DNA of 64,000 bases, taken from NCBI RefSeq assembly GCF_024168645.1, contig NZ_JALJWF010000001.1, forward strand, positions 4,653,501-4,717,500, given 5' to 3'. The DNA comes from Pseudomonas sp. GGS8. GTDB taxonomy: Bacteria > Pseudomonadota > Gammaproteobacteria > Pseudomonadales > Pseudomonadaceae. Position numbers and translations under genes: made by a program. The notes under the pieces are model-generated. The model saw nothing but the letters and a program-made list of their open reading frames with translations, was not told the origin of the DNA and did not search any database. Shown here in pieces: positions 1 through 64,000 of the stretch. Position 1 is the stretch's first letter. Each line of letters opens with the position of its first letter.

Positions 1-289
1 CCGACGCCACGTGCTGGATGCCGGCGTTGTTGACCAGGATATCCACGCCACCGAACTCACGCTCGGCGTACTCGATCATGTCGGCGATCTGTGCCGGGTC
101 ACTGACATCGGCGGGGTGATGGCCGACCTTGCCGCCGAATTGCTCGACCTCGGCAATCACCGAGGACGCATCGCCGAAACCATTGAGGATCAGGTTGGCG
201 CCAGCCTTGGCCAGGCTCAGGGCGATCCCCAGACCGATGCCGCTGGTGGAACCGGTGACCAGTGCGGTCTTGCCCGAAAGAGTCGTCAT
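1..289 (-). CDS. hbdH: 3-hydroxybutyrate dehydrogenase (SDR), 5' part only
   Basis: The first 96 residues of a short-chain dehydrogenase are visible; the gene runs off the left edge. The Rossmann glycine motif reads TGSTSGIG near residue 14, and the NNAGIQH segment typical of D-3-hydroxybutyrate dehydrogenase is present. Family role: NAD-dependent oxidation of (R)-3-hydroxybutyrate to acetoacetate in the cytoplasm. It starts at ATG 289, seven bases after the permease gene stop, so the two are cotranscribed. The order regulator–permease–dehydrogenase matches P. aeruginosa PA2005–PA2004–PA2003, which is the main reason for choosing this substrate over other SDRs. The catalytic Tyr-x-x-x-Lys lies outside the window. 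Confidence 0.88.
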   Translation of the reverse strand, partial: MTTLSGKTALVTGSTSGIGLGIALSLAKAGANLILNGFGDASSVIAEVEQFGGKVGHHPADVSDPAQIADMIEYAEREFGGVDILVNNAGIQHVAS

Positions 290-296
290 GAATACC

Positions 297-1688
297 TCAC
301 ACAATGCCAGTGGCGTAGAAAGTACCGATCACCACAAAAACAGCGAGTGTCTTGATCAGCGTAATACAGAAAATGTCTTTGTAGGCCTCGCGGTGGGTCA
401 AACCGGTGACCGCCAGCAAGGTAATCACTGCGCCGTTGTGCGGCAGGGTGTCCATGCCGCCGCTGGCCATTGCGGCGACCCGGTGCAGCACTTCCAGCGG
501 AATATTGGCGGCGTGGGCAGCGCTGATGAAACTCTCGGACATCGCCGCCAACGCGATGCTCATACCGCCTGACGCCGAGCCGGTGATGCCGGCCAGCAAG
601 GTCACGGTAATCGCTTCGTTGACCAGCGGGTTGGGAATGCTCTTGAGCCAGTCGGCCAGCACCAGAAAGCCTGGCAACGAGGCGATCACCGCACCGAAAC
701 CATATTCCGACGCGGTGTTCATCGCCGCCAGCAGTGCGCCGCTGACCGCACTTTTACTGCCTTCGGCCAACCGGCCACGAATCGCCTGAAAGCCGAACAC
801 CAACACCATGACGATGCCCACCAGCAAGGCCGCCTGGACCGCCCAGATCGCCGTCAACTTAGCGATGTCGGTGGTCACGGGAGCGGCCATGCCCGGCAGC
901 GAAAGGCTGTGGGTCTTGCCGTACCATTCTGGAATCCAGCGGGTGAACAGCAGGTTCATCAGGCCCACCATCAACAGCGGCGACAGCGCGATCCACGGGT
1001 TGGGCAGTTTGATGTCCGGTGCGGTTTCCGGCTCGTTGCGCAGTTCTGAACCGTAACCCTCACCCGAGCGCTGGGCCTTGTTGCGCTGGCGCTGTAGAAA
1101 CAGCATGCCGGCGCAGAACACGAAAATCGTGCCGATCACACCCAGCCACGGCGCCGCCCAGGCGGTGGTGTTGAAGAAGGTGCTGGGGATGATGTTCTGG
1201 ATTTGCGGCGTGCCGGGCAGGGCGTCCATGGTGAACGAGAATGCGCCGAGGGCAATGGTTGCGGGGATCAGGCGCTTGGGAATATTGCTCTGGCGGAACA
1301 TCTCGGCGGCAAACGGGTACACCGCAAACACCACCACAAACAGCGATACGCCGCCGTAAGTGAGCAGGGCGCAGACCAGCACGATCACCAGCATCGCCTG
1401 GCGAGTGCCGAGCAGACGAATCGCCGCCGCGACGATGGAGCGGGAGAAACCCGACAACTCGATCAGCTTGCCGAACACGGCACCGAGCAGGAACACCGGG
1501 AAATACAGTTTGACGAAGCCGACCATTTTTTCCATGAACACCCCGGTGAAGACGGGGGCGACGGCGGAAGGGTCGGTGAACAGGACGGCGCCGAGGGCGG
1601 CGATCGGGGCAAAGAGGATAACGCTGTAGCCACGGTAAGCAGCCACCATCAGCAGCGCGAGGGCTGCCAAGGCAATGATCACACTCAT
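297..1688 (-). CDS. GntP-family permease, probable 3-hydroxybutyrate transporter
   Basis: 463 residues, strongly hydrophobic throughout with about a dozen membrane segments, and the glycine-rich GntP-family stretches (for example TYGGVSLFVVVF and GSASGGMSIA). GntP permeases import organic acids with protons across the inner membrane. Its place between the hydroxybutyrate dehydrogenase and a sigma-54 activator points to 3-hydroxybutyrate uptake rather than gluconate. An AGGAGA ribosome site precedes ATG 1688. A good sigma-54 promoter lies about 60 bases upstream of the start. Substrate is inferred from context. Confidence 0.88.
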   Translation of the reverse strand: MSVIIALAALALLMVAAYRGYSVILFAPIAALGAVLFTDPSAVAPVFTGVFMEKMVGFVKLYFPVFLLGAVFGKLIELSGFSRSIVAAAIRLLGTRQAMLVIVLVCALLTYGGVSLFVVVFAVYPFAAEMFRQSNIPKRLIPATIALGAFSFTMDALPGTPQIQNIIPSTFFNTTAWAAPWLGVIGTIFVFCAGMLFLQRQRNKAQRSGEGYGSELRNEPETAPDIKLPNPWIALSPLLMVGLMNLLFTRWIPEWYGKTHSLSLPGMAAPVTTDIAKLTAIWAVQAALLVGIVMVLVFGFQAIRGRLAEGSKSAVSGALLAAMNTASEYGFGAVIASLPGFLVLADWLKSIPNPLVNEAITVTLLAGITGSASGGMSIALAAMSESFISAAHAANIPLEVLHRVAAMASGGMDTLPHNGAVITLLAVTGLTHREAYKDIFCITLIKTLAVFVVIGTFYATGIV

Positions 1689-1745
1689 GGTGTGTCTCTC
1701 CTGGATTGTTATTTTTGTAGGGTGAAGCTTGGTGGGAGGGGCTAC

Positions 1746-1761
1746 TGCGGGTTTCGTGCCA
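1746..1761 (-). promoter_or_regulatory. Sigma-54 (-24/-12) promoter of the permease–dehydrogenase operon
   Basis: Read on the minus strand the site is TGGCACGAAACCCGCA: invariant GG, ten bases, invariant GC, with a full TGGCACG -24 box. Transcription would start near 1735, giving a leader of about 47 bases before the permease ATG. Just upstream (1771–1787) is an imperfect palindrome, TCTTTgAAATTTaAAGA. It is close to the promoter for an activator site but could be one or could bind another factor. Confidence 0.75.
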
Positions 1762-1860
1762 GAAGATAAGTCTTTGAAATTTAAAGAAATTATTTATTGG
1801 TGAGAGGGCTGTGCGAGTTTTTGTCTCTGGATTGAGATTTTTGCTGCTGGGCTGATGCTT

Positions 1861-1941
1861 TCGCGGGCAAGCCTCGCTCCTGCGGGGAATGGGGTTATTG
1901 GCTTCAATGCAACACCTGTAGGAGCGAGGCTTGCCCGCGAA
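1861..1941. repeat. Inverted pair of Pseudomonas REP elements
   Basis: Two oppositely oriented copies of the REP core (GCGGGCAAGCCTCGCTCC and its complement) are separated by about 35 bases in the 287-base gap between the regulator and the permease. The remainder of that gap holds the sigma-54 promoter. Confidence 0.9.
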
Positions 1942-1975
1942 GAGGCCCTATCTCCCAATGGAGATCAATGTCTCT

Positions 1976-3391
1976 TTATTGAGACTCAGCAATCCCCAAC
2001 GCCACCATCTTCTTGTACAACGTCGAGCGCCCCAGCCCCAACCGCGCCGCCGCTTCGATCACCTTCCCGCCGCATTGCGCGAGGGTAGATTCAATCAACT
2101 GCCGATCAAACCGTTCGCGAGCTTCACTGAAGGTTTCATGGGCAATCGGCTCAAGGGGCAGAGGCGCCGCACGCTCCACCGGGGTAAAACTGCCAATCGC
2201 CGCGCGGATATCCACCGCGTTCAGCATCAAATCATCACTGAGCAACGCCGCCCGTTCCAGCACGTTGCGCAGTTCACGAATGTTCCCCGGCCAGGCGTGT
2301 TGTCCCAACAAATCCAGGGCTTCGCGGTTCAGTTCATGTTGACTGCGCAGTTCCTCAAGGATCGCTTCACTGAGGGCCGGCAAGTCGTCGAGGCGATCAC
2401 GCAGGGGCGGGACCTGGATCGGCAGCACATTGAGGCGGTAATACAGATCGGCGCGAAACTCGCCGCGTTTGATCGCTGCTACCAGGTCGGTGGAGGTGGC
2501 TGCGATCACGCGCACATCACTCTGAATCACTTCGTTGGAGCCCACCGGCTCGAATTCCTTTTCCTGCAGCACCCGCAGCAGTTTGCTTTGCAGCGGCAGC
2601 GGCATGTCGCCGATTTCGTCGAGAAACAGCGTGCCGCCCTGGGCGATTTGCAGCTTGCCGGCGCGGCCCTTGCGATCGGCACCGGTGAATGCGCCGGGCG
2701 CGGTGCCGAAGAACTCGGCTTCCAGCAGCGATTCGGGAATTGCCGCGCTGTTGATGCTGACGAAGGCTTTATGCGCTCGGGGCGATGCGCCGTGGATCGC
2801 CTGGGCCAGCAGCTCCTTGCCGGTGCCGGTTTCACCGAGCAACAACACCGGCGACTCTGCACTGGCGCTGCGTCGGGCGCGGCGTTTGACCTCAAGGCTG
2901 GCGGCGCTGGTGCCGATGAAATGGGCGAAGTTGTATTTGGTCTGCCGCGCCCGCAGCAGCGAGCGGGTGGACGCCAGTTCTTCCTGCATGCTCAGGTAGC
3001 GCTTGAGCATCGGCGACAAGCTGCGCAATTCGTCGAACAGGGCAAAACCGATGGCGCCGATTACCGTGCCGGCATCGTCGTGAATCGGCAGGCGCATCAC
3101 CACCAGCGGTTCCTTGGGAGTGTCTTGCATGTCCAGCAGGATCGGTCGTCCGGTGCGCACCACTTCACGCAACAGGCTGCCGGGAATCACGCTTTCACAG
3201 GCCCTGCCGATGGCACCGGCAGCTGACTCCAGACCGAACCGCCGGGCATACCGTTCGTTCATCCAGACGATGTTCGCATCGCGGTCGACAATCACCGTGC
3301 CTTCGCTCGATTGCTCGATGATCTCGAACAGCGAGCGGATCGCCAGGGTGCGAACGCGCTGGTAGTCCTTGAGGCTTTCGGTGGTGTTCAT
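1976..3391 (-). CDS. hbcR: Sigma-54-dependent activator of 3-hydroxybutyrate catabolism
   Basis: 471-residue bacterial enhancer-binding protein. A PAS-like sensory region fills about residues 20–125. The AAA+ domain has Walker A GETGTGKE (186–193), the sigma-54 contact loop GAFTGA (233–238) and Walker B LFLDEIGD (255–262). A Fis-type helix-turn-helix closes the protein at about 440–466. It lies upstream of the permease gene on the same strand and is separated from it by a REP pair and a sigma-54 promoter, which it presumably activates. P. aeruginosa PA2005 (HbcR), with the same neighbours, controls (R)-3-hydroxybutyrate use through RpoN. ATG 3391 is preceded by CAGGAT. Confidence 0.88.
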   Translation of the reverse strand: MNTTESLKDYQRVRTLAIRSLFEIIEQSSEGTVIVDRDANIVWMNERYARRFGLESAAGAIGRACESVIPGSLLREVVRTGRPILLDMQDTPKEPLVVMRLPIHDDAGTVIGAIGFALFDELRSLSPMLKRYLSMQEELASTRSLLRARQTKYNFAHFIGTSAASLEVKRRARRSASAESPVLLLGETGTGKELLAQAIHGASPRAHKAFVSINSAAIPESLLEAEFFGTAPGAFTGADRKGRAGKLQIAQGGTLFLDEIGDMPLPLQSKLLRVLQEKEFEPVGSNEVIQSDVRVIAATSTDLVAAIKRGEFRADLYYRLNVLPIQVPPLRDRLDDLPALSEAILEELRSQHELNREALDLLGQHAWPGNIRELRNVLERAALLSDDLMLNAVDIRAAIGSFTPVERAAPLPLEPIAHETFSEARERFDRQLIESTLAQCGGKVIEAAARLGLGRSTLYKKMVALGIAESQ

Positions 3392-3430
3392 GGGGGCTGA
3401 TCCTGGTTAAGTATTGCCTGTGCTGGCCCA

Positions 3431-3521
3431 ATCGCGGGCAAGCCCGCTCCCACAGGATGTGGGGTTGCCGCTGAATGTGGGCACGACATAAGACCTGTGG
3501 GAGCCGGGCTTGCCCGCGATG
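3431..3521. repeat. Inverted pair of REP elements
   Basis: Two facing copies of the REP core (GCGGGCAAGCCCGCTCCCAC and its near-complement) fill the gap between the yejF stop and the regulator start. Confidence 0.9.
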
Positions 3522-3552
3522 GCCGCGACGCGGCTCATCGGCGTACACGGAA

Positions 3553-5133
3553 TTATGCCCACCCCGGATGCGCCGCCGCCAACAGCTCTTTGGTGTACGG
3601 GTGCTGCGGTGATTCGAACACCGTGTGGCTGGCGCCGCTTTCCACCACTTTGCCGTCCTTGATCACGATCATGTCGTGGGCCAGGGCACGCACCACCGCC
3701 AGGTCGTGGCTGATGAACAGGTAGGTCAGGCCATATTTCTCCTGAAGCTGGCGGAGCAGGGCGACCACTTGTTTTTGCACCGTGCGATCCAGCGCCGAGG
3801 TCGGTTCGTCGAGCAGGATCAACGCCGGTTTCAGCACCAGCGCGCGGGCAATGGCAATACGCTGGCGTTGCCCGCCGGAAAATTCGTGCGGGTAGCGATG
3901 ACGGCTTTGCGGATCGAGGCCGACTTCTTCCAGCACCCGGATCACCTGGGCTTCGCATTGGGCAGGGGTGGACTGGCTGTGAACCTCAAGGCCTTCACTG
4001 ATGATCTGCGCCACCGACATTCGTGGGCTGAGGCTGCCGAAGGGGTCCTGGAACACCACCTGCATTTTCTTGCGCCACGGTCGCAGCTGCTTTTGCGTCA
4101 GGCTATCCAGCGCCTCACCCTGAAAGCGAATGCTGCCTTCGGAATCGAGCAAGCGCAGGATCGCCTGGCCGAGGGTGGACTTGCCCGACCCGGATTCACC
4201 GACAATGCCCAGCGTCTTGCCACGCTGAACGTTCAGGCTGATGCCGTCCACCGCGCGCAGGTAAGTTTTACGTTGGAACAGGCCGCCGCCGATGGTGAAC
4301 TGCACCTGCAAATTGTCCACTTCCAGCACGTTTTCACGCTCGTCCCGGGGCAGGGCTTCACCTTCCGGCTCGGCGTTCAGCAGCACGCAACTGTAGGGAT
4401 GCTTCGGCTCGGTGAATAGCGTTTCGCAAGGTGCCTGCTCGACGATTTCCCCGGCGTGCATCACGCACACACGCTGGGCCATGCTGCGCACCAGATTGAG
4501 GTCGTGGCTGATCAGCAGCAGCGACATGCCAAGCTGCTGTTGCAGGGATTTGAGCAGCCGCAGGATCTTGCGCTGCACCGTCACATCCAGCGCGGTGGTC
4601 GGCTCGTCGGCGATCAGCAATTCCGGTTCGCAGGCCAGGGCCATGGCGATCATCACCCGTTGCCGCTGGCCGCCGGACAGTTGATGGGGGTAGGCCTTGA
4701 GCCGCTCTTCGGGCTTCTGGATGCCCACCAATTGCAATAGCTCAAGAATCCGCGCTTGCGCCGCCTTGCCGCCTAACCCTCTGTGCAGCAGCAGGGTTTC
4801 GCCGATCTGCTTTTCGATGCTGTGCAGCGGATTGAGGGAGGTCATCGGCTCCTGGAAGATCATCGCGATCCGGTTGCCGCGCAGTTCGCGCAAGGCCTTG
4901 GTGTCGGCACCGATCAATTCCTGGCCGCGATAGCGAATGCTGCCGGTGGTTTGCGTGCCGTTTTCGGGCAGCAGTTGCAGGATCGAGTGGGCGGTCACCG
5001 ACTTGCCGGATCCGGACTCGCCGACCAGCGCCAGGCATTCGCCGGGGCGGATGTCCAGGCACAGATTGCGCACCACGGTCTGGCCACTGAAGGCCACGTT
5101 GAGGTCACGGATTTCGATCAGGTTGTCAGTCAT
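3553..5133 (-). CDS. yejF: Dual-ATPase subunit of the Yej peptide ABC importer
   Basis: 526 residues containing two ABC ATPase domains in tandem, as in E. coli YejF. The first Walker A (GESGSGKS) is at residues 38–45, with a second GESGSGKS in the C-terminal half. Signature motifs LSGGQRQR and FSGGQRQR are both intact. It energises import through YejB/YejE of peptides delivered by YejA; in enterobacteria this system takes up microcin C and other peptides. It overlaps or abuts yejE. I prefer ATG 5133 because the domain starts immediately after it; an in-frame ATG at 5151 is possible. Confidence 0.9.
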
Positions 5134-5147
5134 ATCACCAGTCCGCT

Positions 5148-6170
5148 TCAAGAACGAGGGTCAAAGGCATCACGCAACGCCTCGCCAATGAACACCAGCA
5201 AAGAAAGAATCAGCGCCAGGGTGAAAAACGCCGTCAGCCCCAGCCACGGTGCTTGCAGGTTCTGTTTGCCTTGGCCAATCAGTTCGCCCAGGGACGCACT
5301 GCCGGCCGGCATACCGAAACCGAGGAAATCCAGCGCCGTGAGGGTGGAAATCGCCCCGGTCAGGATGAACGGCAGATAACTCAGGGTCGCATTCATCGCA
5401 TTGGGCAAAATGTGCCGCACGATCACCTTGCGGTCGGTCAGGCCCAGCGCACGGGCGGCCTTGACGTATTCCAGGTTACGTCCGCGCAGGAACTCGGCAC
5501 GCACCACGTCCACCAGGGCCAGCCAGGAAAACAGCGCCATGATCCCCAGCAGCCACCAGAAATTAGGCTCGACGAAGCCCGACAGGATGATCAGCAGGTA
5601 CAGCACCGGCAGCCCCGACCAGACTTCCTGCAGGCGCTGACCGATCAGGTCGACCCAGCCGCCGTAATAGCCTTGCAGGGCGCCGGCGGCGATGCCGATC
5701 AAGGCGCTGATGAACGTCAGCATCAGCGCAAACAGGATCGACACCCGCGCACCGAAAATCACCCGCGCCAGCACGTCCCGGGCCTGATCGTCGGTGCCCA
5801 GCCAGTTGACCTTCGACGGCGGGCTCGGTGCCGGTTGGTTGAGATCGTAATTGGGCGTGTCGTCGCTGAACGGGATCGGCGCAAACAGCATCCAGCCGTC
5901 GCCCTTGTGAATCAGCTTCTGCACGTAATCGCTGCGGAAATCGGCCTGAAATGGCAACTGGCCGCCGAACTCTTGCTCTGTGTGGCGTTTGAACGCCGGG
6001 AAGTACAGCGAGCCCTGATAACTGACTATCAGCGGTTGGTCATTGGCGATCAGTTCGCCGCCCAGGGTCAGCAGGAACAGGCCGATAAACAACCACAACG
6101 ACCACCAGCCCCGGCGGTTTTTCTTGAAGCGTTCGAGGCGGCGACGGCCCAGCGGCGAAAGCTTGAACAT
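5148..6170 (-). CDS. yejE: Yej ABC importer, permease subunit 2
   Basis: 340 residues. One N-terminal membrane segment is followed by a roughly 100-residue periplasmic part and a C-terminal block of five membrane helices with the binding-protein-dependent permease motif (EYVKAARALGLTDRKVI). The ATG overlaps the yejB stop, so translation is coupled. Pairs with YejB to form the inner-membrane channel. Confidence 0.92.
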   Translation of the reverse strand: MFKLSPLGRRRLERFKKNRRGWWSLWLFIGLFLLTLGGELIANDQPLIVSYQGSLYFPAFKRHTEQEFGGQLPFQADFRSDYVQKLIHKGDGWMLFAPIPFSDDTPNYDLNQPAPSPPSKVNWLGTDDQARDVLARVIFGARVSILFALMLTFISALIGIAAGALQGYYGGWVDLIGQRLQEVWSGLPVLYLLIILSGFVEPNFWWLLGIMALFSWLALVDVVRAEFLRGRNLEYVKAARALGLTDRKVIVRHILPNAMNATLSYLPFILTGAISTLTALDFLGFGMPAGSASLGELIGQGKQNLQAPWLGLTAFFTLALILSLLVFIGEALRDAFDPRS

Positions 6171-7231
6171 CAGGCGTTCCTCGCGGCGAAGTCGATACGC
6201 GGGTCGACCAGGGTGTAGCAGAGGTCACCAACGATTTTTATCAGCAGGCCGAACAAGGTGAAGATAAACAGCGAACCGAATACCACGGGATAGTCCCGCG
6301 ATACCGCGGCTTCGTAGCTCATGCGACCCAGGCCATCGAGAGAGAAAATCACTTCGATCAGCAGCGAACCGGCGAAGAAAACGCTGATAAAGGCCTGTGG
6401 AATTCCCGACACCACCAGCAGCATGGCGTTGCGAAACACATGCCCATAAAGCACCCGCCGTTCGCTCAAGCCCTTGGCCCGGGCGGTGACCACGTACTGG
6501 CGCGTAATTTCATTGAGGAAGGAGTTTTTGGTGAGGATGGTCAGGGTCGCAAAGCCGCCGACCACCAGCGCCGTCACCGGTAGTACCAGGTGCCAGAAGT
6601 AATCGGCGATTTTGCCCACCGTCGACAGTGAGTCGAAGTTGTCCGAGACCAGGCCGCGCACCGGAAACCAGTTCAACGAAGTGCCGCCGGCGAAGACCAC
6701 GATCAGGAACATCGCGAACAGGAACGCCGGCATTGCGTAACCGATGATGATCGCGGTGCTGCTCCAGATATCGAAATGGCTGCCGTGGTGCACGGCTTTG
6801 CGGATGCCCAGAGGAATCGACACCAAATAGGTGATCAGCGTCGCCCAGAGCCCCAGGGAAATGGTCACCGGCATTTTATCCAGGATCAGGTCGGTGACGG
6901 TGGCACCGCGAAAAAAGCTCTTGCCGAAGTCGAGGTGGGCATAGCTCTTGAGCATCAGCCACAAGCGTTCCGGCGCTGGCTTGTCAAAGCCGTATTGCTT
7001 TTCGATCTCCTTGATCAGCTGCGGATCAAGCCCACGGCTGGCCCGAGAGCTCCCGTGCATGGTCTCGCTGGAACCGCCGCCGACACTCGCGCCGCCAATG
7101 CCTTGCAAGTGTGCGATGGCCTGTTCCACCGGGCCACCGGGCGCGGCCTGGACGATGGCGAAGTTGACCAGAAGAATGATCACCAACGTCGGGATGATCA
7201 GCAGCAAACGCCGCAGTACGTAAGCCCACAT
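6170..7231 (-). CDS. yejB: Yej ABC importer, permease subunit 1
   Basis: 353 residues from ATG 7231, whose ATGA overlaps the yejA stop. It has an N-terminal membrane anchor ([19 protein letters not shown]), an extended periplasmic loop, and a permease domain with the conserved EAA-type loop ([19 protein letters not shown]). The open frame extends 29 codons further upstream into yejA, but the overlap position and the anchor argue for 7231. Confidence 0.92.
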
Positions 7232-9099
7232 CAGTGCGACCCTCCGGATTTGCTGCGCTTGATGAGTTCGGCGGTCATCTGTTCGTTGGTCAGGGGTGTG
7301 GAGCTGACTTCCCACCAACTCTCGATGGCTTCGTCATTGGCCGCTTGTACAGAAGGAATGCCGAAGCGGTTCCACCACACGGTCGAACTGCCTGGCGGGT
7401 AATAGTTGGGAATCCAATAGAAGTTCCATTGCAGGACACGGTCCAGGGCATGGGCGTAGCGCAGCATGTCGGCCTGGGTGTTGGCCCGAACCAGGCCGTT
7501 GATCAACGTATCGACCGCCGGGTTCTTCAGCACCATGTAGTTGTTGGAGCCCGGATCGCTGGCCGCCGCCGAGCCAAAGTAGTTGTACAGCTCGTTACCC
7601 GGCGAGTTGGTGACCGGGTAGCCGGTGACGATCATGTCGTAGTCCCGGGACATCAGGCGGTTGACGTACTGGGAGGCGTCGATGCGGCGAATGTTCAGGT
7701 CGATACCGATTTGTTTCAGGGTGCGCTTGTAAGGCAGCAGCAATCGGTCCATGCCGTTCTGGCTGATCAGGAAGGTGAAGCTCAGCGGTTGACCATTGGC
7801 GTTGACCAGTTGATCACCATCGGGTTTCCAGCCGGCCTGTTCGAGCAGGTCCAGGGCTTGCAACTGTTTGTCGCGAATCACGCCGCTGCCATCGGTTTTC
7901 GGTGCTTCGAAGACCTGAGTGAAGACTTCGTCGGGGATCTGCCCGCGCAGCGGTTCAAGAATCGCCCGCTCACCCGCGTCGGGCAGTTGTCGGGCGGCGA
8001 GGTCGGTGTTGGAAAAGAAACTCTGCTGGCGGATGTACAGGTCGCGCATCATCTGCCGGTTGCTCCACTCGAAATCCCAGAGCATGGCCAAGGCCTGGCG
8101 CACGCGGCGGTCCTGGAACATCGGGTTTTGCAGGTTGAACACAAAGCCTTGGGACGGTTGTGGTGCCTGCGTTGCCAGGTGGGCTTTTTGCAGACGACCG
8201 TCGCTCAGGGCCGGACTGTCGTAGCCAATGGAGTAGGCGGTGGCGGAGAATTCGCGGTTGTAGTCGTAGGCGCCGCCACGCAGAACCTGACGGGCGACAT
8301 CGGTGTCGCCGAAGTACTCGATGCTGAAATGATCGAAGTTGTAGAGGCCGCGGCTGACCGGTAGATCCCTGGCCCACCAGTCGGCGTTACGCTCGAAGGT
8401 GATGCTGCGCCCGGAGTCGACCTTGCTCACGCGGTACGGCCCGCTGCCCAGCGGCGGTTCGTAACCGCCACCATTGGCGAAGTCGCGAGTCTTCCACCAG
8501 TGTTCGGGAAACACCGGCAAGGTGGCAATGTCGAGGGGCAGGGTGCGATTTTCGTTGCTCTTGAAGTCGAACCGAACGGTTTGCGGCGATTCCACTTCGA
8601 CGCCTTTGACGTCGGCGAATTGCGTGCGGTAGCGCAGGCTGCCTTGGGTCATCAGCAAGTCGAAGGTGTAACGCACGTCTTCGGCGGTGATCGGCTTGCC
8701 ATCGGCGAAACGGGCCTGCGGGTTGAGGTAGAAACGCAGGGACAGTCCATCGTCGGAACGCTCCATCTGCTGCGCCACCAGGCCGTACACGGTGTAGGGT
8801 TCGTCCAGTGAGCGCACGGCCAGGGGCGAGTAGATCAAACCATCGACTTGTGTGACGCCAATCCCTTTGTCGATGTACGGCAGGACGTGATCGAAATGAC
8901 CGATCTCCAGTGCCGAGCGGCGCATCGTGCCACCCTTCGGTGCTTGCGGGTTGGTGTAGGCGAAATGACTGAAGCCCGCGGGATATTTCGCCGGTTCACC
9001 GTATACGGTCAACGCCTGTTGCGGTGCAGCGTTCACACCGGCGGCGCCCAACAGCAGGGCCACGGCAGTGAACAGTAAAGTGGGGAAAGCCAGTCGCAT
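7231..9099 (-). CDS. yejA: Periplasmic peptide-binding protein of the Yej importer
   Basis: 622 residues from ATG 9099 with a clear signal peptide ([10 protein letters not shown]... cleaved near VNAA-PQQ). The rest is a family-5 extracellular solute-binding protein of the size usual for YejA. It captures peptides in the periplasm for the YejBEF channel. It is first in the four-gene operon and is followed by yejB with an ATGA overlap. An open frame extends to 9186 but has no plausible initiation region. Confidence 0.9.
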
Positions 9100-9183
9100 T
9101 GTCAGCCTTAGAGCCGGGTGATCGATAAGCACAATTTGTACGCTAGCGGCGCGTCCCTCGCCAGCCGTATCACATAACGAAAA

Positions 9184-9214
9184 CACAACGGCCCACCAAA
9201 GGCGGGCCGTTGTG
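9184..9214 (-). terminator. Rho-independent terminator after the parvulin gene
   Basis: A hairpin with arms CACAACGGCCC and GGGCCGTTGTG and a short loop is followed on the minus strand by TTTTCG. It separates the parvulin gene from the yej operon. Confidence 0.85.
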
Positions 9215-9233
9215 CAGGAAACTCAAGGGTTGA

Positions 9234-9515
9234 TCAGTCCTGACGGCTGGTCACTTCCAGCAGGTGGTAACCGAACTGGGTCTTGACCGGGCCTTGCACC
9301 ACGTTGATCGGCGCGCTGAAAACCACGGTGTCGAACTCCTTGACCATCTGGCCAGGACCGAACGAACCCAGGTCACCGCCCTGACGGCTCGACGGGCAGC
9401 TGGAGTTGGCTTTGGCGACTTCGGCGAAATCGGCGCCGGCTTCGATCTGGGCCTTGAGTTCGTTGCACTTGGCTTCGCTGGAAACCAAGATGTGGCGGGC
9501 AGTGGCTTTGGCCAT
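9234..9515 (-). CDS. ppiC: Small parvulin-type peptidyl-prolyl isomerase
   Basis: 93 residues, a stand-alone parvulin domain with ARHILV at the start, the FGPGQMVKEFD segment and the C-terminal FGYHLLEV strand. Cytoplasmic because no signal peptide is present; E. coli PpiC is the same size. It starts at ATG 9515 with GGAG eight bases upstream; an ATG five codons earlier lacks spacing. Confidence 0.93.
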   Translation of the reverse strand: MAKATARHILVSSEAKCNELKAQIEAGADFAEVAKANSSCPSSRQGGDLGSFGPGQMVKEFDTVVFSAPINVVQGPVKTQFGYHLLEVTSRQD

Positions 9516-9610
9516 GGGAAAATACTCCATTCAATGTTCAGTAAAGTGCGGAGCCTACCGGATTCAGTGGGCTATTTCTTCTCAAAATGCCGTCCAGCTT
9601 AAGGCATTGC

Positions 9611-10492
9611 CTAAAGGCCGGCATTTCTCAAGCGTTCGGCATGCTGCACATACAGGTCAATGGGGTCGATGCCCTTGCGGACCTGACCGGTAGTCTGGCT
9701 GAGGCTGTCCAGATGATCCAGCGGATAGTCGGAGCGGATCACTTTACCCAGATGGGAGCTGAACCGGCCGACCATGCCGTCATTCTGCTCGGCTTCGGTG
9801 GTGAAGTAGTGGGAGAAGGCCCGAAGGAACCCGTGCAGCGGATTTAGCGCATAGAGCCCCTCGTCGAGGATGTTTCCCTGCAGGATGCCGCTCCAGGAAT
9901 AGTAGCGCACGCCGTTCACCAGTTCGCGACCCTTGCCGCCCCAGGTTTTCGGCAGCCCTTGAGGGTACTTGTCGTTGAATGCGCCGACGCCTTCGGTGGT
10001 CAGCGCGTTGAGCGCGGCGATCGCATTCTGCGGCAGGTGCCGGTTGCCACTGAGCAACGACAGGAAGTCGGCGAACAGGGTGGCCACCGCCCCGGCGACC
10101 TGTTCCGGCAGGCGTCCGGGCGTCAGTGCCTTGCGCAGGAAATCGGCCAGTTCCGAGCCGTGATTCGGCCCGCTGACCGATGTCACCGAGGCGACCACCT
10201 CTGGCGCCAGTGCCCCCGCATATCGTGCAGCCAGTGCGCCCTGGCTGTGACCGATCAGGTTGACTTTGCTTGCGCCGGTTCCTTGCAGAACCCGGTCGAT
10301 CTGCACCAGCAGCTGTTCGCCACGGGTTTCATTGCTGTGGGTAGCCGACAGGTGCGGGATGAAAACCCTTGCGCCAGCGCTTCTGAGGGCCTGTTTGACG
10401 TCATGGAACAGTTCCAGTTTGCCGATGCGATCGAAGCCGAAGAGCCCGTGGACCAGCAGGATCGGATAGTCAGTGGTTGCATTCCGTAGCAT
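9611..10492 (-). CDS. Family I lipase without signal peptide or cysteines
   Basis: 293 residues, the length of the short P. fragi/P. fluorescens lipases. It has the oxyanion segment [11 protein letters not shown], the nucleophile elbow GHSQG (Ser 83), the NDGMVG Asp region and the DYPLDHLD His region. It contains no cysteine and no signal peptide, unlike P. aeruginosa LipA. No foldase (lif) gene is adjacent. ATG 10492 is favoured over 10498 because AAGGA then sits seven bases away. Expected reaction: triacylglycerol hydrolysis. How it would leave the cell is not visible here. Confidence 0.88.
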
Positions 10493-10690
10493 GTACATTT
10501 CCTTTTTCGCAGTAGGTCAGGTGTGTGCTCAAGGGGGCACTCTAAAGCACACCCACCGCTCGGCGATGTATGAAAAAGCCGCTGTAACCTGATGAAAACG
10601 GAATAGAAATGGTACGAAAACTCGAATGAGCGTGAGGTCTTGGTCGGAATATCCGGACATCTTTTTAACGATGGCTGAGATCTTTCTCTC

Positions 10691-10718
10691 AATGACCTAC
10701 CTTTGGTAGGCCATTTTT
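10691..10718 (+). terminator. Terminator hairpin oriented on the plus strand
   Basis: Stem AATGaCCTACC/GGTAGGcCATT with a TTT loop, followed by a T run on the plus strand only. The two neighbouring genes are on the minus strand, so the transcript it would end is unidentified; see findings. The rest of the 10493–10754 gap shows nothing else recognisable. Confidence 0.6.
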
Positions 10719-10754
10719 CCGTGTAAACCGACCAGATCGCCCTGCATCGCGGAC

Positions 10755-11843
10755 TTACTTTGGCTGTTGAGTGCTTCGTTGTGCACGAAGTCGCTCGGCG
10801 CCCAGCAACAACAATTGTTCCGTTCCGGCCCAGCCAAGGCAGCCGTCCGTTACCGACACCCCGTAACGCAACGACGGGCTCAACGGTTGGCAGCCCTCGA
10901 ACAGATGACTCTCAATCATCATGCCGACCAGCGAGCGATCACCCTGCAGGCGTTGTTCAAGCACGTCGTTGAACACCGCGGGCTGACGCAACGGATCTTT
11001 TGCGCTATTGGCGTGGCTGCAATCGACCATGATTCGCGCCGGGATCTTGAGTCTGGTCAAGTCGCTATGCACCTTGGCGATGCTGTCGCGGTCGTAGTTC
11101 GGCCCGCGATGGCCACCACGCAATACCAGGTGAGTGTCGGGGTTGCCAGGTGTCTGGATAATCGCAGGATGGCCCTGGCTGTCGACACCGAAATGGCGAT
11201 GCGGATGAGCGGCCGAGCGCATGGCGTCGCTGGCGACAGCCACACCGCCATCGGTGCCATTCTTGAACCCTACCGGCATGCTCAGGCCGCTGGCCATTTC
11301 CCGATGGATCTGCGATTCGGTGGTACGGGCGCCAATCGCGACCCAGCTCAGCAGGTCGTCGAAGTAACCGGCGGCCATCGGTTGCAGCAGCTCGGTGGCA
11401 ACGGGCAGGCCCAGTTGGAGCATTTCGCGCATCAATTCGCGGGACAGGGTCAAACCGCCCGCCATGTCATCGCTGCCATCCAGATGCGGGTCGTAGGCCA
11501 GGCCTTTCCAGCCGACCGTGGTGCGGGGTTTTTCGACGTAGGCGCGCATCACCAACAGCATCTCATCGCTGACTTGCGCAGACAGACTGGCCAGGTTGGC
11601 GGCGTATTCGAGGGCTGAGCGCGGGTCGTGAATCGAGCAGGGACCGACGATCACCAGCAGACGGGAGTCTTCACCGTTGAGGATCGCGCGGACGGCCTGG
11701 CGGTGGGCGGCGACTTGTAGGGTCAGGGCGTTGCTGAGTGGCAGTTGCTGTTTGAGTTGCAATGAGCTGGGCAGACGCAAGGTCAGCGCGTCATTGGCAG
11801 GGTTCAAGGTGGACAGCGGCAGAGCAGAGACGGACGAGTTCAT
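10755..11843 (-). CDS. 3-deoxy-7-phosphoheptulonate (DAHP) synthase, class I
   Basis: 362 residues. It catalyses the first step of the shikimate pathway, condensing phosphoenolpyruvate with erythrose 4-phosphate. Family motifs are VGPCSIHD, PRTTVGWKGL, GARTTESQIHREMASG, GFKNGTDG and VDCSHANS. ATG 11843 has AGGAAG at good spacing; the frame is open for 22 more codons upstream but only from a TTG. The 450-base leader carries a promoter, an aromatic-rich leader peptide, a strong attenuator hairpin and a second aromatic-rich small ORF, so expression probably responds to aromatic amino-acid supply. Which feedback class (Tyr, Trp or Phe) cannot be read safely from the sequence. Confidence 0.93.
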   Translation of the reverse strand: MNSSVSALPLSTLNPANDALTLRLPSSLQLKQQLPLSNALTLQVAAHRQAVRAILNGEDSRLLVIVGPCSIHDPRSALEYAANLASLSAQVSDEMLLVMRAYVEKPRTTVGWKGLAYDPHLDGSDDMAGGLTLSRELMREMLQLGLPVATELLQPMAAGYFDDLLSWVAIGARTTESQIHREMASGLSMPVGFKNGTDGGVAVASDAMRSAAHPHRHFGVDSQGHPAIIQTPGNPDTHLVLRGGHRGPNYDRDSIAKVHSDLTRLKIPARIMVDCSHANSAKDPLRQPAVFNDVLEQRLQGDRSLVGMMIESHLFEGCQPLSPSLRYGVSVTDGCLGWAGTEQLLLLGAERLRAQRSTQQPK

Positions 11844-11890
11844 GTTCGGGCTTCCTGGGCTGGCGGCGGGTTCGTCCCGCGCGCTCGGCC

Positions 11891-12043
11891 CTACTGGGGT
11901 GTTCGACAATTGGCCGGATTGGCTACGTGTGTGTGCTTGCCACCTGTGGGTGACCGATCGGAGGCGGCAGGCTGTCCCGAGCGGAAGCTGGTAAATCGCC
12001 AGGCGGTAAAAGTGTCGTAACGGTAATAAGTGGCGTAATTCAT
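11891..12043 (-). CDS. Second, Tyr-rich small leader ORF upstream of DAHP synthase
   Basis: 50 codons starting at ATG 12043, with TTGAGGAT correctly placed upstream. The product begins MNYATYYRYDTFTAW: four Tyr, one Phe and one Trp in the first fifteen residues, after which composition becomes ordinary. It begins about 47 bases beyond the attenuator's T run and ends at TAG 11891, 47 bases before the synthase ATG. It could be a second regulatory uORF or a translation relay. No hairpin with a T tract is evident after it, so its role is unproven. Confidence 0.5.
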   Translation of the reverse strand: MNYATYYRYDTFTAWRFTSFRSGQPAASDRSPTGGKHTHVANPANCRTPQ

Positions 12044-12089
12044 GTCGTAAATCCTCAAGTTGTTTGGTGTGACGCTAAAGATGTTCAGG

Positions 12090-12131
12090 GCTGAAAAACA
12101 AAACCCCCGGTCGGGAGGCCGACCGGGGGTT
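12090..12131 (-). terminator. Attenuator terminator in the DAHP synthase leader
   Basis: A perfect 13-base-pair hairpin (arms AACCCCCGGTCGG and CCGACCGGGGGTT, four-base loop) is followed on the minus strand by TTTGTTTTTC. It lies between the leader peptide stop (12179) and the structural gene, the classical position for transcription attenuation. CTGGCG inside the last Trp-containing codons is complementary to CGCCAG just before the hairpin, giving an alternative pairing. Confidence 0.88.
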
Positions 12132-12178
12132 GAGAATTCTCTGGCGGCGACCCGTTTAAAGTGGGCGCCGTGTGGGTA

Positions 12179-12307
12179 TCAGGCGCGCCAGTGGCTAAAC
12201 CAATACCCAAAATAAAAGCTGACCGAAGCACAAACGTCATTCACTCGGGCAGCCGCAACCGAGCGCGGGGCGCTGGCGGTAGGAAGCTGTGAGAGGGCGT
12301 TGAACAT
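12179..12307 (-). CDS. Aromatic leader peptide of the DAHP synthase attenuator
   Basis: 42 residues from ATG 12307 (GGAG nine bases upstream) ending ...FYFGYWFSHWRA-stop. Seven of ten residues at 31–40 are Phe, Tyr or Trp. Ribosome stalling at these codons when aromatic aminoacyl-tRNA is scarce would favour read-through of the downstream hairpin. The last two Trp codons (residues 36 and 40) are the likeliest sensors, but Phe and Tyr are equally represented. Confidence 0.85.
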   Translation of the reverse strand: MFNALSQLPTASAPRSVAAARVNDVCASVSFYFGYWFSHWRA

Positions 12308-12334
12308 GGTCTGTCTCCGATGAGTGGCCCGAGC

Positions 12335-12361
12335 TTACTAGAGGCTGGTACGCGGATTCAA
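12335..12361 (-). promoter_or_regulatory. Probable sigma-70 promoter of the DAHP synthase leader
   Basis: Minus strand TTGAAT, 15 bases, TAGTAA, about 28 bases upstream of the leader peptide ATG. The spacing is shorter than ideal. Confidence 0.45.
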
Positions 12362-12486
12362 TCAGAAAATGCTATCGAGTATCACGGGCGTTTCTATCGG
12401 TTGAGTACGTCGGGGGTTATGACACACTTTGTGCGACGGGCAGCGTGTAACCGGCGCCCAAATCATCAACATCACAAGGACGAAGC

Positions 12487-13245
12487 ATGACGACACTGAC
12501 TATCGCCGCCGCTCAATCGATCTCCGTCGCCGGTGATCTTGCCGCCAATATTGCCCGGCATCTGCGATTCATGCAGGTTGCGGCGGAGCAGGGCGTGCAA
12601 TTGCTGGTGTTTCCGGAACTGTCGCTGACTGGCTACGAGCGTGGTCTGGCAGCGGAGCTGGCCATCGTGCCAGACGCCAGAGTGCTGCAACCACTGCGCG
12701 ATTTCGCACGGGAGGTCGGAGTGACCAGTGTCGTCGGGATGCCGATTCGTCTGTCGGACGATTCGCCGGTGCTGATAGGAGCGTTGGTATTGGGGGCCGA
12801 TGGTTCGCTCGGGATCTACAGCAAGCAGCATCTGCACCCAGGCGAGGAGGTGGCGTTCGCTCCCGGAGCGGGTGGTTCGACCTTGAAGATCGGTACCGAC
12901 ACCGTCGCGTTGGCGGTATGCGCCGATTTTACTCACGCCAGTCACGCAGCCGCCGCGGCACGGCAGGGCGCTGATTTTTATGCCGCGGGCGTGCTGATCA
13001 CAGAAAACGGCTACGCTCCAGATACCGCACGGTTGCAAGGTTATGCCCACACCCACTCGATGGCGGTGCTGATGGCCAATCATGGTGGTGTAACGGGGGG
13101 CTGGGAGTCGGCAGGGCGCAGTGCAATCTGGGCGGCGGACGGGTCGTTGATTGCGGCGGCATCGGGTACGGGGAGCCTTATGGTGGTTGCTCGTCGCAAT
13201 GCTGACGGCTGGAAAGGGCAAATCGTGGCTGTCGCGGAGGCTTGA
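12487..13245 (+). CDS. Carbon–nitrogen hydrolase (nitrilase superfamily)
   Basis: 252 residues with the nitrilase-fold triad visible: Glu 44 (FPELSLTGYE), Lys 113 (YSKQHLHPGEE) and Cys 145 (AVCADFTH). Members hydrolyse amides or omega-amides; the precise substrate is unknown. AAGGA precedes the ATG. The TGA is followed directly by the ATG of the acetyltransferase, so the two are translated together. The Cys context lacks the CYDLRFP of omega-amidases, so I do not assign that activity. Confidence 0.85.
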   Translation: MTTLTIAAAQSISVAGDLAANIARHLRFMQVAAEQGVQLLVFPELSLTGYERGLAAELAIVPDARVLQPLRDFAREVGVTSVVGMPIRLSDDSPVLIGALVLGADGSLGIYSKQHLHPGEEVAFAPGAGGSTLKIGTDTVALAVCADFTHASHAAAAARQGADFYAAGVLITENGYAPDTARLQGYAHTHSMAVLMANHGGVTGGWESAGRSAIWAADGSLIAAASGTGSLMVVARRNADGWKGQIVAVAEA

Positions 13246-13689
13246 ATGGGTTTCGAACTGCGCCCGGCAACGTCTCGAGATCTGGACTTCGCTCGTGATC
13301 TGACTTGTCGAAATATGCTGCGCTACTACATTCAACATGAACTGTTGTGGCTGGACGAGGCTTTCGATGTTGCTTGGGAGGGACGCGAAAACTGGCTGAT
13401 TGTGCGTGATGACACGCTGATGGGGTATGTCAGTCTGAGCCGTGACGCCAGAGCCTTGTATATCCGTGAATTGCATTTACGTGAAGCCTGCCAGGGGCAG
13501 GGCGCCGGTTCCTGGGTGATCGATCAGGTATTCGCCATGGCCTGCAAGGAACGGCGCCCGGCATTGCGTCTGACCGTTTTTGAAAATAATCCGGCAAGAA
13601 TACTTTACGAGAGAAAGGGCCTGAAGGTAGTCGGTAAGGACCAGTGTTTCCTGAGAATGCAGCGTGATATCAATGGACTGCATCGCTGA
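13246..13689 (+). CDS. GNAT-family acetyltransferase
   Basis: 147 residues with the GNAT core: the beta-4 strand LYIRELHLREACQGQGAGS followed by the acetyl-CoA pyrophosphate-binding helix (WVIDQVFAMAC), then LRLTVFENNPARILYERKGLKVVG. It would transfer an acetyl group to an amine on an unknown small molecule or protein. Begins immediately after the nitrilase-type gene. Confidence 0.85.
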   Translation: MGFELRPATSRDLDFARDLTCRNMLRYYIQHELLWLDEAFDVAWEGRENWLIVRDDTLMGYVSLSRDARALYIRELHLREACQGQGAGSWVIDQVFAMACKERRPALRLTVFENNPARILYERKGLKVVGKDQCFLRMQRDINGLHR

Positions 13690-13816
13690 AACACACTGGC
13701 GGCAAGCCTCGCCAGAAGAATTGACACTTTTTATATGCTGCTTTCCGCTAGGTCTGCCAGTCGCTTTTTGCTAAGGTGTCCGGCAACCCAATAAGACCAA
13801 ATCGCGAGGTGTCTGC

Positions 13817-14458
13817 TTGATTAGGGTGCTAGTAGTCGATGACCATGATCTCGTTCGTACAGGCATTACACGAATGCTGGCTGACATCGATGGCCTGCAA
13901 GTAGTCGGCCAGGCCGAGTCGGGAGAGGAATCCCTGCTCAAGGCGCGTGAGTTGAAACCCGATGTGGTGCTGATGGACGTCAAGATGCCCGGGATCGGCG
14001 GTCTTGAAGCCACGCGCAAATTATTGCGCAGTCATCCCGACATCAAAGTCGTCGCGGTCACCGTATGCGAAGAAGATCCGTTTCCCACCCGCTTGTTACA
14101 GGCAGGTGCTGCGGGTTACCTGACCAAGGGCGCCGGACTGCCGGAAATGGTCCAGGCCATTCGCCTGGTGTTTGCCGGGCAACGTTACATCAGCCCGCAG
14201 ATTGCCCAGCAACTGGCGATCAAGTCGTTCCAGCCAACCAACGATTCGCCTTTCGACGCCTTGTCTGAACGGGAAATCCAGATTGCGTTGATGATTGTCG
14301 GCTGTCAGAAAGTACAGATCATCTCCGACAAACTGTGCCTGTCGCCAAAAACAGTGAATACCTACCGTTACCGTATTTTCGAAAAGCTTTCGATCAGCAG
14401 TGATGTCGAGTTGACGCTGCTGGCGGTTCGTCACGGCATGGTTGATGCCAGCCTCTGA
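13817..14458 (+). CDS. gacA: Response regulator GacA
   Basis: 213 residues. The receiver domain has Asp 8/Asp 9, phospho-acceptor Asp 54 (LMDVKMPG) and Lys 104. The LuxR-type helix-turn-helix covers about residues 148–205 ([17 protein letters not shown]). GacA, phosphorylated by GacS, activates the RsmX/Y/Z small RNAs and so secondary metabolism and exoproducts. The start is TTG 13817, as in other fluorescent pseudomonads, with GAGGT upstream. uvrC begins two bases after the stop, the conserved gacA–uvrC arrangement. Confidence 0.97.
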
Positions 14459-14460
14459 AA

Positions 14461-16284
14461 ATGACTGAAACCTTTGATCCAAGCGCGTTTCTGTCGACGG
14501 TCAGTGGGCGGCCGGGTGTCTATCGCATGTTCGACAGCGATGCCCGTCTGCTTTATGTCGGCAAAGCCAAGAATCTCAAGAAGCGTTTGGCGAGCTACTT
14601 CCGCAAAACCGGTCTTGCCCCCAAGACCGCCGCGCTGGTAGGCCGTATCGCCCAGGTCGAAACCACCATCACGGCCAACGAAACCGAGGCCTTGCTGCTT
14701 GAGCAGACGCTGATCAAGGAATGGCGCCCGCCGTACAACATCCTGCTGCGCGACGATAAATCCTACCCTTATGTCTTTCTCTCGGATGGCCAGTTCCCGC
14801 GCTTGAGCATTCATCGCGGAGCGAAAAAAGCCAAGGGCAAATATTTCGGCCCTTACCCCAGCGCAGGTGCGATCCGTGAAAGCCTCAGCCTGCTGCAAAA
14901 GACTTTTTTTGTTCGTCAGTGTGAAGACAGCTATTACAAGAACCGCACGCGACCTTGCCTGCAATACCAGATCAAGCGCTGCAAGGCGCCGTGTGTCGGT
15001 CTGGTGGAGCCCGAAGTGTATGCCGAAGATGTTCGCCACTCGGTGATGTTTCTTGAAGGGCGCAGTAACGCGCTGGCGGACGAGTTGTCCGCGGCCATGG
15101 AAGAGGCGGCGGTCAATCTCGAGTTCGAACGTGCCGCCGAATTGCGTGACCAGATCTCATTGCTGCGTCGGGTCCAGGACCAGCAGAGCATGGAAGGCGG
15201 GACGGGCGATGTCGATGTGATCGCGGCGTTCGTCAATCCGGGTGGCGCCTGCGTGCACTTGATCAGCGTACGCGGTGGCCGGGTGTTGGGAAGCAAGAAC
15301 TTCTTCCCGCAGGTGGGTATTGAAGAAGACGTTTCCGAAGTCATGGCGGCGTTTCTCGGCCAGTATTTCATCAGCAGCCCCGAACGCGACTTGCCGAGCG
15401 AGCTGATCGTCAACGTGGTTCACGAAGATTTTCCGACCCTGATCGCGGCCATCGAAGAGCTGCGCGGTCGTGAATTGACCATCAGCCATCGTGTGCGGGG
15501 TACGCGAGCGCGCTGGCAGCAATTGGCGGTCACCAATGCCGAGCAAGCGCTGGGCGCACGCCTGGCGAACCGGCAGCACGTCGCCGCACGTTTCGATGCC
15601 CTGGCCGAAGTGCTGAGCCTGGACGAGCCGCCGCAACGTCTCGAGTGCTACGACATCAGTCATTCCAGTGGTGAGGCCACCGTGGCGTCGTGCGTGGTGT
15701 TCGGCCCGGAAGGCCCGATCAAGTCCGACTACCGCCGCTACAACATCGAAGGCGTCACGCCAGGCGACGACTATGCCGCGATGCACCAGGCCCTGACCCG
15801 ACGCTTCAGCAAGTTGAAGGACGGGGAGGGCAAACTGCCGGACATTCTGCTGGTCGACGGCGGTAAAGGTCAGCTGTCGATGGCCCGTGACGTGCTCAAT
15901 GAGCTGGCCGTGCCCGACTTGACTCTACTGGGCGTGGCCAAGGGGGCGACGCGCAAGGCCGGTTTCGAAACCTTGTACCTCAACGACGCGGCCCATGAAT
16001 TCACCTTGCGCGGTGATTCCCCCGCGCTGCATTTGATTCAGCAGATACGCGACGAAGCTCACCGTTTTGCCATCACCGGGCACCGTGCGCGGCGCGGAAA
16101 GACTCGCCGCACCTCGACGCTTGAGGGGGTTGCCGGTGTCGGACCGACACGTCGACGCGATTTGTTGAAACATTTTGGTGGATTGCAGGAGCTGTCTCGT
16201 GCCAGCATCGAAGAGATCGCCAAAGCACCCGGGATCAGTAAAAAGCTCGCAGAGTTGATTTATGCAAATCTGCACAGCGAGTAG
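14461..16284 (+). CDS. uvrC: Excinuclease ABC subunit C
   Basis: 607 residues. An N-terminal GIY-YIG nuclease domain (GVYRMF...LLYVGKAKN, about 18–40) makes the 3' incision, a UVR motif at about 202–240 binds UvrB, the RNase H-like C-terminal nuclease ([21 protein letters not shown]) makes the 5' incision, and tandem helix-hairpin-helix motifs ([26 protein letters not shown]) bind DNA. Full length. Cotranscribed with gacA. Confidence 0.97.
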
Positions 16285-16317
16285 AATGCCCAACTCACCT
16301 CGTAGCCAGTTGTGTCG

Positions 16318-16878
16318 ATGAATATCCCTAATCTGATTACCGTTCTACGCGTCCTGCTCATCCCGATCTTCATTTTGCTGTTTTACTTGCCTTACCACTG
16401 GAGCTATCTGGCATCGGCTTCGGTCTTTGCCTTTGCCGCCGCGACCGACTGGCTGGACGGGTATCTGGCCCGGCGTCTGGAACAAAGCACACCGTTCGGG
16501 GCTTTCCTCGATCCAGTTGCAGACAAGTTGATGGTCGCCGTGGCGCTGGTGCTGCTGGTGCAAGAACACGGCAACCTGTGGCTTACGTTGCCGGCCGCCG
16601 TCATCATCGGCCGCGAAATCGTCGTCTCGGCATTGCGCGAGTGGATGGCCGAACTCGGCGCCCGTGCCCATGTGGCGGTATCGAACCTGGGCAAATGGAA
16701 AACCGCCGCGCAAATGCTGGCGCTGGTGATCCTGCTGGCCAATCCGTCGGACTTCAGCTTCTGGGTCCTGGTGGGGTATGCCTTGCTGATGGTGTCCGCT
16801 GGCCTGACCTTGTGGTCCATGGTCCAGTACTTGCGGGCCGCTTGGCCACATCTGAAGACGGATGTGGAAAAGAAATAA
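16318..16878 (+). CDS. pgsA: Phosphatidylglycerophosphate synthase
   Basis: 186 residues, an inner-membrane enzyme joining CDP-diacylglycerol to glycerol 3-phosphate. The CDP-alcohol phosphotransferase signature D-x2-DG-x2-AR-x8-G-x3-D-x3-D is complete (Asp 44 to Asp 69). ATG 16318 is chosen; GTG 16312 in frame two codons earlier is an alternative. Follows uvrC as in other pseudomonads. Confidence 0.95.
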
Positions 16879-16898
16879 AACTTTTTTGAATCAAGGGG

Positions 16899-16926
16899 TT
16901 GACGGGGCATCTGGATTCTATAGAAT
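16899..16926 (+). promoter_or_regulatory. Promoter of tRNA-Gly
   Basis: TTGACG, 16 bases, TAGAAT, placed 15 bases before the tRNA 5' end. Confidence 0.75.
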
Positions 16927-16941
16927 GCGCCTCACCAAGAC

Positions 16942-17331
<390 letters not shown>

Positions 17332-18510
17332 ATCCTCGCTTTCCCAGATTGATCGTATTTTTGCCAAAGACGTTTTGCCTTTGCTCGGGCCTCTACCTAT
17401 CGCCGAGATTTCTCGTCAGCACTTGATTGAATTGCTGCGCAGAATTGAGAGTCGTCAGGCGTTCACGACCGCGGAAAAATGCCGGACCTGGTTCAACCAA
17501 TTGTTCCGCTATGCCATGGTTGAAAAGGGACTGATGACCAATCCCTCAGCAGATCTCGATATTGTCGCCATTCCCAAGCCGCCAGTGACAAACAACCTCT
17601 ATCTACTCATGGAAGATCTTCCTGTTTTCCTGCAAAAGTTGCGGCATTACGGTGGTAGCAAACTGACTGTTTTGGGTTTGCGCTTGCTGTTCCTAACCGG
17701 CGTGCGAACAGGCGAATTGCGATTTGCTGAGCCTGACCAATTTGACTTGGATCGGGGAATTAGGACTATACCGGCGGTGATTGTTAAGCAGTTGCAGGTG
17801 CGATTGCGCAAGGAGGGTAGCAACAAGATTCCGCCTTATGTGGTTCCGCTTTCACGTCAAGCAATCGCGATCGTCCGGGAGTTGCTCAAGCTCAGGCGTC
17901 CAGCACAGCGCGATTTACTGCCTCATCGCAGTGACCTATCAAAGCGGATCAGCGAGAACACCCTCAACGTAGCGCTCAAGCGCATGGGCTATGAAACCCA
18001 GCTGACGGGCCACGGTATTCGCGCAACGCTCTCTACCGCGCTCAACGAGCTTGGCTATGAAGAGAAATGGATCGATGCACAACTGTCCCATGCCGAACCC
18101 AACAAAGTCCGAGCCACTTACAATCATGCACTGTACGTCGAACAGCGTCAGCGAATGATGCAGGATTGGGCTGACCAGCTTGATCGCTGGGAGCGAGGTG
18201 AGAAGGGTATTGTGGCGGCGCCTGCACCGAATCTTTCAGGAGAGTTGGATATGATTGCGGAATACCTGAAGAAGCTATCTGCGGGTGGAAGCCCTCAGTT
18301 TGGCGGTGCCTTGGGGCGGGAGCGGGCGGTATTGGCACGCGGGCTTTGAATAATTTGAGCCGTCGGTAGGTGATGGCGCATCTGTTAGAGGCTTGGGTAA
18401 TTGATGGCTCCGCGGTGCTGGGAGTGCTTTTGTACCAGTGCCGCGCTGCTTGTTGGTCGTACACAAAATTGAAATCGGTACACTCAGAAGCTTAACTATT
18501 GGGGCTGATT

Positions 18511-18705
18511 ATGAACCTCTCTGATGCAACGCTGGTGCTACTGCTTGCGGCTCGAATCCATGGAACGGACGAAGCTGTCAGAGCTTCGGCCAAGAGCGTG
18601 GTGAAGAAGTTGCCGAGGAGCAAGCGCGATCTGATTTACAAGGTTATCGATTCGCGAAGTCCTCTCCATCTTGTGGGCTTTTTGGCAGAGCATCTGGATG
18701 ATTGA
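18511..18705 (+). CDS. Small hypothetical protein
   Basis: 64 residues (MNLSDATLVLLLAARIHG...), predicted helical, no family recognised. Start ATG 18511; an in-frame TTG at 18499 is possible. It follows the damaged integrase in the first part of the island. Confidence 0.5.
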   Translation: MNLSDATLVLLLAARIHGTDEAVRASAKSVVKKLPRSKRDLIYKVIDSRSPLHLVGFLAEHLDD

Positions 18706-18824
18706 TGGCTTACCTGCGCCAGCGCGGTTTCTGTTTATCCCGTCCTAGCGGTGGCGTCCGACGCGATGTTCTGTTCGCGCGATGATTCGGAGTTTGCCCG
18801 GACCAAGACATTCCTGCTTGCCGG

Positions 18825-19742
18825 TTGAGGGTCGTGGCCTGTAGACCGCCCCCTCAGTTTTCGCCGCATCTTCTCCTACTTGCCGAATACTCCTACATTT
18901 TCCCTGCAGCGTATTTGTTAGCGTATTGCCTTCATTTTGACGTCCGCTCAGTGAATGCGGTACGCCGACTTTGCCAGGAAAGAAGGATTGGAAGAGTGAT
19001 GGATCACTTACTCGGGTTGAAGGTTGTCGATCAGGAAAGAACAGAATCACTGCGTGAACGGATGGACGCCGCCGGGTGTGTGTTTGAGTTTGTGGTTGTG
19101 TCTCTTGGGCAGAATTCACTGATCGATGAAGCAATGCATCGACTAGCTCTGAATGCATTGTATGAACAGATCATGGCCAGCCAATTTGATTGGCATCGTA
19201 AGCTGATCCGGAAGCTCCCCTGCGCCGATTACCCCGAGCCGAGCATGACTTGGGCTTTGGATAGAGCTATCGCCACTCCATTGAGTCGAGCAGAAGTCCG
19301 TAACCTGACATTGACTGAAGATTATCAGCATGGGCCGTTGGCTCTATACAGTCATTTCCGCGAGCCTCCCTATCTCACCCAGTTTGAGGGCGGTGAGGCG
19401 GAGGCCGAGGCGCTTTTTCGCGAGTGGCTTGAACTGCTCGGAGTCGAAGATCGGGACGATGTGGTTGCTCTGAATTGGGTCAAGGGGGGCAATAGTGGGG
19501 TGCTTCGCTTCTCAGTCAATAGTGCCAACACCACAATGGCCGCTTCCAGAGCTAGCTACTTTGGAGGCTCCGCTCGAGGTTGTTCAAGATACAGCGCCCC
19601 AGCGCCACAGTGTTACTTGAGGTCTAAATCATCGATCTTCCCCCAGCATGGGAAAAGATGTTTTAGCTTTTCGATCGGACATTTGTTTACATGTCTCGAT
19701 CTTTCGTCACATGCCATACAAAACATTGCGCAAGATCACTAG
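18825..19742 (+). CDS. Hypothetical protein, ends uncertain
   Basis: Open for 305 codons. The central part (about codons 43–235, for instance GRVMDHLLGLKVVDQE and CADYPEPSMTWALDRA) has natural protein composition and acidic C-terminal stretches (EGGEAEAEALFREWLELLG). The first 42 and last 60 codons look non-coding, and the tail overlaps an opposing gene. A GTG at 18951 is a reasonable start. I read it as a gene whose 3' end was replaced at about 19,530. Function unknown. Confidence 0.4.
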   Translation: MRVVACRPPPQFSPHLLLLAEYSYIFPAAYLLAYCLHFDVRSVNAVRRLCQERRIGRVMDHLLGLKVVDQERTESLRERMDAAGCVFEFVVVSLGQNSLIDEAMHRLALNALYEQIMASQFDWHRKLIRKLPCADYPEPSMTWALDRAIATPLSRAEVRNLTLTEDYQHGPLALYSHFREPPYLTQFEGGEAEAEALFREWLELLGVEDRDDVVALNWVKGGNSGVLRFSVNSANTTMAASRASYFGGSARGCSRYSAPAPQCYLRSKSSIFPQHGKRCFSFSIGHLFTCLDLSSHAIQNIAQDH

Positions 19743-20103
19743 GAATGCCTTTGGCGTTTTCCTGAAGCCATGAACTAATAGCTTGCTCCTCATCAGACTT
19801 CGCTCCGCCACTCCATAGAGTTATAAAGTGATGGTTTGTTGGGTTGTCTGAATAAAATAAAAATGCAGGGTCACCCTCATCTGAGGCTGCATACAAAATC
19901 GTCCAGCTAAGGCTTTTAAATGATTGTAAAATCTCTACGTTGTCGACGTTTAATTGATGTCTCACCTCTATGCGTAGCTTCGGTATTTCAGATAAATTTA
20001 AACGTCGGTCAATACCATCACAGGGTGATTTGGCCCATGCAGTCAATGTCGGCAATAGGCACGAAATTGCAATTATGAAGATCTTGATGTTTGAAATGTT
20101 CAT
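19687..20103 (-). CDS. Periplasmic immunity protein candidate for the RHS toxin
   Basis: 138 residues with a signal peptide (MNISNIKIFIIAISCLLPTL, cleavage near AWA-KS) and two cysteines in the mature part. Placed directly after the RHS toxin tip on the same strand and AT-rich, as immunity genes usually are. A periplasmic location suits protection from an NlpC/P60 peptidoglycan hydrolase. No sequence family recognised; the role is inferred from position. The RHS frame overlaps its first 86 bases, probably because of a frameshift in the toxin. Confidence 0.6.
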   Translation of the reverse strand: MNISNIKIFIIAISCLLPTLTAWAKSPCDGIDRRLNLSEIPKLRIEVRHQLNVDNVEILQSFKSLSWTILYAASDEGDPAFLFYSDNPTNHHFITLWSGGAKSDEEQAISSWLQENAKGIPSDLAQCFVWHVTKDRDM

Positions 20104-21594
20104 CGGTTAATTTCCTTTGTAACGATACCAAGTACGGCGCTCCGTACCAAGAGCTTTTAGCGGGGCCAAAAACTGGCCCTCCTGTGTGTGAGGCGCTCCA
20201 TACATCTCTATTTGAGGCTCCAGTTTGGTCCCCCCCATAAAGAACCACATGACCTGGATAAACGCCGATATCTCCTAGCTGTAACTCATCATTGGCAGGT
20301 TCAAATAAGGAGCTACTAGAGAATTGGCCACTTGTCATTCGTCCAATATCAATATCTGCTTGTTTGTAGATCGATGAAATGGATCCTGAACAATCTGCCC
20401 CTGTCTTCGTAGCGCCGCCCCAGACATATGGGACGTTGGAGCCTGACCAGTCTTGGGCTGCTAGCTTCACAGCTGCCTGCTGCACTGGGGTAAGTTCTAA
20501 TCCAAATGGATCAATGAAATTTGTCGGGTTTCCCGATACATAGACAAATGTATTTATCCCTCCCGCAAGGCTAATCGGATCTTCCGAGATAAAACGACCA
20601 AAGCCCGGAGAGTAATACCGGGCCCGATAGTAATAGAGACCCGTGCCATCATTTTCTCGACCGGTGTACTGCTGGCCGTTAGCGCTCGTGGAGCCGCTGC
20701 TGCTGGTCTGGCCATAAGGGTCATAGGTGTATTGCGTGGTGAGCGCGCCAGTGCTGTCGGTAAGTGCTTGGGTTGAACTCAGCGCATCAACCAGGTAGCT
20801 GTAGGTGCTACCACTGGCTTCGGTGCGGCTGAAGATTTCATCGACGCCGCCCGTGAGGAGATTGGCCTGTACCGTGGGGGTGACAGTACCGGTCAGCTCT
20901 TGCACCAGATTGACACCGTCGAAGACATAACCGGTGGTCTGGCCGGCAATTGTCTTCTGGCTGCGTCTGTTGGCTGCGTCATAACTGAAGCTCCCGGATA
21001 CGGCGCCCGTGAGCGTGCTCAGGCGCTGGCGCGAATCCCAAGTGTAAGTGTTGCTGCCGTCGCTGGTCATATTGCCGTTGGCGTCATACAGCAAGGAGGC
21101 ACCGCTCCATGCCGTCAACTGGTTAGCCGCGTTATAGCTGGTGGAGCTCGCAGCACCGGGGAGGGTGGTGCGGGCCAGGCTGCCGCCAAGCTGCACTCGC
21201 TGTCCGGCGTTGTCGTAGCCGTAGCTCAAATTACCAAGGCTGGTGCCGCCCTTGGCGTAATTGAGGTTGATCAACTGGCCGGCGTTATCGTAACCGTAAC
21301 TGACGGTCACCCCGTTGGGCAGGGTCAAGGTGGCACGACGGCTGTTAGCATCATAGGTGTACGCATGCACTCCGTTCTTGGCGTCGGTGACGCTCAGGAG
21401 ATTACTGTTCGTGTCGTAAGTAAAACCGGTCACGTTTCCTAGCGGGTCCGTAACCTTGGTTTTGCGATCCAGCACGTCGTACTCCATCAGGGTGCGGCGT
21501 CCCACGGTGTCAGCCATTGCCATGACACGTCCCACGTTATCGGTGAAGTAGCTGGGAATTCGTTGACCCAGCGCTAGGCGTTGGTTCTCAGTTC
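20018..21594 (-). pseudogene. RHS-repeat protein fragment with NlpC/P60 toxin tip
   Basis: The C-terminal half of an RHS/YD-repeat protein: many YD repeats (LLYDANGNMTSDGSNTYTWD and similar) and the RHS core end GTGLYYYRARYYSPGFGRFISEDPI. The variable tip has the NlpC/P60 motifs GADCSGS (Cys nucleophile) and GHVVLYGG (His), so it would cleave peptidoglycan peptides. The 5' end is lost: the frame meets a stop at about 21,595. At the 3' end another frame reads TWYRYKGN-stop, with the stop three bases before the immunity ATG, suggesting a one-base shift near the AAAA run at about 20,160. Such remnants act as toxin-tip cassettes for a full-length RHS gene. Confidence 0.8.
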
Positions 21595-21597
21595 ACG

Positions 21598-21774
21598 CTG
21601 CTCGGATTACTGTTCCTAGTATTGGAGTGGATTGCGATTGGAGTCTATGCACACATCGGACTGCACATGCGCCGCTGGTTTGCTCAGCCTCGTGGTAAGA
21701 AAATTTTTAATTGCTGCCGTGCCGGTTTGTTGTCCGCTGCTGCCTCGATACTATTGATGGCACGCCGCGCCTGA
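21598..21774 (+). pseudogene. C-terminal scrap of a LysE-type transporter
   Basis: 58 codons to TGA 21772 reading LLGLLFLVLEWIAIGVYA... then RRWFAQPRGKKIF. The pattern (membrane segment, VYA, RRW, P-x-G, F-N) resembles the end of LysE/RhtB exporters. There is no start. Begins exactly where the opposing RHS fragment ends. Confidence 0.45.
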
Positions 21775-21899
21775 TCTTTACCTGGCAGATGATGGCAGGG
21801 GATTCGGGTTCATTTTTGACGTTGGTAGCCAAAACTGCGGTTGCAGTTCTGAAATGACACTCTTAAACCGGATAAACCCGGATCAAGGATCGACTGCAT

Positions 21900-22155
21900 A
21901 TGCAGGATATTTCCCGCCTGAACCAAGCTATTACTCCGTCCGAATCTGAAGGTAAACCACCGAGCCATACAGCGACAGTGAGGGCGCTCTGCGCTCTGGC
22001 TGTCATGCCTTTCTTCTGGTAGCCATTGCTGGTTTCGCGGCTCGGTCAAGAACGCCATACCCAACAATATTTATCCTCGCACTCACAGTGTCGATGCTCA
22101 TCAGCTTCTACATTCTGATGAGCCTAATCAAGGTCTCTACCCGCACGGCCGAACG
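21900..22155 (+). pseudogene. Decayed small membrane protein
   Basis: MQDISRLNQAITPSESEG... runs from ATG 21900 to a stop at 22017. In the next frame a hydrophobic stretch (FILALTVSMLISFYILMSL) continues and is fused to the helicase remnant. Probably a frameshifted gene whose end was replaced. Family unknown. Confidence 0.3.
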
Positions 22156-23615
22156 CCGGGACTACCATCCCGATTTTTACCTGCCCGCGTTCGATCTTTA
22201 CATCGAGCACTTCGGGACGGACCGTCAAGGCAATACGGCGCCTTACGTTGACCGAAAGACCTAGCACCAAGCAATGGCCTGGAAGCGTGACCTGCACAAA
22301 CAGCACCAGACTCGATTGATCGAAACGTTTCACTTTGAGCAGCAGGAAGGCCAGCTACTTCCGTTGCTGGAAAAGCGCTTATTGTCAGCCGGCGTGAGCT
22401 TCAATCCGTTAACTGATGAAGCCATGCTGGAAACGCTTCGCGAGTTTGGCGTCGTCACCGAGTTTGCCGAACTGCTGGAAAAGCTGCTAACAGGTTACAA
22501 GGCTGCGGATTTGGCTAAGGTCGATCTGGAGGTTCGTATCAACGCAGCGCCGTCCCCGGATCAAATGCGGGCGGCGCTTGAGTTGTTAATGCCCATTTAT
22601 AAACGTTATCAGGACGACCTGGAGGGCAAGGGGCAGATCGATTTCGATGACATGATCGTGAAGGCAGTGCGCCTGGCGGAGCAGGGGGACTTCAAGGCTC
22701 CATGGCGCTTTGTGCTGGTGGATGAGTACCAGGACATCTCCGAGCCAAGAGCTCGTTTGGTCAAAGCGCTTCGGCGGTCCCAGCCTGATGGTTCGCTGTT
22801 TTGCGTTGGGGATGATTGGCAGTCGATTTATAGATTCGCTGGCAGTGACATCCGTCTCACTTCGCAGTTTGAAGCGTTCTTCGGTGCGGACCGCCATCAG
22901 TGCGCTGGATAAGACCTTCCGTTTCAACGACAGAATCAACGCGGTCGCCAGTCGGTTCGTGATGCGCAATCCGGCGCAGCTGAAGAAGGACATTCACACT
23001 CATACGCTGGAAGATTCACCGGCGGTTTCGCTGTTCAGGACTGAGTTGGATGACGATGAGGCGCTGCCTCATGTTCTGACCAAGATTGCAGCGCGAGCCA
23101 AACCGGGGTCGGTTGTTTACATTTTGGCCCGGTTTAATTTCCTGCTTCCAGACACAGCAAAGCTCAATCAGCTCAATAACAGTTACCCGCATTTGACGAT
23201 CAAGACCTACAGCATCCACACCTCCAAGGGGCAGGAGGCTGACTACATTGTGACGCTAGGCAACAAGGCGGGTAAGTTTGGAATGCCTCCCCAAAAGGCA
23301 AGCCATCCTCTGTTGGAAGCGCTATTACCGCCGCGTGAATCATTCGCACATGCCAAAGAGCGGCGCTTGTTTTATGTAGCGCTGACCAGGGCTAAGCGGC
23401 GTGTTTATCTTGTGGTGGGGAAGGGAAAGGTCTCCAGCTTCGTCAAGGAGCTGCTTGATGATCAATATGACGTGGAGGTCAATGAGTTCGGGGAGCCGGC
23501 GGCAGTGTCTGCTCGGGCCCTGGCTTGCCCTGTGTGTCAGGAGGGGGAGTTGACGTTGCGGACGAAGAAAAAAGGCCGGGAGTCATTTTTCTTCTGTTCG
23601 CTGTCCCCAGACTAG
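22156..23615 (+). pseudogene. helD: DNA helicase IV (HelD/UvrD-like) remnant
   Basis: The C-terminal two thirds of a superfamily-1 helicase: DYHPDFYLPAFDLYIEHFG, then QIDFDDMI, VDEYQDIS (Walker B), VGDDWQSIYRFAGSD, and after a shift KTFRFNDRINAVASRF, TYSIHTSKGQEADYIV and FYVALTRAKRRVYLV (motifs V–VI), ending in a zinc-ribbon CPVC...CS. Three lesions are visible: missing N-terminus with Walker A, an in-frame TAG at 22262, and a frameshift at about 22,890. Non-functional. Confidence 0.82.
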
Positions 23616-24316
23616 CTGCCTCGATGCCCCATGCAGAGGCAGCAGCTGCTCAAGAGGGGTTGTAACGGAAGGAAAAAGGGAAATTCAAATACTTTGGTGC
23701 TCCTGTGCCATGCTCGTTTTATCAATTAACGTTTATGCACTTAGGGAGCAATTATTATGATTTCACGGTTCATCGCTAAGTCACCGTAAAATCTGTGCAA
23801 TAGCAAAATGGCATTATGCTGGTGAATGTGCTCGCTATTCTGTCTAAGTAATATTTGCGAATGCGCTTAGTCGCTGCTATCAATATTATTCAGCAACGAA
23901 TTCACTATTAATTATATGCGTGCATGCCTAGCTGTGGCGAGATTAAGAATTACTCCGATTGGCTCTGTAACTAACTGAAATGGCAAGTTAAAACGGTAGT
24001 TTGTCGTGGTTTTCACAAGATTAATCTCAGGTAGCCTGCTGAAAATGTGCATGTCTCTTGCCACAACGCGATATCCGTCCGCTCAACTCAATGACGCCAG
24101 GGAGTGCATCATGAGCGAAGCTAAATGTCTGGCAGATTGGCAAGAAATAGGTTCTCTCTACCCAATAGACTCCTGTTCGCTCCATCCCATTGAATCGATG
24201 ACTAATTAACCGCTATCGGCTGCCAATAAGGTTACGCCGCGTGTCAGTCATCCCTGACCAAACGATATGAAGGATCACCCGCAGCACTCATAAAGGTCAC
24301 ACACGGAGGTATCGAC
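23616..24316 (+). other. Gene-free AT-rich gap
   Basis: About 700 bases with no convincing gene. The sequence is markedly AT-richer than both neighbours. A weak inverted repeat (GCTGCCTC/GAGGCAGC) follows the helicase stop. A strong GGAGG is present at the end, serving the phosphoesterase. Confidence 0.6.
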
Positions 24317-26263
24317 ATGACAACGCAACAGTCAGCCAAAATTTTAATTACTAATGCTACGAACGGGAATGCGGACATTATCCTGTTTCACACCAATCGG
24401 AGTAATGGAAGTCAGCGTGGCGAATGGCAAGCCCAACCCGGGCAAACCGTCGGTCCGATGGTCGTCTATTTCGAGACTGGATTCGGAACAGGGGAGATTT
24501 TGGATTATTGGTCTGTACTTGTGCACGTCAAGGACGGTCCGTCAGCGGGTTTCTATATCAATTCTGGCAGTTCTGTGGAGGATTACTGGAAAGAATGCCA
24601 ACTGCAACATGCCGATGCGAGCAAGACCCTCACCCTATCAGTCAGCGCCTCGACGTTTAATATCGCGTTGAAGTCTGGGGGGTGTGACAATGGAATGACC
24701 AAGTTGGCACCCTCAGCACCCCTCACTCACGTGTTCGTACTGATGCTGGAAAACCACTCATTTGACAATATTTTTGCCATGTCTGAGCTTTCCGGGGTAA
24801 AGGTCGCCACCTTGGATGATTACAATACTTACAATAATGAGAGGTACTATGTTCAAAACAGCGCCCCCTTGAGTCTGCCGACGGATCCAGGGCATGAATT
24901 TGCCGACGTTGTTCAACAGTTGACTGGCCTGACTACGTCTCTTCCATACGGTGCCTCTTACCCACCCATCAATAACTCTGGATTCGTCAGCAGTTACGCG
25001 ACATCGACGTCAGAATCTCCCAATCCACCGCATCCGGACCAGGTTATTGACATCATGTCCTGTTTTGATACGCGCTACCAATTGCCAGCGATCTATAATC
25101 TAGCGGCTCAGTTCGCTATCTGCGACCACTGGTATTCTTCCATGCCAGGGCCGACGTGGCCCAACCGATTCTTCTTGCACGGTGCATCTTCTTCCGGGTT
25201 CGACGACAGTCCTACGACGGCTCAGATGGCTGGATGGGAAATCAACGGATTCAAATACCCCAATGGCTCTATTTTCCAACGATTAAAAGGGGCCAATATT
25301 CCCTACCGTATTTACCATGACGCCCAGGCCAATGGTCTTAGCCTCTATAGCGATGCTCCCAACAACGGGTCGAGACTTGGTGCAATTCCCCAAGTTTCCG
25401 CCCTCAGCGGCGTCAGCATGCTTGATGTGAACTCATTGGCATCCTTGTCCAAGGACCTGCAAGGACCATATCCCTATTGCTACACCTTTATAGAACCACA
25501 CTACGGAAATTTGGCCAATGGGACCTATGCGGGCGGTTCCTCTCAACATCCGATGGATGATGTCTATGGCGGTGAGCACATGCTTAATGCCGTCTATTCG
25601 GCCATCAGAAGTTCTCCTTATTGGAACACTAGCTTATTGCTGGTCATTTATGACGAGCATGGCGGGTTCTACGATTCGGTCACACCAGGGGAAATTCCCG
25701 CCCCAGCTGATAATCCTGCGTATGGCTATAACACGCATGGCTTTAACTTCACGACAGCCGGTGTTCGAGTACCTGCCGTTATAGCATCCCCACTCATTGC
25801 GCCGGGTACCGTAGATACAACTCCATACGATCATGCGTCGGTACCTGCCTTGCTGGAAAGATTATGGGGCTTACCTCCGTTGACGCAACGCGACGCCCAA
25901 GCGAATACACCACTGCACTTGCTTTCGTTGCCAACGCCACGGGAGACGTTGACCGCGTTGCCCACCCCGTTACCTCCGTTGAAGGGAAGCAGAGCGCCAC
26001 TGACTCCCACGGAGGAGGCGGCGATCTTATCGACGCCAGTTCCTGATTCGGGCAACCTCGCAGGAGCACTTGCAATCCTTCGCAAGACGGATACAGAGCT
26101 ATCTGCGGCAGGTTTTCCCCCAGCACCACTGGCTGTTCCACTCAAAGCTAATGCAGCGTTGAGTCGTATTGACGCGGAGCGCTATGCCGCATCGGTTCTG
26201 GAAAGGGTCCGTTTGGCGCGAGCACAACGGCAACTTGCGAAAAATAGTGGAGGCAACCCCTAG
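24317..26263 (+). CDS. Phosphoesterase / phospholipase C-type protein
   Basis: 648 residues. Residues 1–130 form a separate all-beta-looking domain with no signal peptide. From about 138 the phosphoesterase (PF04185) motifs appear: VFVLMLENHSFDN, PTWPNRFFLHGAS, IYDEHGGFYDSVTP, RVPAVIASPLI and YDHASVPALLERLWG. The family includes acid phosphatases and phospholipase C enzymes cleaving phosphate esters. The ATG has a near-perfect GGAGG. Lack of a signal suggests a cytoplasmic role or export by another route such as type VI secretion. Stands alone between gap regions in the island; the substrate is unknown. Confidence 0.8.
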   Translation: MTTQQSAKILITNATNGNADIILFHTNRSNGSQRGEWQAQPGQTVGPMVVYFETGFGTGEILDYWSVLVHVKDGPSAGFYINSGSSVEDYWKECQLQHADASKTLTLSVSASTFNIALKSGGCDNGMTKLAPSAPLTHVFVLMLENHSFDNIFAMSELSGVKVATLDDYNTYNNERYYVQNSAPLSLPTDPGHEFADVVQQLTGLTTSLPYGASYPPINNSGFVSSYATSTSESPNPPHPDQVIDIMSCFDTRYQLPAIYNLAAQFAICDHWYSSMPGPTWPNRFFLHGASSSGFDDSPTTAQMAGWEINGFKYPNGSIFQRLKGANIPYRIYHDAQANGLSLYSDAPNNGSRLGAIPQVSALSGVSMLDVNSLASLSKDLQGPYPYCYTFIEPHYGNLANGTYAGGSSQHPMDDVYGGEHMLNAVYSAIRSSPYWNTSLLLVIYDEHGGFYDSVTPGEIPAPADNPAYGYNTHGFNFTTAGVRVPAVIASPLIAPGTVDTTPYDHASVPALLERLWGLPPLTQRDAQANTPLHLLSLPTPRETLTALPTPLPPLKGSRAPLTPTEEAAILSTPVPDSGNLAGALAILRKTDTELSAAGFPPAPLAVPLKANAALSRIDAERYAASVLERVRLARAQRQLAKNSGGNP

Positions 26264-26380
26264 CCATAAAAACAGGATCAGTACGTATTAACGGCTGTGT
26301 TGCACCAGCAATAAACCAGCATCTATCTCTTCCTCCTGGGATAGCGGTAGATGCTGCCTTCAAATACAACGAGGGACCGC

Positions 26381-26438
26381 AAAAAGGGGACTAATTTATT
26401 TCCTTAAAAATAAATCAGTCCCTAAATCAGTCCCCTTT
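26381..26438. repeat. AAAAGGGGACT…AGTCCCCTTTT hairpin
   Basis: The 5' arm AAAAGGGGACTAATTTATTT faces AAATAAATCAGTCCC, followed by a second partial arm AAATCAGTCCCCTTTT, so two alternative hairpins can form. Ends in a T run and may terminate the phosphoesterase transcript. Resembles short dispersed palindromes common in Pseudomonas genomes. Confidence 0.55.
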
Positions 26439-26450
26439 TCCGCCGTGAGT

Positions 26451-26498
26451 GACTGCTTTGGCCGATTGTTGCCTGTCACGACCGACTGAAATCGACCC
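26451..26498 (+). repeat. Dispersed hairpin repeat, copy 1 (diverged)
   Basis: TTTGGCCGATTGTTGCCTG and the following CGACCGACTGAAATCGACC match the repeats at 46625 and 48648. Lies about 100 bases past the stop of the minus-strand gene 26598–27575. Confidence 0.6.
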
Positions 26499-26597
26499 TC
26501 AACGGTCGTACACATTTCTCGTCAACGGCCATTCAGGCGAGCACTGGCGCCGCCGCTGCACTCGGGGCCTTACCTAGAGGCGCATAATGCATCGCCT

Positions 26598-27575
26598 TCA
26601 TCGGCCCTTGCGCCGGAAGGAGAACACGGTACCGCTGCAGCCGTTGTCGTCCCGCAGGTAGACGTCGAAGGTCTTGCCGACGACGGCGTAGCTGACCGTC
26701 ACGACGCCCACGTCGTTGGACAGATAATTGCCCGACATCGCCGGCGCGAAATCGATCGCGTCGCGGGCGAGCAGGTAGAGATGCTCGTTATAGACGGTGG
26801 TGGCGGGCGACAGCGTCTTCAGGTGATCCTCCATTACGCTGTTGAGGGGCTGGCTGATCTCGTACTCTATGCCAGCGTTGTGGGGCTGGCTGATCTCGTA
26901 CTGCATGCCAGCGTCGCGGTACGGGATCGACAGCAGCACCTTGCCATCGACGCTCAGGCGCGTGGCAAGCGAGGTGTCCAACGTGACCGTCATGCTGTTG
27001 AGCCGGTGCAGGTCCCCGCGTGTCAGGCTCACGTCTGAGACCTCGCCGTGCCCATCCTCGACGACCGAGAAGTTCGATTTCCATCGGCCTTTGTCTCGCC
27101 ACGACTCCCACACGCCGCTGGGGCAGCCCACGCCGCTGACGCTATCGAGCGCATAAGTGCCGATCGCCTGCGTGAGAGTCTCGCGCTTCGAGCCAATGAT
27201 GATTTCCGAGGTCTGATGCGCGTCAACGGGCAAGCGCCGGTCGCCACGGGCCGATGCCCAGTTGCCGTCGAGCGTGTCGCTGGCCACCTTGCCGGTGAAG
27301 GTGCCGGTGCGTTGGCCCGCACTCCCGAGCTCGTTCATCGTAAAGGTCCCTGATGGGTCGATCTCGCCGCTCAGGTAGATATCATTGCGCTTGCCGGCAT
27401 GGCGATAGCTTCCCGTCAGCCTGCCGTCGACATTCTTGAGATTCATCGTAAACGCATAGCGATCGCCGATGCGGCCCGCGAAGGTCTTGTGGAAGTACTG
27501 AGGGTTGGCCAGCGCCGTGGTGGCGGTCATCCAGGACAGAAGCACGGCGACGATCTGCAGGGCTGGACGAAACAT
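26598..27575 (-). CDS. Secreted hypothetical protein with internal tandem repeat
   Basis: 325 residues from ATG 27575 with a signal peptide (MFRPALQIVAVLLSWMTATT, cleavage near ALA-NPQ). The early part (FAFTMNL-like strands, GSYRHAG..LSGEID..GTFTG) suggests a repetitive beta fold. Near residue 230 a 12-residue unit, MQYEISQPHNAG / IEYEISQPLNSV, is repeated in tandem, mirrored by a 36-base DNA repeat. The GC content is clearly higher than in the flanking phosphoesterase gene, so origins differ. No family recognised. A GTG at 27614 is an alternative start. Confidence 0.6.
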   Translation of the reverse strand: MFRPALQIVAVLLSWMTATTALANPQYFHKTFAGRIGDRYAFTMNLKNVDGRLTGSYRHAGKRNDIYLSGEIDPSGTFTMNELGSAGQRTGTFTGKVASDTLDGNWASARGDRRLPVDAHQTSEIIIGSKRETLTQAIGTYALDSVSGVGCPSGVWESWRDKGRWKSNFSVVEDGHGEVSDVSLTRGDLHRLNSMTVTLDTSLATRLSVDGKVLLSIPYRDAGMQYEISQPHNAGIEYEISQPLNSVMEDHLKTLSPATTVYNEHLYLLARDAIDFAPAMSGNYLSNDVGVVTVSYAVVGKTFDVYLRDDNGCSGTVFSFRRKGR

Positions 27576-27614
27576 GGAGAGCGCTCGGGATTGAAGGTGG
27601 CGCAATTGTGACAC

Positions 27615-27979
27615 TCCGTACCGATTGGTGACACGCGACCACGCGCGGAAATCGCTTGGCTGGAAGAATTCTCAGCCTAGTGATCGTCAGCAATTTCGGA
27701 CCAGGCTTCGACGGACCGCTCCTGGCCGACTGCAGCCCTTCACGACAGGCAGAAATCGGGCCGTTTTCTGCCAGTCGCCGGCGGGTTCAGATCACTACCG
27801 GCCAATCTCGAGTGGCGGAAAAGGGCCCAGAGCCAGACGTTCAGGTGTTCCTTGGCAATACAGTCTGAGCAAGTCTGGTATCGAGTGCCTGAAGGATGCC
27901 TCAGCGATATTAGAGGAGGAGCAGAACGGGTGATGTTGATACGTCAGCGTGGCTCAGGCCGTTCCGAACCACTTACCAC
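27615..27979. other. Gap with no gene
   Basis: About 365 bases without a supported gene. It contains, on the minus strand, a partial copy of the dispersed repeat (27741–27762, GGCCCGATTTCTGCCTGTCG). Confidence 0.5.
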
Positions 27980-28160
27980 TCAGGCTGGAAATTGGGCTAT
28001 CCAGTGCCTGGCAATTTCTTCGCGCCGGCAGATCCATACCGCGTCGTGGCCTTGCACGTAATCGAGAAAGCGCGCCAGCGCCATCGCACGACCAGGATGG
28101 CCACTGATCCGCCCATGCAGACCCACGCTCATCATCTTCGGGTATTGCGCGCCCTCCTGC
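27980..28160 (-). pseudogene. C-terminal scrap of a PuuE-type allantoinase / polysaccharide deacetylase
   Basis: About 60 codons to TGA 27980 reading MMSVGLHGRISGHPGR, ALARFLDYVQGHDAVW and REEIARHWI, the typical end of the PuuE/deacetylase family. No upstream part remains. Confidence 0.7.
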
Positions 28161-28168
28161 CACAGCAG

Positions 28169-28270
28169 TACTGGGACCCGAGCCGGGTCAAGCTCGACAA
28201 CCTGATTTTCGCCATCAACACCGATGCCTCGGTGCGCGTGCAGAAACTCAAGGCCAACACTGGGGCTTGA
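28169..28270 (+). pseudogene. Scrap of a dipeptide ABC transporter binding protein
   Basis: YWDPSRVKLDNLIFAINTD and SVRVQKLKA match the central part of family-5 peptide-binding proteins. It joins head to head with the deacetylase scrap and ends in a stop before the TolC gene. Confidence 0.6.
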
Positions 28271-28367
28271 GTGCTTGATCTTCGACGCGGTCTATCTTAG
28301 TTTCGACGCCCCATCGGGGCAGCTGCCGATTTTTCGCTGCTTTCGCGTCATTCAAAAGGATTTGTTC

Positions 28368-29762
28368 ATGAGTCGCGCTCAACGCGTTCTGTTGTTCGCC
28401 TGCCTGTTCCCTTCGTTCGTTTTTTCCGCGCCGACAGCTGAGCGGGCCGAGCTGATGGCGGTCTATCGTCAGGCGGTTTCGCATAACTCTGACCTGGCGG
28501 CAGCCCGTGCCGATTACGCCGCGCAACAGGAATTGGTGCCGCAGGCACGGGCCAATCTATTACCCGTGATCAGCACGGGGGCTACGTTTGAAGCCACTCG
28601 CCTGTCGCGTGACGAGCCAGCGCTTGAACGGGTGCGCAGCGGCAATACGATCCAGGCCAACCTGAAACAACCCTTGGTCAACGCTGCATTCTGGTATGAA
28701 TTCAAGGCTGCCAAGGCCAGCATTGTACAAGCGGCCCTGGAGTTGTCGGCCAAAGAGCAAGCACTCGTTCTGCAAGCGGCGGAGGCCTATTTTGAAACAC
28801 TGCGTGCCACGGATGAGCTGGCAGCTTCGGAAGCTGAGGAGACTGCGCTCAAGCAACAAATGGATCAGGCGCAAGCACGTCTGAAAGGTGGACTGTCGAG
28901 CATCACGGATGTCCTGGATGCTGAGTCTGCTTTCGATAATGCCCAAGCCAATCGCCAACTGACGCAGCGCAAGGTCGAAGACGCTTTCGAGCAATTGGTG
29001 CATTTGACCAATCAGCAATACACCAGTATCGAGGGCATGCAACATCAGTTGCCGGTGCTGGCGCCGATTCCCAATGATACGAAGTCATGGGTAGAAGGCG
29101 CCGTCGAGCAGAACCTGATGCTGTTGGCGAGCAACTACGCCGTCGAGGCGGCCGAAGAGCGCTTGCGTCAGCGTCAATCCGGGCATGCGCCAACGGTTGA
29201 TGCGGTGGCTTCCTATCGCAAGGGCGATAACGACAGTTTTGGCTACAGCAACCCGACTGATTTTGGTCGCGATGGTTACCGTGGAAACGTCGCTCAGAGC
29301 AGTGTCGCTGTGGAAGTGACCGTCCCGCTCTACAGCGGGGGGCGCGTCAGCTCCCAGGCGCATGAGGCTTATCAGCGGTTGACGCAAAGCGAGGAATTGA
29401 GGGAAAGCCAGCGCCGGGAAGTGGTCCTCGATACCCGTAACTATTTCCGTGCCGTCAACTCCGACATCCAGCAGATAAAAGCCCGGAGGCAGACGATCCT
29501 GTCGAGCCAGAAATCCTTGAAGGCGTCCAAGGTCGGCGCGGATGTCGGGACCCGCAACACCGTCGACGTGCTCAATGCCCAACGGCAACTCTTCAAGTCC
29601 GTGCGTGACTATAACGACGCACGTTACGACTACATTCTCAATAATCTGCGTTTGAAACAGGCCGCCGGCACGTTGAGTGCCAACGACCTGCAACAGCTTG
29701 CCGAATACCTGAAGGCAGACTACGAGCCGCAGCGTGATTTTCTTCCCCCAGAACTGATGTAA
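28368..29762 (+). CDS. TolC-family outer-membrane channel of the type I secretion system
   Basis: 464 residues with a signal peptide (MSRAQRVLLFACLFPSFVFS). Two TolC repeats with long helical regions are visible; characteristic strings are VNAAFWYEFKAAKASI and GTRNTVDVLNAQRQLFKSV. ATG 28368 has AAAGGA upstream. It is the first gene of the operon TolC–ABC–HlyD that precedes the giant RTX protein and would provide the outer-membrane exit. The following 160-base gap to the ABC gene shows nothing notable. Confidence 0.93.
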   Translation: MSRAQRVLLFACLFPSFVFSAPTAERAELMAVYRQAVSHNSDLAAARADYAAQQELVPQARANLLPVISTGATFEATRLSRDEPALERVRSGNTIQANLKQPLVNAAFWYEFKAAKASIVQAALELSAKEQALVLQAAEAYFETLRATDELAASEAEETALKQQMDQAQARLKGGLSSITDVLDAESAFDNAQANRQLTQRKVEDAFEQLVHLTNQQYTSIEGMQHQLPVLAPIPNDTKSWVEGAVEQNLMLLASNYAVEAAEERLRQRQSGHAPTVDAVASYRKGDNDSFGYSNPTDFGRDGYRGNVAQSSVAVEVTVPLYSGGRVSSQAHEAYQRLTQSEELRESQRREVVLDTRNYFRAVNSDIQQIKARRQTILSSQKSLKASKVGADVGTRNTVDVLNAQRQLFKSVRDYNDARYDYILNNLRLKQAAGTLSANDLQQLAEYLKADYEPQRDFLPPELM

Positions 29763-29922
29763 GGCTCTGGCACGGGCGTTGGAAGTCGGTCTCTGGTCGA
29801 CAGAGACTGGAAAAACGAATAATGTTGTTTTGATATCGGTTCTCGACTCGGGCGCTTGGCGCCAAGCGGACCACCGAGCCCCACCCAAGGAATTCATGGG
29901 GGCTCGCTAATGAATTTTCCGC

Positions 29923-32076
29923 ATGGATGCGTTTATGCAAGAACAAGGTACTTCTCCAGGGCCGTCGGCGGTGCTGGATACAGGGCTGGCCTGTCTGGCC
30001 ATGTTGGCGCGTTTTCACAACGTTGCCGTTTCTACGGAACAGCTTACCCACGAATACGTGGCTGAAGGGCAGTTGTTCGGCAAAGCCGAAATACTGCTGG
30101 CCACGCGTCAGCTTGATCTCAAGGCCAAGGCTATCCGCACCACGTTTGAACGGCTGGGGCAAACACCTTTGCCTGCGATTGCCTGTGCCAGTGACGGCGG
30201 GTTTTTCATCATTGCCCGTATGGACCAGGAAAAAATCCTGATCCATGACCCTCGATCCCAACGCCCCGAGATGATCAGCGCCGAACAGCTTCAGGCACGC
30301 TGGGGCGGTGAGTTGATTCTCATACGGTCCCAGTCGTCGTTGGCGGGCGAGCTGTCCAAGTTCGATTTCACCTGGTTTATCCCGGCCATCGTCAAATATC
30401 GAAAGCTATTGGGTGAAGTACTGCTGGTTTCTTTCGTCCTGCAGATATTCTCGTTATTGACCCCGCTTTTCTTCCAGGTCGTCATGGACAAGGTGCTGGT
30501 GCACCACGGGCTCACCACGCTGGATGTGATCGCCATTGGGCTGCTGGGCATCATGTTGTTCGAGACAGTCTTGAGCGGGTTGCGCAGCTATGTGTTCGCG
30601 CACACCGCCAGTCGCATCGATGTTGAATTGGGCTCCAGGTTATTCCGGCACCTGGTGACGCTCCCTCTCTCGTATTTCCAGGCACGGCGGGTCGGTGACT
30701 CCGTCGCTCGGGTCCGCGAGCTTGAAAATATTCGCAGCTTTCTTACCGGCAACACCATTACGTTGGTGCTGGATGTGCTGTTTTCGGTGGTGTTCATCGC
30801 CGTGATGTTTTTCTACAGCGGCTGGTTGACGCTGGTGGTGCTGCTGTCACTGCCGTTGTACGTCGTGGTTTCCCTGTTGATTACACCGGTGCTTCGCGCC
30901 CGCTTGAACGAAAGCTTCGCCCGGGGTGCCGAGAACCAGGCCTTTCTGGTGGAGACGGTCAACGGCATCGACACGTTGAAATCCATGGCGGTCGAACCCC
31001 AGATCACCCGCAAATGGGACAACCAACTGGCGGCCTACGTCAGCGCCGGTTTCAAGACCCAGACCTTGTCGACTATCGCCAATGAAAGCGTCTCGCTGAT
31101 CGGCAAACTGGTCACTGTCGCGACACTGTGGCTCGGCGCCCGGCTGGTGATTGACGGGCAACTGTCGGTGGGGCAATTGATTGCCTTCAACATGCTCGCG
31201 GGGCGGGTCGCGCAACCGATCATGCGCCTGGCTCAACTGTGGACCAATTTCCAGCAGACCGGTGTTTCGGTCCAGCGCCTGGGGGATATCCTCAATACCC
31301 GGACCGAGATGTCCCAGGCGACCCGCAGTGCATTGCCCGCATTGAAAGGGCGGATCGAATTCGACCAAGTGCATTTCCGTTATCGTCCCGACGGTTCCGA
31401 GGTGCTGCGCAGCGTTAGCCTGGAAATAGGCGCTGGAGAGGTGATCGGCATCGTCGGACGCTCCGGCTCCGGCAAAAGTACACTGACCCGCCTGCTGCAG
31501 CGTCTCTTCGTCCCGGAGCGTGGCCGCGTGCTGGTCGATGGCATGGACCTGGCGTTGGCCGATGTTTCTTCACTGCGCCGGCAAATCGGCGTGGTGTTGC
31601 AGGACAACATGCTGTTCGCCCGCAGCATCCGCGAGAACATCGCATTGACTGATCCCGGGGCGCCGCTGGAGGCGGTCATGCAGGCGGCGAAAATGGCCGG
31701 GGCCCATGACTTCATTCTTGAGTTGCCCGAGGGCTACGACACGGTGGTCGGCGAGCACGGCGCTTCGCTGTCTGGCGGGCAACGTCAGCGCGTGGCGATT
31801 GCCCGAGCCTTGATCGGCAACCCGCGAATCCTGATTTTCGATGAAGCGACCAGTGCGCTGGACTATGAGTCGGAGCGGATCATCCAGCAGAACATGCAGG
31901 TCATTTGTAAAGGGCGAACGGTGATCATCATCGCCCACCGGCTTTCGGCGGTGCGCGATGCCAACCGGATTGTCGTCATGGATCGCGGACAGATCGTCGA
32001 ACAGGGCACCCATCAGGAGCTCCTGGCCCATCAAGCGGGACACTATTCTCGCTTGCACCGTTTGCAACAAGGATAG
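29923..32076 (+). CDS. Type I secretion ABC transporter with C39-like domain (HlyB/RtxB type)
   Basis: 717 residues in the order C39-like domain (about 10–135), six-helix membrane domain (about 150–430), ATPase. The C39 position that would carry the catalytic Cys reads LDTGLACLAMLARFHN, with Thr replacing Cys, so this is a non-cleaving domain as in HlyB and the substrate should keep its N-terminus. Walker A GRSGSGKS is near 513, signature LSGGQRQR near 616, then FDEATSALD. It drives export of the RTX protein across both membranes with the HlyD and TolC partners. Confidence 0.95.
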   Translation: MDAFMQEQGTSPGPSAVLDTGLACLAMLARFHNVAVSTEQLTHEYVAEGQLFGKAEILLATRQLDLKAKAIRTTFERLGQTPLPAIACASDGGFFIIARMDQEKILIHDPRSQRPEMISAEQLQARWGGELILIRSQSSLAGELSKFDFTWFIPAIVKYRKLLGEVLLVSFVLQIFSLLTPLFFQVVMDKVLVHHGLTTLDVIAIGLLGIMLFETVLSGLRSYVFAHTASRIDVELGSRLFRHLVTLPLSYFQARRVGDSVARVRELENIRSFLTGNTITLVLDVLFSVVFIAVMFFYSGWLTLVVLLSLPLYVVVSLLITPVLRARLNESFARGAENQAFLVETVNGIDTLKSMAVEPQITRKWDNQLAAYVSAGFKTQTLSTIANESVSLIGKLVTVATLWLGARLVIDGQLSVGQLIAFNMLAGRVAQPIMRLAQLWTNFQQTGVSVQRLGDILNTRTEMSQATRSALPALKGRIEFDQVHFRYRPDGSEVLRSVSLEIGAGEVIGIVGRSGSGKSTLTRLLQRLFVPERGRVLVDGMDLALADVSSLRRQIGVVLQDNMLFARSIRENIALTDPGAPLEAVMQAAKMAGAHDFILELPEGYDTVVGEHGASLSGGQRQRVAIARALIGNPRILIFDEATSALDYESERIIQQNMQVICKGRTVIIIAHRLSAVRDANRIVVMDRGQIVEQGTHQELLAHQAGHYSRLHRLQQG

Positions 32077-32081
32077 TTGGC

Positions 32082-33506
32082 ATGAGCGAACCCTCAGCAA
32101 CACGTGCGTTGTTGCGACGCTATCGGACTGCCTGGCGCCAGGCATGGCGCCACCGCAAACAGTTGGACACGCCGAATCGGCTTGCCCACGAAGTCCAGTT
32201 CCTGCCGGCCGCGCTCGCCTTGCAGGATCAACCTGCTCACCCTGCGCCACGCTACATCCAATGGACCATCATGGGCTTCGCCGCGCTGGCGCTTTTGTGG
32301 GCCTGCGTCGGTGAGATCGAAGTGGTCGCCACGGCGCGTGGCAAGGTCGTGGCAAGCGGCAAGAGCAAGACCATCCAACCGAGCGAAGTGGCGGTGGTGA
32401 AAGCCATCCGGGTCTACGATGGGCAATGGGTCAAGGCCGGAGATGTCCTGGTGGAATTGGACACCAGTGCGACCAGCGCCGACGTCAATCGCTTCAAGAG
32501 TGACTTGCTGGCGGCCGAGGTCGATAGCGCCCGGGCCACGGCGTTGCTTGAGGCGATTCAAAGTGGCAAGGAACCCGGCTCCCTTGCCACATATCTGCTT
32601 CAGGCCGATCCGCCCCAAGTGACGGCCGCACAGCGCTGGCTCCAAGGGCAATACTTGGAGCTGCGAAGCTCCCTGGACCAGGTCGACGCGGAAGTCGAGC
32701 AGCGCACGGCGGAAATCCAATCGGCCAAGGCGATGGTGGCCTCGCTGCAACAAACGCTGCCGATCACCCGCCGTTTGGCCCAAGACTATCGAGAGCTGCT
32801 CGATCAGCAATACGTGCCACGCCACGCCTACCTTGAAAAGCAACAGGCCCTGCTGGACCAGGAGCGGGACATGGCCGTGCAGCAGGCGCGAGTGATCGAA
32901 CTCAATGCCAGCCGCAAGGAAGCCGAGCGTCGCCGACAAGGCATTCTTGCTCAAACCCGCCGGGAAATGCTCGATTTGCAGCAGCAATCGGAACAGAAAG
33001 CAGCGGCGCTGGCACAAGAACTCAAGAAGGCCGAACAACGCGATCACCTGATGAGCCTGACCGCGCCGGTGGATGGCACCGTACAGCAACTGGCGATTCA
33101 TACCGTGGGCGGTGTGGTGACGGCGGCCCAGCCGTTGATGGTGGTTGTGCCCAATGACCAGCCGATGGAAGTCGAGGCCATGCTGGAAAACAAGGACGTC
33201 GGTTTTGTCCGTCAGGGCCAGCCTGCCACGGTGAAAGTCGAAACCTTTACCTTCACCAAATTTGGCACGGTCGAGGGTGAAATAGTCAGCGTTTCCAACG
33301 ATGCGATCGAAGACGAGAAACGTGGCTTGATCTACAGCAGCCGCATTCGCTTGTTGCAGGATTCCATTCTGGTACACGGGAAAAAAGTGCCTTTGTCTCC
33401 CGGGATGTCGGTGACGGTGGAAGTGAAGACGGATCGCCGGAAGGTGATTGATTATTTCCTGAGTCCGTTGCAGCAGTATGCGGGTGAGAGTTTGCGGGAA
33501 AGATAG
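32082..33506 (+). CDS. HlyD-type membrane fusion protein
   Basis: 474 residues beginning five bases after the ABC gene stop. One membrane helix near residues 62–80 (WTIMGFAALALLWAC), lipoyl half-motifs (VVATARGKVVASG... and MSLTAPVDGTVQQLAIHT), a long coiled coil between them and a C-terminal beta-barrel. It links the inner-membrane ABC transporter to the TolC channel. Confidence 0.95.
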   Translation: MSEPSATRALLRRYRTAWRQAWRHRKQLDTPNRLAHEVQFLPAALALQDQPAHPAPRYIQWTIMGFAALALLWACVGEIEVVATARGKVVASGKSKTIQPSEVAVVKAIRVYDGQWVKAGDVLVELDTSATSADVNRFKSDLLAAEVDSARATALLEAIQSGKEPGSLATYLLQADPPQVTAAQRWLQGQYLELRSSLDQVDAEVEQRTAEIQSAKAMVASLQQTLPITRRLAQDYRELLDQQYVPRHAYLEKQQALLDQERDMAVQQARVIELNASRKEAERRRQGILAQTRREMLDLQQQSEQKAAALAQELKKAEQRDHLMSLTAPVDGTVQQLAIHTVGGVVTAAQPLMVVVPNDQPMEVEAMLENKDVGFVRQGQPATVKVETFTFTKFGTVEGEIVSVSNDAIEDEKRGLIYSSRIRLLQDSILVHGKKVPLSPGMSVTVEVKTDRRKVIDYFLSPLQQYAGESLRER

Positions 33507-33699
33507 AATCGGTCACGCTGCATATTATAGATGAGCAATCGTAGTGTTGTTGAGCTTTCTTTAAAGGACTGGAGGATCGAGGTAAGGCTGATGGAAGTTC
33601 TAATGGATATGCTAAAGGTCATTGCTCACAGCATGAATGTCGTTTTTTTTATTGAGTTTGGTGTTGGTGTTTGGTGTTATGGCGAGGCATGAGGTTTAA
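33507..33699 (+). other. AT-rich gap after hlyD-type gene
   Basis: Base composition drops sharply here. A 33-codon frame from ATG 33591 (MEVLMDMLKVIAHSMNVVFF...) is open, but its reality is doubtful. No terminator is visible. Confidence 0.35.
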
Positions 33700-34083
33700 A
33701 TGGATAGGGTAAGAGATTTTTTTGTGGATTTTGATATTTATATTTATATCGTCTTGGTATTAGTTGGTTTTATTTTTATGAGGGTCAAGCGCAAACAGGC
33801 ATCGTTCATATTCGTTTGGTTTATTAGCTTTCCGCTGACGATATATTGTTGTTTTGTTTGGGCTTATGGGCGCTGGGGGCGAGAGTGGTTGAGTCCTGAA
33901 ATAGTTGTTTTTGAGCTTTTAGCTTATTCCCAGATCGGGTGGGTAGGGGGGGCGTGTACTCTGGTGGGTGGGCGTGTCAAAGCGAATGTGGTAAGAAAAA
34001 TTGGATTGTGGATTTCTATCGGTTCGGTAGTTTCTCATGGCTTGTTTATAATGCTAATGCTGATTCTAGGGTCGGGTAGCTGA
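33700..34083 (+). CDS. Small inner-membrane protein between T1SS and RTX genes
   Basis: 127 residues with about four predicted membrane helices (IYIYIVLVLVGFIFM, FIFVWFISFPLTIYCCFVWAY, an amphipathic glycine-rich segment, ISIGSVVSHGLFIMLMLIL). AT-rich relative to the secretion genes and similar in composition to the first 700 bases of the RTX gene, suggesting the pair arrived together. It is not an RTX acyltransferase. No family recognised. Confidence 0.6.
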   Translation: MDRVRDFFVDFDIYIYIVLVLVGFIFMRVKRKQASFIFVWFISFPLTIYCCFVWAYGRWGREWLSPEIVVFELLAYSQIGWVGGACTLVGGRVKANVVRKIGLWISIGSVVSHGLFIMLMLILGSGS

Positions 34084-34115
34084 ATATTTAATGGATGAAT
34101 CAAAGGGAACGGATT

Positions 34116-37100
34116 ATGTCTTTTAGTAAGTCAACACTTGAATACCTTCAGTCTATGGCAGACGAAGCAAACGAAATATCGAAGGCCTTGGGGGTGGACG
34201 ACGTAACTGCTCAGGGCATGCTGGGAGCCATAGGAGAAGAGTATGAATCCCTAGGGTTTAAAGATGTTGTGCAGGCTATAACAGTGTCAGGCGCTAGTCA
34301 TGAAGAGCTTAAGGCTAATTATGAAAGTGTCTTGGCTGATCCAGATTTGCTTAAAGAGATTGTAGGTGCAAATGATGTGCGTCAAGGAGTTATAAAATAT
34401 TTTAATCCGGTTTTGAATGATGTTGGGCCCGGCAATATAAAGATACTGACCGCTATGAAATTGTTGGGGGATTATATGGAGAGTAATCCTGGTTCGGATC
34501 CGCTTGGTATAAAAAATTATGCTCAGGATTATGGGCGATTAGTTAAAGATCTTGGGGATGAGAAAAATACGCTGAGTCTAAAGTTTGCCGGCCTTATGCT
34601 GGTGGAGGCAAATGAATTTTATTCGGTTAAGGCTGCTTCCGCATGGGCTGGATACGATCAGGACACCAAAGATGCGATTTTAATTACTTATTATAATAAT
34701 GGTGAAGAGTGGGCTGTCGGGAAAGCTGAACAGTTTTTTTCAGAGTTTCCGGATGCTCAATATGCTCCAAAGCCAGGCGGAGGTACCAGCGGTGGACAGG
34801 TCTATCTTGAGAACGCCGAACAAATAAAAAAATATATAGGTGCCACGCCTATACCCTCCGTCAGCGATAACTTCTTCAACCTCAATATCAATACCGCTGG
34901 TGCGGTGGTTGAGAAAGGCGCAACAGATCACGAGCAAAGTGCCGCACAAGTGGCAGATGGATTGGTCCGCAATGGTGGTGGTTGGGCAATCACCTATGAT
35001 CCAAACAAACTGAACGTCAATCAGATACAGGGTAGTTGGGTCAACAACACCTTTGCTGCTGCGGCGACGCAGATTCTCGCCGATGGTTATCGGCCGGGTA
35101 ACGTGAACACCGTCAAGGAAGTCTTCGATTTCAGCCTGCGCGGTGCCAGCAACGGGATTTCATTCGGCAGTAACTCAGGGCAGGCAGGCGCATGGCTCAA
35201 CTCCGGTAATGCCCAGGCGCGCCTGACGCTTCCGACTGACCCGCTGGTGCTCGATCTCAATGGTGACGGCGTTCGGTTGACTGACTATCTCAGCAACCCG
35301 GTGCTCTTCGACGTCGATAATGATGGCGGCAGCCTCGAGGAAACTGGCTGGGTCAGTGCGCAGGACGGAATCGTCGTTGTCGATCGCAACAACAATGGCA
35401 AGATCGACAACATCAGCGAAACCCTTTCCGAGTACTTCGGCGGGGCAGCTGGCACCGGCGGAAACACGGGAGAAAAGCCTTTTGCCAATGGTTTTGCCGC
35501 GCTGAAAAGCCTCGACAGCAATGGCGACAACCTTTTTGATAATCGTGATGACGCTTGGTCCAGCGTGAAGGTGTGGGTCGACGCGAATCACGACGGTAAA
35601 AACTGGGTAGATAGCAACGGCAACAATGCTGTCGATGCCGGGGAGGTCAGCGAAGTTCGCACCTTGAGCGAGCTTGGCATTACCAGCATCAATCTCGCCA
35701 ACACCGTGCAAAACGGCGAAGTCCGCGATGGCAACGAAGTGTTGGCCCGTGGCACGTTCGTGCAAAACGGTATCAGTAAGGAAGCGATTGCGGCCAATTT
35801 CCTGGCCAACCCCAACGGGCATACATTCAGCGCCAGTGGCAATGGCACTGTCGTTTCGACTCAGGGCGGGGGCGAGGTAGCCCCGGTCAGCGCTTATGCC
35901 TCCTCCTCTACGTCAGGGGAAACCATTGATGTCGCGCAAAAGGGCGTCAGCAATGCCAGTGGTGGTGTGGGTCGCGACGTCCTGCTTGGCGATGCCGGAA
36001 GTAACTGGTTGGCCGGCGGGCAAGGCAGTGACAGCTTCCAGGCGGGTGCCGGGGACGACGTGCTGTTGATCGATGCCGATGATCTGGCGGTCAATATCCA
36101 CGGCGGTGCCGGTACCGATATTGTTCAGGTGATTGGCGACCGAGGTGTCACCCTCAATCTGACCGAAGCTGAAATCGAGATCGCGCAGGGCGGCCGGGGT
36201 AATGATGTTTTTATCGCGGGCGGACACAGCACAGTCTATATGCGCGGTGGTGACGGTGATGATGTCCTGGTGGGTGGGTCAGCCAACGATGCCTTATCCG
36301 GCGAGGATGGAGAAGACTTCATCAGCGGCGGTGCCGGTAATGATGTGCTGCGCGGTCACCGCGGGCGAGATCAGGTCCTGGGCGGGGAAGGCAACGATCT
36401 GATTGATGGCGGTCTGGATGACGATAATCTGAGTGGCGGCGCCGGCGATGATGTTCTGATCGGCGGCGAGGGTGACGATACGATCAGTGGCGGTGACGGT
36501 GTAGACGTCATCGAGTTGTCCGGCGATTTTAGCGATTACCGCATTACCCGGACCGCCGAAGGCGTCTGGATCAGCGATACCGTGGCGGGCCGCGATGGTA
36601 CCGACTTCTTGCAGAACGTCGAGAAAGCCAACTTCAAGAACCTGAAGCTGGTGGAGATCCCGACCGCGACCAGCGAGGGCATGGAGAATGCGCTGCTGGT
36701 CAAGGATGTCCTGGGCAAGGACAAGAACGGTGTGGCGTTCGAGCGCACCAGCGCGCACTTGATCGGCAAGGAACAACTGCTGCAGAACGACATCGATTGG
36801 CAGCATGACGCGTTGCACATCACGGGCTTGTTCGATGTGGTGGGCGGAACGGCGGTCGTGACCCAGGCCGGTGACGTGCTGTTCACGCCGGACGCCACCT
36901 TCACCGGCATCATGGGTTTCAAGTACACCGTCGCCGATGCCAAAGGCAACGAGGCCAGTACGATCGTCAACATGGGCACCGGCGAAAGCGCGACGATGCG
37001 TGCCGCTGTCTATCTGAAGACATCGGACCTGCCCGACGATCCGCTGGTGACTGATCAGTGGTACCTGTCCCAGGCGAACATCCTGCCGGTCTGGAAAGAC

Positions 37101-40100
37101 TACACCGGCAAAGGTGTCAGGATCGCCGAGATCGAGACCAACAGTCCGTTCGGCACCACCAAGGAGATCCTGGATTACCGGCACGCCGACCTGAAGGACA
37201 ACATCGACCAGAACTGGCTGGCCAACGCCACGCCGGGGCAGATGGCGGGTGAGGGCAGCGGTGGCAAGTTCAGCGACCACGCGACCCTCGTCGCCGGGGT
37301 GATGGTCGCCGCCCGCAATGGCGAGGGCAGTGTCGGTGTCGCCTACGACGCCACGGTGGCCGGTTACTGGGTCAATAAAGACGACTTCAGCAACATGTCC
37401 CACATGTATGAATACGATGTGGTGAACCACAGCTGGGGCAGCAACTTTCACTTCGACCTGAAGTTCAGCCCCACCGAGCTGGGAACGTTGCCGACGGCCT
37501 ATTACCAGGCCATCGACGAAGGACGCCACGGTTTGGGCACGGTGATTGTCACGGCGGGCGGCAACGACCGGGAGAAGGGCGGTAACACCAACTACTCGAA
37601 CGTCTCCAACACCCGCAGCAGCATCGTGGTCGGCGCGATCAACGCCACCACCGACCTGGGTGCGTTGCAGCTGGGCGGCAAGCCATTTTCCAGCCCTGGC
37701 GCCAGCATCCTGGTCAGCGCACCAGGCTCGAACGTCACGTCGACCTCACGCCTGGTACAGAACGACAACGGGTCCACGTTCGGTGGCGACACCAGCGTTT
37801 CCCAAGGCACCAGCTTTGCGGCCCCCATCGTCTCCGGCATCGTGGCCTTGATGTTGGAAGCCAATCCGGAGCTGGGTTATCGCGATGTGCAGCAGATCCT
37901 GGCGATTTCGGCCCGCAAGGTGAACGACCCCACGACCTCGTGGCAGACCAACGGTAGCCAGAACTGGAACGGCGGCGGCATGCACGTCAGCCACGACTAC
38001 GGTTATGGCGAAGTCGATGCCCGGGCCGCCGTGCGTTTGGCGGAAACCTGGAACATCCAGCAGACGTTGGGTAATGAGTTGCGCCTGACAAACCCGCTGG
38101 AATCCGGCGTGCTCAATCGCGCGATTACCGACGGACAGGGCGCCGGCATCAGCCATTCGCTGACGATGGGAGCGGTCGACATTTTGGCCGAGCATGTCGA
38201 GGTCAAGGTCAACCTGAGCCATGCGCGGCCAGGGGACCTGATTCTCAAGTTGATCTCGCCGTCGGGCACCGAATCCATCCTGATGAATCGTCCGGGCAAA
38301 GCCCCGGGCAGCGCGGCGACGGATCGGGGGAATGCCGATTTTGACGGTCAGAACACCTTGAACTACGTCTTTGGCACGGCTCTGCTGCGTGGCGAAGCGG
38401 TGCAAGGGAACTGGACGCTGCAAGTGATCGACAGTGTGACCGGCGATACCGGGACGCTCAATAGCTGGAGCCTGAACGTCTACGGCAAGGGCGATACGAT
38501 TGACGACCAGTATGTGTACACCAACGAGTACGCCCAACTGGCCGCTTCGGGCGGGCGCAATGCGCTTAACGACACCGACGGTGGTCAGGACACGATCAAC
38601 GCGGCGGCGATCTCCAGTGCCAGTGTGATCGATTTGTCTAAAGGCGAGGCCACCCTGGCCGGCGCTCGCTTGGCGATCACCAATGCCGCGCAGATCGAGC
38701 ACCTGATCGGGGGTGAATTCGCCGACACGCTGATTGGTAACGCTGCGGACAACCATCTCTCCGGTGGTCGTGGTGACGATGTGTTGTCGGGTGGTGCCGG
38801 CGTCGATACGCTCATCGGCGGCAAGGGCAGCGACACCTTGACCGGCGGTGCTGACACGGATTATTTCGTGATCGACAAGGCCGCGGGCGACGTCGACACC
38901 GTCACTGATTTTGTGATCGGTACTGACCGAATCGTTCTGTCCGGCTTTGATGACGAGGTCTATACGGCGGCGACCATTACCCAACAAGGCGCCGACACTC
39001 GGTTGAGCCTGGCGGATGGGCAAGTCCTGCTACTCAAGAACGTTCAGTCCGAAGGCCTGACGCTAAAGAACTTCGTTCACATCCCGGAAGGTGTGCGCCT
39101 GAGTCGGTTGGAGCAGGCTTCTGGCTACGGTTTCGGGCTCAGCGGTGCCAATACCGAGCGCAATCTGCCGGACGTGACCGGTAGTTTCCTGTATTGGGCC
39201 CACGATGGTGGCGAGCGCGTATTTGGCGGCACCGGTGCCGATACGATCGTAGGTGGCCAGGGTGACGATGTACTGGTTGGAGAGTCTTCGACGGCCTCGA
39301 CCGTGGGTGGCAATGACATTATCAGCGGAGGCGAAGGCTACGATGTCATCCGGGGTGGCGCTGGCGATGATGTATTGCGTGGCGACGTCGGGCTGGATTA
39401 CCTGGGCGGTGACGCCGGCAACGATGTCCTCTACCTCGAAGGTGACCAGGCCATCGAGGACCATGCCTTCACCACCGTGCTGTCACCGAACATCAACCTG
39501 AGTGGCGCCGCGACGCACACCGGTGCCTCCGTCGCGGGCGGTGCCGGTAATGATCGTTTTGTGCTGGTCGAAGACCTTCTGGCCAGTGCCTCGCAGGGGA
39601 TCATGGGCAACCTGATCGATGACTTCGAAGTCGCCAATGCCAACGAGAAGATCGATCTTTCGCAGATTCGCGCGGTACACAGTTTTGCTGACTTGAACTT
39701 CAGCAACGTGACCGTCGACGGCGAGGTCTATCTGCGGGTCTGGCTGGGCACGATGGCCAGCGGTACTCAGTACATCACGCTTAAAGGCGTGACTGCTGGT
39801 CAGCTCTCTGCGGCCAATTTCATTTTCGGCCAAGCGGTCACGCAGCCCAAGGTGCTGCTGAGCGGTACCGGCGCGAATGATCTGTTGATCGGCGATGCCG
39901 GAGGCAACACGCTCGACGGGGGTGCAGGCGCCGATGTCCTTGAAGGGCGGATGGGGGACGATACCTACATCGTCGATAACGTGGGTGATGTCATCAAGGA
40001 AGTCGTAGGCGGTGGCTATGACGTGGTCAAGTCCAGTGTCAGCCATGTCCTGGCCAGTGAGGTGGAGTCTTTGCAGTTACTGGGCAGTGCCGCCATCAAT

Positions 40101-43100
40101 GGGACCGGTAACGAGCTCTCCAACCGTTTGGTTGGCAATAGCGCAAACAACATTCTCAATGGCGCCGGCGGCTCTGATGTGATGATCGGCGGCCTGGGCG
40201 ACGATACCTATGGCGTGGATGACGGTTCCGACCGGATCGTCGAATCCGAAGGCGCGGGCACCGATACCGTCAATTCCTCGGTCTCCTTTACGCTGGCCAA
40301 TCACCTGGAAAACCTGAGCCTGACCGGTAACGCGGCGATCAATGCCACGGGCAACGCGGCCAACAATGTCCTGCGTGGCAACGTTGCCGATAACCGTCTC
40401 GACGGCGCCCAAGGCGCTGACCGGATGATCGGTGGCCTGGGCAACGACACGTACTTCGTGGATAACGCCGGTGACGCCGTCGTGGAAGACCTCAACGGCG
40501 GCAATGACAAGGTGATTTCCACCCTCGACTACACCTTGGCGGCCAATGTCGAGGCATTGACCTTGTCCGGTCCGGCCTTGAATGCCAGCGGTAACGAGCT
40601 GGGGAACGAACTGATCGGCAACGAACGCAATAACCGCTTGTATGGGGCTGCGGGCGATGACTTCCTGCAAGGTGGCAGGGGCGACGATCGCTACGTATTC
40701 GGTGTCGGCCATGGCCAGGATCACATCAGTGAAGATCTGGAAGCGGCTGGCGGCATTGACACCATCGTGTTCGAAGCGGGTATCAAGGAAAGCGATGTCG
40801 CTGTCGACCATTCCGCCCAGGGCATGGTGCTGCGCCTGAATGACGGCCAGCAAATCATCTCCGGCTGGACGGCCGCTCGCGGTCATAGCGTCGAGCGTAT
40901 CGAGTTCGCCAACGGGACGGTCTGGAACACCGCGACGCTGTCGACCCAGGCCAATCGGGCGCCAACCGTATCGACCGCGATTGTCGACCAGAAGGTCGCC
41001 GAGGACAGCGCTTTCGTCCTGACGCTGGCGGCCAATGCCTTTGTCGACGCGGATACGGGCGACGCTCTCCAACTGAGCGCAACCCTCGTCGACGGCAAGC
41101 CATTGCCTGCCTGGTTGAGTTTCGACGCCAAGACGCGCACGTTCAGCGGTACGCCTGGCAATGACGCTGTGGGTAATGTATCTATCCGGGTCACGGCAAC
41201 CGACAAGGCGGGGTTGTCGGTCAGCGATAGCTTTGAAGTCCAAGTCAGTAATACCAACGATGCACCGGTCCTGGTCAAGGCCATTGCCGACCAATCCGTC
41301 GTCGAGGGAGCGCCTTTGACGTTCGCGCTGCCGGCAACCACGTTCACGGATATCGATGCCGGGGACCGGCTGAGCTACCAGGCGACGTTGGCCAACGGTT
41401 CGGCGCTTCCTGCGTGGCTGGTATTCGATGCGGCCACTCGCACCTTCAGCGGCACGCCCGCGCAGGCCGGAACCGTCTCGGTCAAGGTTTCAGCAGTGGA
41501 CCTGTCTGCTGCCGTGGCCAGTGACGTGTTCGACATCGTGGTCAATGCCCAAGCCGTCACCAACGGCACCGCGGCTGCCGATAGCCTCAACGGCGATGCC
41601 TCGGGCAACGTCATCAACGGGCTGGGCGGTGATGACTCGATTTACGGTCGGGAAGGTAACGATGTGCTGAACGGCGGTGATGGCGCCGACTGGATCTCCG
41701 GTGGCGACGGCAACGACACCTTGGACGGTGGCGCCGGCAATGACAGCCTGCGTGGCGATTCTGGTAATGACACCTATCGATTCTACCGAGGCATGGGCCA
41801 GGACAGCGTCACCGATTTTGACTCGACGGTCGGAAACGTCGACACCATCAAGGTCGCGGCCGATATTGCTCCGGCAGATGTGATCGTCAGCCGGGACCAG
41901 ACTTACCTCACGCTGGCGATCAAAGGCACGACCGATAAATTGTCGATCACCTTCTTCAGTAATTCGAATTACATCGTGGAGCGCGTCGAGTTCGCCGATG
42001 GAACAGTCTGGGGAGTTGACGCCCTCAAGCAAATGACCAAAGGCGTCGCCAGCAGCGCTGCCGATACGTTGTTTGGCGACATCGGGGCCGATGTACTCGA
42101 TGGGCTTGAGGGGGATGACAAGGTCTACGGTGAGGCAGGTGACGACCGACTGGAAGGCGGCGCCGGTAACGACTCGCTGGGCGGGGGGGATGGCAATGAC
42201 ATCCTCAATGGTGGCGCGGGTAACGATTATCTGAGTGGCGATTACGGCAATGACCGCCTCGATGGTGGTCTCGGTAACGATCGATTGTCGGGGGGCGCAG
42301 GCAACGATACCTATATGTTTTATCGGGGTATGGGCCAGGACACTATCAGCGAGTTCGACTCGATGGCTGGAAACAGCGATACGATCAAGGTCGCCGCCGA
42401 CATCAATCCCGGCGATGTCATCGTCAAGCGTGAGGGGAGCGATGTTTACCTCGCCATCAAGAACACCACTGACCGGATGACCATCTACAGCTACACCGAC
42501 GCCAACTATCAGGTTGAACGCGTCGAGTTCGTAGACGGCACCGTCTGGTCCGTCAGTGATCTCAAGCGCCTGTCGGTAGAGGTCGCCACCAATGGCGCCG
42601 ATACGTTGATCGGTGACGAAGCCAACGATCGGTTGGACGGGCTTGACGGTGATGACAAATTGTCTGGCCTGGCCGGCAACGATGTGCTCAACGGTGGAGC
42701 GGGTCAGGATACGCTTGACGGTGGGATGGGGCTGGATACGCTGGACGGCGGGGCGGGCAATGACTTGCTGTACGGCGGCTCCGGCAACGACACCTATCTC
42801 TTCCAGCGTGGTGGTGGCCAGGACCTGATTTCCGATCGCGACTGGACCAGGGGCAATCTTGACGTGATCAAGTTGGCCCAAGGGATCAGCCCAGGCGACA
42901 TCAAGGTTGCTCGCGTGGGCTACAACCTGGAACTGACGATCCTCGGTACCACCGACAAGCTGACCGTCAACGAATGGTTCCTTTCCACGGACTCGCAGGT
43001 TGAACAGGTTCAGTTCGCCGACGGCACGCTCTGGGACGCCGCAACCCTGACGACCCTGTCCAAGGGCGTGGCGAGTGAGGGCAATGATGTCCTGCAAGGC

Positions 43101-44210
43101 GACGAGTCCAGCGCCGATATCCTCAATGGACTGGGTGGTGATGACTCGCTCTACGGATTGTCGGGCAATGACACACTGAACGGTGGCGCCGGCAGCGACA
43201 AGCTCTTTGGTGGCGCGGGCATGGACACGCTCGATGGTGGCGCCGGCAATGATTCCCTTTATGGGGATGCCGGCAACGATACCTACCAGTTTTACCGCGG
43301 GGTCGGGCAGGATTGGATAAGTGACTACGACTCTTCGGTGGGTAACCTGGATACGATCAAGGTAGGGGCAGGCCTCAAGCCGTCCGATATCCAACTCAGT
43401 CGTGATACCTACGACCTTTTCGTGGGCATTGCAGGAACGACCGACAAGCTGACCGCTTCCGGCTGGTTCTCGAACAGCGCGTATCGGATCGAACAGATCC
43501 AGTTCGACGACGGAACCCTCTGGAGTGCCGACACCATCAAGAGCATGACCAAGGGCACGGCAACTTCGGGTAGCGATGCACTGTTCGGCGAGGATGCGCT
43601 GGCTGACTCGTTAAGTGGCCTTGACGGCAATGACAAACTTTACGGGTTGGGCGGTAACGACACGCTGTCGGGTGGCAACGGTGCCGATGAACTGAGCGGT
43701 GGCGAAGGCTCCGACACCTTGCTGGGTGGGGCGGGTGATGACCGGTTGTCTGGTGATACAGGCTCCGACACCCTGATAGGTGGAACAGGCAACGATCAGT
43801 TGAGTGGGGATCGCGGTAATGATCTTTATCGATTCGAGCGTGGGGATGGTCAGGATGATATTGACGATTTCGACCCGGACGCCAACACCGATGTGTTGCA
43901 ATTCGGTGCCGGTATTTCCGCCAATCAACTCTGGTTCAGTAAAAATGGCTGGGACCTGGAAGTGAGTGTCATTGGCACCGCCGATAAAGTGACGATCTCC
44001 AAATGGTCGTTCTGGGGGCCGGGTAGCTGGGAGAAGGCCCAGCACATCGAGCAGTTCCGCACCGCCGATGGCAAAGTCCTGTTGGAAAACCAGGTCGATC
44101 AACTGGTAGGCGCCATGGCCGCTTTCGCGCCACCGGCACCGGGTGAGACCTCATTACCACAGAACTATCAAACGTCGTTGAATGCAGTGATTGCCAGCAA
44201 CTGGCAATAG
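34116..44210 (+). CDS. Giant RTX protein with embedded kexin-like protease and P domain
   Basis: 3364 residues, the likely cargo of the upstream type I system. In order: AT-rich unknown N-terminus (1–370); Asp/Asn-rich EF-hand-like calcium segment (LDLNGDGVRL, VVDRNNNGKIDN; 375–540); RTX nonapeptides (about 690–800); a cadherin-like unit (880–945); a subtilisin/kexin domain (about 970–1310) with His 1055 (DHATLVAG), Asn near 1150 (TAGGN) and Ser 1233 (GTSFAAP); a P domain (about 1320–1455); further RTX and M10-C-like repeats; two He_PIG/Ig-like domains (near 2285–2480); then five roughly 160-residue modules (GGxGxDxL repeats, NDTYxFYRGMGQD, GTTDKL, VERVEFADGTxW). The protease Asp position reads IAEIET, Glu 1007 instead of Asp. 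The uncleaved C-terminus should carry the secretion signal. ATG 34116 has GGGAACGGA upstream; ATG 34095 is weaker. Calcium outside the cell would fold it. Adhesin, toxin or protease are all possible. Confidence 0.92.
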   Translation: MSFSKSTLEYLQSMADEANEISKALGVDDVTAQGMLGAIGEEYESLGFKDVVQAITVSGASHEELKANYESVLADPDLLKEIVGANDVRQGVIKYFNPVLNDVGPGNIKILTAMKLLGDYMESNPGSDPLGIKNYAQDYGRLVKDLGDEKNTLSLKFAGLMLVEANEFYSVKAASAWAGYDQDTKDAILITYYNNGEEWAVGKAEQFFSEFPDAQYAPKPGGGTSGGQVYLENAEQIKKYIGATPIPSVSDNFFNLNINTAGAVVEKGATDHEQSAAQVADGLVRNGGGWAITYDPNKLNVNQIQGSWVNNTFAAAATQILADGYRPGNVNTVKEVFDFSLRGASNGISFGSNSGQAGAWLNSGNAQARLTLPTDPLVLDLNGDGVRLTDYLSNPVLFDVDNDGGSLEETGWVSAQDGIVVVDRNNNGKIDNISETLSEYFGGAAGTGGNTGEKPFANGFAALKSLDSNGDNLFDNRDDAWSSVKVWVDANHDGKNWVDSNGNNAVDAGEVSEVRTLSELGITSINLANTVQNGEVRDGNEVLARGTFVQNGISKEAIAANFLANPNGHTFSASGNGTVVSTQGGGEVAPVSAYASSSTSGETIDVAQKGVSNASGGVGRDVLLGDAGSNWLAGGQGSDSFQAGAGDDVLLIDADDLAVNIHGGAGTDIVQVIGDRGVTLNLTEAEIEIAQGGRGNDVFIAGGHSTVYMRGGDGDDVLVGGSANDALSGEDGEDFISGGAGNDVLRGHRGRDQVLGGEGNDLIDGGLDDDNLSGGAGDDVLIGGEGDDTISGGDGVDVIELSGDFSDYRITRTAEGVWISDTVAGRDGTDFLQNVEKANFKNLKLVEIPTATSEGMENALLVKDVLGKDKNGVAFERTSAHLIGKEQLLQNDIDWQHDALHITGLFDVVGGTAVVTQAGDVLFTPDATFTGIMGFKYTVADAKGNEASTIVNMGTGESATMRAAVYLKTSDLPDDPLVTDQWYLSQANILPVWKDYTGKGVRIAEIETNSPFGTTKEILDYRHADLKDNIDQNWLANATPGQMAGEGSGGKFSDHATLVAGVMVAARNGEGSVGVAYDATVAGYWVNKDDFSNMSHMYEYDVVNHSWGSNFHFDLKFSPTELGTLPTAYYQAIDEGRHGLGTVIVTAGGNDREKGGNTNYSNVSNTRSSIVVGAINATTDLGALQLGGKPFSSPGASILVSAPGSNVTSTSRLVQNDNGSTFGGDTSVSQGTSFAAPIVSGIVALMLEANPELGYRDVQQILAISARKVNDPTTSWQTNGSQNWNGGGMHVSHDYGYGEVDARAAVRLAETWNIQQTLGNELRLTNPLESGVLNRAITDGQGAGISHSLTMGAVDILAEHVEVKVNLSHARPGDLILKLISPSGTESILMNRPGKAPGSAATDRGNADFDGQNTLNYVFGTALLRGEAVQGNWTLQVIDSVTGDTGTLNSWSLNVYGKGDTIDDQYVYTNEYAQLAASGGRNALNDTDGGQDTINAAAISSASVIDLSKGEATLAGARLAITNAAQIEHLIGGEFADTLIGNAADNHLSGGRGDDVLSGGAGVDTLIGGKGSDTLTGGADTDYFVIDKAAGDVDTVTDFVIGTDRIVLSGFDDEVYTAATITQQGADTRLSLADGQVLLLKNVQSEGLTLKNFVHIPEGVRLSRLEQASGYGFGLSGANTERNLPDVTGSFLYWAHDGGERVFGGTGADTIVGGQGDDVLVGESSTASTVGGNDIISGGEGYDVIRGGAGDDVLRGDVGLDYLGGDAGNDVLYLEGDQAIEDHAFTTVLSPNINLSGAATHTGASVAGGAGNDRFVLVEDLLASASQGIMGNLIDDFEVANANEKIDLSQIRAVHSFADLNFSNVTVDGEVYLRVWLGTMASGTQYITLKGVTAGQLSAANFIFGQAVTQPKVLLSGTGANDLLIGDAGGNTLDGGAGADVLEGRMGDDTYIVDNVGDVIKEVVGGGYDVVKSSVSHVLASEVESLQLLGSAAINGTGNELSNRLVGNSANNILNGAGGSDVMIGGLGDDTYGVDDGSDRIVESEGAGTDTVNSSVSFTLANHLENLSLTGNAAINATGNAANNVLRGNVADNRLDGAQGADRMIGGLGNDTYFVDNAGDAVVEDLNGGNDKVISTLDYTLAANVEALTLSGPALNASGNELGNELIGNERNNRLYGAAGDDFLQGGRGDDRYVFGVGHGQDHISEDLEAAGGIDTIVFEAGIKESDVAVDHSAQGMVLRLNDGQQIISGWTAARGHSVERIEFANGTVWNTATLSTQANRAPTVSTAIVDQKVAEDSAFVLTLAANAFVDADTGDALQLSATLVDGKPLPAWLSFDAKTRTFSGTPGNDAVGNVSIRVTATDKAGLSVSDSFEVQVSNTNDAPVLVKAIADQSVVEGAPLTFALPATTFTDIDAGDRLSYQATLANGSALPAWLVFDAATRTFSGTPAQAGTVSVKVSAVDLSAAVASDVFDIVVNAQAVTNGTAAADSLNGDASGNVINGLGGDDSIYGREGNDVLNGGDGADWISGGDGNDTLDGGAGNDSLRGDSGNDTYRFYRGMGQDSVTDFDSTVGNVDTIKVAADIAPADVIVSRDQTYLTLAIKGTTDKLSITFFSNSNYIVERVEFADGTVWGVDALKQMTKGVASSAADTLFGDIGADVLDGLEGDDKVYGEAGDDRLEGGAGNDSLGGGDGNDILNGGAGNDYLSGDYGNDRLDGGLGNDRLSGGAGNDTYMFYRGMGQDTISEFDSMAGNSDTIKVAADINPGDVIVKREGSDVYLAIKNTTDRMTIYSYTDANYQVERVEFVDGTVWSVSDLKRLSVEVATNGADTLIGDEANDRLDGLDGDDKLSGLAGNDVLNGGAGQDTLDGGMGLDTLDGGAGNDLLYGGSGNDTYLFQRGGGQDLISDRDWTRGNLDVIKLAQGISPGDIKVARVGYNLELTILGTTDKLTVNEWFLSTDSQVEQVQFADGTLWDAATLTTLSKGVASEGNDVLQGDESSADILNGLGGDDSLYGLSGNDTLNGGAGSDKLFGGAGMDTLDGGAGNDSLYGDAGNDTYQFYRGVGQDWISDYDSSVGNLDTIKVGAGLKPSDIQLSRDTYDLFVGIAGTTDKLTASGWFSNSAYRIEQIQFDDGTLWSADTIKSMTKGTATSGSDALFGEDALADSLSGLDGNDKLYGLGGNDTLSGGNGADELSGGEGSDTLLGGAGDDRLSGDTGSDTLIGGTGNDQLSGDRGNDLYRFERGDGQDDIDDFDPDANTDVLQFGAGISANQLWFSKNGWDLEVSVIGTADKVTISKWSFWGPGSWEKAQHIEQFRTADGKVLLENQVDQLVGAMAAFAPPAPGETSLPQNYQTSLNAVIASNWQ

Positions 44211-44217
44211 CATTCCT

Positions 44218-44245
44218 AACTGCCGCGCCTTTAGGCGCGGCAGTT
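44218..44245 (+). terminator. Hairpin after the RTX gene
   Basis: Perfect 12-base-pair stem AACTGCCGCGCC/GGCGCGGCAGTT with loop TTTA, eight bases after the stop; only a weak T run follows. The orphan RTX end at 50324 is also followed by a GC-rich hairpin. Confidence 0.75.
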
Positions 44246-44419
44246 AGATTCTCAAAATAGCGCGGGTGATAGGAGGTTGGCATATTGCTTGATTCTGATA
44301 AGTCTTGAACCATATCTTCAATAGACGAAGTGACCTGCCATCAATTTTTGATCCAGGTACCCTCATTATGGAAAAAAGGCTGTTAGGCCGAAACTTGATC
44401 AGGAATTTCACCCAATCAT

Positions 44420-44689
44420 TCATGAGTTGACGGCGCTGTCGAGATAGTCTGAGCGCGAATACGCGCCTTCGGTTTGGTCACGTTCGTCGTGTGCTAATGC
44501 CATTTCGCAAACCTCACGCGGATAGTGAGTACATTCTCCTGCCCAATCTCTGAACGAAGATCGAAAGCCGTGTCGCGTAATGTGCTTGTACCCCAAGCCA
44601 TGCAGGAGCGTTCGTACTGCGTTTGCGCGCATAACTCCTGATTTGCCTTGGCCTGGAAATAGAAAGGCGCTTCCCTCATCTCGCGGAAT
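44420..44689 (-). pseudogene. C-terminal fragment of a tyrosine integrase, cut by the IS
   Basis: About 90 codons to the stop at 44420 reading HITRHGFRSSFRDWA (His-x-x-Arg box), YPREVCEMALAH (second His) and EGAYSRSDYL (Tyr). This is the end of a P4-type integrase different from the one at 17249. The IS3 element begins at its upstream edge. Confidence 0.8.
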
Positions 44690-44697
44690 TGTAGTGG

Positions 44698-45860
<1,163 letters not shown>

Positions 45861-45924
45861 TTGACACCTCGATCTGGCGAGTATTCTCGCCTAAATGGGT
45901 GTCCGGTTTCATTAGACCACTACA

Positions 45925-46146
45925 GTATTTATCCCATTCATCCGTTCGCCAAAACTGACCACAATCAAGGCACTGCAATAGTTTGATCCATTGGCCTATC
46001 TCAAGGCAGCGTAAACCAGCGACAAACTCCGCATAGTTATGACCAATCTCTACGAGGTCGCCGACTGCCACAACTACATTGCATTGCTTCACTCCTAATA
46101 CTGAGCTTTTCACTAGACTCGATCGTCCGTTCCTGGCCGGATTCAA
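45925..46146 (-). pseudogene. Hypothetical gene truncated by the IS
   Basis: 74 codons (VVVAVGDLVEIGHNYAEFV, CLDCGQFWRTDEWD) that run into the IS end at 45924, after which the frame continues in IS sequence. It may have a zinc-binding Cys pair (CLDC). Family not recognised. Confidence 0.5.
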
Positions 46147-46190
46147 CCGGTCGACGAAACAGATTGGCTAAATCATTCAGCGGCGCATTT

Positions 46191-46508
46191 TCAAGCATTC
46201 ACAATGATGCAAAAAAGCAGCTTGATATCGGTAGTCTCGTTCTGGAGTTCGTGTTCCTTTTGCGACAGGCTCACGGAGGCTTTGGCCCAGCTATACGCCT
46301 CTGATGAAGAAAGCGCTGAAGTGTCAGTGGTGCCTTGGTGCATGTCGGAATGTCCCAACCTGCCGTCTGGGTAGCGTAACCACCCCTCCCATCCCATCAG
46401 GATAGCGCCGGTTGCCTCCAGGAGTTGCAAAGCTGTAATCGCGTGGCGATAGGGAAGAACCAGTTCGCTTTGAGATACGGATAGCCGTTGCAAGTCAGCC
46501 AGTGTCAT
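46191..46508 (-). CDS. Small hypothetical protein
   Basis: 105 residues (MTLADLQRLSVSQSELVLPY...), with a conserved-looking WEGWLRYPDGRLGHSDMHQG stretch. Size and setting near toxin fragments would fit an orphan immunity protein, but nothing in the sequence proves it. The next 170 bases hold the dispersed repeat at 46625. Confidence 0.5.
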   Translation of the reverse strand: MTLADLQRLSVSQSELVLPYRHAITALQLLEATGAILMGWEGWLRYPDGRLGHSDMHQGTTDTSALSSSEAYSWAKASVSLSQKEHELQNETTDIKLLFCIIVNA

Positions 46509-46624
46509 CGGGATATCCTTGTGTCATGCGTTCGGTGTTGCGTGTGGAGCCTGAGTAGTTTATGAGGAAAAGGCCTACTCGACTGAGCGCGTATACAGAC
46601 TATCAATGCATCACAGTATCGTCA

Positions 46625-46676
46625 GCTTTTGGCCGATTTCTGCCTTCCACGACCGGCTGAAAACGACCCAAAGCTG
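46625..46676 (+). repeat. Dispersed hairpin repeat, copy 2
   Basis: GCTTTTGGCCGATTTCTGCC then CGACCGGCTGAAAACGACCC. It touches the stop codon of the minus-strand gene at 46677. Imperfect stem GATTTCtGCC/GGCtGAAAaC around a ten-base loop. Confidence 0.7.
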
Positions 46677-47330
46677 TCATCCCAGTAAAGTCACCAAGCT
46701 GGTTTCGATACCCGCCACATACTCGGGCGCTTCGTTGATCAGCACGACTGCATTGTCACCCCGGTTCAGATAAATCAGGTAGTCGCTGGTCTCGAAGGTG
46801 ATTTTGAAGGCTACTAGCCGAGCCTCCTGGTCCCGCCCTTTGTCGACGACTCCTTGAACCTCAGTGATGATCTTTCCTTCAAGAGAGAGGGCGGATAAAC
46901 CGGAAAGCAGATTTTCTCTACGCCACAAACAGGCGCTAGCTGCGTCAAGCTTGAAGGGCGCGGGGAGGACTAGATCTGATAGATCAGCCCCGACACTTTC
47001 CCCATCAGTTAGCAGGTACATCGAAACGGTATGATGTTCGCCACACCGCCACATTAACGATCCTCTGTCTTCCAGACACTTCTCATCGTTGAAGTAATAC
47101 TGGTCATGCAATAACACGGAAAGTCGCTGACCAATCAGCAAACGTGCATTGCCTAAGTCCTGGGTCATCCTCTCGCGGGAGGCGACATAGCGGTTAAACA
47201 CTGAGCAGTACCTCTTTAGCTTGTGAGAAGAAGTCGCAGATTCTAACCGGGCTGCTCGTTGAAGGTCTGCTTTTGGCCGAGGCTGTGTAAAAACGTTTTT
47301 GATCGTAATAGGTGGCTGGATTCGACACAA
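46677..47330 (-). CDS. Hypothetical cytoplasmic protein
   Basis: Open for 217 codons; an ATG at 47168 (MTQDLGNARLLIGQRLSVLL) would give 163 residues and is the more credible start since the upstream part is low in complexity. The C-terminus (FETSDYLIYLNRGDNAVVLINE) looks like an alternating beta fold. No family or motif recognised. It ends directly at a dispersed repeat. Confidence 0.5.
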   Translation of the reverse strand: MCRIQPPITIKNVFTQPRPKADLQRAARLESATSSHKLKRYCSVFNRYVASRERMTQDLGNARLLIGQRLSVLLHDQYYFNDEKCLEDRGSLMWRCGEHHTVSMYLLTDGESVGADLSDLVLPAPFKLDAASACLWRRENLLSGLSALSLEGKIITEVQGVVDKGRDQEARLVAFKITFETSDYLIYLNRGDNAVVLINEAPEYVAGIETSLVTLLG

Positions 47331-47385
47331 AAATTGCGCTCCTACGCAAATTTCAGGTCTGCTGAGTTGCCGAGTGCCAGCAATC

Positions 47386-48438
47386 CTAGAGCTCCACTTT
47401 GTTGTTCGCGGACTGCGTCAAAAACTCGGTGATCAGTGACGTAACCTGCTGTTGGATTACCTCGCGCGGGCGAGCATTGTCGCCATCCCCGCAAATGATG
47501 CCATCGCCAGGAATGTCCTCTTCGAGCAATGCCACTGCACCTGGTTTGCAAATCGGCAAGAAGCTGAAATGGCTGGCGTCACTGATCTCGACATAGCGGC
47601 TGGACGCTTGGGGCAGGCGTGTGGCCAGGTTGGCGGACTCCAACTGAGCAGGCAGTTCCACCGATGGTGCGCCGGCAGCGATAACTAGCACCGGCACCGG
47701 CAGTGCCGCAAGGCTCTCATCTGTCATCCCGCGCGAGAGTCCCAGGTCCAAAGAAACCACAGCGGTGACGCGTTGATCGCGCAAATCGCCGGCCAGACCA
47801 GCCTTTAATGCCGGAGTACTCTCAGGGTTGATCTTTTGATAATTGGTGCAACTGGATAACTGCGGATGGAGTTTGCAGTCACGGGCAAACAGGGCCGGGT
47901 CGAAACGAGCGCCGGCGATCTCCATTGCAGTCCAGCCGCCGAGTGAATGGCCTACTACAGCAATTTGACGCTTTGTGACCACGCCAAATTTTTCAGGTTG
48001 AGTGGTGACCGCCTCAATGGCCCGATGCAGGTCAATGGGCCGCTGCCATAACTGCGCCGCCGCTTGCGGGCTTCGATCATGGGTCGTGGTGCCGGGGTGG
48101 TTGACCGCTGCGACAATGTAACCTTTATGGGCCAATGCACTCGCCAACCAGTTCTGATTGTTCCAATTGCCTCTGAATCCATGGGAGAGCACCACCAATG
48201 GGTGCTCGCCAGCAGAGGGGCGCGCGTTGCGAACCGCAGAAGCACCGACAAACACCACATCGTCGCCGATCAACTGTGGGGTGACGGTCGTTGTACTGGG
48301 ATACCAGACGACCATCTCCAGCGGACGCTCATTGTGTGGGTCCGGCAGGGTGTAGGATTGGAAGCCGACAGAGTTGACGTCAGCGAGAGCGTTGGTCGTC
48401 AGACAGGTTAAAAGCAGGGCGCCGAGAGCTGTTTTCAA
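47386..48438 (-). CDS. Secreted alpha/beta hydrolase (dienelactone hydrolase / PAF-acetylhydrolase-like)
   Basis: 350 residues with signal peptide (MKTALGALLLTCLTTNALA). The hydrolase fold shows LVVLSHGFRGNWNNQNWLA (oxyanion), GHSLGGWTA (Ser nucleophile) and SDASHFSFLPIC (His). Six cysteines in the mature part suggest disulfides in the periplasm. Family members cleave short-chain esters or lipids such as platelet-activating factor; substrate here unknown. Free-standing gene in the island. Confidence 0.82.
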   Translation of the reverse strand: MKTALGALLLTCLTTNALADVNSVGFQSYTLPDPHNERPLEMVVWYPSTTTVTPQLIGDDVVFVGASAVRNARPSAGEHPLVVLSHGFRGNWNNQNWLASALAHKGYIVAAVNHPGTTTHDRSPQAAAQLWQRPIDLHRAIEAVTTQPEKFGVVTKRQIAVVGHSLGGWTAMEIAGARFDPALFARDCKLHPQLSSCTNYQKINPESTPALKAGLAGDLRDQRVTAVVSLDLGLSRGMTDESLAALPVPVLVIAAGAPSVELPAQLESANLATRLPQASSRYVEISDASHFSFLPICKPGAVALLEEDIPGDGIICGDGDNARPREVIQQQVTSLITEFLTQSANNKVEL

Positions 48439-48647
48439 TGGGTTGTCTTCCTTGATTTAGATAGGGGTTCAGAATCTGGAACCCACCGATAGCGTGCATC
48501 ACATCTCGCAAATTATAGAAATCCTGCGCCGTGAGCAGGTGAATCTGCACCGACATTAAAGCCGATACTCCGATTAACATGCATAGTTTTCGTTATCTGC
48601 ATTGACTGGTCAGCAGCCGGGCTTTCGGGGCAAGTCCGAAGGGCCTA

Positions 48648-48686
48648 TTGGCCGATTTCTGCCTGTCGCGACCGGCTGAAATCACC
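48648..48686 (+). repeat. Dispersed hairpin repeat, copy 3
   Basis: TTGGCCGATTTCTGCCTGTC then GCGACCGGCTGAAATCACC, the best palindrome of the set (GATTTCtGCC/GGCtGAAATC). It ends two bases from the stop of the YfiH-type gene at 48689. Confidence 0.75.
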
Positions 48687-48688
48687 AT

Positions 48689-49420
48689 TCAGCAAACCGG
48701 ATCCCGATAACGTCTTATCCAGGAATACTGGAAGGATTTAGGCTCGACTTGATGGCTCCGCCGCCGATAGCTGCCCAGATCAGCGCTGTGGCAATAAGTA
48801 CAATGTTCAAGCACCTGAATCTGTTCAATACTCACACCACTCGCCACCAAGTGGTGCAGCGCATATTTTCGTAGATCGAACCAAGCTTCGTTATGTGTGA
48901 CCTCAGGTTCGACCCAAGGCGCACTTGCGGGTGGCACTCTGTGGGGCGTCCATGGCGGAGAATCGTTTTGCCAAAGATGGCTGTCGGCATGTTCAATACC
49001 CTCGACAAACTTCCTGTTTACCTCATAACAACAGGGGCCGATGGATGGGCCTATCACTATTCGCAATCCAGCAAGAGAAGCACCTTCTTTCTCTAACCGG
49101 CCTATCGAATTACCGAGGATGCCTGCTTTCAAACCCTGCCATCCGGCATGGATTGCCGCTACAAATGGTTGATCAACCGACGCAACCAGAACCGGCAAGC
49201 AATCGGCTGTGATGACCGCTACCGCACCCCGGACTCCTCTCGAGAACAGTGCATCGGCGACAGGACGTTCATCTCGCCCTTCCACGTCAGCATCGATGAT
49301 GTGCGTACCGTGAGCCTGAGCACAGTAACGTGTTCCTTCCGGCAGCGTTAAATTTCCAGAAGTCTCGAAACCATGATCCACGCCGGGGATATCGAGCAGC
49401 AACGAAGACAGGTAGGTCAT
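48689..49420 (-). CDS. YfiH/PgeF-family multicopper-like domain protein (paralogue)
   Basis: 243 residues from ATG 49420. Family hallmarks are present: QAHGTHI, ITADCLPVLVA, AAIHAGWQGL, IGPSIGPCCYEV and EHCTYCH, giving the zinc-binding His/Cys set. Members (PgeF/LACC1 family) act on purine nucleosides or correct misincorporated serine in peptidoglycan. Pseudomonas normally has one core copy beside rluD; this one stands alone in the island and has an unusual proline-rich insert (NDSPPWTPHRVPPASAPWVE). Its link to the nucleoside cluster further on is only suggestive. Confidence 0.85.
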   Translation of the reverse strand: MTYLSSLLLDIPGVDHGFETSGNLTLPEGTRYCAQAHGTHIIDADVEGRDERPVADALFSRGVRGAVAVITADCLPVLVASVDQPFVAAIHAGWQGLKAGILGNSIGRLEKEGASLAGLRIVIGPSIGPCCYEVNRKFVEGIEHADSHLWQNDSPPWTPHRVPPASAPWVEPEVTHNEAWFDLRKYALHHLVASGVSIEQIQVLEHCTYCHSADLGSYRRRSHQVEPKSFQYSWIRRYRDPVC

Positions 49421-49553
49421 AGAGCAGGTCCTATCGATGGCAATCCCGGGTACCGACATATCATCTGTAAGAGGGATGGGTCAAGCTCGCAGAGAGCCCT
49501 GCTGGACGTTTGCGCTCACAGCCTAAAGCTGTTTGATTTGACCGTCCGCTCCT

Positions 49554-49739
49554 GGCTGATTCTGTTGAAAAAGTCGGTTCTTCCATACGGCCCGGATACT
49601 GACCGATGAAAACACCTTTCTTGCGCGTTGCTACGCGAAATCTGAACCCGGCCCCCACTGCTCAATGTTAAGATTTCAATCTCAAACGCGTACTTTTCTA
49701 CTGTGGAAACCATGGCCGACTTTTTCAACAGAATCGGCC
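49554..49739. mobile_element. MITE-like element with 24-bp inverted ends
   Basis: The ends GGCTGATTCTGTTGAAAAAG+TCGG (49554–49577) and its complement (49716–49739) match at 23 of 24 positions, bounding 186 bases with no intact gene. The size, terminal inverted repeats and lack of a transposase fit a non-autonomous derivative of an insertion sequence. No obvious target duplication. Confidence 0.65.
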
Positions 49740-49915
49740 GAAAGCTGCCGTGCGTGACTAACTCCTTTCGGCCTTATCGAGCACAGCCAAACACCCTAAA
49801 CATCTGGTTGCGAGCAATTTGATTTGAGCAGAACGCGGTAGTGTCAAAAGGGTAGGGTTGCGGAAATGGCCGAAACGATCCAGAAACGCTGCGACAGAAG
49901 CTGTGTACCCCAGAA

Positions 49916-49949
49916 ACGACAAAGCCCTGAATAATCAGGGCTTTGTCGT
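49916..49949. terminator. Strong perfect hairpin upstream of the RTX remnant
   Basis: 15-base-pair perfect stem (ACGACAAAGCCCTGA / TCAGGGCTTTGTCGT) with loop ATAA. It looks like a terminator brought with a flanking segment; the RTX homology begins about 12 bases after it. Confidence 0.6.
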
Positions 49950-49960
49950 ACATAAGATGG

Positions 49961-50324
49961 CGGAGGCGATGTCATTGATGATTTTGACATCGAGGTAAAC
50001 ACCGATGTATTGCAATTCGGCACGGGGATTTCTGCCGACCAACTATGGTTCCGCAAAAACGGCCTTGATCTAGAGGTCAGTATCATCGGCACGGCTGATA
50101 AAGTGACGATTGCCAAATGGTCGTCCGAGGGAGTGGGGAGCCTGGAAAAGGCCCCGCACATCGAGCAGTTTCGTACTGCCGATGGCAAGGTCCTCCTGGA
50201 AAATCAGATTGATCAACTGGTCGGTGCGATGGCAGCATTTGCACCGCCCGCAGCGGGTCAGCTGTCGCTGCCGCAGAACTATAAGGAGGCGTTGAGCACT
50301 GTGATTGCCAGCAACTGGCAGTAA
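49961..50324 (+). pseudogene. Orphan C-terminal end of a second RTX protein
   Basis: Codons from about 49,961 (GGDVIDDFD...) to TAA 50324 parallel the last 120 residues of the giant RTX protein: QFGTGISADQLWFRKNG, HIEQFRTADGKVLLENQ, LPQNYKEALSTVIASNWQ. Roughly four of five residues are identical, with silent-looking differences, and the reading frame has stayed open. There is no start or repeat region upstream. It contains the part expected to hold the type I secretion signal. Confidence 0.85.
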
Positions 50325-50335
50325 CGGCAGGTACC

Positions 50336-50355
50336 GCCGCACGGGGAGGTGCGGC
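50336..50355 (+). terminator. Short GC hairpin after the RTX remnant
   Basis: GCCGCAC-GGGGAG-GTGCGGC, 12 bases past the stop, in the same relative position as the hairpin after the full RTX gene. Confidence 0.55.
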
Positions 50356-50534
50356 ACTTCTCTGCTAGAGAAACCGCTTGCGTTCCACTAGACAGCGACT
50401 CGCTGAAGATGCTGAAGTGATTTGTAGAAAATGATCTCTTTCTAATCTCAAATAATGTGTACATCATCCGGTACATCGAAAGTGTAGAGCTCTAAAAAAT
50501 ATCAATAATCTCAAGGAGAAAGAGCGCGGATTCC

Positions 50535-50867
50535 AGTCTCGTTTCCCGCTCCAAATATTGATCTACAGATGTCTGCTGAAATCTGTAAGTCATTGAAAAT
50601 AGAGGCTTCGGCCTCTTTTTTCGTTCCAGTGATTTCTACTGAAAACCACCTCCGGCCACGCTTTTTTTGTACATTAAAACGTACATCGAAATCCGGTCCC
50701 AGGACGTACCAGTTTTCAGATAGATGATGCATTGCTGGAACCCGTACATCTCTCCTCAATCGATCGAGACGAGGAGCTGTACATGTGCCTTTGACTGATA
50801 CGGCTGTTCGCCACGCAAAAAATTTCGGAAAAAATTACAGCCTCAAGGACATGGACGGCTTGCACCT
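50535..50867 (+). repeat. Second copy of the island-end repeat with att core
   Basis: AGTCTCGTTTCCCGCTCCA at 50535–50553 is identical to the tRNA-Gly 3' end. The terminator and integrase start follow as at 16999–17331. Sequence before 50535 does not continue the tRNA, so this is an attachment-site copy and not a tRNA gene. It marks the junction between two tandem islands. Confidence 0.9.
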
Positions 50868-51118
50868 ATTCGTCAGTTCGACAGGTGCCAAGAGCTGGCA
50901 TTTTTGTTTCACCTGGTTAGGTAAGCCGGCTCGCATCTCCTTGGGAATGTATCCGGAGCTAAGCCTTAAAGACGCTCGTTTTGCTCGTGACAATGCGCGT
51001 ACCCAGGTCGCAAAGGGGATTGATCCTCGAGCCGCTCGAAGAGAGGATCGTCTCGCCGTCTTGGCTGCTGATGAGAATTCTTTTGCTGCAGTCTTTCTTG
51101 CCTGGCGAACCTTCAAGG
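50785..51118 (+). pseudogene. P4-type integrase, N-terminal part only
   Basis: About 111 codons (GTG start) covering the arm-binding DUF4102 domain: GLHLFVSSTGAKSWHFCF, GKPARISLGMYPELSL, ARDNARTQVAKGIDPRAAR, FLAWRTFK. It then runs into IS3 sequence. It retains exactly the part that the integrase at 17249 lost, and lacks the catalytic domain. Confidence 0.88.
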
Positions 51119-51943
51119 TGGTTACATTGAGGTCAATCAAGTGACCGAAAAGAAGCTGCCCGTCGCTGATGTAGCGGCCCGTCTTGGCGTGTCGACGCAT
51201 AGCCTCTATGCCTGGATAAAGCGCTACAGCAAACCTCAAGAAGAACGGCAGCAGGACGATGATCAACACGCAGAGCTGCGTCGTCTGCGAGCGGAACTCA
51301 AGCGGGTCACTGAAGAGCGAGACATCTTGAAAAAGGCCGTCGCGTACTTTGCCAAGGAGTGCGGCTGAAGTACGCCTTTATCAAGCAGCGAGCGGGAGAC
51401 TATTCCATTCGACGGTTTGTCTGACGCTGAAAGTCCATCCCGGTGGTTATTACGCCTGGTTGTCTGAGCCGCAATCTGCACGCACCAAAGACGACCAGCG
51501 GCTGCTGGGTTTGATCCAGCATTCATGGCTTCACCCAATTTACTGAAGCGCCAGTTCGATGTCTTAGAGCCGAACAAAGTTTGGGTGACCGACATCGCCT
51601 ACATTCGCACGTATGAAGGCTGGCTGTATTTGGCTGTGGTGCTGGATCTGTTTTCCCGTCAGGTCGTTGGCTGGTCAATGAAGTCGCAAATGACCAGTGA
51701 TTTGGTCATTGATGCGCTATTGATGGCGGTTTGGAGGCGAAACCGAAACAGGAGGTGATGGTTCGCTCCGACCAAGGCGGCCAGTACAGCAGCTCCGATT
51801 GGCGCAGTTTTTTGAAAGCGAACAATTTGGTTGCCAGCATGAGTCGCCGAGGCAACTGTCATAACAATGCCGTAGCAGAGAGCTTTCTTCAGCTTCTGAA
51901 ACGGGAAGGTATCAAGCGAAAAATCTCCACCACACCATTTGGT
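51119..51943 (+). pseudogene. Degenerate IS3-family transposase (orfA/orfB)
   Basis: OrfA piece (VAARLGVSTHSLYAWIKRYS ... AYFAKECG), then OrfB pieces CLTLKVHPGGYYAWLSEP, NKVWVTDIAYIRTYEGW, VRSDQGGQYSSSDW and NAVAESFLQLLKRE. The 5' end is missing, about 45 codons are deleted near 51,530, and a frameshift lies near 51,745. A different IS3 lineage from the complete element at 44690. Confidence 0.85.
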
Positions 51944-52020
51944 CGGCCCAAATACCGGCAACGTAACGTCATCAAGCGCACGTTCGGTTGGCTAAAAGCG
52001 CACCTCTATGTGGTGAGGGG
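51944..52020 (+). pseudogene. IS5-family transposase scrap
   Basis: About 25 codons, GRPKYRQRNVIKRTFGWLKA, the conserved C-terminal box of IS5-type transposases, fused in frame to the IS3 remnant. Confidence 0.7.
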
Positions 52021-52145
52021 GGGGCAAGCGGACCCTCGGCCGTTTCTTTGCTTTCCGTGCCAAGGATGCTTTTTCCTTAAAAACATTGCAAATCAACTAT
52101 TTACAAAATAATCAAGAGAAAAACAATAAATATGTATTGCGAAAC

Positions 52146-52473
52146 ATGTCTGTATCGTTTATCGTTTTTTTACTTATTTTAGAAAGGATTTTAAATGAGC
52201 GCTTTTATCATGGAAGTTTCCCGCCCCTTGTCCCCGCACTGCCAAGCAAACCCCTTGATGAACAGATCATGTATCTGATTCAGATGTCTGATTTGGACGG
52301 TTTTTTTCTCGAAAAATAAGCTCGCGAAGTAACGCTGATAGAGCTTACTACACAGGCCATCGAGTTGGCATTTTCGAAAAGGATGCGAAGCAAGTAAGGC
52401 GGCGATTCACTCAATCTTGTTCGAGATGTATCGTCAGCACATCGGCCACTCCGATGTCATCAGCATCAATTAA
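52146..52473 (+). pseudogene. Decayed unknown gene before the nucleoside cluster
   Basis: 58 codons from ATG 52146 (MSVSFIVFLLILERILNERF ... QMSDLDGFFLEK) end at TAA. The same frame then continues as AREVTLIELTTQAIELAFSK, and another frame as HSILFEMYRQHIGHSDVI. This looks like one gene with a nonsense and a frameshift lesion. AT-rich like the cluster that follows. Family not recognised. Confidence 0.35.
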
Positions 52474-52556
52474 TCAATTCAACCCTACTTTGATTCGGAT
52501 CAGAAGTCTCATCGAGCGTCCTGGATTGAGCAAGAAAAAAATGCAAGTAGCAAGAA

Positions 52557-53243
52557 ATGGTATTGATTATGGGAGGGGTTTTTCCAGCTTTTCTTAAGCA
52601 GGTCTGCCCGTCTCACAAGGCGTCACGGCATGAGTTATTCGACTATCTCGCCTTGGAAGCGAATGAGCAACAGCTTTGCTACTTTTTTAAAGGCGATAGT
52701 GCTTTAAATTTGCACTTTTTGACATCTTAGCTATGGCTCTTCACGGCTCGGAGTTAAGTGCTAGAGGGGAAAACGCACGAATTTGTGGGATGAGATCGGG
52801 CATGGCAGCGATCACCTGGCACAGGTTAATTTATATAAGGATTTATTGGTGCGAAGAGGTATTCCATTACCGGAAGATCACAGTGTCACTGGTAAGACTT
52901 GGCTGGGTTTAATACTTTCATGCTGGGTGCTGTAAATCGTCAGCACTATTATAAGCTGATTGGCTTGTTGACGATGACGGAGTTGCTGGGCCCTTCTCAA
53001 TATGAAAAGCTTGCTCAAGGTTGTGAGCGACTGGGGCTGCGCAAGCAGGATACTTCTTATTATCGAGAACATATTCAGATCGATGTTGTTCATGCTCGGG
53101 GGTGGCTGGACAATGTGGTGACGCCTTTGGCTACGCGCAAGGCCGAAGCCCTTGATGAAATCTATTTTGGCGCGCAGTTGAGATTGGATGCCTGTGCGGC
53201 CTATTATGATGACCTGCTGAAAGTAATAAAGTCGCTGGCTTAG
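52557..53243 (+). pseudogene. Heme-oxygenase-like diiron oxidase (HDO), frameshifted
   Basis: Joining three frames gives one protein of about 225 residues: GGVFPAFLKQVCPSHKASRH, LAMALHGSELSARGE, DEIGHGSDHLAQVNLYKDLL, FNTFMLGAVNRQHYYKLIGL and YYREHIQIDVVHARGWLDNV. E-x-x-H (DEIGH) and D-x-x-H (DVVH) are the iron-ligand pattern of the iron-containing redox enzyme/HDO family (UndA, SznF and relatives), which often tailor natural products. Shifts are visible at about 52,725 (a T5 run where T6 is needed), 52,790 and 52,892. The last 345 bases are open from 52899. Either a pseudogene or sequencing errors in homopolymers. Confidence 0.7.
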
Positions 53244-53306
53244 ACGTCAAAAAACATAAGCCAGTGTTTGCAGCTTTAGGATGTATATTTTGCCAAGGAG
53301 TATGGT

Positions 53307-54173
53307 GTGGTGAGTTCTTTAGATAAAACAGTTGAGTGTGTAAAAGTGTCACATGCCTTTATTGATGTCGTCGCAAATAGCGTCGATGGCTTGGTCAAGA
53401 AAGGTATTGTTAATATCCTCGAACATGGTCATGCTATTTCTTCGAGAGCGGGTGGTGCTCGTCAGGCATATGGAGTTAATTATATTCTTACAAATCCTCT
53501 TAATCGAATTCACTCGCTAAGAAAGGGCGCAAAACGCTATTTGTGTAGAGAGTTGTTAGCTTATTTTAGTGGTAGTCTAAATGCCCAAGAAGGATTGGCC
53601 AAGGCCTCAAATTTCTGGATGACATTGGTTGATGAAGAGGGCAATGTAAACTCCAATTACGGTTATTATGTTTTTCACGAGCCTGTGTTAGAGCATGAGA
53701 ATCAGTACAATTGGATTATTAATATGTTAATGGCAAACCCTGATTCACGGCGCGCAATCATAAATATAAATCAAAATTACCACAAGTCGGATACTAAAGA
53801 TTTCCCTTGTACGGTTGGTATGCAGTTTTTTATCAAGGACCGTACGTTGTTCTGTGAAACAATTTCCCGTAGCACCGATGTGATTACGGGATTGCCATAC
53901 GATATGGGTTTTTTCTCATTTGTTCACGAGCTGGTTTTCGCCGACTTAGTCGAACGAGGCATGTCGGAATTGCGGCTTGGCTCGACCATCATGAAGACTA
54001 CGTTTACACAAATTTATGATAACGCCGTCGAAAAGGCTAACGACGCAATGCTGAACGTGGGTGTGATAGAGCAGATGCCAACCATACAGTCTGCTATTAC
54101 CACACTGGCTGATATTTATGGGCGCACTCAAAAAACTGAAGTTGTCCGGTGGGTTCATGAAAATGCGGAGTGA
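53307..54173 (+). CDS. Thymidylate-synthase-fold enzyme, probable (d)CMP hydroxymethylase
   Basis: 288 residues from GTG 53307 (AAGGAG seven bases upstream). It aligns with E. coli ThyA at the active site: Glu 82 (RELLAYFSG), Trp 104, Tyr 118, the phosphate-binding Arg pair 148–149, nucleophile Cys 168 (DFPCTV) and Arg 188/Asp 191 (SRSTD). The spacing from Cys 168 to residue 199 is 31, as from Cys146 to Asn177 in ThyA, but residue 199 is Asp (GLPYD). Asn-to-Asp here is the known switch to cytosine nucleotides in T4 dCMP hydroxymethylase and in MilA of mildiomycin synthesis. Predicted: adds a one-carbon unit from methylene-tetrahydrofolate to C5 of CMP or dCMP. His207 of ThyA is replaced by Gln, leaving sugar preference open. 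It overlaps the next gene. Confidence 0.85.
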   Translation: MVSSLDKTVECVKVSHAFIDVVANSVDGLVKKGIVNILEHGHAISSRAGGARQAYGVNYILTNPLNRIHSLRKGAKRYLCRELLAYFSGSLNAQEGLAKASNFWMTLVDEEGNVNSNYGYYVFHEPVLEHENQYNWIINMLMANPDSRRAIININQNYHKSDTKDFPCTVGMQFFIKDRTLFCETISRSTDVITGLPYDMGFFSFVHELVFADLVERGMSELRLGSTIMKTTFTQIYDNAVEKANDAMLNVGVIEQMPTIQSAITTLADIYGRTQKTEVVRWVHENAE

Positions 54174-54720
54174 ATTACCATTTTTTGTCCTGGCGACCAA
54201 AAATATCGCTAAGATCAATGCTTTGAATGATGTGTGTGGTGACTTGTTTGGATCCTTTACTTTGATACCTTTTGACGCAGACTCAGGTGTATCAGAGACC
54301 CCTACTACCGATGAGGAAGCAATTCGTGGATGCCTTGGTAGACTTGAGAGTGTGCAGAGGCATTCTAATGAGCGGGCCGACTATTATGTCGCCCTTGAAG
54401 GATTAGTTGAACACCTCTCTTTCGGCAGCTTCGTGTATGGTTGGGCCGCGGTGAAAGATCGGCACACTGGTGATGTTTTCTATGGCTGCAGTGGCAAGGT
54501 CATGCTCCCGCCTGAAGTTGTTGCCAGGATAAGGCCCGAATTGAAACTCTCTGCAATCATGCAAGAACTTTATCCCGAAACGGCTGGTGACATGGATTTG
54601 TTAGGCTGTAATGGGATAATTACGGCAGGAATGTATAGTAGGGTAGACGAATTTAAAACTGCGCTGCGATGTGCATTGGGCGCTGCTTTGGCCTCAGATG
54701 TTGGCGTGATTCGGCAATGA
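54157..54720 (+). CDS. YjjX-type non-canonical NTP phosphatase
   Basis: 187 residues from ATG 54157, overlapping the preceding stop by 17 bases. Family features are FFVLATKNIAKINAL (substrate loop), YYVALEGLVEH with the acidic residue, GWAAVKDRHTG and DMDLLGCNGIITAGMYSR. YjjX enzymes dephosphorylate inosine/xanthosine triphosphate. In this cluster a role in removing the triphosphate of a toxic nucleoside (self-protection), or as a biosynthetic nucleotidase, is inferred. Confidence 0.82.
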   Translation: MKMRSELPFFVLATKNIAKINALNDVCGDLFGSFTLIPFDADSGVSETPTTDEEAIRGCLGRLESVQRHSNERADYYVALEGLVEHLSFGSFVYGWAAVKDRHTGDVFYGCSGKVMLPPEVVARIRPELKLSAIMQELYPETAGDMDLLGCNGIITAGMYSRVDEFKTALRCALGAALASDVGVIRQ

Positions 54721-55397
54721 TCCGGTGTGTTCTATTTGATATCGACGATACGCTGCTCAACCATCAGCAAGGACATCTGTACGCAATGGATTGGTTGGAG
54801 AGTTTCTTGGCCAGCCATGATTACGCTAGCGGCAACGATGAGTTCGAGCGCTTTCACCAGTTTTACAATGAGATGAACCAGAGACTATGGTCTCAATTTG
54901 AAGGTGGTGGTCTAACCGTTGAGAGCTTACTAAGCCAACGTTTTCAGCATGTGTTTGATTGGTTTGGCGTTCGCCGGACTCATCGCGATGAAATTGAATC
55001 AACGTTCATATGCAAGTACGCAGAGTCCTGTGTTCCGACCGGCCCTTGGCTGAATATTTTGAAATATTTTCGCCAGCGTGGAATTATACTTGGTGTATGC
55101 AGTAATGGCGCTGAGCGAGTCCAAAGATTGAAACTCGAGGCAAGTCGGTTAGCACCCTATTTTGATTATTTTTTCTTTGGTTTTTGCGCCCCTCAGTGCA
55201 AACCCCACGAAAGCTTTTATCAACGTGTGAAGCGTGAATTGGATGTCGCCTTTGAGGACATTGTGATGGTCGGCGATAGTCTAGAGAATGATGTCTTACC
55301 CTGCCAAAAATTGGGGATTAAAGTGCATCATTTTTCAAAGCGAGCCGACTTTAGTAAGTCAATCGCGTCGTTGATGGAGATTGTAGATGCTGGATGA
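54717..55397 (+). CDS. HAD-family phosphatase, nucleotidase-like
   Basis: 226 residues; the ATG overlaps the previous stop as ATGA. HAD motif I is FDIDDTLLNH (Asp nucleophile and Asp+2), motif II VCSNG, a Lys near KPHESFY, and motif IV VGDSLENDV. A cap domain lies between motifs I and II as in YjjG-type 5'-nucleotidases. Probably removes the 5'-phosphate of the cluster's nucleotide intermediate. Substrate inferred from neighbours only. Confidence 0.82.
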   Translation: MIRCVLFDIDDTLLNHQQGHLYAMDWLESFLASHDYASGNDEFERFHQFYNEMNQRLWSQFEGGGLTVESLLSQRFQHVFDWFGVRRTHRDEIESTFICKYAESCVPTGPWLNILKYFRQRGIILGVCSNGAERVQRLKLEASRLAPYFDYFFFGFCAPQCKPHESFYQRVKRELDVAFEDIVMVGDSLENDVLPCQKLGIKVHHFSKRADFSKSIASLMEIVDAG

Positions 55398-56679
55398 AGT
55401 TATTTATAAAGGCGTGAGGTATCTGTGCCCTGATACTCATCGGTTGGCCCATGGCAGTCTTCACGTAAAAGGATCCACGATTTTCGCGATCTACTCGCCG
55501 AGCTGTCCGCTTCCGGATGGTGTGCGAATTGCTGATTGCTCAAATTTCATCTGTATGCCGGGCTTGGTTAACGCGCATTTACACCCGAGCAAAGAATTAT
55601 ATGGCGGGCTGATGGAGTATTCTCCCATTAGTGCCGTGCTGGATGCGGTACATAAAAACAACGAATTGGAAACTCGTGAGGTGCAGGGTGTCGCTACACT
55701 ATACAGCCTGATGAAAGAGATTCGTAAAGGGGTTACTTGTGTTGGAGTGTTCACCAGTCGGCCTGAAGTCGATATTGATGCCTGCAAGAAACTCGGCGTA
55801 CGGGCAGCAATCAATTATTGCCAAAGCAACCAGTGGATTGGCGCGGGGGCCCGCCCAGAATTTAAACCTATTCATAGTATTGCCGAGAATTTTGTATCGA
55901 CTAAGCAACAATACCAGTCTGACACTCTAAGTGTAATACCCTCTACCGCTTCCGAACTTTCCGCCAACGAAGAGCTATTTAAATATCTTCATGCGGAAGC
56001 AAAAAAAGCTGGTTCGGTATTTTCTCTTCACCTTCATGAGGGCGCAACACAAGTTGCGCTTTTTAAGGAGGTATTCGGTATGACGGCAGTCGAGTATCTG
56101 CATGCTTTAGAGATATTGGATGAGTCTACGACGTTGATACATGCTTCTTGTGTGTCACCCGCTGACCTCGCTATCCTTCAGCAGAGTCGTTGTAATATCA
56201 TTCACTGCCCCGTAAGTAATAGTTATGTCGGAGCCGGTACACTGCCTTTGGCATCACTGATGGAAGGTCGATCGGTCGGTCTCGGTACTGATGCAGCAAT
56301 GGTAAATCCAATAGGCGACATTACATTTGATGCGCTATTCACTGTTTATCATCATGGCCCAGATAACCTAGATAAAAAGCCAAGCGCACGTGAAACTCTA
56401 AAAATGCTGACTTCCTCAGGAGCTCGCGCGCTTGGATTGAAGGACGTAGGTGAGTTGCGCGTAGGCTTTCTTGCCGATATTGCCTTCTACGATAGTGTCA
56501 ACTTTTCTGATCATTATTTGGATAATCCAATTTCCTTTTTGAACATGATCCACAAGGAAAATCCTGTGCGGGTCATGGTTGGTGGTGCCGTAATTTTTGA
56601 GTTCGGTGAGTTTGTGTGCCACTCACTGGTGGACGTGCGATCCACTTTTTCCAAATTCAAGGAGCATGTAGTCGGATGA
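55387..56679 (+). CDS. Amidohydrolase, cytosine/adenosine-deaminase-like
   Basis: 430 residues. All mononuclear metal ligands of the deaminase/chlorohydrolase branch are visible: NAHLHPSKE (His-x-His), HLHEGAT (His), LIHASCV (His) and GTDAAM (Asp). An N-terminal beta subdomain ends in CMPGLVNAHLH, and the C-terminal part is LRVGFLADIAFYD. Such enzymes deaminate bases, nucleosides or S-adenosylhomocysteine; here a modified cytosine or adenine derivative is the inferred substrate. It overlaps the upstream gene by 11 bases and the downstream gene by ATGA. Confidence 0.85.
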   Translation: MLDEVIYKGVRYLCPDTHRLAHGSLHVKGSTIFAIYSPSCPLPDGVRIADCSNFICMPGLVNAHLHPSKELYGGLMEYSPISAVLDAVHKNNELETREVQGVATLYSLMKEIRKGVTCVGVFTSRPEVDIDACKKLGVRAAINYCQSNQWIGAGARPEFKPIHSIAENFVSTKQQYQSDTLSVIPSTASELSANEELFKYLHAEAKKAGSVFSLHLHEGATQVALFKEVFGMTAVEYLHALEILDESTTLIHASCVSPADLAILQQSRCNIIHCPVSNSYVGAGTLPLASLMEGRSVGLGTDAAMVNPIGDITFDALFTVYHHGPDNLDKKPSARETLKMLTSSGARALGLKDVGELRVGFLADIAFYDSVNFSDHYLDNPISFLNMIHKENPVRVMVGGAVIFEFGEFVCHSLVDVRSTFSKFKEHVVG

Positions 56680-57305
56680 AAAATATAGCTTTTTTATTTT
56701 CAGGCCGTGGATCATTAATTGACGCGGTAAAAAATGGGATCGAAGAGGCAGAACACGCTGCTAGGCTTGCATTGGTCATCACCAATAACGCTAGTTTCGA
56801 TGCTGGGGCCGATACCCGATTTTCCGATGTGAAGGTTAATAAAGTAATTCATTCGGATTATCCGAGCCGTGCGGAATTCGAACGGGAAATCGCAATATTG
56901 CTGGAGGGCGCACAGATCGATGTGATCGTCTTGGGAGGCTTTCGCAGGATATTTTCGTCTGAGTTTGTTAGTCGGTTTGGTAGTAGAACCATCAATACAC
57001 ATCCATCTATCCTGCCGGCTTTTCCGGGCGACAAGGCCCAGCGCCGGGCTCTGGAGGCAGGTGTAAAGATCACAGGGGCCACGGTACACTTTATCAATGA
57101 TGAAGTGGACGCAGGACCTATTATTGATCAGGGCACAGTTAGAATCACCTCACAAATGACTGAGGCGATGCTACGCGAGGAAATCATTTGCGTAGAACAG
57201 AATATTATTTGTACAGCTGTTGCGGGCCTCATTGATGAGCAGATTTTTGTTGAGCAGGGCCGAGTCGTGAACAAAGGAGTGCGCAATGGGCTTCCAGAGT
57301 CGTAA
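56676..57305 (+). CDS. PurN-like formyltransferase
   Basis: 209 residues; ATG 56676 overlaps the amidohydrolase stop. Formyltransferase signature: NTHPSILPAFPG with catalytic Asn and His, followed by GATVHFINDEVDAGPIIDQG with the catalytic Asp. Similar in size to glycinamide-ribonucleotide formyltransferase, but the N-terminus (AFLFSGRGSLIDAVKNG) differs from the usual GNGSNLQ form. It would transfer a formyl group from 10-formyl-tetrahydrofolate to an amine. Its place in the cluster argues for a tailoring step instead of purine synthesis. Confidence 0.82.
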   Translation: MKNIAFLFSGRGSLIDAVKNGIEEAEHAARLALVITNNASFDAGADTRFSDVKVNKVIHSDYPSRAEFEREIAILLEGAQIDVIVLGGFRRIFSSEFVSRFGSRTINTHPSILPAFPGDKAQRRALEAGVKITGATVHFINDEVDAGPIIDQGTVRITSQMTEAMLREEIICVEQNIICTAVAGLIDEQIFVEQGRVVNKGVRNGLPES

Positions 57306-58494
57306 TTTCTTGCCCGCAGTGGTCGTCGCTTCAATGCTATTTGTGGCCATCACTAGCCTAGGGATATCTGTTGCTGTACTTCCACCCTATATCAACAAGG
57401 TGTTAGGGCTGCCCGGTAGCTATGTCGGTTTTATCGTGGTGATGGAATCAGTCGCGACGTTGTTATCCCGGCCGTACGCAGGCCGATTTTCTGATCGGCA
57501 TGGTCCAAAGCGAGCAATGGTCACTGGTCTACTGCTCCTCTTCGCTGCCGGTACAATATGCTTCATTCTGACTGACCAGAGTGTATTGTCTGCTATGCCT
57601 GTCTTTGCCCTTGTGTGTTTTAGCCGGTTATTAATGGGCGTGGGAGAAAGCTTGGTGTTTACCAGTAGTGGAACTTGGCCAATCGGTTTGATAGGGCGTG
57701 AGCATGCTGGGAAAGTTATGTCCTGGGTCGGTATCGGTATGTTCCTCGGACTCGCGATTGGCAATTATATCGGAGCATATTTATTTCGTGAGAACTCTGT
57801 ATTGCTATCAATGTTGATCATGTCATGCCTCCCGTTTTTTGGTGTCATGGTGGTGTTGTTTGTCGAAGATGCTAAGGTACCCGGCGAGCCGGTGAGTATC
57901 TCGACTTGGACGGCAATACGTGAAATATGGCGACCTGGCTCAGGTTTTGCGCTGGGTAACGTTGGTTATGCATCAATAACTTCGTTTTTGTTACTGTTTT
58001 TGATGGAGAAAGGATGGCAGACAGATGCGCCGATGATTTTGTCGTTATTTGGTGTAGGTTATGTCGTCGCGCGACTAATGCTCGGAAAAAAGGCGGATGC
58101 CTATGGATTAAAAGCTGTATGGATATCATTGATTATCGAATCACTAGGCCTTTTGCTGGTGGCCACTGCGCCCCAGGTTGATGTAGTGATGTTAGGAGCG
58201 TTTATGACTGGTCTCGGATTGTCGATGGTCTATCCGTTATTGGCATTACCGGCCATTAAGAGTTTACCGGACACTAATATCGGGCTAGCGCTTAGTACGT
58301 ACGAAGCGTGTTTCGATATTGGCATTCTTCTGGCTGGCGGCGTAGGAGGGCTCTGCGTGAGTCACTTCGGATATGCATCAGTGTTTTATTTTGCGTCAGG
58401 TTGCGCTGTTGTTGCCATGTTTAGTTCTTGGCTCGCCTACCGCGAGCTGCAACGCGCGAGCGTTGACGTGAACCTGATTAAGTTACAGTCATAA
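57286..58494 (+). CDS. MFS transporter, candidate product exporter
   Basis: 402 residues, about 12 membrane helices, with the MFS loop 2–3 motif GRFSDRHGPKRAM. The ATG lies 20 bases inside the preceding gene. Resembles drug or metabolite efflux MFS proteins. Export of the cluster's product is inferred from position. Confidence 0.88.
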   Translation: MGFQSRNFLPAVVVASMLFVAITSLGISVAVLPPYINKVLGLPGSYVGFIVVMESVATLLSRPYAGRFSDRHGPKRAMVTGLLLLFAAGTICFILTDQSVLSAMPVFALVCFSRLLMGVGESLVFTSSGTWPIGLIGREHAGKVMSWVGIGMFLGLAIGNYIGAYLFRENSVLLSMLIMSCLPFFGVMVVLFVEDAKVPGEPVSISTWTAIREIWRPGSGFALGNVGYASITSFLLLFLMEKGWQTDAPMILSLFGVGYVVARLMLGKKADAYGLKAVWISLIIESLGLLLVATAPQVDVVMLGAFMTGLGLSMVYPLLALPAIKSLPDTNIGLALSTYEACFDIGILLAGGVGGLCVSHFGYASVFYFASGCAVVAMFSSWLAYRELQRASVDVNLIKLQS

Positions 58495-58547
58495 GTATGT
58501 ATTAGTTTTTTTTGCATAAGGAGCAGTGGGCATTGAAGGAGTATTTT

Positions 58548-59546
58548 GTGAGGGTATGGTTGTTTTTCGTGATGCTATGTCTGTCTTGTGGAGCATTAGC
58601 AGAATCGCGAACCAATTTAATCATCGATACTGATCCTGGTGCCGACGACATGATCGCGCTTTTGGTGGCTTTCGCGTCGCCGGACAAATTGAACTTGCTA
58701 GGTGTGACGACTGTAGCGGGGAACGTGCGGATCGATAAAACTTCACGCAACGCCCGGATTGCAAGAGAGTGGGCGTCTCGTGGAGACGTCCCCATTTACT
58801 CGGGCGCCGCACGTCCTTTGGTTCGCTCTCCGGTGTATGCGGAAAGCGTCCATGGCCCCGAGGGAATTTCCGGGGTAAAGGTGTTCGAGCCTAAACAACC
58901 CCTAGCGGGTGATGACGCTGTCTCGTTTATTATTACGACACTACGGGCGGCGCCAGCGCATTCGATTACACTAGCATTATTAGGGCCGGAAACTAATCTC
59001 GCGCTTGCTTTAAAACAAGCGCCTGATATTGTCAAAGGGATCAAGGAAGTTGTAGTAATGGGTGGAGCGCACTTTCAGGGCGGCAATGTAACACCTACTG
59101 CGGAATTCAACATGTTTGCGGATGCAGAAGCCGCGAAATATGTTCTAGATAGTGGCGTGCAAATCACTTATTTACCTATTGACGTCACTCATAAATTATT
59201 GACAAGCGAGGGACGAATCTCAGCTTTAGATCAGTTGGGTAATCAAGCGGGACACCACGTGGCCTCCATTCTTCGCGGCTACATCCAGAGCTACGTTGAG
59301 CGCTATGGTTTGTCGGGCGGGCCGGTCCACGATGCTACTGTGATTGCTTATCTGTTAAATCGTGAGCTCTTTCGTGGCCGAGAGATCTACCTTTCAATCG
59401 ACACGCGAGAGGGCTTGACATATGGCCAGACGATAGCAGACTGGTATGGGACACTGAACAAAAAACCAGATGCATTTTGGGTTGAGGACGGCGATGCTGA
59501 CGAGGTGTTCAAATTGATTACTTCGCGTATATCGAAGCTCAATTAA
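58548..59546 (+). CDS. Periplasmic nucleoside hydrolase
   Basis: 332 residues from GTG 58548, chosen because AAGGAG sits six bases upstream and a signal peptide follows (WLFFVMLCLSCGALA-ES); a TTG at 58512 would lack an ordinary leader. Nucleoside-hydrolase motifs are NLIIDTDPGADDMIAL (calcium-binding Asp cluster), VVMGGAH, AEFNMFADAEAA and GGPVHDATVIAYLL (His acid). It cleaves the N-glycosidic bond of ribonucleosides to base and ribose. Most bacterial homologues are cytoplasmic, so the signal peptide is notable: it could release a free base from an exported nucleoside or detoxify external nucleosides. Last gene of the operon; no terminator seen. Confidence 0.9.
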   Translation: MRVWLFFVMLCLSCGALAESRTNLIIDTDPGADDMIALLVAFASPDKLNLLGVTTVAGNVRIDKTSRNARIAREWASRGDVPIYSGAARPLVRSPVYAESVHGPEGISGVKVFEPKQPLAGDDAVSFIITTLRAAPAHSITLALLGPETNLALALKQAPDIVKGIKEVVVMGGAHFQGGNVTPTAEFNMFADAEAAKYVLDSGVQITYLPIDVTHKLLTSEGRISALDQLGNQAGHHVASILRGYIQSYVERYGLSGGPVHDATVIAYLLNRELFRGREIYLSIDTREGLTYGQTIADWYGTLNKKPDAFWVEDGDADEVFKLITSRISKLN

Positions 59547-59599
59547 ATCAGCTCAACCCAGCCAAATTTGACTCACCACACCGTGGAGCAGATGCGCAG

Positions 59600-59915
59600 G
59601 TGGCTAGTCCAAAGTCGCCGCCTTCTGATCGAATGATTGCCTTAGCGGCCCCTAAGGCAGCCACAGCTTTCTCATGGTAGGCAGCAAGAACCGCACCACC
59701 AATGAGCATGGTTATGATAAATGCAGTTTTTCTGCAAGCTCCGGCTTCAGCACAAGCAGAAGCACTGACCTGAGCTGTTGGGAAAGTTGCTCCTTGAATT
59801 GCTTGTTGATTTCGGCAATGCCCGGTGCGGTGTGCCCGAACTCAGCCATTGCGTTAGCAAACATGCAGCCACGAAACTCTAAGCTTGTCACCCTGTGGTC
59901 ATAGTAGCTGAACAA
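59600..59915 (-). pseudogene. C-terminal remnant of a TetR-type regulator
   Basis: LEFRGCMFANAMAEFGHTA and the helical INKQFKEQLSQQLRSVLL are typical of TetR/AcrR C-terminal domains. A frameshift near 59,715 separates it from a continuation (MLIGGAVLAAYHEKAVAALG, AIIRSEGG). The DNA-binding N-terminus is missing. Confidence 0.65.
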
Positions 59916-59958
59916 TGCATGGAGCTTGTCTGATGCCCCTCGGGCTTGATCAATGCAG

Positions 59959-60017
59959 TGTAGGTATTGCTGCCGTCATTGGTCATATTGCCGTTGGCGT
60001 CATACAGCAAGGATGCT
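59959..60017 (-). pseudogene. 59-bp RHS core scrap
   Basis: SLLYDANGNMTNDGSNTYT; about 90% identical in DNA to 21048–21106 of the RHS fragment. Probably a recombination footprint. Confidence 0.75.
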
Positions 60018-60045
60018 GCTGACATAGGCGTAGAATCTCCAAATT

Positions 60046-60533
60046 TTATCGTCGCATCCGTGCGGATTCCATCAAAGCATTTGCAGCACTCTGCCGAATA
60101 ATCCTGCAAAAATTTTCCACCGCTGCATTATTAATGCATTTATTGGAATTTAATATAATCCTATTCAGGTCATCATCTGAGACAGTCGCATCGATATGTC
60201 GTATCGCCCAATTTTGAAAGTCAGGGTGTGTTTTTGCAAGTGCGACAAATGTACCGAACTGATCCCATCTTTGGGCGAAGAGGTTCGCCACGGCTTCAGA
60301 GTAGCCCTCGCCAAGCTCACCATCATCACAAGAAGCGAAGGCATCTCTGATGCTTAAAAAGGGAAGACCAATCTCCGCGCGCGTCAACTAACAAAGACCC
60401 TTCTCGGCTGTTCATCTCGGGAGGGCAGTTTCCGTACGCCGAAGCCTGAGAGAATGACACACATCCCAATCCAAGTCCGAACAACAAGACCAAGAAGGTC
60501 AGGGAGCGAGCACATACAAATCTGATAAAAATC
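60046..60533 (-). pseudogene. Periplasmic immunity protein candidate, frameshifted
   Basis: Starts at ATG 60533 (AGGGTG upstream) with a signal peptide (TFLVLLFGLGLGCVSFSQ, cleavage near ASA-YG). After NSREGSLL a one-base shift near 60,385 moves the frame to TRAEIGLPFLSIRDAFASCD and on to the stop at 60046. It lies 24 bases after the toxin-tip stop on the same strand. Secreted location fits protection against a peptidoglycan-directed toxin. Family unknown. Confidence 0.6.
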
Positions 60534-60557
60534 ATGATGATCACCCTATCGATCACA

Positions 60558-60962
60558 CTACTGTTGCGTACCAAACTGAGGAGCATTGACGTTATTGTTG
60601 ATAACAGTCATGGATGTTACTGGGTCAGTTGTTATGAGATTACGCACGAATCCCATAGCCGCGTCTGTCGTTCGGATACCTCCCAGCGTCGGATGGTTTT
60701 GTGCGCCGCTATTCGCTCTTCCTGAATGGAGCCCCATTCCTGTTCGCCCCGGAATGTTGAAGATGATAATCCCATGTGAGCCATATAGGTCATTGGCACC
60801 ACTCTCTGGATGCGGATTAGAACCGTTGTAAGGAAAAGTTCCATTTGGCCAAGGCCCGTTGCTCGTTGTCGTGGTGTTGTTATTTGCAGGGTAGGTTCCG
60901 ATCGTATTGCCAGCGCTATCCCTGATGGGGATAGTGTGCGTTTGGCCGTCGTAACTAATCGA
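60558..60962 (-). pseudogene. Orphan L,D-transpeptidase-like (Tlde1/DUF2778-type) toxin tip
   Basis: About 130 codons without a start, ending at TAG 60558. The N-terminal SYDGQTHTIPIRDSAGNTIG and YPANNNTTTT are followed by GANDLYGSHGIIIFN and GMGLHSGRANSGAQNHPTLG then GIRTTDAAMGF. The His-x(n)-S/T-x-G-C-x-R motif of L,D-transpeptidases and Tlde1 effectors is recognisable, but the Cys is Gly (LGGIRT). Probably the variable tip of an RHS-type polymorphic toxin, now detached and inactive. The adjoining RHS core is on the opposite strand. Confidence 0.6.
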
Positions 60963-61375
60963 TGTGCATTACATCTTCGAACCGGGCACCTTCGTCCCGG
61001 TGGCCCAGGCTCTGCGACATAAACCGATTCACCTACTGGGACAGCCTGACTACAGCGGCGACTACAGCTTCGATGACGATCCACTATGGAACCACTCACC
61101 GACCGCACAACCGTTCGACGTGCTGGCCTGGTATCAATGCGACCATCTGGGCACACCGCTAGAACTGACCGACCAGAATGGCGACATCGTATGGAGTGCG
61201 CAGTACAAGGCGTGGGGCGAAGTCCGTGAGCAACGCTCGGAATCCAATCGGATTGGCGGGTGGCATCAACCTGCATCAATATGCTCCCAACCCTATAGAG
61301 TGGGTTGATCCACTTGGCTTGGCAAAGAAGGCTCTGCCATGGGCCCTGTCCCATTTCCTGAATGATCAGGTTTAA
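60961..61375 (+). pseudogene. RHS core fragment with internal deletion
   Basis: HYIFEPGTFVPVAQALRHK ... [37 protein letters not shown] is the conserved RHS core; it then jumps in another frame to [25 protein letters not shown]. The roughly 40 residues normally between (including the RYYDPETGRF box) are missing. No start. A different RHS lineage from the one at 20018. Confidence 0.85.
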
Positions 61376-61469
61376 AGTTCGCGCACTTTACCCATAAAAG
61401 ACCTGATGACCGCAGAACCGACTATCCTTTCGGATATTGAACACTGCACTCTTGGCAAAAAGGGACGCC

Positions 61470-62687
61470 ATGCCAGACTCTGATCGCGCCATCGGCTCCA
61501 TACCCGGCATCACATGCGGTGATCGAACCTGTCTGATCGGGCCCTGGTTACTCAGGCCCTGGCTACTCTGGATGGCTTCAATTACGGTTTTCTGTCTTTT
61601 CACGACAACTCCCGGATACGGCCAGAACCTGCCAACCGCAGCGGGTGTCGAAAACGCCACGGTTACGGTGACTCAAGCGCAGGAAATCGTTTCCAGGGCC
61701 ACCCTCGAAGCCGTTCGCTGGAGCGGCCCTGAATCCGGCCCGCAAGCCCTGCGGGGCAAGAACATCGCGCTTGTCGCGGAAGATTTGCGTAACGGAGGCA
61801 TCGTCGGTGTCGCGCAGGGCGCTCGCGAGGCAGCCAAGGCGATGGGCTGGACGCTGAAGATATTCGATGGCGCTGGATCATCGGCCGGGCGTGCGAAGGC
61901 CTTTTCCGATGCCCTGGCAGCGAAACCCGACGGCCTCATTCTGTGCGGCTCCGATGCCCTTGAGAACAATGCGGCGCTGATCCTCTTCGCCAACAGGGAT
62001 GTGCCGGTGGTTGGCTGGCACGCCGGGGCACGCCCCGGGCCGATCGATGGCACGCCGGTGGCCATGAACGTCACGACCGACCCGCTCGAAGTGGCTCGCC
62101 TTACGGCCATGGCGGCAGTGGCACAGTCAAACGGACACGCCGGCGTGGTCATCCTGACCGACTCCAAGTACAGCATCGCCATGGCGAAAGCCAAGGCCAT
62201 GGAAAACGTCATTCGGGCCTGTCGGGAATGTACAGTGCTGGAAGTGCGCGATGTCGCGATCTCTGAAAGTGGCGAGAAGATGCCGGTGATCACCAAGGAG
62301 CTTCTTCAGCGCTATGGCAAGCGCTGGACCCACACGCTGGCCATCAACGATATCTATTTCGACTACTCGATTGCCTCATTGACCAACGCCGCAATACCCA
62401 GTGACGGCATCAGTCTGTTGTCTGCCGGTGATGGCAGCGCTTCGGCTTTCTTGCGCATACAGGCAAAAACCTACCAGACCGTTACCGTGGCCGAGCCGCT
62501 CAACCTGCATGGCTGGCAAGTGATGGATGAATTGAACCGGCTGTTTGCAGGTCAGCCGGTGAGCGGCTTCGTAGCGCCGATTCACCTGGTCAATGCCGAC
62601 AATATCGCCTTCGATGGCGGGAAGAAATTCCAGTACGACCCTGACAATGGTTATCGAGACATCTATCGCCACCAATGGAATCCCTGA
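61470..62687 (+). CDS. Periplasmic sugar-type binding protein linked to a sensor kinase
   Basis: 405 residues from ATG 61470 (AAGGGA five bases upstream; a TTG at 61437 is possible). An internal signal or anchor (LLWMASITVFCLFTTTPG) precedes a Peripla_BP_4-type two-lobe domain: IALVAEDLRNGGIVGVAQGA, KPDGLILCGSDA, VPVVGWHAGARPG, HTLAINDIYFDYSI. No ABC permease genes follow; instead it overlaps a membrane sensor by 13 bases. That points to a ligand-presenting protein for signalling, comparable in layout to TorT–TorS. Ligand unknown. Confidence 0.8.
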   Translation: MPDSDRAIGSIPGITCGDRTCLIGPWLLRPWLLWMASITVFCLFTTTPGYGQNLPTAAGVENATVTVTQAQEIVSRATLEAVRWSGPESGPQALRGKNIALVAEDLRNGGIVGVAQGAREAAKAMGWTLKIFDGAGSSAGRAKAFSDALAAKPDGLILCGSDALENNAALILFANRDVPVVGWHAGARPGPIDGTPVAMNVTTDPLEVARLTAMAAVAQSNGHAGVVILTDSKYSIAMAKAKAMENVIRACRECTVLEVRDVAISESGEKMPVITKELLQRYGKRWTHTLAINDIYFDYSIASLTNAAIPSDGISLLSAGDGSASAFLRIQAKTYQTVTVAEPLNLHGWQVMDELNRLFAGQPVSGFVAPIHLVNADNIAFDGGKKFQYDPDNGYRDIYRHQWNP

Positions 62688-64000
62688 CATTGGACGTTAT
62701 TTCCCGGCTCGGACGCCGGCTATTGCCGCAGTCGTTGCGCGCACAGTTCACACTGGCGTTCCTGACGCTGGCGCTGCTGATCCTGGCGGGTGGTGCCACA
62801 GCGGTCTATGCGTTGCGCACGTCAAACAACGCCACCCGCCAGCTGACGGATGAACGACTGGTGCGCATGCAAAATGGGCAAGACATGGTGCAGCGGACCT
62901 TGCTGATCGAACACCAGACCGATCAGCTTCTGACAACCCGCTCCCCCGACACCCTGCGTTCAAGCTATGCGGCGACCGTCGAACAGCTTGAAGCCCTTGA
63001 TCAACTGGTGCAGGAGCTGACTGCCGCGAACAGTGGCGAGGCGATACTCGACATGCATCAGTCGAGTCAGATGTTCCGCAATACCGCCAACATCGTTGCG
63101 CAGCTGCGAGAAAGCCTGTTGCAAACCGAGGTCACCTTCGAGCAAGCCCTGGAGGATCACGCTGCCCGGTTAACCGCGACCAAGACCCGGGCGAGCCTGG
63201 AACTGGCGGTGTTACTTTTCGATCTGCCGCAGGCTAATGACAGTGATGCCGTGCAACGGCTGCGGATCCGATATGAGCGCCTGTCACGCGCCGCAGGCAA
63301 GTTACCCGATGCTGATGTGGAAACGCCCGATCTCTTCTCCCAGCGCCTGAGACTCATCAATCAGCACAACGTCATACAGCGCTTCAATGAGGAGTTGAAG
63401 AATGAAGCGGGGGTTCTGGTCGCGGTGGCCCGTGCGCAATCCAGTGCTTACACCGAAGACTATCGCGAAGCCGTGCAACGCCTGGTCGAGGCCTCAAATC
63501 GTAGCCAGCAATGGGTGCTGATCATGTTGGGCGCCAGCCTGGTGTTCGCCTGGTTTGTGACCCGGGTCTTCATGGGCCGTCATGTGCTCGTGCGCCTGAA
63601 TGAAATAAGCCGGCAATTGCGTCAGGAACGCACTGACAAAACGCATTTGATGATGGAGGAGCATGGGAAGGACGAGATCGGCAACATGGCTCGTGCGGTG
63701 AATCAATTCCTCAAGGACCGTCTTCAGCTGGAAAAAAAAACGGTCCAATTGAGTATCGCCACAGAGCGGCTCGCCCTGCAAAACAACCGATTAGAGCAAG
63801 AAGCCATCATCCGTGCCGGACAAGGTCATGTCCTGGAACTGATCGCCAGAAGCACCGAGCTTGCAGAAGTCCTCGATAGCCTAGCTCACCTGGTCGAGTC
63901 CCAACTGGAGGGGATGATGGTGTCCATCCTGGTGCTGGATGAGGATGGACAGCACCTGCTGCACGGGGCTGCCCCCAGTTTGCCGAAAGCCTATAACCAG
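62675..64000 (+). CDS. Membrane sensor protein (HAMP–GAF), N-terminal 442 residues
   Basis: ATG 62675 lies inside the upstream gene's end, and the frame is open to the window edge. A first membrane helix (FTLAFLTLALLILAGG, about 25–45) and a second (VLIMLGASLVFAWFVTRVF, about 278–298) flank a helical periplasmic domain of about 230 residues. Then come a HAMP-like linker (GKDEIGNMARAVNQFL), coiled coil, and the start of a GAF domain (ELIARSTELAEVLDSL, MVSILVLDEDGQ). This layout suits a (hybrid) histidine kinase or a diguanylate cyclase, whose catalytic part lies outside the window. Presumably senses the ligand-loaded binding protein encoded just upstream. Confidence 0.82.
   Translation, partial: MESLTLDVISRLGRRLLPQSLRAQFTLAFLTLALLILAGGATAVYALRTSNNATRQLTDERLVRMQNGQDMVQRTLLIEHQTDQLLTTRSPDTLRSSYAATVEQLEALDQLVQELTAANSGEAILDMHQSSQMFRNTANIVAQLRESLLQTEVTFEQALEDHAARLTATKTRASLELAVLLFDLPQANDSDAVQRLRIRYERLSRAAGKLPDADVETPDLFSQRLRLINQHNVIQRFNEELKNEAGVLVAVARAQSSAYTEDYREAVQRLVEASNRSQQWVLIMLGASLVFAWFVTRVFMGRHVLVRLNEISRQLRQERTDKTHLMMEEHGKDEIGNMARAVNQFLKDRLQLEKKTVQLSIATERLALQNNRLEQEAIIRAGQGHVLELIARSTELAEVLDSLAHLVESQLEGMMVSILVLDEDGQHLLHGAAPSLPKAYNQ

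What the first reader, a model, noticed from the sequence alone, without database searches (positions are those of the whole stretch)
52557..59546. Candidate biosynthetic cluster for a modified pyrimidine/nucleoside
Seven intact, mostly overlapping genes (TS-fold hydroxymethylase, YjjX NTPase, HAD phosphatase, amidohydrolase/deaminase, PurN-like formyltransferase, MFS exporter, secreted nucleoside hydrolase), preceded by a broken diiron oxidase gene, form one AT-rich operon on an island. Families are read from motifs. TS-like CMP hydroxymethylases initiate mildiomycin and bacimethrin synthesis. The proposed route (C5 one-carbon addition, dephosphorylation, deamination, N-formylation, export, with the NTPase and/or nucleoside hydrolase for self-protection) is inference. 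I do not recognise this gene combination from a described pathway.
Basis: partly seen in the sequence, partly recalled or inferred. Interest (0 to 1): 0.92.

Follow-up and report, generated by a model that had tools for sequence, protein, structure and literature searches.

The report
Mobile operon for exported hydroxymethyl-pyrimidine
A rare, horizontally moving set of bacterial genes that probably makes and exports a small pyrimidine-based compound, perhaps an antibiotic; the same gene set sits in a few scattered bacteria and on some E. coli and Salmonella plasmids, and its product is not known.

Summary
Seven open genes (53307-59546), the first six overlapping in a chain, AT-rich, follow a broken diiron-oxidase relic. 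The first six form a conserved, mobile operon: TS-like, DUF84 NTPase, (HAD), amidohydrolase, PurN-like, MFS recur in five Enterobacterales genomes and on E. coli plasmids. A Salmonella plasmid lacks the formyltransferase and has a (possibly truncated) carbamoyltransferase instead. Three Thermoactinomycetaceae keep TS, NTPase and amidohydrolase and add ATP-grasp ligases and a LOG-type enzyme. The TS-like protein is not an ordinary thymidylate synthase: it has the published hydroxymethylase signature and the cytosine-specifying Asp in 120 of 120 listed homologues, and its model aligns best with MilA, the CMP hydroxymethylase of mildiomycin; the genome has its own ThyA. Sugar-site residues are dCMP-type, with Gln for an otherwise conserved His, so CMP versus dCMP is open. 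The amidohydrolase model resembles nucleoside and nucleobase deaminases. The oxidase relic and nucleoside hydrolase are not part of the conserved set in the loci I could read. Best reading: synthesis and export of an acyl-capped 5-hydroxymethylpyrimidine antimetabolite. Order of steps, sugar, cap and bioactivity are inferred. My full-text searches showed no description of it. New variant of a known kind.

The parts
53307..54173 (+). TS-like cytidylate 5-hydroxymethylase candidate (GTG start; core gene)
54163..54720 (+). DUF84/YjjX-type nucleoside triphosphatase (core gene; start chosen by the 11-base overlap shared with relatives)
   Evidence: PF01931 2.5e-34; nearest solved structures VC0702 and YjjX; aligned with 10 cluster loci
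54717..55397 (+). HAD-family phosphatase, pyrimidine nucleotidase-like (optional gene)
   Evidence: PF00702 8e-19; best NCBIfam model YjjG/YfnB noncanonical pyrimidine nucleotidase 4e-26, below its cut-off; found in L004 and L006, shortened in L005, not in the other 8 cluster loci scanned
55387..56679 (+). Amidohydrolase, aminohydrolase (deaminase) type (core gene)
   Evidence: PF01979 8e-32; H64, H66, H215, E218, H252 and D302 invariant in 26 of 26 aligned (26 of 58 hits chosen); model closest to nucleoside and nucleobase deaminases and triazine hydrolases
56676..57305 (+). PurN-like formyltransferase (possible cap gene; missing from the Salmonella plasmid and the Thermoactinomycetaceae)
   Evidence: PF00551 4e-40 and PurN model 159.9 bits; NTHPS and VDAGP or VDDGP motifs kept, GRGSL or GRGTL in place of PurN's GRGSN or GTGSN in 8 of 8 aligned
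57286..58494 (+). MFS transporter, probably the exporter (core gene)
   Evidence: PF07690 1e-44; nearest NCBIfam subfamily PRK05122, 352.8 bits against a cut-off of 374; homologue at the 3' end of 8 of 8 proteobacterial cluster loci scanned
58512..59546 (+). Nucleoside hydrolase with a signal-like N-terminus (by eye); neighbour, not part of the conserved set
   Evidence: PF01156 8e-89; second copy elsewhere in the genome at 60% identity; no match in 11 cluster loci scanned
52899..53243 (+). C-terminal piece of a broken haem-oxygenase-like diiron oxidase (relic, not part of the conserved set)
   Evidence: PF14518 1.5e-23; 7 stops in the one-frame translation of 52557-53246

Best explanation
The operon 53307-58494 is a horizontally mobile biosynthetic cassette for a small exported pyrimidine compound. 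A TS-fold cytidylate hydroxymethylase adds a 5-hydroxymethyl group to CMP or dCMP using methylene-tetrahydrofolate; the DUF84 NTPase either supplies the monophosphate from the triphosphate pool or destroys the toxic triphosphate of the product; a phosphatase (the HAD, or a host enzyme where the HAD is missing) frees the nucleoside; the amidohydrolase deaminates the heterocycle; a PurN-like transferase adds a formyl cap (other members may use a carbamoyl or aminoacyl cap); and the MFS protein exports the product, most likely an antimetabolite used against competitors. Shown by computation: the conserved linked gene set, signs of its mobility, the hydroxymethylase signature, the deaminase-type fold and metal site, and different transferase or ligase genes beside the same core. 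Inferred: substrate sugar, order of steps, nature and site of the cap, direction of transport and biological activity.
Against: No product, activity or expression data. A deaminase and an N-formyltransferase are awkward together: removing the 4-amino group leaves no obvious amine to formylate, so at least one assignment may be wrong; the formyltransferase could act as a deformylase or on another substrate. The carbamoyl swap rests on one locus, and that ORF lacks about the first 143 of 346 positions of the N-terminal domain model, with no match in the 92-aa ORF upstream, so it may be truncated. Foldseek by E-value ranks an ordinary thymidylate synthase first (1.7e-17) and MilA fourth. MFS direction is unproven. 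The compound could be a signal or nutrient. The Dickeya copy has a stop inside its TS-like gene, so the set also decays.
Confidence: 0.6

Rival explanations
1. The set serves salvage or detoxification of odd pyrimidine nucleotides (for example hydroxymethyl- or damaged cytosine nucleotides), with the MFS protein as importer or as pump for waste, and makes no antibiotic.
For: NTPase, nucleotidase, deaminase and nucleoside hydrolase are typical salvage or house-cleaning families.
Against: The conserved first gene is predicted to build a one-carbon group onto cytidylate, and transferase or ligase genes are added in different lineages, which is synthesis rather than breakdown; the distribution is very sparse and mobile.
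Confidence: 0.16
2. A thiamin-antivitamin pathway of the bacimethrin type: 5-hydroxymethylcytosine is a 2-oxo analogue of the thiamin pyrimidine, here formylated instead of methylated.
For: Bacimethrin is made from CMP via hmCMP and hmC by a TS-like enzyme (passages of PMC12345177; PMC5175136).
Against: No methyltransferase, ThiD2, thiaminase or ABC transporter among the window's or the annotated plasmid cluster genes; no N-glycosidase among them either; and the two residues shared by MilA and BcmA for CMP are Arg and Ser here.
Confidence: 0.12
3. An intracellular antiviral nucleotide system: the cluster makes a modified (deoxy)nucleotide that poisons phage replication.
For: Sparse, mobile, on plasmids and islands; the best solved relative by profile is a phage dCMP hydroxymethylase.
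Against: 0 of 7 proteins match any PADLOC model at E 0.001; a conserved MFS transporter and cap-type enzymes point to export of a small molecule.
Confidence: 0.07

Closest known systems
MilA / mildiomycin pathway (Streptomyces rimofaciens)
   Same: TS-fold cytidylate 5-hydroxymethylase as entry step in an antibiotic cluster; best VIA-align match of the model, over residues 19-287, and highest Foldseek TM-score over the model among the rows shown (0.73); Asp for cytosine.
   Different: Lys133 and Ala176, which favour CMP in MilA, are Arg147 and Ser188 here; His216 is Gln234; no N-glycosidase other than the neighbouring nucleoside hydrolase among the window genes; partners are DUF84, amidohydrolase and formyltransferase.
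BcmA / bacimethrin clusters (Clostridium botulinum, Streptomyces albus, Microcystis)
   Same: Small cluster around a TS-like hydroxymethylase for an exported antimetabolite (PMC12345177, passages).
   Different: No methyltransferase, ThiD2, thiaminase or ABC transporter in the window or annotated plasmid clusters.
Bacteriophage T4 dCMP hydroxymethylase (gp42)
   Same: Best sequence-profile match among solved structures (1.7e-21); shares the Asp145, Ser94-x-Tyr96, Asp179, Ser169 and Arg123 equivalents.
   Different: Encoded in a bacterial operon with a transporter; Gln in place of His216; C-terminal helices beyond the T4 enzyme's aligned range, as in MilA.
5-hydroxymethylcytosine carbamoyltransferase (PMC8670742)
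   Same: Carbamoyl cap on a 5-hydroxymethylcytosine; the Salmonella plasmid variant places a carbamoyltransferase beside the TS-like gene.
   Different: The published enzyme was shown on DNA and RNA; here a small molecule is expected. Only one locus has it, and that ORF may be truncated.

Membership tests
Cytidylate 5-hydroxymethylase (T4 dCH / MilA class) | Asp three residues before the catalytic Cys | tested here: met
   D164 and C167 in 120 of 120 listed homologues; Leu in the genome's own ThyA; feature from PMC6400193 passages
Cytidylate 5-hydroxymethylase (T4 dCH / MilA class) | Ser-x-Tyr that positions the catalytic water | tested here: met
   S115 and Y117 in 120 of 120; aligned to T4 NSNYG
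Cytidylate 5-hydroxymethylase (T4 dCH / MilA class) | Asp replacing the uracil-binding Asn (cytosine specificity) | tested here: met
   D198 in 120 of 120, Asn in own ThyA; aligned to T4 Asp179
Cytidylate 5-hydroxymethylase (T4 dCH / MilA class) | Conserved His binding the sugar hydroxyl (TS His207, T4/MilA His216) | tested here: not met
   Gln234 in 120 of 120; His in own ThyA. Counts against identical sugar binding, not against the reaction
Cytidylate 5-hydroxymethylase (T4 dCH / MilA class) | Hydroxymethylation of CMP or dCMP in vitro | not testable with these tools
   Needs purified protein
MilA/BcmA ribonucleotide subtype | Lys133 and Ala176 equivalents that favour CMP over dCMP | tested here: not met
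   R147 and S188 in 120 of 120; rule from PMC5175136 results; equivalence read through T4 and E. coli TS
MilA/BcmA ribonucleotide subtype | C-terminal helical extension of MilA | tested here: met
Thymidylate synthase (ThyA) | Score above the curated ThyA cut-off; Asn for uracil | tested here: not met
   Best model 67.9 bits against 327; Asp198 instead of Asn
Bacimethrin cluster | Methyltransferase and further bacimethrin genes beside the TS-like gene | tested here: not met
   None among the window genes or the annotated plasmid clusters
GAR transformylase PurN | Score above the PurN cut-off | tested here: met
   159.9 bits against 150.1; the genome's other copy above the cut-off scores 253.9
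GAR transformylase PurN | Asn in the GxGSN loop at the substrate-phosphate site (role recalled) | tested here: not met
   GRGSL or GRGTL in 8 of 8 aligned; GRGSN and GTGSN in the two solved PurN proteins shown
YjjX inosine/xanthosine triphosphatase | Score above the curated cut-off | tested here: not met
   72.1 bits against 175, though the Pfam family matches at 2.5e-34
Aminohydrolase (deaminase) subgroup of the amidohydrolase superfamily | HxH, H, H, D metal ligands and catalytic Glu (pattern recalled) | tested here: met
   H64, H66, H215, E218, H252, D302 invariant in 26 of 26; fold rows
Known anti-phage defence systems | Match to a PADLOC model | tested here: not met
   0 of 7 window proteins at E 0.001

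The most novel reading that the evidence does not exclude
A widespread but overlooked, plasmid-borne and chromosome-inserted cassette family that makes small acyl-capped 5-hydroxymethyl-deoxycytidine or -deoxyuridine antimetabolites: a cellular dCMP-type hydroxymethylase (with a Gln-for-His sugar site), a DUF84 dCTPase-like supplier, a deaminase and an exporter form the fixed core, and the cap is exchanged between lineages (formyl, carbamoyl, aminoacyl), giving non-peptide, microcin-like nucleoside antibiotics in Enterobacterales.
Probability: 0.28. Interest if true: 0.86.

Novelty: new variant of a known kind. Interest (0 to 1): 0.72.

Why it matters
Nucleoside antibiotics are best known from actinomycetes (general knowledge). 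If the reading is right, a five- or six-gene cassette that moves on E. coli and Salmonella plasmids, into the genome of this window (probably a Pseudomonas) and into several other Enterobacterales makes an undescribed member of this class, with the cap enzyme differing between lineages. It also offers a bacterial (non-phage) hydroxymethylase with dCMP-type residues and a changed sugar site, in which the choice of CMP against dCMP can be tested directly. The small gene number makes the pathway testable with purified enzymes.

Tried and rejected
Ordinary thymidylate synthase: rejected on score, the two diagnostic Asp residues and the presence of a separate ThyA. Diiron oxidase as first pathway gene: not supported; no match in 8 of 8 cluster genomes (which had no positive control), and in the 4 of 36 plasmid records read its relatives (48-55% identical, 339-353 aa) lie outside this cluster, 3 of 4 within two genes of a DMT or LysE transporter. 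Nucleoside hydrolase as pathway gene: not supported; I compared 60 of its 120 listed contig lengths with the TS list and found one coincidence (5587; different data sources), taken as chance. Defence system: no PADLOC match. More clusters by random draws of genomes gave almost nothing: own genome only in 249 genus and 369 class genomes (E 1e-20 and 1e-60), the centre genome only in 295, 246 and 149 drawn around three Enterobacterales, and 2 of 398, both already known, around Thermoactinomyces; the second and third Enterobacterales draws repeated the first at least for the 20 handles listed. The Burkholderia, Bacillus, Rhizobium, Vibrio and Haemophilus relatives could not be read in context, so whether the closest relative (71%, Burkholderia thailandensis) has the oxidase or the hydrolase is open. 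In L010-L017 no other cluster gene was found; two are short contigs and L017 is only a 33-residue match; they were left out of the cluster counts. MFS: no solved-structure match at 1e-5. Literature: ten full-text searches; judged from the listings (searches list only 20 of 22, 20 of 87, 6 of 1,883 and 12 of 1,624 papers), none is on this gene set; one search was about another formylated Pseudomonas metabolite. Subscription journals are mostly not held, so this is no proof of absence.
Full report
What is there. The window lies at 4653501-4717500 of a 6.72-Mb single-contig genome. With the starts that fit the relatives' alignment, the first six overlap by 11, 4, 11, 4 and 20 bases. GC is 42-50% per gene against 57% for window bases 1-50000. 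Upstream is a broken haem-oxygenase-like diiron oxidase, and beyond it IS3 fragments and a truncated tyrosine integrase; downstream lies an RHS fragment.

The operon is conserved and mobile. The TS-like protein has 286 homologues at E 1e-10 or better, 120 of them listed, with source names as far apart as Burkholderia, Pantoea, Pectobacterium, Salmonella, Xenorhabdus, Vibrio, Haemophilus, Bacillus, Lysinibacillus and Rhizobium. A scan of one genome per species returned 16 loci. In 5 of 16 (Trabulsiella, Edwardsiella, Erwinia, Dickeya, Ewingella) the order is TS, NTPase, (HAD), amidohydrolase, formyltransferase, MFS, as in the window; in 3 of 16 (Thermoactinomycetaceae; family checked for two of them) TS, NTPase and amidohydrolase are kept; in the other 8 of 16 no further cluster gene was found. 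Four of four plasmid records with the TS-like gene also carry NTPase, amidohydrolase and MFS, and 3 of 4 the formyltransferase. In E. coli, one version is in 1 of 5426 complete genomes (a 5.7-kb plasmid record) and another in 2 of 5426 (plasmid records, one typed IncK2/Z). Thus 12 of 12 further cluster loci read have TS, NTPase and amidohydrolase side by side, and 8 of 12 the formyltransferase. Pairwise divergence of the five genes is strongly correlated over 7-11 loci (rho 0.79-0.95, 10 of 10 pairs, Mantel p 0.003 or less; Dickeya's truncated TS, L009 and L043 were left out); relatedness of loci within Enterobacterales adds to this. A second check: 19 of 58 amidohydrolase clusters share their exact longest-contig length with one of 119 TS clusters. 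The cassette is rare: own genome only in 249 genus genomes and 369 class genomes. In Edwardsiella it is flanked by 751-bp direct repeats, 98.4% alike, each with a DJ-1/PfpI gene, as expected of a recent insertion.

What does not belong. The oxidase relic has no counterpart in 8 of 8 cluster genomes (no positive control), and its plasmid relatives lie in other surroundings. The nucleoside hydrolase has a second copy in the genome (60%) and one copy in 17 of 24 same-genus relatives, and no match in 11 cluster loci scanned; it may be a local addition to the transcript.

Verdict. The most likely function is synthesis and export of an acyl-capped 5-hydroxymethylpyrimidine nucleoside or base, probably an antimetabolite (0.6). 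The chemistry of deaminase plus formyltransferase is unresolved. It is a new variant of a known kind: the entry enzyme is of the mildiomycin/bacimethrin type; the rest of the pathway and its host range are not described in the papers that my searches listed.

Noticed in passing
L010, L011, L012, L015, L018 (gene after the TS-like gene): In a distant TS-like group (Dependentiae, other MAGs, a viral contig) the next gene is a NUDIX hydrolase in 5 of 8 loci scanned, suggesting a stand-alone hydroxymethylase-NTPase pair.
   Followed up: partly
Proteins P0074, P0077, P0079 (alignment A1): Some of these distant TS-like proteins begin with stretches that look like signal peptides by eye, odd for a folate-dependent nucleotide enzyme.
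   Followed up: no
L003 8164-8914 and 14707-15457: 751-bp direct repeats, 98.4% alike, each with a DJ-1/PfpI gene, flank the cassette in Edwardsiella anguillarum.
   Followed up: yes
L027, L028, L029, L030: Iron-containing redox enzymes of 339-353 aa related to the window's relic; three of the four loci (Salmonella, Klebsiella, Rahnella plasmids) have a DMT or LysE transporter within two genes, the Paraburkholderia one does not: possibly another small mobile biosynthetic module.
   Followed up: partly
window 34095-44210: A 3371-aa ORF with many haemolysin-type calcium-binding repeats and a subtilase-like part, by eye.
   Followed up: no
L005 10001-10744 and 11287-11802: In Dickeya oryzae the TS-like gene carries a stop and the HAD gene is cut short, so the cassette decays there.
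   Followed up: partly
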